A stretch of DNA of 64,000 bases. Source: Labia minor. Taxonomy: Eukaryota > Arthropoda > Insecta > Dermaptera > Spongiphoridae. Positions within the stretch are counted from its first letter, which is position 1; each line of letters starts with the position of its first letter. The position numbers and the translations under genes were made by a program. The notes under the pieces are model-generated. The model made no database searches, was not told the DNA's origin, and saw nothing but the letters and a program-made list of their open reading frames with translations. Positions 1-64,000 of this stretch are shown here, piece after piece. The DNA lies in NCBI GenBank assembly GCA_963082975.1, contig OY720346.1:46787296-46851295 (forward strand), read 5' to 3'.

Positions 1-1213
1 TCATGGTTGAATCCAACTGTTTTCCAAATTTCAAAAAGTTTTGTCATATAATTAGTAACTTCTGTATTTAATTCAGTACTGAAAAGAAATGATTTATTAT
101 TATTATTGTATATTTTGAAAAATAACTATATAATTTAATGTCATTTATAGAAAGAACTTAAAAAATTTTTAGTATATGAAAAAAAAATTTCTTAGAAAAA
201 GAGAATGTTAGAAAAATTGCTAAAAATTGTATCAGTTGAATGTTAAAAGTTTTAATTAATTATTTAATCCAAATAAATAAAAATAAAATAGTCATTTAAA
301 ACATTTTGTATATAATATATAATTAACTCTAGAATAAAAAAAATTAAGTCAAAAAATTTGAATAAATACTTACATGTGTTGTTTACATTCTTTTTTGGAG
401 ATCTCCATTTTAATTTCTTCCAGATTTGTTTTTAAGATATAAAATAATTTCAATTTATTGTGTCAATAGAATAAAATGCTTAAAAATTCAAAATTACCAA
501 ACGGTTTTTTCGTATCAACAACTTTTATATTTAATTCAAATTCAAATGAGAATTAGTGCTGCCCTCGTCTATAACTCAAAGTTTCTCTCGTTACTCTCCG
601 TGTAATTTCGTTAACGAAAGGTAGGTACTAAATTTAAAAAGAAATTTTGATAATAAAATCCTAAGAAATATATATTTATTTATTTCCAAAATAAATTAGA
701 AAAACACATTGTTTTGTCGAATTTTTTTTATATTTTATCTATTTTTAATTTGCAATAAATTTAAAAATTAAGTTATTTTATTAAAAATTCCCAAGAAATC
801 TATATTAATTAATTTCAAAATAATTAAATTATTTTATAACAAAAATACTTGAGAAATTTATAACTATTTTATTATGAAAATTCTCAAATATTAATATATT
901 TATTAAATCTTTATTTTCAAATCAATTAAATAATAACAAATGTTTAAAACATTATAAATTTTAAAATTTAATGTAAATTAGAATAATTATATTAAGTAAT
1001 TATAAAAATGAATTTTCACTTTTAATGAAAATTATTTAATTAGATATTGTAAATTAAAATTACTTAAATTTTTCTCAACATTTTATTTTATAAATAAATA
1101 AATATTTATAAGTATATTTGATATTTTCTAAAATAAAATAATTAAATAAATTTATTATTTATTAAACAACTTATATTTATATAAACACTATTAAATTTTA
1201 ATCTTCACTTATA
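1..1213. other. AT-rich stretch without a recognisable gene
   Basis: Simple AT-rich sequence with short A and T runs. No long open frame is present. A slightly GC-raised patch lies at about 546-632 but shows no coding or repeat signature that I recognise. Confidence 0.6.
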
Positions 1214-1841
1214 TTTTTACTATCTCGCCAGAGATAGTATTGCGATCACGAAAATTTTCGATGTTGAGATTTTGATGTTTTTATACGTTTTGAAGGTTCC
1301 TGAATCATTTTCACTAAGGTTGAGAAAAATGTCTGTCTGTGTGTGTGTGTGTGTATGTGTGTGTGTGTATGTGTGTATGTATGTAGGCAAGATTACGCAA
1401 AAACGGTTTGAGCTAGAATGATGAAATTTGGTACATGGACATTATTCAAAATTCATAGTTTTCTATCAACTTTTGAGAAATGTAGCTCAACCGGAAGAGG
1501 GTCATTACCTACAACGTTTTGATTTTTTTTCCTCTAAAGTGACCGTAAAAATAAAGATATATGTTTGATAATTTTTCACATGATTAATAATTGTATAAAA
1601 CTGCTATATATAGAATTTCAGCTTGATTGAATCACTGAAAGTACCAGAATTAATTTTTTAACACTGCAAATCTCACGCGCCAACACGTGCCATGGTGCCA
1701 TCAATAAAAAACCAAACATGCGCTGGTTTAATATTTATTATTTATAATTTATAATTAATTAAATTTAATTTAAAAATAATATATTATGTTATTTAATCCA
1801 ATTCAAATTGCGAGATAGTCGAGTGGAGACACTCCAGCTAA
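1214..1841 (+). mobile_element. Helentron-like non-autonomous element, family A, copy 1 (full length)
   Basis: The left end carries ACTATCTCGCCAGAGATAGT, itself a hairpin with GCCA as loop. A conserved block follows, then a (TG)n/(TATG)n microsatellite at about 1333-1384, then a core containing GATGAAATTTGGTACATGG and CAACCGGAAGAGGGTCATT. The right end holds the inverted subterminal motif GCGAGATAGT (about 1810-1819), then the hairpin GAGTGGAGACACTC (1821-1834), then CAGCTAAT. This order of subterminal motif, block, microsatellite, core, inverted motif and 3' hairpin is the known plan of Helentron-associated (DINE-1/HINE) elements, which code for nothing and depend on a Rep/helicase partner. 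The layout is seen directly; the Helentron assignment is inferred. No coding capacity is present. Confidence 0.75.
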
Positions 1842-2499
1842 TTTAAATTATTGTTCCACCGTGTTCTTAATCTACCCTTCGGCTCGTTGCTTGTCCGAAT
1901 CAATTTCCCCCTTAACATTAATAATTTATTTATAAAAAATCTTTTATATAATAATAGTTTATGATTTGAAAGTTTTATATTTGATATAAAAGAATAGGCT
2001 TACTTAAATATACATTTGTTGCATAAATTATATGTTTATGCTAATAAATTTCATAACTTAACCAATATATTTTGTTATATAAACATTCTTCCCTTAAGAT
2101 AACTAAATTTATTTTAAATGAATTTTTGTAAAAGAAATATCACTCGAGTACTAAAATAGAACTTTGGCACAGATATCAATTAAAAATAAATAAATTAAAG
2201 GTATCATTATTTATATTTACTAGAAATAAATATTATATTATTACTTAAATACGAAATTACACATTCTGATAAATTAAAAAAAAAAAATTATTAGTATTTT
2301 CCTAAAGAAATTCGTTATGAATTGGAACTTTAGTGGAATCGTTTTTAAGAATCAATAAGCGGGAGTGTCCTCCCCTAGACTTTCCCGCATATAAATAGGT
2401 ATAAAGAGTTGTGAATGAATATTTAGAATGTGTAAACTTGGTATTGATAAAGAGCCAGTTCGTATTAGTTTATTGGTGTCAAATTTGATATTTGGTAAC

Positions 2500-2500
<1 letters not shown>

Positions 2501-2541
<41 letters not shown>
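2501..2541. repeat. (TA)n microsatellite
   Basis: An uninterrupted TA dinucleotide run within family B copy 1. It is absent from the second copy at 55.5 kb, so it or its flank changed after the copies separated. Confidence 0.9.
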
Positions 2542-2546
<5 letters not shown>

Positions 2547-3360
2547 AAAGTGCTACTTCCGGTTAACTGATATTTTAAATGTAAAAAAAAACAGATATGG
2601 ATATAATATAAATATTTTTAATTTTATTTTATTTATAATATATAAGGGCTGGCTGTGACGTCATGAAGTGCTGGGTGACGTCATATAATTTTAAATTAAG
2701 AAAAAACTAATGAAGATGATTTTTCTCGAGGATAAAACCAATACAAAGTGCATAACATGTGGAGATATGTAATCCTTCACTTCCTCTCTTCGATCGGCAA
2801 TACTAGCACTTCCGGTTTCCGGATTTGCACCAAAAGTTGATCAATTCATCATACTGATGCATTAAGTAAATATACCAAATTTCATCAAAATCCGTTGAGC
2901 CGTTCAAGCTGTACACATCTATACGGACGGACGGACAGACATCATGCTAAAAATACTTTTTTCTGTTAAGAAAATGCATGATTCGTGGAGATATGTACCT
3001 AAAAATATCCATAGGTGAAATTTGGTGTGAAAACAATACCTCCCTTACTATCGTCGGTCGGTAAAAAAGAAACGCTACTTGTATAGGTAAAATGTCACTT
3101 CCGGTAGACAGATCATGATGAAATTTGGTATCTAAATTTTTTTCATATTTTTAAATCTATATACAAAATATGAAGCAAATATCTCGAAGCAAACTGGTAC
3201 TTTACTTGAAAGGTAAACGCAACCAGTGTAGGTAAAGTACCACTTCCGGTTAACCGATTTTGACGAAATTTTGATAGAAATCTACAAACTGTGAATAATA
3301 TCGGTGTACCAAATTTCGAAGTCCTAGCTTGATTAGTTTTTGAGTAAATTTGCTTACAGA

Positions 3361-3362
3361 CA

Positions 3363-3393
<31 letters not shown>

Positions 3394-3431
3394 CATACAT
3401 ACATACATACATACATACATACACACACACA
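3361..3431. repeat. (CATA)n / (CA)n microsatellite
   Basis: Tandem CATA units passing into CACACACA. It is the built-in microsatellite of the family B element and also occurs, shorter, in copy 2 at about 56405-56460. Confidence 0.9.
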
Positions 3432-3879
3432 GACATAATTCGAAAAATGGTATTTTCCGACTCAGGGAGGTCTAAAACGTCAAGATCTATCGAAATCTCG
3501 AAGTCGAAATTTTTGACGATTCCAATACTTCCCTTATACGAAGTATGCGGGAAAGTAAAAAAAAGTAGAATTTCCAATTTCAATTTAAATACATAAAATC
3601 TCTTAGAAATTTTTAAAATAGAAATTCTAAATATTCACTAAAAATATAAATATAATATTATACAGTAACGTACAGTTTTTTAAAAGCAAAACAAAGAAGA
3701 AAAATTAGATAATTTTTAAATTAATATAAAACACACACAATTTAGGGAAGGAAAATAATTTATTATCTCTGATGAACCAATTGAGTTTAATAAACAATGA
3801 ATAAAAATGTCCGAATTGCTAAGGCCAATAATAAATAAATAATAAATAATAATTATCGTTGAAAAAATCGAGATATAAA

Positions 3880-4139
3880 CAGTGATGTATTGGTAAAATA
3901 AGAAGTAAGGGAACGCATAGTGGGAGCAAAAAAAAACTCCTATTTTTAGCAAACTATTTTTTTCGATATAAGTTTTTATTTTTTCTTATTCTTACCATAT
4001 AAAATATTTACGAACACAAAAAAAGAAATCCTAACAATAGATTTAAGTGGGAGTTATCGGGACATGACAAAGTACTGGAACGCGTATCGTACCGGTTCTG
4101 AAAAAAGGTAAGGGAACGTCCCCTCCCAATACACCAATG
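3880..4139. mobile_element. hAT-type MITE (260 bp)
   Basis: The left end reads CAGTGATGTATTGG; the reverse complement of the right end reads CATTGGTGTATTGG, giving terminal inverted repeats of about 14 bp with two mismatches. The flanks are GATATAAA (3872-3879) and GATACAAA (4140-4147), an 8-bp target duplication with one mismatch, as expected for hAT transposition. Subterminal TAAGGGAACG also recurs near both ends. It is non-coding, so it would need a transposase supplied elsewhere. Confidence 0.72.
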
Positions 4140-4294
4140 GATACAAAACAGGGTAAGTTATTTTAAGGTTTTTTCAAATTTTTATTTTTATTTGTGCTAA
4201 TTTTCAGGATAGACCTTTTTGAGAGATCTCTAATAAAAAATAAAATTTACTACTGGGCCCCAGTCAGCCCCAGTGTACCCGAAATTTATAGAAA

Positions 4295-4892
4295 TTAGCT
4301 GGAGTATCTCCACTCGACTATCTCGCAATTTGAATTAGATTAAATAACATAATATATTATGTTAAAATTAAATGTAATTAATTATAAATTATAAATTACA
4401 ATCAATAAATAATATTTATTAAACCAGTGCATGTTTGGCTCTTTGTTGATGGCACCACGTCACGTGTTGGCGCGTGTTAAAAAAATAATTCTGGTACTTT
4501 CATCAATGGGCACCACTGCTGAAATTCTATATATAGCAGTTTTATACAATTTTTAATCATGTGAAAAATTATCAAACATATATCTTTATTTTTACGGTCA
4601 CTTTAGAGGAAAAAAATTGAAAACGTGGTAGATAATGACCCTCTTCCGAAAGAGCTACATTTCTCAAAAGTTGATAGAAAACTACGAATTTTGCACGTGT
4701 ACCAAATTTCATTATTCTAGCTCAAACCGTTTTTGCGTAATCTAATCTACATACACATACACACACAGAGAGAGAGACAGACATTTTTCTAAACCTTAGT
4801 GAAAATGATTCAGGAACTTCAAAACGTATAAAAACCTCAAAATCTCAAATCGAAATCGAAATCGCAATACTATCTCTGGCAAGTAGTAAAAA
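4295..4892 (-). mobile_element. Helentron-like element, family A, copy 2 (full length, inverted)
   Basis: Same family as 1214-1841 in the opposite orientation. It begins with the 3' signature (ATTAGCTGGAG, terminal hairpin, CGACTATCTCGCAATTTG) and ends with the 5' signature (GCCAGAGATAGTATTGCGAT read on the minus strand). The microsatellite is short here (about 4750-4782, CA and GA units). Several substitutions relative to copy 1 suggest an older insertion. Confidence 0.75.
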
Positions 4893-7086
4893 TTGAAACG
4901 ATATTCTTATGTATATTACAAAAAAGTGACTCCATAAATTTCTCTCTACTGTAGGTTATATGTTATTGGTAAATGAAAATTGAATCATGACGCTTCTTAA
5001 GTGAAGGATTTTTGATTAAAATAAATTAGTATATCATTATTTAAAAATTATATACAACTCCATACTTTTCATAGTTATGTAATTTTTCATATTTTTTTCA
5101 ATTATTTTCTTGAAAGAACCTCTAATAAATAAATAAAAACACATTAGAGCACAATAAGTGTTTTAGAACACACCAGTAGATCCTAGTGATTTTATATTAA
5201 TTATTTTGAGTCGATTTTTCATAAAATTTTAATTATATACTCATATATATATATTTACATTTAGTTAATTTTAAATCCAAATATGGATCAAATTAATACA
5301 TCATATTGTGTATCTAAAATTATATACATATAAGTAACTATAAGTGTTTTAGAACACACATGTAGATAAAAAAACGAAAAAAATCATTACATATAATAAC
5401 TTAAAAGATCATATTTTCATATTAAGATGACTGTTTATGCAATTCATATTTTTATTTAGATTTAGAAAAAAATTCCATTCAGTCAATCTTAAAATAGTAT
5501 TTTTATAATATATTTAGAGAGAGAGAGAAAGGGAGATCACTTGTGAATATTAAAATAATTGATATAAAAAAACCATAAATATTTGTATTGAAATTATAAA
5601 ATTAAAATTGATCAATATTATCTTAATATTATTAATTTAGAATATTAGCTTCATATAAGAAAATTTATGGATAAATTATATACTATCTATACCCGCATGT
5701 TACTACTTGTTAGATTAAAGTGTTTTTCATTTTATTTTAGGTATAAACTATTTCATGATTCACAAAATCTATTTAATGGTTATTAAAAAAATAGATAAAT
5801 ATTATATTAAAGTTTTTCTTCTTATTTGGCCTCCTTCCCCCTCTCTCTTTTTTCATATTACACTACTATTTAAATTTTAATAAATAAATGTGGTGCTGCC
5901 TCTTCCTGTTTTTTTTAATATTATATAAGTAATGTTATATAAATATAATGAATCTAAATAATTAAATTATAACTACTAGTAAAAGATAATTTAGAATATT
6001 AAAATAATAAAATTTTTAATTCACATTTGTCCAAATATTGTATGTATATTTAATATAATTGAAACTATAATTTTATTTTTTAATTATCTAATATAGATTG
6101 ATATCTCCTCAACAACGAATTTTATATAATTTTTCTTTAATCGTACTTAAATTCATTTGGAAAGAGGAATAAGAGAAAAGAGATTAGGCGAGTTATTTTT
6201 TTAATTTTGTTTTAAACCAGTTATATAATATTTCAATTAAATCTATCTAATCTTATTATGCGAGCTATAATTGAATATTTGAAGTTTAAAGTGAATAATA
6301 TATGTATTTGATTTATAGAAAAGGACTCTTTTTTTTTAATTCTAAGCGGAAAAAATAACTTGTCTGATCAAAATGATTTTTATTATTTTTTCCTTAATTT
6401 AAGTAATTAATAACAATTAATTATTCATAGGTATTAAGATTAAACATTAAAATGATTCAATTAAAAATAAGTCAAGTGGTTATTAACAATAAATTGTAAT
6501 GATTTTTTCTAATTTAAATATATTTTATGAATAATAGTTTTATATTAATGTTTTTTAGATATTATATTTTTTTATTGAATAAATTTGTATTATGATATAT
6601 TGTAAAATTTGAGTATATGTCTATATAATCCATAGTATTTAATAATAATTTTAAATTTGTAAGATAATTAAGAATTATTATTAAATTCTTCTATTATTTT
6701 TAAGTGGAACAAAATGTAAATGAGATTATTCATCAAAATAGTAAACAAATCTCTCTTCTGAGATTCTTAATCTTCTCTAGAAAATTGATTTAATTTAATT
6801 TAATTTAAAAAAATTGTAATACTGAATTTTAGGAAGATTGCTTTTAAATGCAACATACTATACAAAAATGAGCTGTGGCCAGGCACATAACCGACCGACG
6901 ATTTGAAATAAATTAATTCCCAAACATTATATAATACATATATATAAATATACAAAGTATCAAAAAAAAAATTTTTTTTAAACTTGAATTAAAATGACTA
7001 AATTATATTATCTTGGTTTTTTTTATAGTTTAATTACTCAATTATTAATTATTACTACTATATTTGAAGTGAGAAATTTCCGACAA
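4893..7086. other. AT-rich stretch without a recognisable gene
   Basis: No coding signature was found. Short runs of (TA)n, a GAGAGAGAGA patch near 5516 and a CT-rich patch at about 5830-5850 are the only visible structure. A small GC-raised patch at 6870-6900 contains ACCGACCGACGAT, which may be a fragment of the family B GTCGGTCGG region. Confidence 0.55.
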
Positions 7087-7104
7087 TGAATATAAAACTA
7101 ATAT

Positions 7105-7354
7105 TTGATATACACCAAAAGTTGATGAATTCATGCTACTGATACATTAAGTAAATATATCAAATTTTATCAAAATCCGTTCACGTCTATCGGACACACA
7201 ATGGACAGACGGACGGATAGGCAGACGGAAGGACGGACAGACATCATGCAAAAAATACTGTTTGCTGTTAATAAAATGCATGATTCGTGGAGAAATGTAA
7301 AAATCTCCAAAGGTGAAAACAATATTTTCCATTCCTATCGTCGGTCGGTAAAAA
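7105..7354 (-). mobile_element. Family B Helentron-like fragment
   Basis: Matches the middle of the family B element at about 2830-3065. It shares CACCAAAAGTTGAT, the TAAGTAAATAT(A/T)CAAATTT(C/T)ATCAAAATCCG block, the GGACGGACAGACATCATGC microsatellite, ATGCATGATTCGTGGAGA and TATCGTCGGTCGGTAAAAA. Both ends of the full element are missing. Open frames on both strands here come from the GGAC array and are not genes. Confidence 0.65.
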
Positions 7355-7654
7355 TTATTACTAATATTATTAGTATTGTATTAAGAAGTATCAGTATTCC
7401 AGTCAATAAACGTATCATTGCAAGATGGTACCAATATCTCATATTAATGAAAAATTTTGATATATAAAAAATTATTAAATATTAAATAAAAATAAAATTT
7501 AAAATTTAAAATATTAAATAATTATTGATTCAAAATATAATTTAAAAAACCAATTGGTCATCAGATAGTAGTTATATTATCTATACATCTAAAAATATTA
7601 GAAATATTTTAATTCAGAATGATTATTATAAATTATAATTTATAACCTATCTTC

Positions 7655-7961
7655 TTTAGATGGAATCTCTTCTATGATTTGTCGATTTTGTAGCTCATCT
7701 CTCTCGCTTGGCTGTATAAATGTGAGGGGCTGTATGAGTGAGTTTAGTGATGGAGTGGAGGGGTTCATGAGAGTGAGGGAGGAGGGGAGGTTGGAGGGGA
7801 AAGCCGGCAGCTCACACGCTTGACGATTGCCGGCCGGCAGTCGGCTTTCGACCTCACAGGAGGTGATACTCATCTACACTTCCTATTCATTCTTTTTTTT
7901 TCGATAACCAGTGAATGATTAGCCATGCTTGTCAATAAAAACTAAGTGAATTTGATTATTT
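7655..7961 (+). promoter_or_regulatory. Probable promoter and 5' UTR of the Ig-domain receptor gene
   Basis: A strongly GC-raised island directly upstream of the exon 1 start codon. It contains a TATAAAT box-like motif at 7715-7721, a GA/GGAGG-rich purine stretch at about 7745-7800, and a perfect 12-bp palindrome TGCCGGCCGGCA at 7828-7839. The transcription start is not visible; if the TATA-like motif is used it would fall about 30 bp downstream, near 7745. Position and base composition support the call; the promoter elements themselves are inferred. The minus-strand open frame across this region is probably chance. Confidence 0.5.
7925..7945 (+). other. Short upstream ORF (6 codons) before the receptor start
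   Basis: ATG CTT GTC AAT AAA AAC TAA ends 16 bases before the receptor ATG and is in a different frame. If this part of the leader is transcribed, it could reduce initiation at the main start. Only the sequence supports it. Confidence 0.35.
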
Positions 7962-8019
7962 ATGCTTCTCGCAATGTGGCTACTTGGAATTGGAATCATT
8001 TTCTTCACCATCACACAGG
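7962..8019 (+). CDS. Exon 1 of a PTK7/off-track-like Ig receptor: signal peptide
   Basis: The exon encodes MLLAMWLLGIGIIFFTITQ plus the first base of a split codon, then a consensus donor (CACAGG|GTGAGT). A short N-terminus, a hydrophobic core of about 15 residues and a polar Gln at the end make a typical secretory signal peptide. The exon ends in phase 1 and joins exon 2 (phase-1 start) to give ...ITQ-V-FGEEG..., placing the likely signal cleavage close to the splice junction. I chose the ATG at 7962 because it leads into the signal peptide; a second in-frame Met follows four codons later. The protein would enter the secretory pathway and, by family, sit in the plasma membrane. A gene split into a signal-peptide exon and Ig-domain exons is usual for this superfamily. 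Confidence 0.75.
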
Positions 8020-11000
8020 GTGAGTAACTACTAACCTTTCTACCACGTGCTGACAACGAAAGAGAAATGTCAATCCTTCTTATCAATCATCATGAATATT
8101 ATTTCTCAACAATATAAGAAATCATCCATTTTAATAAACATTGGATAAACATTCGTTCAAACATATTCATTTAATTTGGTTTTGTTTAATTTTTATTTTT
8201 AATTTAACTATTTTATATTTAATTATGTTTTAACGTAATATGTAATCAGTATACTACCTTGTTAATAATTAATATTAATTATTTAATTAATTAATTTGTT
8301 TTTTATATAAAAAAAAATATACATTGTATATTGAATTGAAATTTATGCTAAACTAATAAATTCATATCTATATATATTATAGATATATATAGATAGATAG
8401 ATAGATAATTTGATATTTATATAAACATACATTTAATCATAATAATATATTGATATTAAATAATATAATAACTAATAATAATTTCATTAATTATTATAAA
8501 ATATTATTATTTTAAATATTTTTGTTTTAATCCATCACACATTTAATAGTATTTTTCATTTTCTTTTAAATTTTTATTTATTAGAAAGCCACACACTGGA
8601 ATGTACGTATATATTATGTTTTAATGGATTTACCGCTTAACTTTTTTCGATCAACCCCTCGCACACCCGACTTTAATCTGAAAAAGGGTAGACCAGGTGC
8701 CCTATGTCTCTGAGTCATTCATATTGTGAAAACCCATGTGGAATAGGATCGATGTATGCCACTTTTATCATATAATAATAATAACTAATATCTTTACAAT
8801 ATATATACGATATAAATATATTCTATTTAAATAACGAAACTCACAGAATTTAAATATTTGAAACTGACTATTCGTCATTAGAAAATGTTTTTGAAAGATT
8901 TATTGTCAAATTTAATGAATCACTTTTAACAAAAGTTGCTATAAATATTTCAAATTAAATATAAAATAATTTAGAGTTTAAATTAAAGTGATCAAGAGCA
9001 AAAGGGTTTTGAGAAGTGACACCCTCCTCCTACCACAAAAATATAAAAAAACTAAAATTCCTACATCAAATTCAATTCTAAAATTCTATTTATATTATTA
9101 TACTTATATGAAAATAAATCATTTTTAAAGTTTCTCATAGTTAAAAAAAAATTAATTAATTATGGATCATTTGTGAAATTTAAAACAAATTGTTTAACTA
9201 AGATAATTTTACAAAAAAAATTATTGTTTAATTCATATATTATAGAAAAAATCATACAATTAACTAATTTAATGTAATTTTTTTCTGTAACTCACTTTCA
9301 TCTGATTCTCTCTCTCTTCTGTTCTATTCACAGCAACCTCATCCCTTCAATCACCATCCAATTTCTATCTTCTTCCAAATCCTACTCATCTTTATATCGT
9401 CTGTCTACCAGTCGTATGAATAAACTTTTCAAAAGCAAATTTATAATTCACGTCTACAACGAATGAATCCTTTTATTTATTTTAAGATAAACTATGCTTG
9501 GAGATGCATAGAGATAATGCGATTCATCTTTATTTAATCTGCGCCATTCCTCACAGTGATCTAATCTATTTTTCAGACAATAAATATTGAGAAGAATTTT
9601 AATTTCAAATACACTGATTCTATACTCTTTCTGTCATGTACTCGTTTTTATTCTTATCTTTTATATTATTTGTACCTAAGTGATTATATTTAAAAAAAAA
9701 TCCAACAATTTTTACTATTTTTTTTTATTAATTCTTATCTTTTTGATAATTTTATTTAAACTTTTGGTATTTATTCAGGAATTTATTATTTAGATGGATT
9801 TATTTTGTTTTGTTTTTTTTTATTTTTTTGTCTGTTCAGTTTTATTTATCTTACATACCTTCGAAAAGAAATTCCTTTTCTTGAATTCGTTTTAAATTCC
9901 AACATTCTACTATTTTTTTATATTTCATTAAGGGCTACGATAAATATAAGTTAACTGTTATATTAATTTATTGGTGTTTTAGTTTGATTTGTATATAGAT
10001 TGATTTTTTAATTAGAAGATGTGGAATATGGAATTTATTCTATTATCGAAGCGATATCTAAATTCGATAACTTAACTTTAAGCAAATATAAGAACATGGG
10101 AATTTGAATGATACATCCTATATAAATTCAGAACAGATCCACTCCCTGCTTTGATATGCCTGATATGATTGATATAATTAACAATTTTCAAAATATTAAT
10201 AATGATTTTATGTAAATCATCTAAGATAATAACAAATCACAATGAATGTAAAAAAAGAATCAAAAACTATTTCTCTTTTTTAGATAATATAATTATCAAA
10301 ACGATAAAATATTTCTCATTTCGTTGGACTTGATCGATTTAGTGTGATTGAGTGGCATGAGAGGTCTTCATTTCTTGCAGGACCGGAGCTCCCCCCACCT
10401 TATCTCTTGAATGTTATCTATATATTACTTCCAGAAGCATTTTTTTCAAAATAAAGTCAATAATTTATTTAATTTAATTATTAATATTATAATTAATTTT
10501 AATTATTTGACTTTTCTAAATAATAAGAAAAAAAAAATTGTAAAAAATTGAAATTTCAAAAGCAGCTGGTTACTCTTTTCGATGATATTGTTATATGCAA
10601 ATAATTTTTTATCTTTTTTTTCATAAAATGCATAAATAATAAATTTAATGTTTTTAGTATCCGGTTTGTTTAAAATATCAATATTTCCTTTAAAATTTTT
10701 CTTTTTCATTTCTTTTCTTTTCTTTTTTTTTTTTGTAAATAAAGAAATCTTGAATCGATCAGAAGATTATCTATCGTCTGTGCAGAATGGCCATAGGTAT
10801 AATAAGAAATGCAAATTTAATAGTAGGTATATGTGGTTAAATCGAAATGGCTTCGTGTAAAAAACGCCGTTATTCGCTACCACGATGATAATATTTTATA
10901 AATCTACCAACCTGTTATTTATATTCTAAAACCTACTAATTTATCTAAAAGTCCTTTATTATGGATAGATACCTTTTACTGAATTATAAATATAGATATT

Positions 11001-14000
11001 TGTATTAACCATTAATAATCACACAAACAAGATTACTTACATTTATTAATTTTTTTTTTATTAAACCACTTTTTACCTATCATTTTTATTTTTATAATCA
11101 ATTCAAACACAATATATATATATTTAAGTAAATTATCTTCTAGCTTAATAAAATTTGATTAAAATGATTAATATAATAAATATATTCAGTCCGTTAAATA
11201 ATTAGATTGTGTCTTTTATAGTTAAATATAGTCTAATTAAATATTAGCCTATCAAATTCATATGAAATGATGCTAGAAAATTTATTTTCTCCTCTTGAAT
11301 GAATCCAATTAAAATCGATTGTATTGTGAACAAACTAAGCTTTTGTGATTGGAACAAAAAGTGTGAGCCATCAGGGTCAAAATTCAATCGATAGAAGTCT
11401 CGACTCGAAACATGTTCTATGTATATAACTCAGAGTTGTTCCCTATTTATATATATATATATATTAATATATAGGAAAATGGAGGGAGACCTTTCAAGTT
11501 TGAATTTATAACACCGGGCTTATTACCAGACATCTGATCCCCTTTGCTGAAAGGCAGCTGCATCGAATGCAATCCAAATGCATCCACGACATCTCCCCTC
11601 CACTTCTACCCTCTCATCTCTCTATCCACTTTGCAAACCTTCTTTTTATTATCAAATGTGAATTATCAATGAGCCATCACAGGATCTAATGCAATTTATA
11701 TTTTAATTAAATAAACAAATAAATAAATTAATTAAAAAAAAACTAACAAAAATACCAATCCTGTTTATTTTTATATTATTATTATTATTATTATTATTAT
11801 TTATTTATTTTATATTTGAATTTTATTTTCTAATTTGATTATTAATTCTTAATATGAATATTAATAATCTTGTTTATTAGGGTAATTTAAATTTTAAATT
11901 AAAAATCCAATATAAAGAATAGAAGAAAGAACGTTTTAAAAAAAAAAAATTAATGAATAAATTAATAATTGGGATTTTGAATATCTTTATTAGATTTTCT
12001 ATTATAGATGGAATGAATTTGAATTTAATTATTAATATAAATATGAATATATACATTATATTATTCTATTATAAATTTATAACCCTTAATGGATATTATC
12101 ATTATATTAAATAAGTAATAATAACAATATTTAATTTAACGTTCAAGAAAAAAAAATCCAAGATTATGATACATATTTAATAGATTGAATATACCTACAT
12201 TCTTCACTAAGTTGTATTAGGGTTTTGAAGTTATAATGAGGGGAGTTTTAATAATTGATTAGTAAACTTTAATCTTTTGTTTGGTTATAGGTAAATACTT
12301 ATTTATATATAATTATACATTTATTTTTAGAAGGATGAAAAATCATATATTTATTTGTATAAGTAAAAAATTATATATAAAAAAAATAATTTACTCTTTA
12401 ATTTTATAAATTTTAACTCTCTCCTAATTTTTTCATGCTAGCATATAATAATAAAAAAAAAAATAAAAAAAATAAAGAGTAATTGAATGTGAGATTGTAT
12501 GTGAAAATGATAATTATATATACTCTTGAATCTATTCAAAATTTAATCTCTAAACATTGTAATTCATAACCAGTATCATGGGATTTGTGTCATACAATCT
12601 ATTTCATTGGAATAATATTACCTATTCGAATGACAATTCTGTTGTATATTAAGCATTCGAACATTTGAGTTGAGCTTTTCCACATTCTAAACTACAAACA
12701 TTTCCCACGTAACATTTGTTTAATAAAATCAGACATGATTTGTTTTTCTTTCTTTATTACTATATTAAAAAAAACTCATTCTTTTTGAATTAATCATTTA
12801 GATTTGTTAGATTGATGCAGTATAAAATTACAATTGTTTTAACTGTTAAACTTAAATGAATATATATCAGTTAAAAAAATTAATTTATTAATTAAAATTA
12901 AAAAAAACGATATAATATATAATTTTCGAACAAGAAATGAATCAAATATTTAATTAAATTAAAATTATTATTATGTAGAACTCTTGAAAGATGCGAATTC
13001 TCTTTAATTAGAGAAGATTTTTTTTCTTTATAAAATAATGTTTAATGAGTAGTTATAAATAGTAGTTATATATATCTCAATTGATTAGATTTCATTCCCG
13101 TCATTTGTGAAATAAATTACTTATTTTATATAAAATTAGGATCAAAATTTATTTATTAGTAACAAGATGGAACATAATAGTAGAATGCTAGCTAATCATA
13201 ATATTTTTAAATATAATCGTTAATATTTAAAATGGCACCCGGAATATAGATAAATTTTTGGTAGTTGCTAAGTATACATTTTAAAAATCAAAAGTACCCA
13301 TCATTATACAAGCACCTGGAACAATGAAATAAATTCTTTGAGTTATTAATAAATTAGCTGGGCCGATTAATATAATATCCCCCTTTCTACGATTCTCATC
13401 TTAAAATAAATTTATAAAAAAACTTTTTAATATATGTACATAGACGCTTTTTTATTAATTTATTTTCAAGTTTTTAGTTTTTTATATTTTTTTATTATTA
13501 TAAATTTATAATTTATAATTTATAAGTTATTTAAAAATATTTATAATTGGAATTTAATTAAATTTTGTTTTATAAAAATTTTTTATTTTTATTATTTTTT
13601 TAATTTTAATTCACAAATTTTAAAAATCCGTATTTTTTAAAATTTCAAAATATTTCCTTTTTGATTATTGCAGTGTCATCGACTTCCAATATACGTTTCA
13701 AATTTGAGCGAAATCGCTTAACTAAAAGTGTGTTAAAATACAATTACAAATTTTGAACATTACAGACAGAAAAGTGAAGTTAATAAAAAGCGTATAAATA
13801 CCCCTTTATTTGTACATTGTTGTTATAAAATTTTTAATAGGAATTTCTTTAACGCCCCGCTTTGTTCTTCCGATGTCTGCGCTGTTAATACATCATTGGA
13901 AAATGAATATGAAAATATTAATTCTAGTAATTCCCAAACTAAATTATTTAATTTATTTTATTTGTGTAAACTGGTTAAATGGGTAACAAAAATATTCTAA

Positions 14001-15110
14001 TAGTTCTCATTTTATTTAAATGAATATTATAATTAAAGAAATAAATCATATAAGTAGAATATATTTGTTAATATAATAATAGTAATAATAATAAATAATA
14101 TTAAGCAAATCTACCTTAAATCATTGTTATGTTTTGATTTGAATATTTATTGGCACCTGTTATTAATTATTTTAATTGATTAAAATTAATTAAAAAAATT
14201 TTTTCCAAAAATCAATTCTTCACCTCAAAACCTTATGTATAACAAAAAAATTTTGTTCTCAAGTTTTAAGATCAAAAAAGACATATAATTTTTGCTATTA
14301 TAATATAATAAGTTCAGATAGATATAATGATTATATTATTAAATTTCATTAAATTATTATCTAAAATATATTCATTTTTGTGCATGACTTTTATTTTTTT
14401 GTTTTAATAATTATTCGGATGCATGCCCAGATCATAAACATTTTTACTTAAATGAAAAAAAAAATGTGCAGCCTTTCCATCTGTCATCTTCTCTAATAAC
14501 AAAAACCGCGACTAATTAAGTTTTAAAATAAAAATGAAGTAAAATAAAGTTGATAGTTTGACGCCAACTGGCTACAGCTGGCTACCATGTCTCCTAAAAA
14601 ATAAACCAATTATATAATTGTATATATTATTATCAGTCTTGAAAATAAATTATTCTCAAAATTCATCAATTTACATAAAATATATATAATTTACTGATTA
14701 AATTAAAATATATTTTAAGTAGGAACATAAAAAGATAGGGAATGTTTTATTTAATATACTGATTAAAATAAAATCAATGAAAATTTCTTCCATACAGATT
14801 TTCAACCAAATATTATGTATCACTTCGGGGGTACAGGGGGCAGAACCTCCTGTTTAGGTGCGAAGAGCGCCGAAGGCAGTCTGTGTGATTAAAATATTCA
14901 TATAAAGAAAACATTACAATTTTGTATATTATTATTAAAATTGAATAATTTTTATTGTGAGATTACTAAATAAAGGAACTGAATTTTGTAATTAATTTAT
15001 ATTTTCAAAACATATTAATTTAATTTTGTATTATTTTTTGAATTATTAAAGTATTATTTCTAGGTATATATTTTATTTTATTAATGCAATTTGTACTTGT
15101 CTGATTACAG
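8020..15110 (+). other. Intron 1 of the Ig receptor gene (about 7.1 kb)
   Basis: Bounded by GTGAGT at 8020 and a TGATTACAG acceptor ending at 15110. It is mostly AT-rich, with (TA)n and TAGA runs at about 8370-8408 and (ATT)n at about 11773-11803. GC-raised islands that are neither coding nor recognised repeats lie at about 8577-8765, 10320-10425 and 11330-11640; the last contains the E-box CAGCTG. First introns often hold enhancers, so these are candidate regulatory elements (inference). A hairpin-rich repeat lies at 14822-14885. Confidence 0.7.
14822..14885 (+). repeat. Hairpin-rich GC repeat, copy 1
   Basis: Contains GGGGGTACAGGGGGC, then TTTAGGTGCGAAGAGCGCCG and AAGGC. The same order (GGGGGTACAGGGGGC, TCTAGGTG, GAAGAGCGCCGAAGGCGC) is found on the minus strand at 63377-63450, next to a LINE ORF relic. 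It is GC-rich in an AT-rich setting and can form a stem around CGCCGAAGGCG-type sequence. It may be the 3' end of a LINE or a small independent repeat. Confidence 0.5.
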
Positions 15111-15422
15111 TGTTTGGTGAGGAAGGACTGGTAATTTCACGTCAACCAACTGATATTTCTGTACCGGAAGGCAAGAGTGCTCGTTTTGAGTGTATGGCCC
15201 AAAGTGTAAATCCCGATCTCGATATAAAATATGCCTGGCATCGTAACGGACAGGTTTTAACCAACACCAGTCGACGTTATCAACATGTCGATAATAATGG
15301 TTCAGTGTTAGTGGTGACAAGAGCGGACAGGGTACTAGACCCGGGACAATATAGCTGTGTCGCCACCGACGAGGACAATCAACTCACTGCCACCTCCAAG
15401 CCAGTCACCCTCGAAGTTTTAT
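15111..15422 (+). CDS. Exon 2 of a PTK7/off-track-like Ig receptor: first Ig domain
   Basis: This exon of 312 bases is flanked by a TTACAG acceptor and a GTAAGT donor; both ends are phase 1, the usual class for a single Ig-domain exon. Numbered from exon 1, the protein runs V20 to L123. It shows the Ig hallmarks: C47 in RFECMA, W62 in YAWHRNG, the motif D96-x-G-x-Y-x-C102 and strand G residues PVTLEVL. Sequons are at N71 (NTS) and N82 (NGS). The pattern WHRNGQVL..TSRRYQ..., DRVLDPGQYSCVATDED and the opening ISRQPTDISVPEGKSARFEC resemble the first Ig domain of PTK7/off-track pseudokinases, which act in planar polarity and axon guidance at the cell surface. The Ig fold and exon structure are secure. 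The family is by recall of motifs, and other I-set receptors such as Lar-type or Dscam-like proteins are possible. No later exon is visible in the window. Confidence 0.85.
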
Positions 15423-17009
15423 GTAAGTCAATCTTATAATAATTAATAACTTTATTTGTTAAATGAAATTTGTCAAAAGATGAGAGACAGGAAACTGTCC
15501 ATTCAGAAGGTAGAGAAAAAAAATAACAAAACAAAAAAAATGCAATGTCAGTTGAGTGATTGCCGGAAAAAGTAACAAATACTGACACACGACAATGGTC
15601 AACAGAAATGTTAAATCATTATGGGAATTTTATTAATAATATTATAAGACTTCTTAAAGACTATTAAAAGAAAAATAATACAATTTATATATATATATAA
15701 TAGCAGTTTTCAAAAAAATCCTATAATTAAGATTTGGCAATTTTTGCAGTGATTTTGATGTTTCTAGTCTCAAGTAAAGATCCAAACAGAGTTAATAGAA
15801 GTTTATAAGTCCATAATCTATAGAAAAAACTGTTGCAACCATTATTAATATGTATTCCTCCAAATGAATCTCCTAATTTTATTACAAAATTTAACCACTA
15901 TAAAATGTCCGATTAATATATTGTTTCTCAAAATTTTATTTTTTAAATATTTAATTAAATTTAAATGAAATTAATACTTAAAATCTGTTTAAAATACATA
16001 AATATCTCAAAATTAGGGTATTCGGAATCAGAGGGTAGCCAGCAGGAAAACAGAAGGAATGGAAATTTTATTATTAATATTTTGACTTTGGTCTGTTATT
16101 TATTTGCATATGAAGAGCGATAATAAATGATATGGTATATTCTTTATATATATAATTTAAGTGATCCGATCTTTTTTTATTCAGGAGACCCATAGACATA
16201 ATTGATTATGATTCATCATATGTGTAAAATATCAAAATATAATTCACGATGAAGGTCCTAATTCAAGACCGAAACGTCGACACATTGATTGGGGGGAAAA
16301 AAAGTTAGAAAGTTATATTTCTTGGCCACTGGCCGCTGACTAATAATCTATTATATATTATCTAATTTGTCAATATCATACAACTTTTAAAGTCAGTATT
16401 ATTTATATTTAGAAAACTTTTCGAATATAATAAATACTATATATCTATTTATACATAATAATAAACTAACCCTAATTGTAAAAATATATAAATAAAACAT
16501 CATTTTTCCAAAATATTAAATTAATACTTATGGTTTTTTTCAATATTTTTTAGAGTACTGAATTTTTTTGTGAGATAATATGTATTGATTTCTGTAAAAT
16601 AATATATATACTAGTATATTTATATATTAAAAATAATTATATTAAAATAGGTATATGTAGAATTTATGAAATGGAATTAATTGAAATTGAGATTTAAATA
16701 ACTTAAATTTGAAAAAAAAAATATTTTATATCAGATATTTTCTTCTTCATTATCTTCAATTTAATATATGAACATCTAAGTATAGGTATATACATATATA
16801 TGATAAATTTTGAGAAGTAAATTTAAGTCTTATGTGTACATATAATTCGACTTTTTTAAAAATTAAATTGAATTTAACTTCACCTTCCAGACAAATTTGC
16901 AATTTTTTTTTTACCATTTCGTAAATAGTTGCAAATTAGAGAATACTTTTTAAACATATAGGTATATATATATATATAATAATAAAGCATTCATCAATCA
17001 AGCATTTTG
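15423..17009. other. Intronic AT-rich stretch with a shared GAAACGTCGACA motif
   Basis: No exon was recognised. At about 16258-16285 the string CCGAAACGTCGACAC occurs, and a closely similar string lies at 53430-53446. Such a motif is common near the 3' ends of some non-LTR and Penelope-type retroelements, but no coding part is visible nearby. The stretch also holds (TA)n near 15690. Confidence 0.4.
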
Positions 17010-17165
17010 CTAGTTAAGGTGTTGGTATATTATTAGTTGGGTAATATTTAAGAGGCTATTCAGGTAGATCTCACTTGAGATGGGTTCAAGGACCGACCGA
17101 CAATCCTGTGAAGGCAGGTCTCCTTACTTATAGTTAGGAGAGCACTCCACATCCTTTAAAAAAAC
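17010..17165 (+). repeat. Possible tRNA-derived SINE fragment
   Basis: Contains GATGGGTTCAAGGACC, which resembles a pol III B box (GGTTCRANNCC), about 65 bp after TTAAGGTGTTGG. The latter is echoed at about 22116-22131 (ATTAAGGTGTTGGATA). No target duplication is visible and the A box is weak, so this is a tentative call. Confidence 0.3.
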
Positions 17166-18844
17166 AGAATAGAAAAAAAACTTTATATATCAAATTCAAA
17201 GTCGTCAACGGTCGGAAGTAAATGATCGATTGCTGAAATTAAAAAAAAAAAATTGAATGTGGGAAATATTAGTTGATAGTAATAAAATTTAATCCAATTC
17301 AGTAATTAACTTGGTCTGTATACCAATAGTATTTCGTAAAAAATTATTAATATTTGATTTCCCTCCATATCCAAATTATGTTCATAATTCAATTAAAACA
17401 TTTAATAATTAAACAAATTAATTTTATAGATTTGGATATTAGTTTATTTCTAATTATAAATTCATAAAGAACAAATATCAATAAAAACTATATTGGAATT
17501 AAATTATGACTATTATGTAATTTTTATCATTGGCGAAAAGTAATTTCATTTTTTTTTTTTGATTAGATGTATTATTTTTTTATTTAATGACTTTTTGATC
17601 ATTTTGAAAGAATCCTTTAAGAGATTTTTATTTTTTCTTATTTTTTAATGCATTTGAAAAACTTCGAAGGGAGTTAAACATACAGATAATAGAGATGGAT
17701 ATACAAATAAATATAGGAGCGGAGCGGATCTCTCAACACCCTGGATAAACACTCCAAAATGCCAGACAGACAGAACATCTTTGCCGCCTGAAAAAAAAGT
17801 CGGGAGCCAATCTTATATACAAAACCATGCAGGCAGACAGTCAACTGAAGACGACAACCATTTCAAGTGAAATTTATAATTTATCTACGGAAATAGATCA
17901 ATATTTGAAATAAGACATCGTGTTTCAATCAAAGTGACATTTAACAGACATCTTTTACTTAATATAATTAATAATCTCATTCTTTCATTTTACATCATCT
18001 TATATCATTGTATATACATACTGATATATTAAAATATAAAAATGAAAGTAATATTTTAAAATTGAATTTGAGATTTCAAAAGAAATATACTTTGAGTCCT
18101 AAACCATCTTTCTTAGTCAGTGTGTTTGACTTAAAAAATTCAAAAGGATAATAGAAGACAACAAATATATTCATCACAATTTCCTTTAATATTTATTTAT
18201 CTATTTACCTATTTCGGTGAAGATACTGAACTTGAAAGGTAACAATAACATTCCTCCAACCATCTCTATTCTAAGGTAACTCCAGCAAACTTCTATCTTC
18301 TCCTAATTCCCATACATACTGTTAAATTACCTTACTATTAATCTACCTACAGATCGTTCTCCAATTATTTTTTCATAAATCCAACTTTTCTCTAAACTGT
18401 TCAAATTATAAATATAGGATGAACTACAAATTGAGTTGTTTATTGAAAATTCATTAAAATATGTATAATCCTGAAATGATTAGAAAAGAAAAAAAAAAGT
18501 TAAAAATAACATCTTTTTTTAGAGGAGAGAGTAAAGAAAAGTTCATTGTAAACATTACATTAGAAAGACCTGCGATGCGAATAGCATTTCATTTTACAGC
18601 CGAAATGAGATATAAAATATTTAATATCTTATGTATTATAAGTGGTTGAGGCGTAGAAATGTAAAAGTCAGCATATATGGAAAAAATAAAAAAAAAAGAA
18701 AGGGAGAAGAAAAAGAGGAACACGAAGAAGAAATGAAAGAAAGAATGAATGAGGCACCGGTAAGGAAAATGAGTCTTTGGCTTTATGCTCGTAGAATTTT
18801 GATTTTCATATCCTGGGTGTGCGAGAAAGATAATGTAATGTATA

Positions 18845-18868
18845 AATATATATATATATATATATATA
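18845..18868. repeat. (TA)n microsatellite
   Basis: A simple TA run. Similar runs lie at about 19092-19118, 19375-19403, 20509-20540, 21968-21991, 27626-27656, 38898-38931, 40284-40312 and 44993-45013. Confidence 0.85.
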
Positions 18869-19299
18869 CTATATTCTTGTAGATTTTATTTTGAAATGAA
18901 TGGATATTTGCAAAATTTAAAAGATTAAAAACTTTTTCTTAGCATCCTATGAATATTTAATAAACTCAGGTTAATATGTTTGTAAATTGATGACCCATGA
19001 AATCTACAATATTTTCTTAACCAATTATGAAATTAAATATTAATTAAAATATTAAATATCAAAACAGCAAGACTTTTATCTTAACTATATACCTATATAT
19101 ATATATATATATATATATTGGTTATCAAAATTAACTAAGGTTCTTATATATTCCATAAATTAAAAATCCCTTGGGTAACTTTTTCGACTTCCCTATTAAG
19201 ATAGAATTGTATGATGATTTTGGTTGATTAGAAAATGTATATTGAATTTGGAGTGAGAGAGCTGGCAGCAGGGTAACATATAACATAAATAAAACTCTA

Positions 19300-19358
19300 T
19301 AACTCATGAGGGCGCTGTTGTCGGGCAATCAACCGGTTGAGAAAGACCATTGTCATTG
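19300..19358 (+). mobile_element. Mariner-type MITE relic (core only)
   Basis: CATGAGGGCGCTGTTGTCGG followed by CAATCAACCGGTTGAGAAAG matches the interior of the intact MITE at 26744-26860 and, inverted, the one at 57594-57698. The terminal repeats are not recognisable, so this is an old or partial copy. Confidence 0.5.
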
Positions 19359-19370
19359 TATATACATTAT

Positions 19371-19405
<35 letters not shown>

Positions 19406-19839
19406 CAACGTAAGTGACATATGGTTACAACATTTCACATCTAAAAGACATATACAGTTAGAGAGATGTATTTCTAAATCTTTTGTTTTTCTGCTGACTC
19501 CTTGTTCAAGATACTTGTACTAATTAAAACTTCAAAATTTCTAGTACAATTTGGTTATAATTTCAAATTGTGCAGGTCATTTCTTTAAACATACAGAGAA
19601 AAAATAATAAAAGTGTCAAGAACGACATTCTTAAGACATTAAAAACTTCATCAGTTTCTTTTTTATCATAAGCATTCTAAAATATTATTATTATTAATAG
19701 AAAAAAAAATATTAAAATGATTTATAGATATAATATCTATCGATTATCATTTAAATAAAATAAAAATTACATTGATAATCTCAGAAGATTAAGATTTCTC
19801 TCTTCGACACTTCATATGAAATGAGGATCTGGCTAAAAT

Positions 19840-20170
19840 AAAAGAGAGAGAGAGAGAGGATGAAGAAAAGGGAGAAGGAGATGAGGTGTGGGCGGATTGA
19901 GCGAAGATCAATGGCGGTATAAATATCCTCTCGAAAAACAAGGCAGCTGAGCCCCTCTCATTGAACGAATAATACCCTCAAAAGCCGATTCACCACTCGC
20001 TGATATAAAATATTCCAACTCTATTGTTTTAATATACACATTCCATTTGAGAACTAATCATTTAAAGAATACTAACGAGAGGCAAGAGTGAGGGTGGGTA
20101 TACAATTGTATTATTTTACAAAGAGAGGGGGAATTACATTGTACAGAAATGTCAAAGGGGCCTTAACAAT
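19840..20170. other. GC-raised island, function unknown
   Basis: A GA-rich start (AGAGAGAGAG near 19845) is followed by unique sequence including GGCGGTATAAATATCC at about 19914 and AACAAGGCAGCTGAGCCCC. No open frame or repeat match was seen. It could be a conserved non-coding element or a promoter, since a TATA-like box is present. Unresolved. Confidence 0.3.
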
Positions 20171-20502
20171 TTGATTATCTAGATACAAAACATATCACAA
20201 TTTTGTTTATTTTAATAAAGAAATTGAATTCGTGTAACATGCCATTTTCATATTTTGTTGTTTTCTTTCATTTCCTTAATTCTTTTTCGATTAAACTTAT
20301 TTTTATTAGTGATTTTGGATGAAAACAATATCATGTTAATTTAATTTAATTTCTCTATTGAATTTAAATTAAATAGAGTGTATCTTTTAATTGTAGGACA
20401 CATATACGTAAATGATGCTCAATTTCAATAATTCTTCTATTTTTTAAAAATAAATTTATACTTACTATTCAATATAAATCTTATCTTATTATACTAGCAA
20501 AA

Positions 20503-20549
<47 letters not shown>

Positions 20550-20699
20550 TTGTATTTTTGAAATATTAAACCCCACTAAGGATTTTTTTTAAAATTCATA
20601 CCTTATATAATTTTTATAAAGAAAAATCGATCTGTATTGGTTTCAGCAGAAAAATCATCTTTGTTAGTTTTTTCTTAATTTAAAATAGGAATTTTAATA

Positions 20700-20995
20700 A
20701 TAAAAATATGGCACCGGACAGCGCTTCCTTAAATACAAAATATTATAAATAAAATAAAATTAAAAATATTTATTTTAATAATATTTTTAATATCAAATTA
20801 CGAAATATATATTACTAATATACTAATTTATGTGTTCTTTTAAATTATTTGAAATTGTGTTTCATATACATATTTTGTCATTTATTTATTTTAAATAATA
20901 ATCCTAATCTTATCGATATTCATAGTTCATAAGGGTTAATTTTTTGTAAAGTGTCGAGCCGCGGCTCGGTGAATCAGGTACCAATCTTGAATAAA
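20700..20995. repeat. Repeat fragment related to the 5' region of the hAT element
   Basis: AATATTTATTTTAATAATAT followed by TCAAATTACGAAAT at about 20765-20808 also occurs in the hAT element upstream region at about 30346-30388. Farther on, GAGCCGCGGCTCGG at 20956-20969 forms a GC-rich inverted repeat. Its boundaries are unclear. Confidence 0.35.
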
Positions 20996-21779
20996 ATGAT
21001 TATTAATTTAGAAATGTAAATGTAATACCATATCCACTATTTTTTTTTAATTTTATTGACTTTTAAAGATCGATGTTAATTTTAATCAGTTTTTTTATTA
21101 ATTTTTAAATCTATTTGAACTTGGCAAATCCCTTGACCTCAAATTCTGAGAACTAGGATGTCCTCTAACTTACCTTCTTAGTCTCCATCCCTTTTATAAC
21201 TATAATAATTTATTCATCATCTATTTCAATGGCGCTACTTTACTAGTTAGCTCTTCATCACAACAACCATGTTCCTCTAGTCATTCCTATCCTAAGCAAC
21301 CCTCTCCTATTCCTATCCTCTCATAAATTCTTATATCTACTAATATATTAATAGCCCACTAGTACGATTTATAATTTGAAATCGTAAATTATTTTATAAT
21401 GATAGAAAATTTGAATTTATTTTAATAAATATCCAAATAAATAAACTTTTTGATTAATGACACCATTTTACTCTCTTTTAATTAATTGTAATTATTTATT
21501 TACGACCAAAAACGTGTTTGTATTCCCTTTTATATTTCTATTTCAAATTTCTAGTTTATATCACATAAATTTCATATTTTTTATATTCAATCATACAATC
21601 CACTTTGTTATTTAGAATTTATACTATTATGTAAAATGAAAGTAAAAAATCAATTGAAAATAAAATCTTGAGTTTTTATTAGAAATGGATTTGCTCTTTT
21701 TTGAAACTTTAAGTTGGAGAGGCATCTTTTAAAAAAGCAACTCACCAATACAACTAAAAGTATATAAATATAGTAAGAA

Positions 21780-22205
21780 GGTAAAAAAAAAAGAATGTAG
21801 CCAAGTCGCATTGTCAATCGTAGCCGACCCCGCCATTGCGTCGTCGTCTTTCTCTGTTGACTGAAATATTTCTTCTGCAATGTTATGTCAAAAGCGCGGT
21901 AGACTTTTTGCCTCGAATGCTATATAGTCTGCATGTTGATGAGTTCAAAACATAAACTTGTTTCTGTATATATATATATATATATATATATTGATGTGTG
22001 TGTATGTGTGTGTGTGGTAAAGTTGCGTGAATGATTCGTGCGTGCAAGCGAGGTGTCTGAGCTCGAGCTGTAGCATTGGGGTTCAATTAGCCCCGGGGCA
22101 GGTAATGACGGCTATTAAGGTGTTGGATACCTGGGCAGAATCTCACGTGGATCTTCTCCTGCACCTTGAAAGATTGTAGTCGTTGGTACATCAACCACGT
22201 TTTGG
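21780..22205. other. GC-raised island with a tRNA-like segment
   Basis: The region holds GTAGCCGACCCCGCC, a (TA)n/(TG)n run at 21968-22015, and at 22085-22200 a block with ATTAAGGTGTTGGATACCTG and a CGTGGATCTTCTCCTGCACC end that resembles part of a tRNA-like SINE. Open frames here are dominated by microsatellite translation and are not convincing. Confidence 0.3.
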
Positions 22206-23254
22206 TCAAAAAATACGCTGTATCTCCGATCTCATAATCTATCAAATGTTATAATTAGAATTAAACTTGGAAGTTCGATTAGAAATATATAAATCTATTG
22301 ATTGCTTATCTGATTTTTTGTCAAATGAAATTAAGTATATAAATAAAACTACTCCTTCTTTTAACAAGTTTATTATTGATCAATTTAAAACTCGTCAAAC
22401 TAATTTTATTAAGTTTTTTATAAAAAAAAAAAATTAACACTTTTTCTTTTAATAATTTTCCAAAAAAAATTCTTAAAATTATTTTTTTTTTCTAAATATG
22501 TTAAAATCTGAGTGTTTAACCATTCTATGATGCTAAATTAAATTTTTATACTATTTTATGAAATTTATAGATTTATCCATGACATTATTTGAATTATTTT
22601 AATATATATCTGAAAAATAAAATAAAATTTAATATATTAATAAAAAACTTATTAAAAAAAATCATCTTTAATAAAAACACTTGGTAAAGTTTTAAGTTTA
22701 TTAATATATTTTCTGATTAAGTAGAGATCAGGCTCTCTATACTATAGATACCTAAATAAATATTTTTATATAATTTATGCCTAATAAATATAATATTTCA
22801 CAATAAATTATTTTTTATTATTTTGATGAAACTTTTATATATTGATGATATTAATTTCAAAGTCAAAAAAATTTTTATCATCCATATCTTTTTTTACAAG
22901 CCTATCAAAATTTTTTTAAACCACAAATTTATTATCTGATTTGATCTCTCCTTTTCTTGTCAAGTTTTAAATTTGTTCAACCCCTTAAAATTATATTTAT
23001 TTACAAAATTATTAAAAAAAAAATACTTTGATAATTTTGTGTGTAAATTACTTCATCATGAAAGAATGTTTATTTCTTCTTGGAAATTGATATTTCCTTA
23101 AAATGAAAAACTATATCAAAAGATTGATCATCATACCATTGATTCTTTTCTGTTTGTTCACTTCCTTTCACCTATCGATGGATTAAAAAAAAGAACAAAA
23201 ATAAAAAAAAATCGGTTTCGTGTCTCTCTATTATGATATTTTCTTTTTTTTTTA

Positions 23255-23480
23255 TATTCACCGCCTCGCTTTAACGCCCCACCGGCGCCTGAATAATTGG
23301 TGCATTCCTTTACCTGAAATCGGATGGTGGCTGTCGGCATACCTTTCAAGGCTCAAAGGTCCCTATTCAAGGGCTATGAATAGACATTGGGGATAAATTT
23401 AACAGGGCTGAATTTTGGTGTTGCTACGACCCAACTAATAAGCACTTAATGCTTGTATACAAAAGCGGTCAAATAATTAT
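23255..23480. other. GC-raised unique island (candidate conserved non-coding element)
   Basis: Clearly richer in G and C than its surroundings, including GCCCCACCGGCGCCTGAATA, GGATGGTGGCTGTCGGCATA and GCTACGACCCAAC. It has no repeat partner in the window and no convincing frame. Such islands in a large intron are often regulatory; that is inference only. Confidence 0.35.
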
Positions 23481-23626
23481 CAGGTTAACATTTGGCAAAA
23501 TTTATTTTGTGAAAAGAAATATTAGAACAAGTGAAATATACACCAAAGAATATTATTATTTAAAATTTACTCGTATAAATGAAAAATACCGGGACCCCGA
23601 GCTTCGGCTCGGTACTTAAGTTAAAA

Positions 23627-24095
23627 TTAGCTGGAGTGTCCCCACTCGACTATCTCGCAATTTGAATTGGATTAAATAACATAATATATTATATTTAAAT
23701 TAAATTTAATTAATTATAAATTATAAATAATAAATATTAAACCAGCACATGTTTGGCTTTTTATTGATGGCACCATGGCACGTGTTGGCGCGTGAGATTT
23801 GCAGTGTTAAAAAATTAATTCTGGTACTTTCAGCAATTCAATCAAGCTGAAATTCTATATATAGCAGTTTTATACAATTATTAATCATGTGAAAAATTAT
23901 CAAACATATATTTTTATTTTTACGGTCACTTTAGAGGAAAACAAATCAAAACGTTGTAGGTAATGACCCTCTTCCGGTTGAGCTACATTTCTCAAAAGTT
24001 GATAGAAAACTATGATTTTTGAATAATGTCCATGTACCAAATTTCATCATTCTAGCTCAAACCGTTTTTGCGTAATCTTGTCTACATACATACTA
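23627..24095 (-). mobile_element. Helentron-like element, family A, copy 3 (5' truncated)
   Basis: Starts with the 3' signature ATTAGCTGGAGTGTCC and CGACTATCTCGCAATTTG and runs through the core (GATGAAATTTGGTACATGG on the minus strand). It stops in the short microsatellite at about 24085-24095, so the 5' block and the 5' subterminal motif are missing. A GC hairpin (CCGAGCTTCGGCTCGG, 23597-23612) lies just outside the 3' end. Confidence 0.72.
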
Positions 24096-24129
24096 TTCTA
24101 TATATCAGTATTTTTTTTCTGAATTTAAA

Positions 24130-24210
24130 AGAAGACTCCTTAAGGTAGTGGCCCAGTCGATGATGTTATATGGATCGAAGATTTGGGCTTTACAACTAGA
24201 TTTTAAGTGA
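24130..24210 (+). pseudogene. LINE (non-LTR) reverse-transcriptase ORF relic
   Basis: One frame reads KVVAQSMMLYGSKIWALQLD before a stop. The string S-M-M-L-Y-G-S-K-I-W-A matches the S-x-L-L-Y-G-x-E-x-W motif downstream of the RT catalytic core in many non-LTR retrotransposons. Only about 20 residues are recognisable. It abuts the broken end of the family A element, suggesting that the region was rearranged or that one element truncated the other. Confidence 0.5.
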
Positions 24211-24705
24211 AAAAATGATTTTTTGGTTATATAAAAATTAAAATATGATTCTTTATATCTTTATTATAGACATTTTCATTCTGTCTACATTATCTAATTC
24301 TCACAATATATTAAGATCATATAAATTGGAATTTGTTATTCAAAGAATATGTATATTTGTTTTTATTTATAAAACACGAAAACATTCAAAATTATATGAA
24401 TAAATAGTATTAATTTTGATCTCATAATTGGATTTTCATTTTCAATTGACGATTTGAATTCATAAAAAAAAACTTTTAAAACTTTTAAAATTATTTTCAA
24501 GTAAGTATATAAGATATTATTTACAATATAATCAATAGCTAATATATAATATTAAAAATATATTTACCGGAGAATAATAAATTGATAACGTCATTTATAA
24601 TTCTCCTACTATATATCGAATCGAATATAAAGATAAATCTTCTTATAAACGTTGTGTGAATCAATTTCAAATAATCTAAATGTAAAACTATTAATGAAAT
24701 AAAAA

Positions 24706-24985
24706 AAATCAAATATATGAATATAATATAAATATTTTTAATTTTATTTTAAGAATAGATATATATATCTCATAGGCGGTGGCTGTGACGTCACATATAT
24801 ACATATAAATTTAGAAGAAAAAAACTAATAGATGTAGTTTTCGTGAGATGTGATCAATAAAACTCAATTTTTCTTTATAAATACTATCTCTGTTGTGAAT
24901 TTCAAAAAAATCGTTAGAGCGGTTTTTGAGAACAAAGAAACAGAGAAACAAACAAACAATTTTTACTCTCATAAGAAGATAAGAT
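24706..24985 (-). mobile_element. Relative of the family B Helentron-like elements
   Basis: Shares GAATATAATATAAATATTTT, GGCTGTGACGTCA and AAAAAACTAAT with the 3' half of family B. The other end differs: read on the minus strand it is CTTATCTTCTTATGAGAG, followed by a GTTTGTTTGTTT microsatellite and AAAAACCGCTCTAACGAT, again the order motif, microsatellite, core. It is probably a third sister family of the same element type. The match TTATCTTCTTATAAGAGG near 29360 may be another terminus. Confidence 0.5.
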
Positions 24986-26740
24986 ATAATAAAATTATTA
25001 TCAGCGGTTAAATAATATTATTTTATTTATACTAAATTAAAATACTAATTAGAAAAAATCCAAATCATTTTGTTATTTATTTATTTTATGTTTATATTTC
25101 ATTTAATTTAAATTTAAATAATTAATAAAAATTTAATTTAATAATCAAGATAGTGATTCAGTAGTAAAATATGTACTAAACTACATAATATTTGGTAGAG
25201 GGTAAATATCTCCTCAATAATATTTGATAAAAATTTATATTTAATTTAATATAATAGATAATGTATTATCAAATAAATATATAAACTGGCTAAATTATGA
25301 TGAATCTAAGGACTATGAGGTCGTGGAATTTCGAAAAATGTGATAAATAAATTATAATAATTAAATAAGGTCATTGTTAACATTAGTAAATGCATGTATT
25401 GACTAGTAAAAGTTTGCATATAGAAATTTAAAATTATAAATTTAAGCAAAATAAACTAAAAAAAAAATAGGGAGTCGTGGCATTGATTTGCGTTCCAAGG
25501 GAGCCGTGACTTCAAAAATAATGAGAAGCACTGTACTATATTAAAAACAATAAAAAAAATATTATTTATTTATTTTTTATAATAATTAATTACTATTAAA
25601 ATATACCCTATATAACATAGAAATTATTTAAAATTAAGATATTTCTGTAATTAAATAATATTAATTAATAAATCAAAAATAAAACTAATATTTTAATAAA
25701 ATTATAATATATTGGAAGAGAATTCAATGATTTGAGTTGTCGATAACGAGATTGACGACAAAGCTGGGTACCCCTTCCCCTCATTCGACGTGGATACTAT
25801 CGAAAGGCTGCATTTCATTCAATTCCGATTTCTTCTGAAATTATCAAAGATTGAATCTAAAATTGAAAGATTTAACACTACAATCAGTGAGATAAGGGAA
25901 ATGTATATTTGAATATCAATGTTTTTTAAAAAAAAAAAAATAAAAAAGTTAATACCCATTTGATTAGAATGGGTTTAATTATAATTTCATTTTTATAAAA
26001 TTGTTTTATAAAAATAAGAAAATCTCTACTTCATATACGAGTATTTTAAATGAACCTAAAAAAGAAAAAAGAAAAAAAAAAACGAAAATCCAATTTATTT
26101 TTATATTATAGAAAATTCGTGTATCCCTTCACTTTGCCCCCATAAGTCGCCCTATCTTATAAGCTTATTAAATTTTGAATTCTTTTTTTTCTTGTTTAGG
26201 GGGAATCAATATGTAATTTAAAATCGAATTTAAATGATAATTGATTTGTCAAGTTACTTCCTTCATCTTTTATATATTTATCGGGTGAATGTGTTGCCCT
26301 GGAAAGGGGAAACTGCAAAAAAAGAACAAATCCCTTAAAAAAATCAATAGAAAGAACTGTAAAAAACGCTTTTAAAGTATTTATAAACTCAAAAAAGTTA
26401 ATTTTTTTTATCTAATGAATGATTAATTTTATTACTATATGTATGTATATTCTCTATATATATAAAATAAAAAAAATATTCATTTTCTTTTTTAATAAAT
26501 ACATAATATAATGTGGATTTAATAATTGACTATAAAACTTACCTGTTGCTAAAAAAACAAATTGGTTTTTAAAGTTACTAAAGTTTCTAATTCAATATCA
26601 TAATAAAATCTATTAATAATTTAAAAATAAAGTTTAAAATTAATTTACGAATAGTTATATAATTAATTATTTAACAAATACCAAATTACCAACCAACAAA
26701 TTAAATTTAAAAAACTTAAAATCTTTTAATATAATATTTT
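24986..26740. other. AT-rich stretch without a recognisable gene
   Basis: No coding signature. One small GC-raised patch at about 25735-25815 (GAGATTGACGACAAAGCTGG and CCCCTTCCCCTCATTCGACG) has no repeat partner in the window. Otherwise simple AT-rich sequence. Confidence 0.5.
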
Positions 26741-26743
26741 ATA

Positions 26744-26860
26744 GTGACGGAAAAAAGTTATCGTCATGAGGGCGCTGTTGTTGGACAATCAATCGGTTTA
26801 GAAAGCCCATTGCCATGGATCGCCAATGGCGCCCCTATGGGGATAACATTTTTCCGTCAG
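26744..26860. mobile_element. Tc1/mariner-type MITE (117 bp)
   Basis: Left end GTGACGGAAAAAAGTTATC; reverse complement of the right end CTGACGGAAAAATGTTATC. Both sides are flanked by TA, the target duplication of the Tc1/mariner superfamily. The interior (TGAGGGCGCTGTTGTTGG, CAATCGGTTTAGAAAG) recurs at 19300 and 57594. It is too short to code. Confidence 0.72.
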
Positions 26861-27620
26861 TATACATAAATATATCGTGTAAAAATATGATTCAACAAAT
26901 AAGGTAACAATACTATTAATCATATTATAGTATATAGGATGTTTTTTTTAAAACTAAATAGCTTGTTGCTCTTTTATCAAATGAATTGATAGCCCTATTG
27001 ACAGCACGGCAACCTCTCTTATCTTAAATATAGTTTACTTGAAAACCTCTTTTTCCTTATAATGTTCATTTAGGTATTTTAGAAAGATGAAGATTTATTT
27101 TTATTTCCTACCCTTCAACTTATACAAATAGTATGGAGGATATTTTAATAACATTATAAAATTCCCAAAATAACAAACTAAATGAATTTTTCAGTTGATA
27201 AGAATTCGTATACATTAAATGGTATTAAAATAAAATATTATATAATATAGATATATTATTAAATAAATTTAAAATAAAATTTGATATTTACTAATTTATT
27301 TTTTTTATATTTATTGACTTTTTGGGGTCTATATCCAATTTAGTCAGCCTTCATATTTATTTTAAATTAATTATTCAATCCTAAATTTAAGTAGCGAGTT
27401 TCATTCCCTTGAACTCAAATTCAGCAGAACCAACACTATAAATACTAACAAGTTACCGCCCTAGTCATTTTCTAAATTAAGTTAAAAATAATGTTTATTA
27501 AAAAAACAAAAAAAAAAACTTATTAATTGCGAAAATGGTGAAGTACATTATTTACTTGACAAATTATGAGAAAAAGAATTAATTAAATCATTATATTAAA
27601 TTATTTTACTAAGTTATAAC

Positions 27621-27659
<39 letters not shown>

Positions 27660-27829
27660 CTTACTAGTAATATAATTAATGTTAACTGGTGTTAAAAGTC
27701 TTTCAAAGAACTTATCCTATTACAAGTTGAATACGTTCTCTGCATTTTCCATCGTTCCATTATCAGAAACCACAGATTTGTTTTATCTATTCAATAAATA
27801 AGTTAGTGAACTTCTTTTGGACTTGCACT

Positions 27830-28260
27830 TAGACTCTTTGGATTCCTTTCGCAAAATACTAATACTATTACAAAGTTGGCATAATCCAATTTTCCCCATA
27901 TTAAGCATGATTGTTTGATTGGGGCTTTCTGGTCACAACTTGACTACTTTTTCCAATCCTAAGCCATCGAAGTCGAAGAAGAAGTCCTCGCACGACAAGA
28001 CAGTGAAAGAGAGAGAGAAAGTAAAAGTCTCTTGGGGAAGTTTTCCCTTTGGTCGCCATGACAACCTCAAGATGCCTAACTCGATCCAAGATTCGGGAGA
28101 CATGGCCACCCAAGGGACACCCATAAACACATAGCCTATGTAATCCTTTTTCCTTTTTTTTCCCCTTTAAAATCAAGATGAAGGGGTTGGAGGGAGGAAA
28201 AGGATCGTAACTAAAGTGAGTCGATTCCACTCCTCGTCAACGCCAATTGGATTTGATGAT
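27830..28260 (+). other. GC-raised island with an open frame: possible unrecognised exon (frame 27919-28134)
   Basis: The plus-strand frame from 27919 stays open to a TAG at 28132-28134. Within it, a pyrimidine-rich tract (CTACTTTTTCCAATCCTAAG) ends at 27963 and could be a splice acceptor, giving about 56 residues before the stop. They include a lysine-rich start (KPSKSKKKSSHDKTVKEREK) and VSWGSFPFGRHDNLKMPNS. AATAAA occurs about 500 bp downstream (near 28639). Base composition is very different from the flanks. I do not recognise a family; it could be a terminal exon of a host gene or a conserved non-coding element with a chance frame. The minus-strand frames across it look less protein-like. 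Confidence 0.3.
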
Positions 28261-28731
28261 CCACTATCTATTTAATTACTTTTCCATTAACTTAAATTGA
28301 ATCCTAACTAGGGCTTTTTAGGTCTCACTTTAGACTTACTGATGGAAATTTAATTTACTAAGAATGATTGATAGACAGAATGAAAATGGAATATTATAAA
28401 TTTTATATGTTGATTAAAGTTATTTCTTATTCTAAATAAAAAGTTTAAGAAACTTTATTTGTTAAAATTACATTTTTTTATTTATAAAATTTGAATAAAA
28501 ATATTTGCAAAATTAATTTTATAAATTTATTCAAATATTAATTATAAATATTTAAATATTTAATAAAATGACTTTAATTCATACAGGGCGAAAGATTGAT
28601 TGATATACTAATAATAAAAATCCCTGCCCTGCTTCCCAATAAAAACAAATCCTAATATATTTTTTTATTTATATTAATAATAATATATTTTCTATATTTA
28701 ACAATTTATAATTCTAATTATTAGCTTAATA

Positions 28732-28966
28732 AGGGCGCTGGGTGAGAGGTTAGCGTAACTGGCTCACATTCTCGTGGTTCTGGGTTCAAGTCCCCGACCT
28801 GGAAAGGGAATTTCTCTAGCTGGGGTCTATGGGAAAGCTACTTGATAGCGCCTCCGATCAAGAAAATCAAGGTAAAGGTTTTTAGGACTTGTTCTGCTGA
28901 TCATAAGACACCTAATTGATAGTTGTTGTCCTTGCGTAGGACGTACAAAAGTCAGAGGTTTTTTTG
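28732..28966 (+). mobile_element. tRNA-derived SINE (235 bp) with 15-bp target duplication
   Basis: The head has an A box (TAGCGTAACTGG) and a B box (GGTTCAAGTCC) about 30 bp apart, the internal pol III promoter of a tRNA. The body contains TAGCGCCTCCGATCAAGAAA and TTCTGCTGATCATAAGACAC, and the end is T-rich. Exact copies of ATTATTAGCTTAATA flank it (28717-28731 and 28967-28981), a target duplication typical of LINE-driven integration. The flawless duplication implies a fairly recent insertion. A diverged relative lies at 62765-63010. SINEs carry no protein and use the machinery of a partner LINE. Confidence 0.82.
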
Positions 28967-28981
28967 ATTATTAGCTTAATA

Positions 28982-29587
28982 TAATCTAAAAAATAAAATG
29001 AGTGGAGGTGAAGGGATGGAGGAATGTAGACTTTGGAGAATAATTATAGTGAAAAGGTTATTTATGGGATAAACCAATTGGAAAAAGATCTTATTGGATG
29101 GGTAGATAAAAACTGGAGATTTAAGAGGTTAGATAATTTCAAATCAGATATGAAAGAATTAGGAGAGAATAGAAATTGGATGGAGGTGACTAATGATAAA
29201 GACTTGATAGGGCAGTTGTTATGTGATCTGTACATTTTCGAATATAGGGAAAGATTTTATCTTTATAAAAGTGATCCTCTGAAGAAATCCTCTTTTCCTT
29301 AAATCAAAGAATTAAAATAAATTAATAAAAAAAAATAAATAAATCAAAAAATAACTATGTTATCTTCTTATAAGAGGTTTTTGAAATTTTATAAACAAAT
29401 TTTTTGTATTATTTATTATTATTTACTTATTATAATTATGATTATTATTTATTATTTATTGTTAATTTTGGATCATAATTATTTTAAATAATATTAGGCG
29501 AAGAACAACTTTCATCTCCTCTTAAATATCGCTTTACAAATCGATATTAAGTTGTTAAATGATAATTAATTGATATCGATAAGTATT
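28982..29587. other. AT-rich stretch with an open frame of doubtful meaning
   Basis: A purine-rich frame at 29033-29302 would encode about 89 residues (including DLIGWVDKNWRFKRLDNF and GQLLCDLYIFEYRERFYLYK). It begins just after the SINE insertion. I recognise no family and see no splice or promoter context, though the residue mix is less biased than in other chance frames here. It could be a relic of a transposon or host exon. Confidence 0.25.
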
Positions 29588-30060
29588 TCTTAGTGCAGTG
29601 GTTCTTAAACTGTGGTCCGCGGACCCCTGGGGGTCCGCGAAGCCTTTACTGGGGGTCCGCGGTCCTCGGAAAAAAATCATCGTAAAAATATATACATATA
29701 TAAATATTTAAAGTTCATTGTTTAACTATATCCTCCTAGAGAATTACGGCTATAATTTAATACTATTAATAATACTATTTTATTTTATTAAATTGATAAT
29801 TATGTCAATTAATTTTTTGTGAATAAATAAACATATATAAAAAACTATATATAAAATTTGAATTTTCATCCATTCATTCATTTAAAATCATTTTTCGATT
29901 GTTCCTTTAAAATAACCCCTCTTAGGGGCTCGGAAGGGGAGGCATATAAGGGAATTTTCTTTCACTTTGTTATTGGGGAAAACCAGGGGAGGGGACAGTC
30001 TTACCCGGAAAAACCCAAATTGTCAGCGTCCACTCTGGGGTTTTAAACAGTTTTAAAGCA

Positions 30061-30170
30061 AATGTTAATTATAAGTTCATTTCTCAACGAGTTGTATCTT
30101 TAAATTATTTTTATTAATGTTAATTATAAGTTCATTTCTCAACGAGTTGTATCTTTAAATTATTTTTATT
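30061..30170. repeat. Tandem duplication, two 55-bp units
   Basis: Two adjacent identical units beginning AATGTTAATTATAAGTTC, in the 5' non-coding part of the hAT element. Farther on (about 30345-30615) are more short tandem repeats built on ATTTAAAATGAT and ATATTTATATT. Confidence 0.9.
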
Positions 30171-30646
30171 AATTTAATTAATTATAATTAAATTATAGCT
30201 AATAATAGTTTATTATAGCTAATAATTTTTTTTAATTTTTAGTGTAATTTGCATGATCATTATTTTATAAAAACACTAAACACATTTTGCAATTTCCCAG
30301 AAAGGCTGTTTTTGAGAGTAAGTATAAGTTAGTTTTATGAATAAAAAATATTTATTTTAATAATATTTTAGAATCAAATTACGAAATTAATAATATTTTA
30401 GAATCAAATTACGAAATATATTTATTATATAAATTAATATTCATTTAAAATGATATTAAATCATTTATTTAAAATGATTTAAAACATTTATTAAAATGAT
30501 TTAAAACATTCATTTAAAATGATATTAAAACATTCATTTAAAATCATATTAAAACATAGCTAGTAAATAATAATTCGTTATATTTATATTATATTTATAT
30601 TATATTTATATTATTGTAGTTCAATGTTAATAAATTACTCCATAAA

Positions 30647-31501
30647 ATGGATCGTTGGCTACAAACTGGTTCAACACAGAAACGGAAAGAATCAGATGAT
30701 GAGGCATCAACAGCAAACTCTACCAAGAAACGCAAAACTAGAAAATATTCGGATGATTATTTATCATTTGGATTTACTTATATTTGCAACAATGATGTGG
30801 AAAGACCAGTCTGCGTTCTATGTCAGGAAAGTTTATCCAATGAAAGTATGAAACCTGCTAATCTCAGACGTCATTTACAAACAAAGCACAGCGAGCATGT
30901 TAGTAAGTCTATCGAATTTTTTAAAATGGAAAAAGAAGAACTTAATTCAAGTCAGAAATTGATGGTAAAGACGGGATCTGGTGGTATGAGTAAGAAAGCA
31001 GTAATGGCATCATATGAAGTAGCTCTACTTATTGCTAAAGCAGGAAAGCCGCATAATATAGCAGAGCAATTAATTCTTCCTGCTACAAAAGTAATTACAA
31101 ATATAATGTTAGGAACTAAAGCAGCAAACGATATAAATTTGATTTCATTATCAAATGATACGGTTAAGAATAGGATTGAAGACATGTCATGTAATATAAA
31201 AGAAGAATTAATATCGAGAGTGCGCAAAAGTCACTATTACTCATTACAATTGGATGAAAGTACTGATGTCACTAATAATGCCAATTTGTTAGCTTTCATT
31301 AGATATGAGTTTGAAAATCAAATACAAGAAGATGTATTGTTTTGTGATTCACTACCTTCACGAACGACAGCTAATGACATATTTAACAGTTTGAATAATT
31401 TTATAACCGAAAATGAAATAGAGTGGCCAAAATGTGTTGGAATTTGCACTGATGGTGCTCGTGCAATGTCAGGTACAAGAACTGGATTGATTGCTCTTAT
31501 T
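30647..31501 (+). pseudogene. hAT transposase, N-terminal part (ZBED/SCAND3-like family)
   Basis: The frame begins MDRWLQTGSTQKRK, a start usual for this hAT clade, and 285 codons remain before the nested insertion. A basic nuclear-localisation-like stretch (KKRKTRK, residues 27-33) precedes a BED-type zinc finger (C56, C59, H76, H81). The RNase H-like core follows, with LDESTD (D203) and CTDG (D269), by family comparison the first two acidic catalytic residues. The enzyme would excise and insert the hAT element by cut-and-paste through hairpin intermediates. The frame is undamaged up to the insertion, after which translation would run into foreign sequence and stop near 31573. The remainder of the gene is at 34228-35231. 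Confidence 0.88.
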
Positions 31502-32358
31502 AATAATACTTTATATAAAAAAAAAACTTTTTTAAAAAACCACGTTTTTAACGCACTAAAAAGAAGAAAATAATTTTTCTGAAACCCCATAGGTACTGAC
31601 ATTACAAACAAGAGATATGATTTGAAGAAAATTTTCTATAACGTAAAACGTGGGGCGCAACTATGGCTAAAATATTCTGTATCGTATAAAAATTTATAAA
31701 TAAATGTTATTAGGTACAAATTAATAGGATAAATGAATTCATATTTTAATTAGCTTCAAAAAGTAAAGCTTATAACTTATCGAAATTTTTAAAAGAGGTA
31801 AATTTAATTTATGAAAAGATTACCTTTAGATTACTAATAATATTCACTTTTAAAAAATTCTGATAAAAAATGACATCCTAACAATATTCTGGTAAATAAT
31901 ATAAGAAATTTAACTTGAAGAAATCTAAAACTAAATTTTGCTACTGCAAAACTTCTAGCAAATATTTAATATTTATGTTAATAAAATTTCTAAAGTGTAA
32001 ATTGAAGATGTTTATTTAATATTAAGGAATTAATTTTCCAAAAAAAATTTACATTAATAAAAGTATTCTGTTGGATTACTAATAATATTCCCTTTTACAA
32101 AAAGTCTGGTAAAAAATATAAAACTTAAAATATAAATCCATGGATATTGAAATAAATTAATCAAAGAAATTATATTGCATTTAAAAAATTTATTATTATT
32201 TGCGCCCCACGTTTTACGTTATAGAAAATTTTCTTCAAATCATATCTCTTGTTTGTAATGTCAGTACCTATGGGGTTTCAGAAAAATTATTTTCTTCTTT
32301 TTAGTGCGTTAAAAACGTGGTTTTTTAAAAAAGTTTTTTTTTTATATAAAGTATTATT
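31502..32358. mobile_element. Fold-back element with identical 159-bp inverted arms
   Basis: The arm at 31502-31660 and the reverse complement of 32200-32358 appear identical over 159 bp, including a run of ten A. About 539 bp of AT-rich sequence lies between them, with no coding signature. Such long perfect terminal repeats are typical of fold-back elements or long-TIR MITEs, and the identity suggests recent origin or gene conversion. It sits at the left border of the larger insertion in the hAT transposase gene, and its own target duplication is not clear. Confidence 0.75.
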
Positions 32359-32716
32359 TTCTACTTTTTAGTCTTCATATATTGCAATCGATTTCACTTG
32401 ACCTATACTACTTTTAAGTTTTTTGATTGACTTTAATAGTCATGAAATACTATTATCCTGAAAGTAATAAATTTAAATTGAATTATAAAGAGAAATTTTT
32501 AAATTTGTCATATTTTAATTCTTTATTGCCTAAAACTCATCATAAATTTAAATTTTGTTTTCTAAATTACAGTACAAAACATTAATATACCTTCTTTCAA
32601 ATTTATTTACATTTTAAATATTATACATATTATATTATTCTTTTAACGGGTTTTTAACGGTTTTTTTCAAATTTAAATATTTACACTTTTTGTTTTGATT
32701 TTCCCATACAAAATTA

Positions 32717-32926
32717 TATTCATTAATTATGCTCTAATTAAACACTTGCAAGCTACGAATTATTATTGTATTATTGTATTGTCATCCAGAATACATTACT
32801 CTGAAAAGTTTCAGAGCGATTGGATGACTGGAAGTGGTCGAAATTTCGATTGCAAGATTTGACCCGAACAGATAAATAAACAAACAAACAAACAAGAAAG
32901 CAAGCTAAGAAAAACGTGGTAAAATA
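32717..32926 (-). repeat. Direct repeat, copy 1, microsatellite-bearing (HINE-like core)
   Basis: Shares with 34040-34225 the strings CATTAATTATGCTCTAATTA, ACACTTGCAAGCTACGAAT, GAAAAGTTTCAGAGCGATTG and GATGACTGGAAGTGGTCGAA, and the end GCTAAGAAAAACGTGGTA. It carries an (ACAA)n run at 32878-32896. Read on the minus strand, the order of microsatellite then conserved core resembles families A and B, so this may be another sister family. Confidence 0.65.
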
Positions 32927-34039
32927 CACTCAGTTAGCAAGAGTGCTAATGATGACTTGGTGAGATGCAGAGAGCAAATGATAGCTGAAAGAAATTGAGG
33001 GTGGCGTTTAAGTCGAAAAAAGGTGTGTCGAAACAGGCAACCAATCAGAAGACCCGTTAAGTAAAAATAAGAAGAGGGGAGTTTGAACCTTTTTTCTACC
33101 TCCCTATTATATTTTTTCAATATTTTGATTTTATTAATTTTTTATCTCTCTTTGTAAAGACGAAATTATAACTTTAAAATGATTTTAAATGTAATCAATC
33201 AAAAGTCAGAAATTATAATTTAAAAAAATCAAAATTCTTCATAAAAAAAAAATGGCTTTTTATTTTTTCTAATACATTTACCGTGTATATAATATATAGA
33301 GATTCTTTATTTCATTAGATTGAATATTATTTATTAGTAATTCATTTAATAAATATCTAATCGTTATTTGAAATTTATTTAATTATTATTTTAGAATTTA
33401 TGATGCTTAATCCAAATTTAATTCGCAGCATGGAACATACGATCAGGACTGTCATTTAGTTGGAGGGGAGCGACCTGAACATTTTTTCAAACTTCTTATT
33501 TAAACGGATTTTAATATTTTGATTATTATTATTAATTAATGTATTATATTTGCATCCCGTCTCGTTTTTGTATTAGATATTGTATCAATATTTTTTATAT
33601 TTAAAATATTTTAAAATTTTTTAATTAATTTCGAAAGAAAATTAAAAATATATTTATACAATTTTTGCTAGTATAATAAAATAAGATCTAATGAAATATA
33701 TTTATTTTTATCGTCAATTCACAATGTGTCATTTATTATATTATTAATTTGTGAAATGATTACAAATTTTATGTAAAATCCATTCTCTATTCGTTTAGAT
33801 CAAAAATAATATATTTAATATTTAATATATTGAATATATTTAATACATACTAGAATCAACTCTTGAATATTTTTTTAAACAAGCGGACTATGGACATCTG
33901 TATTATTTATTTTTAATGTTTTGACAAAGTCCCTTTTGTTGTTTTCTTCTTTTGTATTATGTATTGAGAAAGGTAAGTTTTGGAAAGGGCCTTTTGTTGT
34001 ATTATTATTGTTTCTCCTTTTTAAGTTAACAAAATACAA

Positions 34040-34225
34040 ATATTCATTAATTATGCTCTAATTAAACACTTGCAAGCTACGAATGTGTTATTTTATTGTA
34101 TTGTCATCCAGAATACATAACTCTGAAAAGTTTCAGAGCGATTGGATGACTGGAAGTGGTCGAAATTTCGATTGCAAGATTTGACGCGAACAGATAAACA
34201 AGAAAGCAAGCTAAGAAAAACGTGG
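34040..34225 (-). repeat. Direct repeat, copy 2
   Basis: Second copy of the unit at 32717-32926, in the same orientation, with a shorter ACAA run and few differences. It forms the right border of the insertion, directly followed by the resumed hAT transposase frame. Confidence 0.65.
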
Positions 34226-34227
34226 TA

Positions 34228-35231
34228 AAAATGTTGCGCCTCAGGTTGTTTGGAATCATTGCTGCATTCACAGAGAATCATTAGCAGCCAAAAATATGTC
34301 ACCAGATTTGAAAAGAACATTAGACGAAGTAGTTAAAATTGTCAATTTCATTAAGGCTCGTCCACTTAATTCCAGAGTTTTTAAAATTTTGTGTGAGGAA
34401 ATGGGTAGTCAACATACACATTTATTATTACATACAGATGTACGTTGGTTGTCCCGCGGGAAAGTACTCATTCGCCTTTTTGAGCTTCGAGATGAAATAC
34501 GATTGTTTTTAATAGATGCGCATTTTGAACTGACCGAATGTTTCAATGATTTTATCTGGTTAGCTAAGGTGGCTTACTTGACTGATATTTTTACAAAATT
34601 GAACGAACTTAATTTGAGCCTGCAAGGTACTGTTGTAAATATATTTAAAGTTGAAGATAAAATAGAAGCAATGATTAAAAAAATCGACTTGTGGTCGAAA
34701 CGCATCCAGAACGGTGTATATGAGTCTTTTCCAACTCTCAATGATTTCATAGAAAGCTCCAGTGAAAAATTGCTTAATCAAACGCGTCAATTATTTGTTG
34801 AACATTTAATTACTTTGAAAAGCAACTTCAGGAAGTATTTTTCTACTCCTGATCCTTGCAATAACTGGATCAGAGATCCATTTAATATGGAAATTACAAA
34901 TGCTAAACATTTATCTGCACCTGAACAAGATATTCTCGTGGAATTATCATGTGATACAACTTATAAACTAAAATTTAACAAAACTGAATTGAGCAACTTT
35001 TGGTTACTTCTCAGGTCAGATTATCCTGCGCTTGCAAATAAAGCACTTCAACACTTGATTCCATTCTGCACAACATATTTATGCGAACAAGCTTTTTCGG
35101 TACTATTTTATATTAAGTCTAAATATAGAAACAAATTAAATGTAGAGCCGGATCTTAGATTAAAAGTTTCCAATATTAAGCCAGATATTGAGATTCTTGT
35201 TTCAAGAAAACAACTGCATACATCTCATTAA
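34228..35231 (+). pseudogene. hAT transposase, C-terminal part
   Basis: The frame resumes as NVAPQVVWNHCCIHRESLAA and continues without a stop for about 333 residues to TAA at 35229-35231. The ATG at 34296 is internal and not the natural start. Visible family landmarks are the C-x2-H motif (CCIH), DEVVKIVNFIKARPLNSR, HTDVRWLSRGKVL with the conserved Trp, and near the end the hAT C-terminal dimerisation region TTYLCEQAFSVL with IKSKYRNKL. The Glu of CEQAFS is by family comparison the third acidic catalytic residue (inference). With the N-terminal part this gives about 620 residues, normal for ZBED/SCAND3-like hAT transposases. It is separated from its own start by the nested insertion. Confidence 0.88.
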
Positions 35232-35789
35232 ATATGTAAGTTATATTTAATGAGATAGATGCAGTTATTTTTTAAAATATTTCTTATTTAATATTTTCTG
35301 AAAAAAATTATAAAATATTTATATGAATTTAATGTAAGTACCCATTATAATTTGTGAGATTTGTTGCTATGACAATGTTTGTATTTTCTTTCTTCAATAT
35401 TATAATTTCTAATAAAATGTGTTCTACAATATGCAAAAAAATCGTTATTCACCAATCACTGTTAGAAATATTCATCATATATCCTTGTCCTTATGAGATC
35501 GTAAGCCAGAAATTAATTAATAAAATGACGTAAAGTACCTAAAGTTGTGATGGGGGTCCGTCAAAAAAAATTTTTTCAAGTGGGGGTCCGTGGAGTACAT
35601 AAGTTTAAGAACCTATGTCTTAGTGTTTTCATGTAAAAAAAAAATTCGAATAACGATTGAATTGCCAAATGATTTATTAAGATAAAAAAAGTAATTAAAA
35701 TGTAATATGTCATTAGCTAAATTTTGTTCTGATATTGTTGTTAAATTTTAATCCATTTTTCTTTCTTTATTTATTTTTTATATCCATGA

Positions 35790-36245
35790 TAGAGACAAAG
35801 GAAGATGACCTGCAAATGATAAGGTTGAAATGTATGCATTTGAGTGAAAGCAAAAGGGCCGACAGTCCAGTGAAAAAGAGAAGAGAAGGAAGGAAGAGTG
35901 GAAAGGAAAGGAGAGAATGAGAGAGGAGATCGTCGGCTTCGTGTGAACCTCGGAACGTCCAGCGGGTGGCAAATATTAGCTCTCGGTAATTAGCTTGCCT
36001 CGAAAGAGAGAGGGAGAGAGAGCCAACAGCTGCACTCCCAGGCAAGATTTAATTATCAAGGATAAAAAAAAAATACTAGATATAAAAGAATGAAGAAAGA
36101 AACAAAAAGTTTTTTTTTTGAGTTGTATACTCTTTTTGAGTGTGTGGTTGGTGGCCAAACATGGACAAGACCTGTCGGACGGGTTAGCAGGCCAAATAAT
36201 TTAAGAAAAATGCACGGACTCGGTGGAATTAATAAATACCATTCC
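35790..36245. other. GC-raised island, unassigned
   Basis: Unique sequence with purine-rich tracts (GAAAAAGAGAAGAGAAGG at about 35872), GTCCAGCGGGTGGCAAATAT at 35957 and CAAGACCTGTCGGACGGGTT at about 36166. Several overlapping open frames exist on the minus strand, but all are low-complexity Ser/Leu/Phe-rich readings of purine tracts. It may be regulatory. Confidence 0.3.
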
Positions 36246-36509
36246 AATGAAAAATGCTTTTAGGTTTATTATTGCATTTTCAAATCCAAAACAGAACATA
36301 ATTAATTTTTATTATTATTATTAATTCTTTTTATAAAATTTGGGAATTTTTATTTATAGAAAAAAAAATATGCCAATTAAAACAAATATTTCTAAATTAT
36401 TATTTTTTTTTATTCTTTTTTTTATATATATATATTCCCATATTCTTCCAAAATAATAATAAAAATATTTTTAATTACAAAATTCTAAATTGAATTGATA
36501 TACCTATTA

Positions 36510-36967
36510 TTTTTACTATCTCGCCAGAGATAGTATTGAGATCACGAAAATTTTCGATGTCGAGATTTGGATCTTTTTATACGTTTTGAAGGTTCCTATA
36601 AGGTTGAGAAAAATGTCTGTCTCTCTCTCTCTCTGCGTGTGTGTGTATGTAGACTAGATTACGCAAAAACGGTTTGAGCTAGAATAATGAAATTTGGTAC
36701 ACGGGCATTATTCAAAATTCAGTTTTCTATTAACTTTTGAGAAATGTATCTCTTTCGGAAGAGGAACATTACCTACCACAATTTTCATTTTTTTTCCTCT
36801 AAAGTGACCGTACAAATAAAGATATATGTTTGATAGTTTTTTACATGATTAAAAATTGTATAAAACTGCTATATATAAAATTTCGGCTTGATTGAATAGC
36901 TGAAAGTGCCGGATTTAATTTTTTAACACGACTCCAAATAACGCGCCAGCACGTGACGTGATCCCAT
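36510..36967 (+). mobile_element. Helentron-like element, family A, copy 4 (3' truncated)
   Basis: Begins with TTTTTACTATCTCGCCAGAG and runs through the CT/GT microsatellite (36616-36651) and the core (AATGAAATTTGGTACACGGG) to CACGTGACGTG. It then passes into unrelated AT-rich sequence before reaching the inverted motif and terminal hairpin. It is more diverged than copies 1 and 5. Confidence 0.72.
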
Positions 36968-37324
36968 GAATCTTTGCAATGTTTTTTTTTTTGATACATA
37001 TTAATATCTAATATTAATACATTTTTAATTAATTTTATTTAATAATATTAATATTAATTTTAGTTAATAAAAAAAAACAATTTTAATAAATTTTATTTTT
37101 AAAAATAAGACCCTAAACAGATTGATTTTCAGTTCAAAAATCTCATAAAAACTGAATTTAAAAAATAAAATCTTAGGAGGTGTGTTTAAAAGATCAGAAA
37201 ACCAAATAAACACATACATATAATGTTTTAAATATCCGTGGAATTTTTGCTCATATAATCGAAGAATATAAACTTTTATATGCAATTATGGTTGCATAAA
37301 TCACTTATCATTATCCACCACCAA

Positions 37325-37700
37325 TTACAATGTTTGATCCTCATATATCCAATTTTCTAAGGACATAAAAGTGTTTCCTTTGGTAACTTGCAAGAGAGGG
37401 AAACAAGCAGTCGTCATGGTCTCCTTACTGAGGATCCTCAGATAGAAAAAGTCACCGTCGCGGTCTCCCTTTGTCCTCGAAGCCGGTCTCCACCCGTCCA
37501 GTTTATGTCCAGATCTCGTCTCTGTAGACATTCATCCCAACTCTATGTTTATGTTTATCTTTTGCGTTCCCTCTCGTCTCAGACGTCAAACAATAGCGCA
37601 TTCTTTTGTACAACCTAATTGAAGCTCGCGACTTTTAACGATCGAAAGACACCATATTGAAAGAGGTTTAGCTACAATCCAATGCGGCAGTTTTTATTTA
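37325..37700. other. GC-raised island with open frames, unassigned
   Basis: About 350 bp of clearly richer sequence with open frames on both strands (plus 37388-37618, minus 37325-37531). Neither shows a domain I recognise, and the plus frame is rich in Ser/Arg/Leu. TCACCGTCGCGGTCTCCC and GAAGCCGGTCTCCACCCG contain related GCGGTCTCC/CCGGTCTCC units. Candidate exon or regulatory element; I cannot choose. Confidence 0.25.
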
Positions 37701-38894
37701 TTTATTTTTTTCCAAGTTTTTTTTATCCTTTATTTGAAAGTAAAAATTATGAAAGGTATTGTTAAAAAAGAATAATTCTTTTTATAGAACAATTCCAAAC
37801 AAATTGAAATCTGAAAAAAAAACAAAAACGTAATGAATTGGATTGTATGTTTAATTTTAATTTTTTTTTTTTTCTAAATCTTCATTTCAATCATTAAATG
37901 AACAAGATTGTTATTAAAACATAAGAAAAATAATTGAATAAGCCAATGTAATGTTGAGAATTCAATTCTTTTAAGAGTAATTGAATGTAAAATGACATTT
38001 TTCTAAAAAATAAAATGAAAGAATTCGAAACGGTTGGTTGTATATTAGTATTATCTTTTTCCCTATTTTTTTTTTACTTTCACTGTGTTACGAAAGTAGT
38101 ACTATAAAGAAAAATATTAAGGTTATATAATAAATAGAAAAAATCCTACTAAGGGATTTTTATATTTCTTTATGCTATAAAATCTCAAGAATACATTTTT
38201 TTTGTGTGTGTGAACGCTCATATCTTATACAAAAAAATATTATTAATGTTTTTTTTTGTCAAATTCGGACTTCTGACATTATTTTTACCTATAAACTATT
38301 AAATGAAACAAAATGATCACTAAAATTTTCTTCTTTGTGATTTTTTTTAATAATTTTATATGTAATATTAAGTCTTATCTATTTATATCAAGCATCAATA
38401 AAAAAAAATAATTTTATATATATATATATGTTTAATTTTATTTAAAGCTCCCATAGAGAAATTTATAAATCGTCAATTTAAATTAAAAATAATAAACCAA
38501 TTTTAAAATAAATGTGTAACTTAATATTACTAAATTCGATTAATTGAGAAAACATTTTAATTTTATTTCTAAATATATTCACACTAATTTACTATTTTTA
38601 AAAATTATATATTGATTAGCCGTTCCCGGCATCATATGCTGTCGGCTGCATAAAACAGGACAGGACAGGAGGCTTCTATTTAAAATAGGAAATTATTAAC
38701 TTTATTCAAATCGTCGTAATATTTTTTTATTTTATTTATTTGACACTTATTTAATTTACCAAAACAAAATTTTAAAAAAATGAAGTTAGCTACAAATTAA
38801 ATTAATTTTGACAATTCGTTTATAACTAACTTCATAACGTTACAAACATCACATACATACGACGGAAATTATATGTATTGATTAAATTTATACC

Positions 38895-38934
<40 letters not shown>

Positions 38935-40280
38935 TATCTATAATAAAATTAATTAAAATCTTTTAAAATACTTTAATTTGAAACATCTATAATTGCAAAT
39001 CATTTTAATATTTTAAAAAGCAAGCATAGTTAATCTACATTGTTTGTGACTCCATATGGTGCCTTTATATCCTGGGAGGTGTCTTCGAGTTTGTCAATGA
39101 CTAGCTGCACTGACAAGTTTTTCTGTTACAGATATAAAATATTACATATTTGAAGATACTGGGGATATTATAATAAAATATTAATATTATACCTTGAGAA
39201 ACATATTAAATTCATATATATATTTACTCTATCCTATCTAATATCATATATATTTTAAATGAAGAACATTTCGTTTCTTGTATTTTATGTTAGCACAAAG
39301 TAAATATCATTCTAGTTGTTCATTTCAAAAGCACAGATGTTACAGGAACTGTCTCTGCATCTTTATAGCAAATTTTCTTGGATAACGTGACCAAATAACC
39401 AAGTGTCGAATCGATTTGTCATGTATAAGAGGTTGAGTTTTATTATTTCTCTCTTTTTTTTAATATTATAAGAAAATCGAAAAACGTTAAAATACAATGC
39501 ATTTATCTTTTTATATTAAGTCTTTATATATTAAATTCAGTTAAAAAAAATTATTAAAAATTCTATTAAATTATTTAAAAATAAAATATTAAACGAATTT
39601 TATATATTAAACTAGTTTTTAAAAATTCTATTCAATACAATAATAACTCATTGGAATAAGTATATACTAATAATAATGAAGAATGTATAAGATAAAGCAT
39701 CTTTCAAGATTTTGTTATATATGTAAAAGTTCAGAGACAATCCATAAATTCTTAAAATAAATCAACAGTCATAAAATATAATTTGTGAAGCAATCACGTA
39801 TAATAATTCCAAAAATTTATAATAATTTTAGTTTAAACTTTATAGGAAAAAGCGGTTTTGGTTGCCGATAGATCAGGCGAATTATATTAACCTTATAACA
39901 ATCTTTCTATGTGATGTGATGGGGGAGGGGGAAAATTGTCGAAGGTGGTCTGAAGGAAATATTTCCAACGTATAATTAAATATATATGGTCATATCTATT
40001 TATTAATATTATTATTATTATTTATTCCTATTAAATTAAAAATATTTTAATCGAAAGAAACATTAATTTAATTACTATAAAATTTCCAGGAAAATTAATA
40101 ATAATTATATCATCTTAAATGAATAAAAGTAGTTTGCCGATAAAAAGATAAAAGTTAATGAATTTAGTTAATAATTAAATTTTAAAAAGTACACTTTTTC
40201 CTGAGATAAAATGCAACTGATAATATGTACTTTAGAACTAATTAGGAGATTAGCATTTGAAATATTTTTATTGAAAAAAT

Positions 40281-40317
<37 letters not shown>

Positions 40318-42192
40318 TGGAATTTATTAAGTATATAAATTAAATCGTTCAAACTGCCTGCGGTTATTTTGTATTCCTTGTGTAGGGGGGGGGGGGCGTT
40401 TCTATGCTTAAACTTAATCGTTGGTGGATAAAAAAGCATTACTCTCTTCTATATTTTCATATTGAAAAAATACCTTTTTGATTTTTATTACTAAAATTTA
40501 AATTTATTATATTGATTTATTATTTATTAGTAAAAATTGCTCTTTTTTCTATCTAATCTACAGAAACTCATACTTTGAGATGAAAAATTCGCAACCGACC
40601 TATGATGTTAAGTAATAATAATAATAATAATAATATATCTATTTTTAAAATGTATATAGCCACATTCGGCATTAAATACAATTTCTTTACAATACAAAAT
40701 AATATCTAATAATATAATAATAATGTCACAGATAATTTTTTATTCAATTTTTTAATTTAAATCATATCATTACCCTCTGCAAAATGGTCCTTTATCATCA
40801 GTCTCATATCATGATCATCATCTTAAATTCTTTACTAAATGGAAGGATTTAGTTAATGGTTTCTCACTAAGAAAAAAAAATGAATGAAAGGGAAAAAGGT
40901 TTATCTAAGCTTTTGATCTTTGATTCTCAATGCTTTTTAGGGACATTATCTTTAACACAAACGTTAGAATGCATTTAATTTGAGTTTTCACCACCATCCA
41001 GGAGGAATGGATCCTTTTGAAAAAGCGTCATTAGGAAAAACGATAGAATCTCTGTTTATTATTCTCCCCTAGAGATAAAGTAACCGGAAGAAAAACAAAA
41101 GAGAGAATAAGGCCTTAAAAAGCATTTGGATAAAAATTTATCAAAAAATACACTTAAATTCCTCTCATTCCTTCAATTTTATATGTATATACATTTTATC
41201 CTATTTGTATTATTCGAAATTCACGTTCTGGATATTCATTGAAAAATATTTGACTATTTTTGGAATGATATGTGTACAATAATTTTCTTGATCATTATTT
41301 TATAGTCTAAATAAAAAGTATTATAATATCAACATGATAATTAAAATCTCACAATAAGATATTTAATAAAAGCATGAGTTTGACTATTTTTGGGTATATT
41401 TTTTCATTTGTTTTCTCGTATACAAAATCACTGTATAAAAGATTAAATAATCATCAAAAACATACAATTGGTATGTAGTTTAATAATTTTTTCCCCTTCT
41501 TCTAAGCTTATCTTCTTTTACGACTTATTTTTGCCTAATACAACGATTAAATTAAAACATGGAATTTTCTTGAATGACTTTAAAAGGAAGGAAAATTTAA
41601 AATGATCCCACTACCCAACCAATCTTATCTTTTATATCATCATTAGTGAATCTTTTGTGCTTTCAGTATCACAATATTTTGTTATTTTATTGTATTAAAA
41701 AATACAATTATTTTTTTACTATACTAAAAACAATTTCAAAGAAAGAAAATTTTTATTAGTTATCATCATTTATTCGTATTTATTTGTTTTCCCTGGATTT
41801 TGACTTTATGTATGTAGAGCCAATCACATTGTCTTAAGATTTGAAATGTTTATATGTTGATTAGGATATTTATTTTCCCTCTTAGAATGTACACTGTAAC
41901 TGTATTAATTACTTTAAATTTTTTCTCACAGAATGAACAACGCTTAATGGTAATTTTTCCGTTTTGACCCAGTTCTTTATATAATAGATTGGTCCACTTT
42001 TCAAAAAATATACGCTCTAACAGAATAAAAAATTTATTTCCTCCTCCTCCTCCTGTTCACATGGACACTAAGGAGATTCCACTAATTTAATCCAAAACAA
42101 ATTCTTTTTTAACAAATCTTTAGTTTTTTTCATCATTTAGTTTTCGATTGAATTAGACTATTATTATATAGTTTATGAATGCTTTATATATA
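37701..42192. other. AT-rich stretch without a recognisable gene
   Basis: Mostly simple sequence with (TA)n at 38898-38931 and 40284-40312 and a G run at about 40386-40396. Small GC-raised patches lie at 38620-38680 (CCGTTCCCGGCATCATATGC), 39045-39120 (ATCCTGGGAGGTGTCTTCGA) and 40780-41110. No reading frame is convincing. Confidence 0.5.
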
Positions 42193-42898
42193 CAGTTGAG
42201 TCTTGCTAATCCGGGCTTGATACTCCGTCATACTGGCTAATTCGGCTTGAATCAAAGCTACTTAAATTTTTTCGAATTAAATAAAAAAAAAGGATTATAC
42301 TATTTATCTCACTTTAATTTTATTATATATTAATATTTGAGAAAGAACTCTTTTGAACAAATACTAATCTAACATTTGTAATATCAAAAATTTAGCAAAG
42401 ATTTGTGTTTGGAATATAAAAGTAATGATAGCCATTGCATTACCATTCCATCTTTGTAGAAGTTTAACACAACGATACTAAAAACATATCAAAAAAAAAA
42501 AAAAAAAAAAATGTATTTTATTGTACTTTTGTATTGTACAATATGTATACTTAACATTAACAAAATAAAAATTAAATATATTTTATTACATTATAATAGT
42601 ATATTTTCATAAAATAAATTATAAAATTATATTATTAAATTACTAATATTATTATTATTATTTATTGTGCGTATGGATCCTTTGAGATCAGGCAAAGCCC
42701 CCATAAAAGGCGATATTGATCTTGACCTTCTGCCGGTAGAGTACTAATGTCAAGATATTTCTCAGACTGAAGCAACGTATTGATGGTATTAACCGAGACG
42801 ATCATTAAACTAATTAAATTATTATATATTATTATTAAATGTATCGACTAAATCGACATAGGTCCTATTCCGTTAATTCCGGATTTGCAAGACTACTG
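42193..42898. mobile_element. Pogo/Tigger-like DNA transposon remnant (706 bp)
   Basis: Left end CAGTTGAGTCTTGCTAATCC; reverse complement of the right end CAGTAGTCTTGCAAATCC, flanked on both sides by TA. The terminal CAGTNNAGTCTTGCNAATCC style is typical of the pogo branch of Tc1/mariner. Inside are an A run (about 42490-42511) and a GC-raised segment (about 42667-42800) that could be a relic of coding sequence on the minus strand (VSVNTINTLLQSEKYLDIS), but I could not match it to a transposase. Confidence 0.6.
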
Positions 42899-43024
42899 TA
42901 TAAACAAATTGTATCTTAATGTTGATTCTCAGAGAAAAAAAAATCGAATTATTGTCTTTCATTTATTCAAAACATGACTTTTTAAAAATTGACTATATGA
43001 TAGTAGATTTTTGTTTTTCAAGAA

Positions 43025-43181
43025 CAGAGCTGGACAACCTGGGGCTAAAAAAATCATTATTAAATTTTATATAAGTAATATATAATTTTATATTCAAATC
43101 CAAAAATAATTCTCATATAGGGTAGAGTTATGCTGCATTTCTGAAATAATTCGATAGATTATTTGGGTTTGGCCACCGCTG
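43025..43181. mobile_element. Probable hAT-type MITE (157 bp)
   Basis: Left end CAGAGCTGGACAACCTGG; reverse complement of the right end CAGCGGTGGCCAAACC. Flanks TTCAAGAA (43017-43024) and GTCTAGAA (43182-43189) agree at 6 of 8 positions. This would be an old, decayed copy. Confidence 0.45.
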
Positions 43182-43539
43182 GTCTAGAACATTATACACA
43201 TATATCTTTATAATGTATGCTACTTTTAAGTTATTCTAGTTTTAGACTTAAAAATATAATTAAAACTAATTTAATTCATAAATTTAAGACAAAAAAAAAA
43301 TTTTAGTCTATTCACTTTAATAAATTACCCCCCTTGAAACCAATTTAAGCTGCTTAATAATAAAATATTCAATAATATTAATTAATGTGTAGTTTCATTT
43401 CCATAATAAAATAATAAATCAGTTACTATGGAACAATCAAATCATAATTAGTTTATAATAAATGATTGAATTCTTCATTATATTTTTTGTTTCTTTCTCC
43501 TTTTCCCATGTTAATAAAAATAAAATAATAATTATTCTT

Positions 43540-44190
43540 TTGTAGAAAATAATAGGTGTGGATAAATCTATTGCAAGTAGTTTTTGATGACTCATTCCTA
43601 GTTTCGATATCTCTTCGCACCTTTCCAACATTTGAAGTGTGCCCCCGGAGGGCACTGCTTATGTATTACACGAACGTTACGACCTCTCCGTTACATCTCT
43701 TCATTTTGTATTCTGATCGTTTTATCATTTTGATTCTGTTAACTCATTGGTCGGCTGAAGACTTGAAAGCAAGCCCCGGCTTCATCAGCTTCTTCTTCTT
43801 CTTCGTCTCGTTTTTTTTTTTATATATATATAAATTTCTTCTTCTTTTCATCATCATCTTGTTCTTCCTTCTCTGTGAAGGCTTTTGTTGTTCGCCAGCG
43901 AAGCGCATCTAATCACTGAAGACTGAGTGAAAGAGAGAGAGAGAGAGAGAGAGAGAAAGGGCATTCATATAAAATAGAGAGAAAGGGAAAGAGGTGGAGG
44001 AAGGGGGTGAGATTAGAATTTATCGTTGTCCGAATTGTGGTGACCACCATCTGTGCTTGGGATATATCTAATCCTCGTTGGGAATTTGCGATTGGGTCAT
44101 TCAGGGCAAGGTTTCAATCCCAGGTTAATTGAAATCACGGCATTCGGGGAGGAAAAATTCCACTTCATTCAACAGGAATGTGAATAGGAT
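43540..44190. other. GC-raised region with microsatellites, unassigned
   Basis: Contains GTGCCCCCGGAGGGCAC (a short inverted repeat at about 43639), CTT repeats (43792-43806), a (GA)n run at 43933-43957 and a unique block at about 44010-44180 (GGGTCATTCAGGGCAAGG, AATCACGGCATTCGGGGAGG). A plus-strand frame at 43556-43912 is rich in Phe/Leu from T-rich repeats and is not a convincing gene. The block at 44010-44180 is a candidate regulatory element. Confidence 0.3.
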
Positions 44191-45959
44191 TCTGTCAGAA
44201 GCGATTTATTATATTTTTCCAAACCATATATATAATATATATATATATATAGCATGTAGAAGAAGAATGTACTAAAAGAAGAAGTATGTCTAATTTTTAT
44301 GATGCTATTCAAGAAAAAAAAAATCGTTTAAGAAAATAATATATTACAAGTGGGGATGATCAAATTCGATAAATTTGAACTTTCATGTGTTTTAAGTTAG
44401 TAAAATGATATATTATGTCTGTTCGAACCCAATTTAATCATAAATGACACCATTATATTCTAAAACTTATGTAAAACAAAAATCTTTCAACGCAATTGAT
44501 GTATACGAGTATAACAACCCTCTCCTCTATACTATGTTTTATCATGGAGATCTTTTTTTCCTTAAAACAATTATTTCAATCAAAACATAAATCTATAAAA
44601 ATAATTTATTAAAAATGTAAATGTTTTTATTTTTTTATTTATTAATATTTATTTATATATATATTTTATATTGATAAGAATAATATTTTATGACATTTTA
44701 ATCTTAAAAATATATTTTTATTTTAATATTTTATCAAAATAATACTAATTATTTTTTTTTTCTTATTTATTTCAGGTACGTAAATTTTTTTTAATTTACC
44801 TCTTATCAACTATCTTAATAGAAAATCCATACCCAAAATGTAAGTTAATATAAAATAATATAATACATAATTAACTAAAATAGAAATAAATAAAAAAATA
44901 ATACTTTTTTTAATAATTAAACTTTTCAACATATTATATGAATTTTTCTATAGACTACTAAATAATAAAAATAAATATATTTAAGTTATGAATATATATA
45001 TATATATATATATAAGTATGGTGTTAAAAATTGATTCCATTATTCAAAATATTAATTAAATGTTTATTATAAGAAGTGATTTATTTTGATTAGTCGTAAA
45101 AGTTCATAATAATAGATGCTTTAATATAAGATTTGATGATAATTCATTTTAAATATTATAAAATAATATCAATTTTGACCTTCCTATGATATATTGAACT
45201 TTGAAAACTCATCTCTATTTGAATTGAATTATCATTAAATATAAAATTTAATTAGGAATTTTGTTTATTAATTTTTGTCCAAATAAAAATTTATACAGAC
45301 CAAATAGTAAAACATAAATTACTATATGTATTAAAATGATTGATGGCACTATAATATTTAAAAAAATCCAAATTTATTTTCCATATCATAAGACTTCATT
45401 TTAGTTAGTGGATCAAAATAAAATAAAATTAAAGTTCATCAAATTCTTGACTGTTTGTTTTTTAAGTTAAACTTTTTTTTTTAAAAAAAAAATATTTTAT
45501 TTCTACATTTAATTAGCATGAAATAAAATGATTAAAAAGTCGACTGAATCGTTTGAATTTAAAAATTATTTTTCATTTCATTTTATGTAGTTTGTTTGTT
45601 TATTTTTTTTATTTTTTAATTTTTACTGAAAAACTATATAAAATGAAAAATGCAATTTTTTAATGACGATGATGAGTGAGTGAATAGATGAAATAGAAAT
45701 GAAAATCAATTTACGATGGGGACGTGATCAAAGTGAAAAAAGACATTAGAAATTGCTTCCAGATTTTTCGTTTCTCATCAGTTTTCATCCTCATCATCAT
45801 CATTGATTTAGCAACCTATTGGGGTCGTCAAAATTTTTTTTTTTTTTTTTTTTTTTCAAAATGCATTTTCATAATATCATTTAATGGCGAATGAACTGAA
45901 AAGACAGCATGATCATAGAAGAAGAGAATAAAAAAAAATGTAAAAAAAAGAAGATGAAA

Positions 45960-46165
45960 TAAAATCAAGCTCGATGGGAGTGAGGATTAATTCGATCCGG
46001 AGAAAAAGGCAGGCAGGCGGTGTGACCTCCTCGCTCTCGCATCTTCCGTCCCGACAAAACCGGTTCTGGCCAGGCAGCGGGGCATTAGACGGCCTAATGC
46101 CTGGTCATTAGCATCCAAGCCGACAATTAACATCATCAGGGGGGCTTCAAAGACTGTGGAGGGAC
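45960..46165. other. GC-rich unique island with TAAT palindrome (candidate enhancer)
   Basis: Sharply GC-raised sequence in AT-rich DNA, with a perfect 8-bp inverted repeat GGCATTAG/CTAATGCC (46081-46088 and 46094-46101) separated by 5 bp. A further TCATTAGC (46105-46112) and CAATTAAC follow. Paired TAAT cores are typical of homeodomain-protein sites. There is no open frame of note and no other copy in the window. The regulatory role is inferred from composition and motifs. Confidence 0.4.
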
Positions 46166-49100
46166 AATGCCTGAATAAAATATATAAAAAAAAAAAAATC
46201 TAAAGAAAAAAAAACATCTCATCGATGAATTGATCCTCCTCGGTGCATTTACATAATAAAACTCAGAAAGAGCTCTTCCCATTGGTGCAGCATTAATTAA
46301 TAAAAGATTAATAAAGAATAAAAAAAATTACTTGAATATTAAGGACAAATTTATAAGAAATTGTTATGAGAATTAATTCTCATAATATTATATTAAATTT
46401 TTTTTCTAATTTCACAATTATTTATTTGTTATAGATATATATTATAATAATAGGTGAATTGTTTAATACAATAATTTCACTTTCCATATGATTGCTACTC
46501 TCTTCACACAATTTATCTATGATACTCTTCAAAACACAATAATGAGAGTTTTCAAATATTATTCCTTAAAATATTATTATAAAACATAGGAAAATGAAAA
46601 TTGAACTATGATTGAAAATAAATAAATAATTCAAATAATAAATTCATTCAATTTCAACCGAGATAGAGATTCAATTAAAAAGTATTTAATAATTAATTAA
46701 AGAAAATAATAGGAAATAAATTTTCAATCTATTTGAATTGGACTTAAAATATTTTGTGTTTTTATAATATTTTTTTTTTATTTTTAGTTTTTATTAATAT
46801 ATATTAACACCTGTTGAATATTTATAAAAAATGTAACAACAGATCTTGGTAGTTTTGAGTTTTTTTATAGAGAATTTATTGAAAAATAAATAATATAGGT
46901 AATTAGATATTAATTATTTATTAAAAATTGAAATTTTAATCCCATGATCATCAATAGTGTGACGTCAGTTCGCTCCATCAGAGTAGTACCCTTAGTATCC
47001 ATAGATAAACAAAAATAGGTCCTAAAAATGAATCCCAAAATTAGAAATAGTATGATAAAAATTGTTCTAAAAAATTTAATATTAAACAATATATTAAAAA
47101 TTTAATATTAAACAATATATTAAACAAACGAAGAACTAAAAACGACTAAATATTCTTAGTTTCCAAAATACTTCAAAAAATATTTATTAAGAAAAATAAA
47201 AATTAAGCAAAGTTCAAACTCTTTGGAAAGGTCTTAGTTATAAATAAGATAAGCACACAACAAAAGAGTAACAAAAACTATTTCTAAACTATTTCATAAT
47301 CAAAAACTATGGATATAAAAGTTCACACGTTTTTGTATTGTGATTTTAACAACATTCAAAATTAATTTAAAATATATATTTTTGTTTAATGGATTATCTT
47401 CGTGAAATCTATCGTTGATTTATAATTTCTTTAACAGGCGTGTGTGTTTTTCCATCCACGGTAAAAAAGTAAAACTAAAAGTATTTTTCTACTTTAAACA
47501 CAAATTGATATTTTTGGTGTGTGGAAATTAATTATAAATAATATAACATTCTTTATGGCAGATTTTATTTTTCCAATTTTAATGAAAAAATATTTGAATG
47601 GAAAGAAGAGAAGGGAACTTGATCCATTTCAAGGACTAGTAGTAATCAGTTAAAAAAATAAAATAAAATATAAAATTCCAACAAAAATATTTCATTTTAT
47701 AATATTATATTGATATATATATATTTTTTTGTCATCAAAAATTTTTCAGTTTTATTTATACATATAAATATATAAATTTAAATGTATATAAATTTTTCTT
47801 GGAAAAATTCTTTCAGATTTTTCTTCAGCTTTTTTTCTTTTTTTTTTTTCAAGTTATACAGGATGCCGCGTAGGTTGTAAAACTAATGACTGGAAGCTTG
47901 ATCAGGTTAATTGATACCTGTTAAGTTGTAATGAACGGTTATTAAATCGCATTGCTCTATACGCCTAGCCATCCATAAACTAGCAATTGATTTCTAAAAA
48001 AAAAAAAAAACTCAAAATTCATCGTGTTTTTTTAATGATATATTATGCCTTATACTTTGATTTAATATCAAAATGAAACCAGTTTCATAAATGAAATTAT
48101 CTAAATACGAGTATGATTGAAATATAATTTTTTTTAATTTATTGATAAAATATTGTAATTATAAAATTTAAGAAATCTGTTTTTTTGTTTTTAAAATTAC
48201 TTTATTATTTAAAAAAAATTAATTATTATTATTTTATATTGTGAATTATATACTTTCATATGCATATTAAACTAAATCGCTAGCTAATGTAACATGAATA
48301 TATAATGAATGTGAATTCAACAATAAACAGTATAAATTTATAACACTTACATATTATAAATGTAAGAAATGTGAAGAACCTTAAAATTTAAACAAATACC
48401 GAATTCTCATACTTAATTGGTTTCTTATCATAATCATATTATATTTCCAACTTTCAGAAAATAATGTTAGATCCTTAAATCTATAGAACTATTATTTTGT
48501 CGATCTTATTTAATTAGTGGGAGTGAGGCGTGGTCCATGCCTTTGAAGGTTAGAAGAAGAACCGATGGGCTAACAATATAAAGATTCATCTAATTGGGAA
48601 AAGATTGGGATTTGATGAAGCTCATGATTGGAAGAATTGGTTTGATGCGGTTTAGACTCTCTTCAGCAGTGTCATAATAGTTAAATATATTAAATAGCTA
48701 AGTTAAGTATTTCCTTCTAGATATTTTTCTACCTTCAATTTTATTTTTATTTTACTGTTGTTTAAAAAACAAAAAAATGAGATAATTAATACATTACCAA
48801 TGGTGAAGAAAATCATTTTATTACTTAATTATCAGAGTTTGATTGGCCTGGAACTGGGCATATAACCGGCCAGTCTGTCTGCTACCGGCTGCAACGGGAA
48901 CAATTACCCCTCACCGGGTTTGCAATATTGCCCCGATAACCTAGGAAAACGAGTTAGTAAAGAGAGGGCATCTTTTTTTTACATTGTTAAAACAGAGTAA
49001 GGGGTTTATTATATGGCGGCTGATAAACTAAAAACATTATTAAGTCAAAATTGCATTTTTTTTCTATTCTAACTCCCTCCTCTCAATTTTCCTCCTCCCA

Positions 49101-50025
49101 CTTCGCTACATTAATATATAAGTTGTTTTATTTTATTATATTAGAAAAATAAACAGAATATTTTATTCATATTTTTCCCATCACAATTGAAAATCTAGCG
49201 CATTAAAATTCTCAAGATTTATTTAATATCTTAAAGTAGAGAAATGTTATGATCCAGTGAATAGATATAACATCATTTTAATATTAATTGAAAAGTATGA
49301 AAAAAAATTATGAATTTAATTTCTTAATTCGAAATTAAAAATAAATATATTCATAAAACTATTTTATAAAATTAATTAAAAATTTAATACTAATCTGTTA
49401 GTTGAGCAAAAGTAAAAACTCACCAAGGTGCTTGTAGTCAACAAATTACACATCAACTCACTTTTCATTATAACTTATTTAATATCACAACAAACCAATA
49501 AATAAATAACTGCAGTCAAACCATTCCCGGGTAAATCAAAATCTTTTTATATTATTTCGTAGAGATGTAACTTTTCCGACAATCAGAATAAATTGTTGAT
49601 TTTTCCTTGATCATTTTCTTAATGAGTTCTAAGATCACATTAAAGAATCGATTTGTTACCGGAAATAGAAAACAATAATTCATTCCTCTTTTGACAGTTA
49701 CCACCAAAATAATATTCAATGATGCAGGAGAGTGTGTACTACATTGTTTTTCACCTAGTAAACAAACATACTTCGAATATAAAATTAAAATATTCTCTTT
49801 TTTTTATCACTATCTGCCACAGAATTAACAGAATTCTTGAATGAATGAATTGTTCAAATTTTCCATTTATTTCAAATGACGGAAAATACCAAGAATTGAT
49901 ATAAAATGATAGATGTTTAATGATAATGAAAAAATTTTATTCTCATTTCAAGATGTGCTTACCTAATTTTTAAGTAAAATAATACCATATAAATATTCCA
50001 TATAAAATTATTAAAGAATATTCTA
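46166..50025. other. AT-rich stretch with small GC-raised islands
   Basis: Islands at about 47860-47990 (GGATGCCGCGTAGGTTG), 48510-48660 (GTGGGAGTGAGGCGTGGTCC) and 48845-49020 (ATATAACCGGCCAGTCTGTC, CACCGGGTTTGCAATATTGC) have no repeat partner in the window and no coding frame. A TGACGTCA site lies at 46960-46967. Confidence 0.4.
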
Positions 50026-50516
50026 GGGTAAGTTAAGAAATCCGTGACTTTTTGAATTTCCCGTCTCTTAAATGAAATGGCAGCACTGCTCCTTTCAGCA
50101 AGCAACTATCAGCTTATTCCTGTTGAAATTTGAAAGAGATGGGACTTTTAGTTTTTGTTTGGCATCCATTAATCGCAGACCACCTCGTGAAAAAAGTAAA
50201 TTTCCATGAAAATCCATGAATTGCCCCCTCATCCGCCCTATTCTCTGAATTTAGCCCCAATGTGACTATTTCTTGTTTCCAAACCTAAAGAAATGTCTCG
50301 GCGGAAAGAGATTTGACTAAACGATGAAATTATCTAAAAAACAAATCAATTTTGATGTCCTCGACTAAAATTATTTTTTGGAAGGAATAAAAAAAATTGG
50401 AGAAACATTGGACGAAGTGTATAGAGCTCAAAGGAGACTAAGTTGAAAAATAAAATAACTTTTTATCGAAAAACCTGTTTCATTCAAAAAGTCACGGACT
50501 TATTGACTTACCCTCG
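50026..50516 (+). mobile_element. Decayed, internally deleted mariner transposon (491 bp)
   Basis: Left end GGGTAAGTTAAGAAATCCG; reverse complement of the right end CGAGGGTAAGTCAATAAGTC, both followed inward by TGACTTTTTGAAT, flanked by TA (50024-50025 and 50517-50518). The interior encodes DYFLFPNLKKCLGGKRFD at about 50263-50316, a mariner transposase signature with the last catalytic Asp of the DD34D triad just before YFLFP. About 80 bp on comes WTKCIELKGD. Most of the gene upstream is deleted and later codons contain stops and shifts, so it cannot code for an active enzyme. Confidence 0.8.
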
Positions 50517-50518
50517 TA

Positions 50519-53500
50519 CTTAATTAAGAGCTTTTTTTTTAATTGCATATTATACTTTTTAAATAATAATATTTTTCTACTTTTTAAATTATTTTAAAAA
50601 TATTATAATTATATTTATTTATTGATTCTTATCTTAATCTTTATATGGTATAGGCTTAAAGGCTATACTTATATATTGTATTGTAATAATATATAATATA
50701 TGTTACTAACAATTTAAGAAATGAAGTTAACATTAAAATTCAATGTTTAGACTGAAGATAGTTTATTATAGTTATACTTGTATATGAAAGAAAAATAATA
50801 TATATATAAGAATTTTTTATTTTTTCTATTCAAAAATGAATTATAAAAATTATAAAATATGCTAAATGAATTGAAATGTATTTAAAATTCTTTTTAATAA
50901 GCAGTAAAAGTTTATATTATCGTGATTTCTAATTGAAAATCCATATATACTATATATATTAAAATTGTATCTTTTCCTACTTTATTTTTGGCCAATATAC
51001 TTAATTTTGATTGTTCAAAAGTAATGACCGTACCTCTTTTCATTTGTAATGTAAAATTCTCTTTTTATATTATTAACATATTTTTTTATTTTTTTTTGAT
51101 TTTTAATTTTATAATATAAATTTTTTTATTACAATTTTTAATTATAATTATAATTATAATTTTTAATTAACAGTGCCTGTCTCTTTACATTATTTCAAAC
51201 CAATAAATTGAAACATTTCAACTTCGTTTTATAGATATATATAGATGATTGAAATTCCAAAATATTATATTTTACTATTAAATTTTTTTTCCTATATTTT
51301 ATACTATTTGAAGAGAAATAAAAAAAAAGCAAAATGATATGAATGAGCAAATTCCATTGAAAAACCTGAGCAAGTTAAAAATTTCCTTTCTAAAAGCCGC
51401 TAATATCCCTTCTAACCTTTCGGATTGTAATTAATGACTCTTAAAAGAAAATTGATTATCAAAAGAATGAACAAAAAAAATCATAATAATGACTGAATTT
51501 TTTAATTAGTATATTTTTATTACGGGAATGAAGCGTGCTCAAAATATCTCCCCCCCCCAAAAAAAAAAAAAAAACTCATCTCCATCTCTTTCTCTCTCTT
51601 CTTCCCTGAGGCCGTCGAACATGAAACAAGTTTTTTTTATGTTTCGATGCTTTTCAAAGAGAGTGGGAACCAATTGATGAGTATTATCTAAAACATTTTA
51701 AGAAACTTGTTACATTAAAATTCATTTCTATTGTAATGAAACTATAATTATTTCTATAATGCCACTGTACTCGAAAGTTTTTTTTTTTTTTTTTTGATGG
51801 AACAAATGCATTATTCCTCCATCTTTTTTATTAAAGTTTTTGCTAATTCTTTACGTTTTAAGATCGAAAATAATGCATTTCAAACATTTTCACAATAAGT
51901 TGTGTATATAGTTGATTCTTTCTATTAAAATTAAAACGTATTGTTCTAATTTTGATCTTTGAGGGACCTATTATATCATAATTTATTTATCTATTAGAAA
52001 TATTTTTATTTCGAAAAGGCAAATATTATAATTTATAATATGTTCAATTTCAAATTTGAAATATATTGTCCATCATCTTGTATTTAATACAGCATTCGAA
52101 TACAATTTTAAATAAAACATATGAGCATATATTTGTAGCTACGTACCCTTCAAAAGAAATATTTTTTTTTCCATTTATTTAGTATATTTTAATTAAAAAA
52201 AAAACGATTTCAATGAATGCCTAATCTCTTTTTTTGCCTTATTATCATTAAACTATTCATTCATTGTAGTGTTTTGTTAAATTAAAAGAACGGAAAGGAG
52301 AAATTTGATCAACCCATTCAATTCAGCGCTCTAGACTGGAACAATTTGGGCTTTCAGAACAAATTAACAAAAAAAAAAAAAAAAAAAAATTGAAAATACG
52401 AGGATAGAGCTTAACGTTGGTTGAGAGTTTCAAATTGAAAAGCATTTTGTTCTAATAGAAAGAAAAATAAGCCTTTATATAATAAATTAAGTTTGAATTC
52501 ATTAAAACATGGATATTTATTTATATACCAGTAGATGCAATAATAATGGAATGTTCTTTTTTTAAAAAATTACATATATATTAGCAATTTCTTTTAATTA
52601 AAATAGAAAACATGAATATGAATATACCCTATATATCGTAGTATATTGTGTATAATATAATTCTCTTATTGATTATGATTAAGATAGTTTCAAGATGGAG
52701 TTTGACATTAGTTACATTTCTATCTCTTACTCAATGATTGAAATGGTATTGTCGTATCTGACAAATGATGATTAAATCAATTTCAAGAGTGTATATGAAT
52801 ATATTTCCCTTTCAAATTCTATTTTAAAGGTCTTTATACTGTCTTCCTCACTTCATTCATGAATTTCAAGACATGATTTATAGAATTTTACATAATTAAA
52901 TTAATAAAATGGATAAAATATTCTGATAGAAAATTGAGTTTCGATTTTAATATTTAATTCAAGTGAAATTAATTAAATAAGAATCAATTTTAGTGTCATT
53001 TTGATAGAAATGTTTTCACCACAATATTTTGTAAATTTAATTATTTCAATTATTTTAAATTAATGTATATACATATTTCAAATTTATTTAGGTTGAATTA
53101 AGTTATTCAACATTATGGATTTTAATTAACTTAAAATATTATATATATATAATTATAATAGTATTTATTGCACAATATACATTTAATCAAGAGCGTAGGT
53201 CTGTAGTAAAATGCTCAATTATTGAACTTGAGGATGAAGATTCAAATTTTCACAGTTCACAAAAATTTAAAATATAACTTTATGTGTGACTCCTGAATCG
53301 AAACCAAATGTTATTTCCTTGATTGTATATACCATATATATATATTTAGATATATATCAATAATGTACATATTTTGTTGATTATCGCTCTCCATAAGTGA
53401 AATTACTGAAGAATATACAGGATGATACAGGATCGAAACGTCGACACCTTATTTGAACAAGATGTTAGAGAGTTTCTACTTTCCTGTTGCCTACTTCTAA

Positions 53501-53575
53501 TTTATTAAAATATATTATTTAATGGAATCTAATAGAAATAAATAAATGTGTGAATTGACTAATAAGGGATTAGAG
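50519..53575. other. AT-rich stretch without a recognisable gene
   Basis: Simple sequence and homopolymer runs, including C then A runs at 51550-51572, T at 51780-51795 and A at 52371-52389. At about 53428-53446 GATCGAAACGTCGACACC repeats the motif seen at 16260-16285. No coding signature. Confidence 0.5.
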
Positions 53576-53754
53576 CAGTGTTTCCCAACCTGGGACCCAT
53601 ATCCCACAGGGGGGGGGGGCAATTTGATTGTAAAGGGGGGAAATTCGAAAATGGACTCGACACGAGTTAAACCCTTCTTAATATTAAAAATTATGTATAT
53701 GTTACATAAGGGGGCATAAGAATTTTATAAGAGAAAAAAGGTTGGGAAACACTG
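53576..53754. mobile_element. hAT-type MITE (179 bp) with exact 8-bp duplication
   Basis: Ends CAGTGTTTCCCAACCT and AGGTTGGGAAACACTG are perfect 16-bp inverted repeats. Exact duplications GATTAGAG lie on both sides (53568-53575 and 53755-53762). The interior has G runs and no coding sequence. Clean ends and duplication suggest a recent insertion. Confidence 0.88.
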
Positions 53755-53762
53755 GATTAGAG

Positions 53763-54697
53763 AGATTAGACTCAGTAAAACAAAACAATAAAACAAAATT
53801 ACAGGGGCATAGGGATTCAAATATTTTTGAGGGAGAAATTTTTAAATTTAACTAAAATTACTTAAATTGATAATGTTAATATTTATTAATTTATTTAGAG
53901 AATATTGATTTAAGTTTAATTAAAAAATTTTTATATCAAAAGAGGCACTGTTGAAGTATTATAAATACCGATAGCGTTAAAAGAATTTTATATACAGAGT
54001 AAAAGGTGTATGCTTTCGTTGATTTCTTAATATACCATATATATAATGAAAAGAGATCAAGAAAATACTTTAATGACATTATAAAGAAAAAAAATGAAAG
54101 GATTTTTATGTCGTTGAAAATAAAAAAAAAACGGATGAGAAAAAGAGAATGGATCTATCTATTTTGTTTGTTGAAATCTGTTCTTTTCATAAAGAATGAT
54201 TTATTAAAAGAAAATATCTTGGTCCTTTTTATCGTTTTTTTTTAATTTTTTTTATTTATATACTCGTATATACATATATAATGGCAACGATTTTTTAATT
54301 TTAATTTCTTCTATTTAGAGATTCACCTTTCACGCTTTTTCCATAAATGTTGTTATTCATAGATAATAAACCATTCTATAATTGCAAAAGTGCAAAATAC
54401 CAAAATCCATTTTCGGAGTTGATTTGATTTAATCGAGTTCATTAATGTTTATGGGTTATCGCCTATCGCCTTAAGTAAATTGAACTAATTTGAAATCTTA
54501 GTGAAAATGGTCAGTTTAGGAAGTTGGATCAACATACATACAAGATGATGATTGGGCAAAGGGATGGGAATTTTAGATGAAAACTTTATAGAAATGGAAT
54601 GGGAAATGACATTCAGAGTGAGAGTTTATGAAAATAACCAAGGGCTCTCTCTCTCTTCCATTCACTCTCTCCTTCTCTAATTAATAGAATCAAGTTA

Positions 54698-54731
<34 letters not shown>

Positions 54732-55537
54732 TCATTAATGAAAATATTAAATTTCATTATTTATTTGAAAGATTGCAATTTTTAATTTTATATAAATAGA
54801 TTTTATTTAAAAATGACCCAATTTAAAATATTTTTTATATTCTTTGAAACAGTTTTATTTGTTACACAACGAAATGTTTTACTCTTTTTATGTCATTAAT
54901 TAAAATAAAATTCAAGTGTATGGAAAAGGGTGGATGGAAAAAATGTATGTAGAAGAAACGGGTGGAAGAAATATTATTTATTAAATATTCATAAGAAGTT
55001 TTTTTTTTTAATAACAAAAGTGAATATCAAATGCCCCTTGAAATATTTGTCATTGTTTTGGCTTTTATTTTTATATTCAACCATAAACTCCACTACCCTC
55101 CAATTCCCCCAGAAGAGTGAAAATATCATAAAAACGTGAAACCTCCCACCGGCCAATGGATGAAGGTGGCCAAAGAAATACACTGACGTTGTGTTTGCTG
55201 TTAATATAAATTTCTGACGTCGGTATAACAAAAGAATTAATTACACCGCAAAAAAAAAAATGAGTTGTCCATTAAATCATCGTAGAAAACGTGCAGGCAG
55301 CCCACAGGTTGGATGATCCGTTCAATGGATAGACAATGTTACATAAAGCAGCGTAATGAAATTGAATTAAGATTTACGGAATGACATTTTAACCCGAATT
55401 ACACGTCTAATATTTCTTTTATCATAATCCCTATCAGAGAAAATAGAAAATTAATTGATTTATTTCCCCTTTCATCTATGTCATATAAATCCATTCGAAA
55501 TATTTTTTTTAAATTAAATTCAATCCTTTATAAAAAA
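53763..55537. other. AT-rich stretch with a GC-raised island
   Basis: Holds (CT)n and (ATT)n runs at about 54646-54675 and 54699-54731. The island at about 55075-55440 (CCTCCCACCGGCCAATGGAT, GTGCAGGCAGCCCACAGG) is unique here. Its CCAATGG box and GACGTCGG are the only motifs I can name. Open frames are short and low-complexity. Confidence 0.4.
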
Positions 55538-56404
55538 TATTTAGAATGTAATAAAGTGCTACTTCCGGTTAACTGATATTTTAAATGTAAAAAAAACAGA
55601 TATGGATATAATATAAATATTTTTAATTTTATTTTATTTATAATATATAAGGGCTGGCTGTGACGTCATGAAGTGCGGGGTGACGTCATATAATTTTAAA
55701 TTAAGAAAAAACTAATGAAGATGATTTTTCTCGAGGATAAAACCAATACAAAGTGCATAACACGTGGAGATATGCCTTCACGTGAAATTTGATATGAAAA
55801 TAACCCTTCACTTCCTCTCTTCGATCGGCAATACTAGCACTTCCGGTTTCCCGATTTGCACCAAAAGTTGATCCATTCATCATACTGATGCATTAAGTAA
55901 ATATACCAAATTTCATCAAAATCCGTTGAGCCGTTCAAGCTGTACACATCTCTAGGGACACACAGCGGACGGACGGACAGACATCATGCTAAAAATACTT
56001 TTTTCTGTTAAGAAAATGCATGATTCGTGGAGATATGTACCTAAAAATATCCACTGGTGAAATTTGGTGTGAAAACAATACCTCCCTTACTATCGTCGGT
56101 CGGTAAAAAGGAAACGCTACTTGTATAGGTAAAATGTCACTTCCGGTAGTCAGATCATGATGAAATTTGGTATCTGAATTTTTTTCATATTTTTAAATCT
56201 ATATACAAAATATGAAGCAAATATCTCGAAGCAAACTGGTACTTTACTTGAAAGGTAAACGCAACCATTGTAGGTAAAGTACCACTTCCGGTTAACCGAT
56301 TTTGACGAAATTTTGATAGAAATCTACAAACTGTGAATAATATCGGTGTACAAAATTTCGAAGTCCTAGCTTCATTAGTTTTTGAGTAAATTTGCTTACA
56401 GACA

Positions 56405-56435
<31 letters not shown>

Positions 56436-56591
56436 CATACATACATACATACACACACACAGACATAATTCCAAAAATGGTATTTTCCGACTCAGGGAGG
56501 TCTAAAACGTCAAGATCTATCAAAATCTCGAAGTCGAAATTTTTGACGATTCCAATACTTCCCTTATACGAAGTATGCGGGAAAGTAAAAA
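55538..56591 (-). mobile_element. Helentron-like element, family B, copy 2 (3' truncated)
   Basis: Nearly identical to copy 1 from the CTACTTCCGGTTAACTGATA module to the 5' terminus TTTTACTTTCCCGCATACTT (minus strand, ending near 56591). It lacks the 3' subterminal motif and hairpin. It keeps a segment of about 26 bp (around 55774-55800, CTTCACGTGAAATTTGATAT) that is missing from copy 1, so neither copy is simply derived from the other. The microsatellite (56405-56460) is shorter than in copy 1. Confidence 0.72.
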
Positions 56592-56962
56592 ATGAATAGT
56601 TGAAATTATATTTTTGTAAAATTCCACTCTTTTTTTTTTGTATATAATATCTAAAAATTATAATGATTGATCAAACGACAAGTGTAGGATGGCCTGGAAA
56701 GGCGATTTTAGTTATTAAAAGACACGATTCTACAATTTATTTGACAATAAAAACACTTCAAAATTATTAACAAATATTATCTACTTTTTATTTTAATATT
56801 AATTTATCAATTAATTAAATAAGGTTGTCGAATTGACACCTTAACCAATATAATTATTGGTTTTGAACATTATAAAATAAAAAAGAATTAATTAATAATA
56901 ATTTTAATTATTAATAATATTTATAATTAAAAATTTGTTGTCAAGCATCGCTCAATATATAT

Positions 56963-57563
56963 TTTTTACTATCTCGCCAGAGATAGTATTTCGATCACGA
57001 AAATTTTCGATGTTGAGATTTTGATGGTTTTATACGTTTTGAAGGTTCCTGAATCATTTTCACTAAAGTTGAGAAAAATGTCTGTGTGCATGTGTATGTG
57101 TGTATGTATGTAACCAAGATTACGCAAAAACGGTTTGAGCTAGAATGATGAAATTTAGTAAATAGGCATGATTCAAAATTCATAGTTTTCTATCAACTTT
57201 TGAGAAATGTAGCTCAACCGGAAGAGGGTCATTACCTACAACGTTTTGATTTTTTTTCCTCTAAAGTGACTGTAAAAATAAAGATATATGTTTGATAATT
57301 TTTCACATGATTAAAAACTGCTATATATAGAATTTCAGCTTGATTGAATAGCTGAAAGTACCAGAAATAATTTTTTAACATTGCAAATCTCACGCGCCAA
57401 CACGTGACGTGGTGCCATCAACAAAGAGCCAAACATGCGCTGGTTTAATACATATTATTTATTAATTTTAATTTATAATTTAATTGATTTAATTTAATTT
57501 AAATTAATATATGTTATTTAATCCAATTCAATTTTGCGAGATAGTCGAGTGGAGACACTCCAG
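56963..57563 (+). mobile_element. Helentron-like element, family A, copy 5 (full length)
   Basis: Starts TTTTTACTATCTCGCCAGAG and ends with GCGAGATAGT, hairpin GAGTGGAGACACTC and CCAG. Microsatellite (57083-57112, TG/TATG) and core are present. It is close to copy 1 in sequence. The last bases (CCAGATTT) differ from CCAGCTAATTT of the other copies, which helps place the 3' boundary at or near the CAG. Confidence 0.75.
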
Positions 57564-57593
57564 ATTTTTTTTAAATTAAACTAAAAATGTGCA

Positions 57594-57698
57594 GTGACGG
57601 AAAAAAGTAAACGCCAGGCTGTTGTCGGCTAATGCGCCTTCTCAACCGTTTGATTGCCCGAGGACAGCGCCACTCTGGCGTTTACTTTATTTCGTGAC
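57594..57698. mobile_element. Mariner-type MITE (105 bp)
   Basis: Left end GTGACGGAAAAAAGTAAACG (then CCAG); reverse complement of the right end GTCACGAAATAAAGTAAACG (then CCAG). It is flanked by CA on the left (a likely decayed TA) and TA on the right. The interior, inverted, matches the core of the 26744 and 19300 copies (TCGGGCAATCAAACGGTTGA). It lies 30 bp beyond family A copy 5. Confidence 0.65.
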
Positions 57699-58683
57699 TA
57701 TACCAGGCTTAGTGTTCTCGGCCCAGTGTAGGATCAAACTACATACATTTAGTTTTAATAAATTTAACAGTTATATTCTAATAAATACGAACACTTAGAT
57801 CCCGTAATGCTAAGAAAACTATGCATATGCAACACTATTGAATCTTTGCAATGTTAATATATTTAAAAAACAATTAAAATAAATATGCTGAAAACGAAAC
57901 TAATAACTGCAGATCTATATATTTTAACTCAAAACTCAACTTCATATAATATATTACAACCCTTTTCTATACACTCATGGCTCTATATCATTGTTCATAA
58001 AATTGATAATATGGTAAGATTATACATACATATATTAATGTATGAATGTATTATCGGAATAAATTTCTTTTTCCAATATTAATTGATATTTACTTGAGAT
58101 ATTAAAGATGTAGATATATTGTTTGATAAAAACGTATACAAATAAATCGTTTATATTCTATACGTTCGAAATAAAAATTGAATTTTGTTCGACTGTATAT
58201 CTATTGAATAAAAAAAATTTCAATACTAATAATTAAATTCTAGGAGGAAAACTTTTATACATACAATCATGATTGTTCATGTACAATTAATATAAATAAA
58301 ACCAGAAACTGAGGAAATTAAAGGTTCAATTTTATTGGTATATACTATATATATAATACAAAGAGTGATAGAGGAAGAGAGAGGTTGGATTTAATTGTCA
58401 TTCAGGCTAATGGTTGATTGACATCCCTAAGCTATAAAAGAAAGACTCTTGCTGAATACTAAATATTCACAGAAGACATATTGCTAAGCTTAACAAACTA
58501 ACTAACATGGGGATCCTTTCTTGTTTAAATTAACGAGATATTGAGTTGAAAAACTTCGAATTAAATAAGGAATTTATTATGAAGTTAACTCTTGTCTTTT
58601 GCTTAGAGATTCCTTCTTCGAGTCCATATCAGTGAGTTAATAATACTGGTAATTAAAGAAAAGAACACAATTATATTATATAT

Positions 58684-59105
58684 CAATGGTGGCCAAACCG
58701 TGGCTCTTTTTGAGTTTATTGTGGTTCAATTAAAAAATTTAAAATTATCACAATTTAGAATTTACATAAATTAAACTGGAAAAAGGCTACGCCATAACAC
58801 ATTCCATATAATTATTTAAATGCAATTTAAAATTTAGTTATTTCTGCAAGTTTTAAAAACTTTGTTGTAAAATGTATCCGATCTATCCCAACTCTGTCTA
58901 CTTTATTACAATAGCAACAGCAGAAGTATCGCATGCGCGGCGTATGACTTATTATTAATATAATTGGGGATTTTAATCACGCACGTATTCATAATTTTTG
59001 CTTCTGTGAATACGAATCCCCCCTCCAAAAGTATATTTTTTTTCCGATTTGGCTCTTAAACATTTTCGACTTTTCAATATGGCTCTAAGTATCACCAAGT
59101 GATGA
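58684..59105. mobile_element. Probable hAT-type MITE, decayed
   Basis: Left end CAATGGTGGCCAAACCGTGG is a typical hAT terminus. The right side has GGCTCTAAGTATCACCAAGTG, whose reverse complement (CACTTGGTGATACTTAGAGC) is a weak match. CGATTTGGCTCTTAAACATT and ATATGGCTCTAAG give repeated GGCTCT units as at the left end (CGTGGCTCTTT). No target duplication is clear, so the right border is approximate. Confidence 0.4.
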
Positions 59106-60465
59106 CAAGAACTTCAAAGTTCTGTAGAGTCACAGAATATAGATATATAAATATTTTAAAATTTTAAAATGATAACTATATCTAGATTCCCAAAATTTCA
59201 TAGTTATAAAATTCTCATTTTTGAAATTTTAAGTATATCTAAATGTAATTTTTTCTTAATTTAATCACTTTATATTGTATATTAATTTGCATTTAGATAA
59301 ATTTATACATACTATTATAGTATTTTTAAAATCATTTGAACTAAAAAGTTTTGAAATAATTTTTTTTTTTTTTTTGATTTTTGATTTAGTCCAGTGAATT
59401 GGAAAATATCTTTAGAGAGAGAAAGAGAGAATTATTTGATGAATTCTCATTTGCATAATCCTTGAATAAAAGAGTAAAAGAGACTGAAAGAATTCTACTT
59501 TCATCAAGTTCAAAAGATTAATCCTATTCAAGCATATTAAATTTTTTTTTTTTTGTTCATTCTTATAAGCTTTCTTCAGAGGGGTTCATAAACGAATGCC
59601 ATGAATGTTACATTAAAGATATTTGGAGAAGATATGTGGCTCACACTTAATTAATTCTGGTGATTTGTCCCGGTTTCTTCAGCTCTGTCATAGTTCAGAT
59701 GTTTGCCCATCTTGACTTGTATTAATTCAAAATTCACTGGAATGGAATCTAATTTGTATAATGATTTCTTGATTGTATGTACTAAAAGTTTATTTAAGAA
59801 AGATTATATATTTAAAATCATTATTTAATTTATTTTATTGTTAACTATTAATAATATCAGGTATTACATGTAATACAACATAAAATATTATATACATAAA
59901 TAAATATATATTGCATCAATAGATTTATAAAAGGAAATATTATAATTTCATGCATAGTGAATTTAGAAACCAACTGTAGCTGTCATGATATATTTTTAAA
60001 AAAAGCCGATGACATTGATAAGTGATGAATTTTATTTTTATGAAAAGGTGTTTATTCAACCGAAAATGACATGATAAGTTGTCTGAAAAAATATACATAT
60101 AGAATAAAAAAATAAATATATTGTCTCGAAATACGAGAAGTATTATAATATTATATATATATCAAAAAAAAATTGAAAAATAGATTCAGAAGAGAGATTA
60201 AAAATTAATTAATTTATGTTCGATATTAATACTGTTAAAGGAGCATATTGGTATTTTTATGTTAAAAAAAATTGAAATTCACTTACAAGTTTATTAATGT
60301 AGTCTGGGTATAATTAATTTCATCCACAAAACCGAAATTTAAAAAAAAAAAAAAAAAAAAATTAAACATCCATAGCTAAATCCATCCATAGGTAATTATC
60401 CTATTTTTGAAATTTAACTGAATAAAATAATATTAATTATAATAAATAAATTATATATTAATATT
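59106..60465. other. AT-rich stretch without a recognisable gene
   Basis: Simple AT-rich sequence with T runs near 59360 and 59542 and an A run near 60341. No coding signature or repeat partner was seen. Confidence 0.5.
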
Positions 60466-60815
60466 TGTAACGGCCTCCCTTTGTTTAAGCCACCGTGGCA
60501 TGGAAACTTTCCATTCACGACATCCGTTGGATAGCAATATAACGGAAAATGTGACAAGTCAAGTCATTGGCTCAAATAAGGGATGACACCACCATTATTT
60601 GGCCAATGAGAGGCATTAAAACAGAGAGCAAGTGTAAATACTGGTGTCAAGAAAACAGTTGTCTAGAAGCTTTGAAAGAGGAAAGACGTGTCGAACCGAC
60701 CGCCTTCCTCGCCATTTTCAAACGCTCTCTAAATTTCTCACTCTTCGCCTTCACCTGTACAATAGGGATTAAACTATTCCCTATTGCCGAGGTAGTTTGA
60801 TTGAACGAAAATCCG
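60466..60815. other. GC-raised unique island (candidate conserved non-coding element)
   Basis: About 350 bp richer than its flanks. It holds two CCAAT-type motifs (GGCCAATGAG at about 60601 and TCATTGGCTC at 60564) and an inverted pair AATAGGGATTAAACTATTCCCTATT at 60761-60785 (stem AATAGGGA/TCCCTATT). A 77-codon frame at 60567-60800 shows no recognisable domain. I favour regulatory DNA over an exon. Confidence 0.35.
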
Positions 60816-60999
60816 CTAGTTCTTCATTCTATTCTCCCACAGTTCTTTTTCTTCTCCTTTTCCTTTTCCTAGAAATTATCTTCGGGTGAAACCTTGATAA
60901 TTTCCCCTCCCCATGCAATTATATCTAATCTAAGATTGTACCTCAATCAACCTCTATGTATATAATATTGTAAATATAAAATATATGTATATAGAAGAC

Positions 61000-61330
61000 T
61001 TCTTTTCTTACCCTTTCTCCTAGATATTCTAGTAAACCTAATTTTTCCCTCCTTATTCTTTTTCACTTATTCCCCTTCTCTATCTTTCCTTTTACGAGTT
61101 TTAGTAAAACTCGTTGGCGCTCAACCCTTTCATCACTCTCACCTTCCATTGTAAAGGAGACCTGAAACCTCTCCCTACAAGTCCCCCTTTCCCGAGGCAG
61201 TGGTAAGCCTGAAAGCCCCTCCCCTCATCCCTCTGTCCCTCTCCTTGTAAGTGTGGATCGCTGGACTGCCGTCACCTCCCCTCCATCGCTGGCACCCAAC
61301 GTAACCCCCACTACATATTTTATTTATTAC
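61000..61330. other. CT-rich and GC-raised stretch, unassigned
   Basis: Pyrimidine-rich DNA (TCTTACCCTTTCTCCTAG and CTCCCCTCATCCCTCTGTCC) with an inverted repeat around 61096-61111 (ACGAGTTTTAGTAAAACTCGT, arms ACGAGTTTTA and TAAAACTCGT). The content CCGAGGCAGTGGTAAGCCTG and GTGGATCGCTGGACTGCCGT has no match in the window. Unresolved. Confidence 0.3.
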
Positions 61331-61356
61331 TACTTTCTTAATGCGTTACATTAGAT

Positions 61357-61603
61357 TAGTGATTCTCAACCACTGTGCCGCGGCACTTTAGTGTGCCGCG
61401 AGATTATGATGCTCTTAAACATTTCCGACTTTTTTTTCTAAATTTTTTCAATTTGGTTCTTAAAAAAAAAGAAAAAAAGTAAACCGTTTTTGGGACCACT
61501 TCTTTTCAATATGGTAAACTTTTACACTTATCTTTTTCTTTGTGTGCCGCCAAATTAAACCGTTAAAAGTGTGCCATGGTAAAAAAAAGATTGAGAATCA
61601 CTG
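61357..61603. mobile_element. hAT-type MITE (247 bp) with exact 8-bp duplication
   Basis: Left end TAGTGATTCTCAACC; reverse complement of the right end CAGTGATTCTCAATC. Exact duplications CATTAGAT lie at 61349-61356 and 61604-61611. Subterminal GTGTGCCGCG and TGTGTGCCGCC repeats resemble the subterminal repeat layout of the larger hAT at 29.6 kb. No coding sequence. Confidence 0.85.
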
Positions 61604-61611
61604 CATTAGAT

Positions 61612-62760
61612 AGACAGTTACCATCACGGATTAGTAATATTTAATATATGACTTAAGGAATATTGGACTTGTATCGAAATTTCGCTCTTATTAATTAATA
61701 AACATATTTATTTGAAAACACAAAAATAAAAAATATATAAAATTATTTTATTCATGCTTTTGGTTAAAATAAATAATTTTAATATTTTCTGATTAAATAG
61801 AAATCTCAGATATTAATACTATATACATATATACAAGTGATTTATTTATTATTATTTTATAATATGTGGATACAATTATTATTTTATAAATTAACCATTA
61901 ATTATACAACAGAAAAAATATAACAATAATATTCATATATTATAATAACTAACAACATATCATTACAATCAATATTTATTGATTTTTTTTAAGTTATCAA
62001 ATGAATTTTAACAACAATAAAAATATTTCTGTTTTCTGCCCGAAAATAATTAATGTCATTATCAATGACTGATCCATGTTATGCTGTATTAATTCAAAAT
62101 TACATATCTTTTGTAAATTAATCAATTAATTATATTCGTATTTATTGTTTTTTTTTAGAAATATGTACATATATACTAATACTTATATAATACTTATATA
62201 AATTACATTTATTTAAGTAAATTTATATTTTTAACTTCAATCACATTTTAAAATATAAAGGTTAGCAAATTAAATCAACAAGAAAGGTTGTTATAAAAAC
62301 ATATCAGATTGATCTAATATAATTTAACTTTGTTTAAAATTCATTTGTATTTCAGTCCAATTTGTGGTTCCTTATTATTATAAAAATTTTAAAAAAAGCA
62401 TTGAATTGTTATTTGAAAATACATTAATCTCTCTGTCTCCCTCTCCCTTCAATTCATTCAGGGTAATACCACAAATCCTCGTTGCTTTTTGACAGATATG
62501 ATTATTAGTCTGATATATATATATATATAAATAAATTTTGCTCTGTCCGATTGTCACTATTAAACCATTTCACTGACAGACCACCATTGTAGACACTAAT
62601 TCGAAATTATTTACCAATTGAATTTATGAAACGTTTTTGTCAAAGCTTGTCAAATTAAGATAGAAAATAAGTAAAGACAGAATGACTAGAAATTTATAAT
62701 TCATAATTTATAATATGTGAGTTCATATATTTATAATATTATTATACAAAATGATTGCTG
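61612..62760. other. AT-rich stretch without a recognisable gene
   Basis: Simple AT-rich sequence, with (TA)n at about 62513-62530 and a CT patch near 62430. No coding or repeat signature otherwise. Confidence 0.5.
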
Positions 62761-62764
62761 ACTG

Positions 62765-63010
62765 TGTGGCAATGCGCTTGCCTCTCATCCTCGTGGTTCC
62801 GGGTTAAAGTCCCGGGATTGCCAATTTGGAAACATTTTTCCTTATACAATCTCTAACTGGTGTCTGTAGGACAGAGACCATCCACTATTTGGAAATCTTC
62901 CTAAAATAAAAAGTAGCGCCTCCAATCAAGAGAATCAAGATAAAGGTGTGAGGCTTCGTTCTACTGATCATAGAACACTTTTACTCCATTTAGACCTGTC
63001 GTAAAATAAA
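62765..63010 (+). mobile_element. tRNA-derived SINE, diverged second copy
   Basis: Shares with the 28732 copy CTCGTGGTTC(C/T)GGGTT.AAGTCC around the B box, then AGCGCCTCCAATCAAGAGAA and TCTACTGATCATAGAACAC, in the same order and spacing. The head (GTGTGGCAATGCGCTTGCCT) differs more, and the A box is weaker. No target duplication could be recognised, so the limits are approximate. Confidence 0.65.
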
Positions 63011-63376
63011 CAAAAATCCGTTTTTTTTAATATACATATATAAAATATAGTTATAAATATTTATCCTGCTATTATATCAATAATTCTAAAATTAATTAAA
63101 AAACCTTTCCTTTCCATACAAAACAAAAATAAAAAAATAAAAAATTGATGAGGATATTAATTGAATTAATTGAAGAGATTCTAGAATTGAAATTGATAAA
63201 TAAATATAATTTCTTAGATCTCATCATGGGTTTAATTATACAAAGAAGAATTTGTTAAATATTATTTTAATAATATAAAATTCTGAACACAAATGCTTTT
63301 ATTATAGAAATACAAAATTCGTAAAAATATATCTCAATTTAATATTGAAATAAAATTTTCCTTTGTTTTATTGAAA

Positions 63377-63450
63377 ACTAGCTGATCAGAGCGCCTTCGG
63401 CGCTCTTCACACCTAGACGGGGGCTCCGCCCCCTGTACCCCCCCCCCCCC
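63377..63450 (-). repeat. Hairpin-rich GC repeat, copy 2
   Basis: On the minus strand: a G run, GGGGGTACAGGGGGCGGAGC, CCCCGTCTAGGTGTGAAG, then AGCGCCGAAGGCGCT and GATCAGCTAGTTTTC. Two strong stems are visible (GGGGGC/GCCCCC and GAGCGCC/GGCGCTC). It is homologous to 14822-14885 and lies directly after the LINE ORF relic, in the position of a 3' UTR. Confidence 0.6.
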
Positions 63451-63454
63451 GAGT

Positions 63455-63645
63455 GTCCCTATTCTGAGCTATAACCATCTAACTCCTACCCTATCCTATC
63501 TCTCTCACGTTCCTTCCTACATTGTCCACCCTGTTCACAATTGGTCTTCCAAACGGACGTTTTCCAATCGAACTCCCACCAATATATTTTTCCTCTCCCA
63601 TGCTAGCCATGTGCCCTGCCGATCCCAGCCTTCTCTATTTTATGA
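63455..63645 (-). pseudogene. LINE (non-LTR) ORF relic, C-terminal part
   Basis: The minus strand reads RLGSAGHMASMGEEKY, then GKRPFGRPIVNRVDNVGRN and VREIG, then after stops MVIAQNRD. This is the familiar tail of many non-LTR retrotransposon RT proteins (R-L-x-W-x-G-H-x-x-R-M ... G-x-R-P-x-G-R-P-x-x-R-W-x-D-N-V ... W-x-x-x-A-Q-x-R). Replacement of several conserved positions (such as W in RWxDNV, here V) and two stops show it is dead. The plus-strand frame at 63522-63707 is its shadow. Confidence 0.72.
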
Positions 63646-64000
63646 CCTATAATTTAATAATTTTGATCCCCTTTGATAATAATTTCCCGATTGCAACCTC
63701 GATTTAAATTCTTTGCAAATATTATTCTCTCTGATACTAATTATTTTGTCTTATCACTATTAATTTCAAACCCCATCAATTTTCCTGCCTCGATTAATTT
63801 TTTTATGCTACTTTAAATGTTATTAATTTATTTAAAAAAAAATCAGAGTAAACAAAATAAAAATATAAAATATAAAATTAGCATAACACTAAACTACTAT
63901 AAAAATAATATTAAAAAATATATTATATATTAAAATCTTACGTGAAAATCCAATTATGAGATCAAATTTTCTTAATTAAAATAATTTACTCACATAATCT

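Follow-up and report, generated by a model that had tools for sequence, protein, structure and literature searches.

Background

The closest described relatives of the elements reported here are the DINE-1/HINE elements and the Helentrons, as treated by Thomas, Vadnagara and Pritham (2014) in the available part of PMC4067079. According to that text they share subterminal inverted repeats (subTIRs), a 5' inverted repeat whose first arm lies inside the subTIR, a microsatellite and a 3' stem. They insert into T-rich sequence without target modification, the number of terminal Ts is variable (sections 6 and 16, for Helentron-type insertions), and HINEs are deletion derivatives of a Rep-helicase-endonuclease element, present in more copies than their partner. 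An S between the G and the P of the Rep motif is given in section 7 as diagnostic of Helentrons.

These structural, insertional and copy-number features recur, less evenly for the 3' stem, in two families of short elements, A and B, found in a 64,000-nucleotide stretch of the Labia minor genome (contig OY720346.1, here C4:46787296-46851295), referred to below as the window. The subTIRs of A and B are 10 bp long, in contrast to the 12-15 bp in mite HINEs and 13 bp in DINE-1, and under the rule stated in the same part of that source (at least 11 bp of identical subTIR) A and B, whose subTIRs differ, would not be one family. Comparison with the rest of the genome makes it very probable that A and B are DINE-1-like HINEs and thereby non-autonomous derivatives of Helentrons; each family would have lost the coding middle of its own Helentron and retained both ends. 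Apart from a possible C48 protease domain, A, B and their partners are an arrangement already known from other animals.

Families A and B in the window and in the genome

The window is AT-rich (GC 0.23-0.29) and contains five copies of family A, three with both ends, one 5'-truncated and one 3'-truncated, and two copies of family B, one of them lacking the 3' end. Copy A1 (1219..1841, plus strand) starts with ACTATCTCGC and is flanked by T5 and TTT. Its 5' subTIR, together with the 5' inverted repeat ACTATCTC-GCCA-GAGATAGT, was assigned to 1219..1240 from sequence and fold; the GT microsatellite lies at 1330..1384, and the 3' subTIR GCGAGATAGT, a short stem TGGAG/CTCCA and the terminus CAGCTAA at 1810..1841, all on the plus strand. 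A2 (56966..57567, plus strand) and A4 (4295..4887, minus strand) have both ends and differ from the majority sequence by 6.2% and 8.8%, respectively. A3 (36508..36971, plus strand) is the 3'-truncated copy and A5 (23621..24093, minus strand) the 5'-truncated one.

The long-form element B1 (2356..3556, minus strand) extends from ACTTTCCCGC to CCCGCTTA, and both of these ends were also found at the B-type locus described below. It carries a TGTATG-type microsatellite (TACA on the plus strand) at 3355..3437 and the 3' subTIR GCGGGAAAGT with the stem GGGAG/CTCCC at 2360..2388, both on the minus strand. About 112 bp of B1 (query 1020-1131) are extra sequence absent from several other B copies. B2 (55550..56586, minus strand) has lost its 3' end.

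The genome searched comprises 604,477,936 bases (604 Mb) in 71 contigs. The 34-base 3' end of family A has 10,264 exact matches in it (5,053 on one strand and 5,211 on the other; 0 for the control), and the A 3' motif gave no match in viral contigs. Family B is represented by at least 40 copies (40 of the 106 first-look candidates scored). No stop-to-stop frame of 130 aa was found over A1, and one such frame, of 163 aa, overlaps B1. The traits by which HINEs are recognised, namely absence of coding capacity, high copy number and defined ends, were thus all observed. The copies taken from the genome were the best hits to the window copies, so that the following divergence figures favour young copies: 27 A copies lie 0 to 2.2% from the majority sequence (A1 of the window, 1.4%), and the mean divergence is 1.8% for the B-long copies (7 copies) and 3.8% for the B-short ones (13 copies). 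Judged from these sequences, family A is probably young.

Common plan of the two families

In the initial annotation a common plan had been proposed for A and B, and its motifs were found at the positions given there. The 5' motif reads TTTTACTATCTCGC in A (1215-1228, plus strand) and TTTTACTTTCCCGC in B (3547-3560, minus strand). Both families then show a AATTTTCGA / AAATTTCGA block and a GT / TGTATG microsatellite, and their cores have GAAATTTGGTACA, ATTATTCA and CCGGAAG in common; the end motifs are also in place. With up to 2 mismatches allowed, the 5' motif has 6 matches in the window (5 exact, all A or B copies), a number reached in 0 of 100 shuffles (mean 1.99). When up to 3 mismatches are tolerated, the 3' pattern occurs at 4 places in the window, all of them A copies, and the mean in 100 shuffles was 0.00; B1 escapes this pattern since its tail has one additional base.

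The diverged cores can be aligned. In BLAST A1 is 73% identical to B1 over 186 bp (E 1.6e-23) and 69% identical to B2 over 294 bp (E 4.5e-24). A1 and B1 both have perfect subTIRs of 10 bp, and among 20,000 segments of 600-1,200 bp drawn at random from the window, 134 had a subterminal inverted repeat of this length. The subTIR pairs covary, with ACTATCTCGC/GCGAGATAGT in A corresponding to ACTTTCCCGC/GCGGGAAAGT in B: 2 of the 10 positions differ between the families, on both sides, so that two differences are compensated. The 5' inverted repeat is likewise common to both, its fold being strong in A (z -7.3; equalled in 0 of 200 shuffles) and moderate in B (z -2.2; 9 of 200).

The 3' hairpin that had been proposed for both families was the less even part of the plan. 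It was the stronger in B (z -3.7; 0 of 200 shuffles), with part of the subTIR paired in the best fold, and the isolated hairpin of A is weak (z -1.5; equalled in 15 of 200 shuffles). One compensating change separates the stem TGGAG/CTCCA of A from GGGAG/CTCCC of B. The suggested descent of A and B from one ancestor holds on the basis of the aligned cores and the shared plan, and the two families would have diverged along with two sister Helentrons.

Insertion sites

The ends of family A were read in 30 copies having both of them (3 from the window and 27 from the rest of the genome) and in the A-type Helentron described below, 31 in total. T-run flanks were present in all 31: three to nine Ts precede ACTATC or a variant of it, and TT follows the 3' end, which reads CTTA in 17 cases, CTAA in 13 (including the Helentron) and CAGA in one. 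For family B 21 copies were read, 2 from the window and 19 chosen for retrieval since most of their length was represented among the hits, and both ends were found in 20 of the 21.

Four filled/empty pairs, three for A and one for B, were found among the sequences already retrieved. The A insertion at L006 has T7 and T3 around it, and the empty site has T10. Two further pairs were obtained by paralogue comparison with the window, in which 61392..61612 (plus strand) is an empty site of a repeat carrying an A insertion at another locus (L055) and 20552..20704 (minus strand) an unoccupied paralogue of the site at which L057 carries its A insertion; in each of them 8 Ts are set against 7 letters in the paralogue, one of which is not T. 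In the fourth pair (L094) a B copy sits inside an A-like copy, with T6 and T2 in the filled site and T5 in the empty one. The total of Ts in the filled sites therefore equals the empty run plus 0, 1, 1 or 3. It had been anticipated that empty sites would reveal a TT target, a fixed target duplication with true terminal inverted repeats being the result that would speak against a Helentron origin; the four pairs indicate insertion into T-runs with a variable number of Ts and no fixed duplication beyond them. Three other candidate empty sites were dropped: at L054 the two flanks match different repeats, at L091 the 3' flank is not a continuation of the 5' flank, and at L050 the 5' flank is unaligned.

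The A-type Helentron

A profile search of the genome with PF14214 gave 104 matches. One of them, the Rep at C1:47868109, sits in an unbroken frame of 2,181 codons (first ATG at codon 17) within an element on the minus strand of C1:47862609-47874777, calculated to be 12,169 bp (about 12.2 kb) without the Ts. The frame encodes DUF6570, Rep, PIF1-type helicase and endonuclease domains (Pfam: Helitron_like_N, 1.3e-23; PIF1, 1.9e-31) and carries the Helentron-type motif YERVEFQMRGSPHEH. The endonuclease matches Exo_endo_phos_2 (PF14529) with E 9.1e-5 and 22.7 bits, below the cut-off of 27.4; its motifs GDFNI and HKPVY were read by eye and are similar in the B-type remnant, and a comparison of the domain with the PDB yielded no credible match. 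The constitution expected of a Helentron, a GSPHxH Rep and a PIF1-type helicase in one frame with an AP-type endonuclease at the C-terminus, was thus found. An RPA frame, as reported for some Helentrons, was not seen in L047, where the 2,181-codon frame is the only one above 200 aa in the frame listing.

Both ends of family A are present on this element. At the 5' side the first 26 of 26 bases are those of the A 5' end, and the similarity extends over 521 bp at 96%; at the 3' side the stop codon is followed after 1.25 kb by the exact A 3' motif, embedded in only about 50 bp of A sequence (96%). The 4.3-kb leader between the A 5' end and the frame contains a tandem duplication and a B-core-like block. 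Positions 548-591 of A1, an AT-rich joint of about 45 bp, are without a match in the Helentron. A second A-type copy (C1:44694181-44700650) is broken into pieces that are mostly 90-97% identical, and its 3' region and end are as in the first copy (99% over 249 bp). The third copy (C10:37189978-37193101) is likewise broken. The A 5' end lies upstream of it, and the 2 kb read past the copy contained no A 3' end.

For each orientation an exact copy of the A 3' end is met about every 118 kb, so a lone A end this close to an A-type copy could be due to chance in about 1-4% of cases by our own estimate, which would not apply to several ends that are ordered and directed outwards. The core-less 3' end is common to two A-type copies, 5' ends occur at two copies, and all of them point outwards and are in order. 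The assignment of family A as the A-type Helentron with its middle removed is firm at the level of sequence comparison.

The B-type locus

The partner of family B was sought in the same way, and B ends were found around Rep sequences at one locus, on the minus strand of C1 from about 44692854 to 44706630. It begins with the B 5' end (88.6% over 491 bp), which is followed in the same orientation by Rep and helicase remains, an endonuclease remnant, a 5'-truncated A-type copy and the B 3' region. This A-type copy ends with the A 3' end in a T-run. In the 3' region 61 bp identical to B (100%) are followed by about 830 bp of another repeat and then by 160 bp at 98%, and the tail of the locus is that of B with 1 mismatch in the subTIR. 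The Rep and helicase remains are 55-60% identical to the A-type protein (Rep region, 60-61%). The first 357 or so residues are missing; the Rep motif (GSPHxH) is present and the helicase is in a broken frame.

Each family is nearest to its own partner, A at 96% and B at 88.6% and 98%, and is about 68-77% identical to the other one. The simplest reading of the order of its parts would be a B-type Helentron interrupted by an A-type one. As the locus is single and rearranged, it is also possible that separate B fragments have been brought together there, and the link of B to a Helentron rests on this one rearranged locus.

The initial annotation had derived the Helentron link from described DINE-1/HINE elements and had called for a Rep/helicase element with matching ends. 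Direct evidence is now at hand: both A ends are on a Rep-helicase-endonuclease element, and the B ends flank sister Rep, helicase and endonuclease remains, at one locus only.

Other Rep elements of the genome

In a tree of eight Rep sequences the A-type, B-type and H2 proteins cluster together and have the motif GSPHEH. G5 and H1 form a second GSPHxH group, and G1, G2 and G4 carry GLPHxH. Parts of the flanks of G2 (C5:34.91 Mb), G4 (C9:43.36), G5 (C9:34.49), H1 (C1:85.85) and H2 (C2:66.55) were read; these partner candidates were rejected, since the stretches fetched contain neither an A or B 3' end, even when 8 mismatches are allowed, nor an exact copy of a 5' end. Motifs of 13 bases resembling the 5' end with 1-2 mismatches do occur. 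Another 30 Rep loci (L009-L038), each searched about 1.5 kb outwards from the Rep match in both directions, gave no A or B end at the thresholds used.

Origin and mobility of A and B

Descent from one ancestor had been taken in the initial annotation to imply one Rep/helicase source for both families. In this form the claim finds no support, because A and B are nearest to two different Helentrons whose Rep regions differ as described above. A narrower version, in which the A-type protein, as the only intact enzyme, moves both A and B today, is rather unlikely, although several observations would fit it. The sole B-type Rep region found is broken, and the next long matches to it in the genome (more than 400 aa) are only 54-61% identical, with short pieces of 35-141 aa at 64-69%; the A-type protein was the only one seen unbroken, and it could cross-mobilise B. 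The B-long copies, only 1.8% apart among the best hits, also indicate that B moved fairly recently. Against this, the B ends flank a sister Rep at one locus, each subTIR of B departs from its A counterpart at 2 of 10 positions, and B is nearer to the B-type locus than to the A-type element; an intact B partner may have escaped the search, be absent from the assembly or have been lost.

Derivation of A and B from canonical Helitrons (5'-TC, CTRR-3', insertion between A and T) is very improbable. A short stem near the 3' end and the CTAA reading of 13 of the 31 A ends, compatible with CTRR, would agree with it, and Helitron-type Reps (GLPHxH) do exist in the genome, in frames of 1,652 (C9:43365333) and 2,039 codons. 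These elements share the Rep Pfam family PF14214 with the A-type Helentron; however, they differ from it in the GLPHxH motif and have no A or B ends in the stretches fetched, as noted for G2 and G4, whereas the Reps of the partners combine GSPHEH with an endonuclease. In addition, 17 of the 31 A ends read CTTA and one CAGA, there is no 5'-TC, and the flanks are T/T. A MITE origin for A and B, under which they would derive from a cut-and-paste transposon, have inverted repeats at their very termini and produce a fixed target duplication, can practically be dismissed: they are short, gene-less and numerous and have inverted repeats near their ends, but these repeats are subterminal, the ends are asymmetric and common to Rep-helicase elements, and none of the four filled/empty pairs shows a fixed duplication.

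If A and B are HINEs, the Rep (HUH) domain of the Helentron would recognise and nick the shared ends, the PIF1-type helicase would peel off a single strand in the course of rolling-circle replication, the fused AP-type endonuclease would nick a T-run in the target, and the strand would be joined there without target duplication. The two families offer a worked HINE-Helentron case, in which two sister non-coding families are each traced to a partner locus of their own and empty sites are available. The unbroken A-type frame, together with the near-identical A copies, is a candidate for studying Helentron transposition and the role of the endonuclease in T-run targeting, a subject for which biochemical studies are called for in the part of PMC4067079 at hand.

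A possible protease domain on the A-type protein

Cysteine-protease domains are known from this class of transposons. OTU domains occur in Helitrons (PMC2836005, partial text), VTD and OTU deubiquitinase domains in Helentrons (PMC9741609, partial text), and Ulp1-like proteases of viruses and Polintons are mentioned in the accessible portion of PMC10175614. Over roughly its last 160 residues the A-type protein matches Peptidase_C48 (PF02902) with E 5.1e-4 and 20.4 bits, against a cut-off of 20.7. The C-terminus also aligns with SENP8 (E 0.0033), and the residues H, D, Q and C fall into register. C48 was not listed in a Pfam scan of the whole A-type protein at E 0.01, none of the 8 matches of a PF02902 search of the whole genome was at a Helentron, and an AlphaFold model of the C-terminal 242 aa, built from 2 sequences, was unusable (pLDDT 28.7).

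The A-type element may, tentatively, be regarded as a recently active Helentron with a SENP8/Ulp1-type (NEDD8 or SUMO) protease after the endonuclease, in an arrangement that would be new; this reading is somewhat more doubtful than not. It would have the Rep-helicase, the C-terminal AP-type endonuclease and a cysteine-protease domain in common with the VTD/OTU Helentrons of PMC9741609, as far as that text extends, and would differ from them in the position of this domain, behind the endonuclease, and in its alignment to SENP8/Ulp1 (C48), the comparison with VTD and OTU having been made by Pfam scan only. The Helentrons described in the available parts of PMC4067079 and PMC9741609 have OTU or VTD domains in place of the possible C48 domain. 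A C48/Ulp1/SENP domain on Helentrons was not reported in the literature searched, and its novelty is provisional. If the assignment is true, a ubiquitin-family protease would have been recruited independently for the third time in this class of transposons, C48 following OTU and VTD. This would extend the repeated recruitment of such proteases by rolling-circle transposons, and the ends of the protease-bearing element would be those of a HINE family with some ten thousand members. The C48-like domain is also found in the other two A-type copies, with a D to N change in one and stops in the other.

Leader sequence and other Rep elements in the genome

The A-type Helentron, the Rep-bearing partner of family A (C1:47862609-47874777, minus strand), has a 4.3-kb leader, pieces of which were also found ahead of other Rep frames that encode much more diverged proteins. 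The loci sharing leader pieces are L048/L047, which carry the A-type leader itself, L073, the locus of the Rep element G5 (L043/L044) and the window at 29753-29895. In the Helentron at C1:55787452 the leader sequence precedes the frame with 89.8 % identity over approximately 1.8 kb, at a protein identity of 40-51 %. In G5 it precedes the frame in pieces of 72-90 %, the proteins being 31-37 % identical. The window holds one piece, 87 % over 149 bp. Leader pieces common to diverged Rep elements could reflect either an exchange of modules or shared dispersed repeats.

G5 is the one element read from a group of four near-identical Rep elements (L034-L037; G000:C2:71968315, C6:19230938, C9:23424027 and C9:34498524) with frames of 1,345-1,785 codons, and it carries the Helentron-type GSPHxH motif. 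No endonuclease was found in its relative H1 by a Pfam scan at E 0.01. The group is to be compared with the 'proto-Helentron' of PMC4067079. A further locus, G000:C5:46739897-46771612, contains five Helitron_like_N fragments with identical scores, spaced by approximately 9.8 and 5.7 kb; here a broken Helitron-like element is repeated in tandem.

Candidate related families and neighbouring repeats

A separate repeat at window 7107-7355 combines a block resembling the core of family B (75-77 %) with a GGAC-type tandem array and is perhaps a third sister family. A B-like tail, CTAGGGGAGGACACTC, in which the subterminal inverted repeat is diverged, lies at approximately 257-272 of L033, close to a broken Rep related to G1 of the GLPHxH group, and may represent a further tail subfamily.

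In its 3' part, the A-type Helentron includes a block of approximately 730 bp richer in G+C (L047, reverse complement, approximately 7812-8545), perhaps an insertion. A repeat of approximately 830 bp (L070, reverse complement, 340-1166) is placed within the TA array of the B tail; it is 87 % similar to part of L046 over 530 bp.

An almost identical 5' flank (...ACAGGTCAACTTA) precedes one A copy and one B copy, in L054 and L093, and points either to a hot spot of insertion or to a longer repeat common to the two loci.

Two long plus-strand frames in the window (30620-31573 and 34215-35231) resemble, on inspection by eye, pieces of a ZBED/hAT-type transposase. A 162-bp inverted repeat (99 %) is formed by 31502-31663 and 32197-32358.
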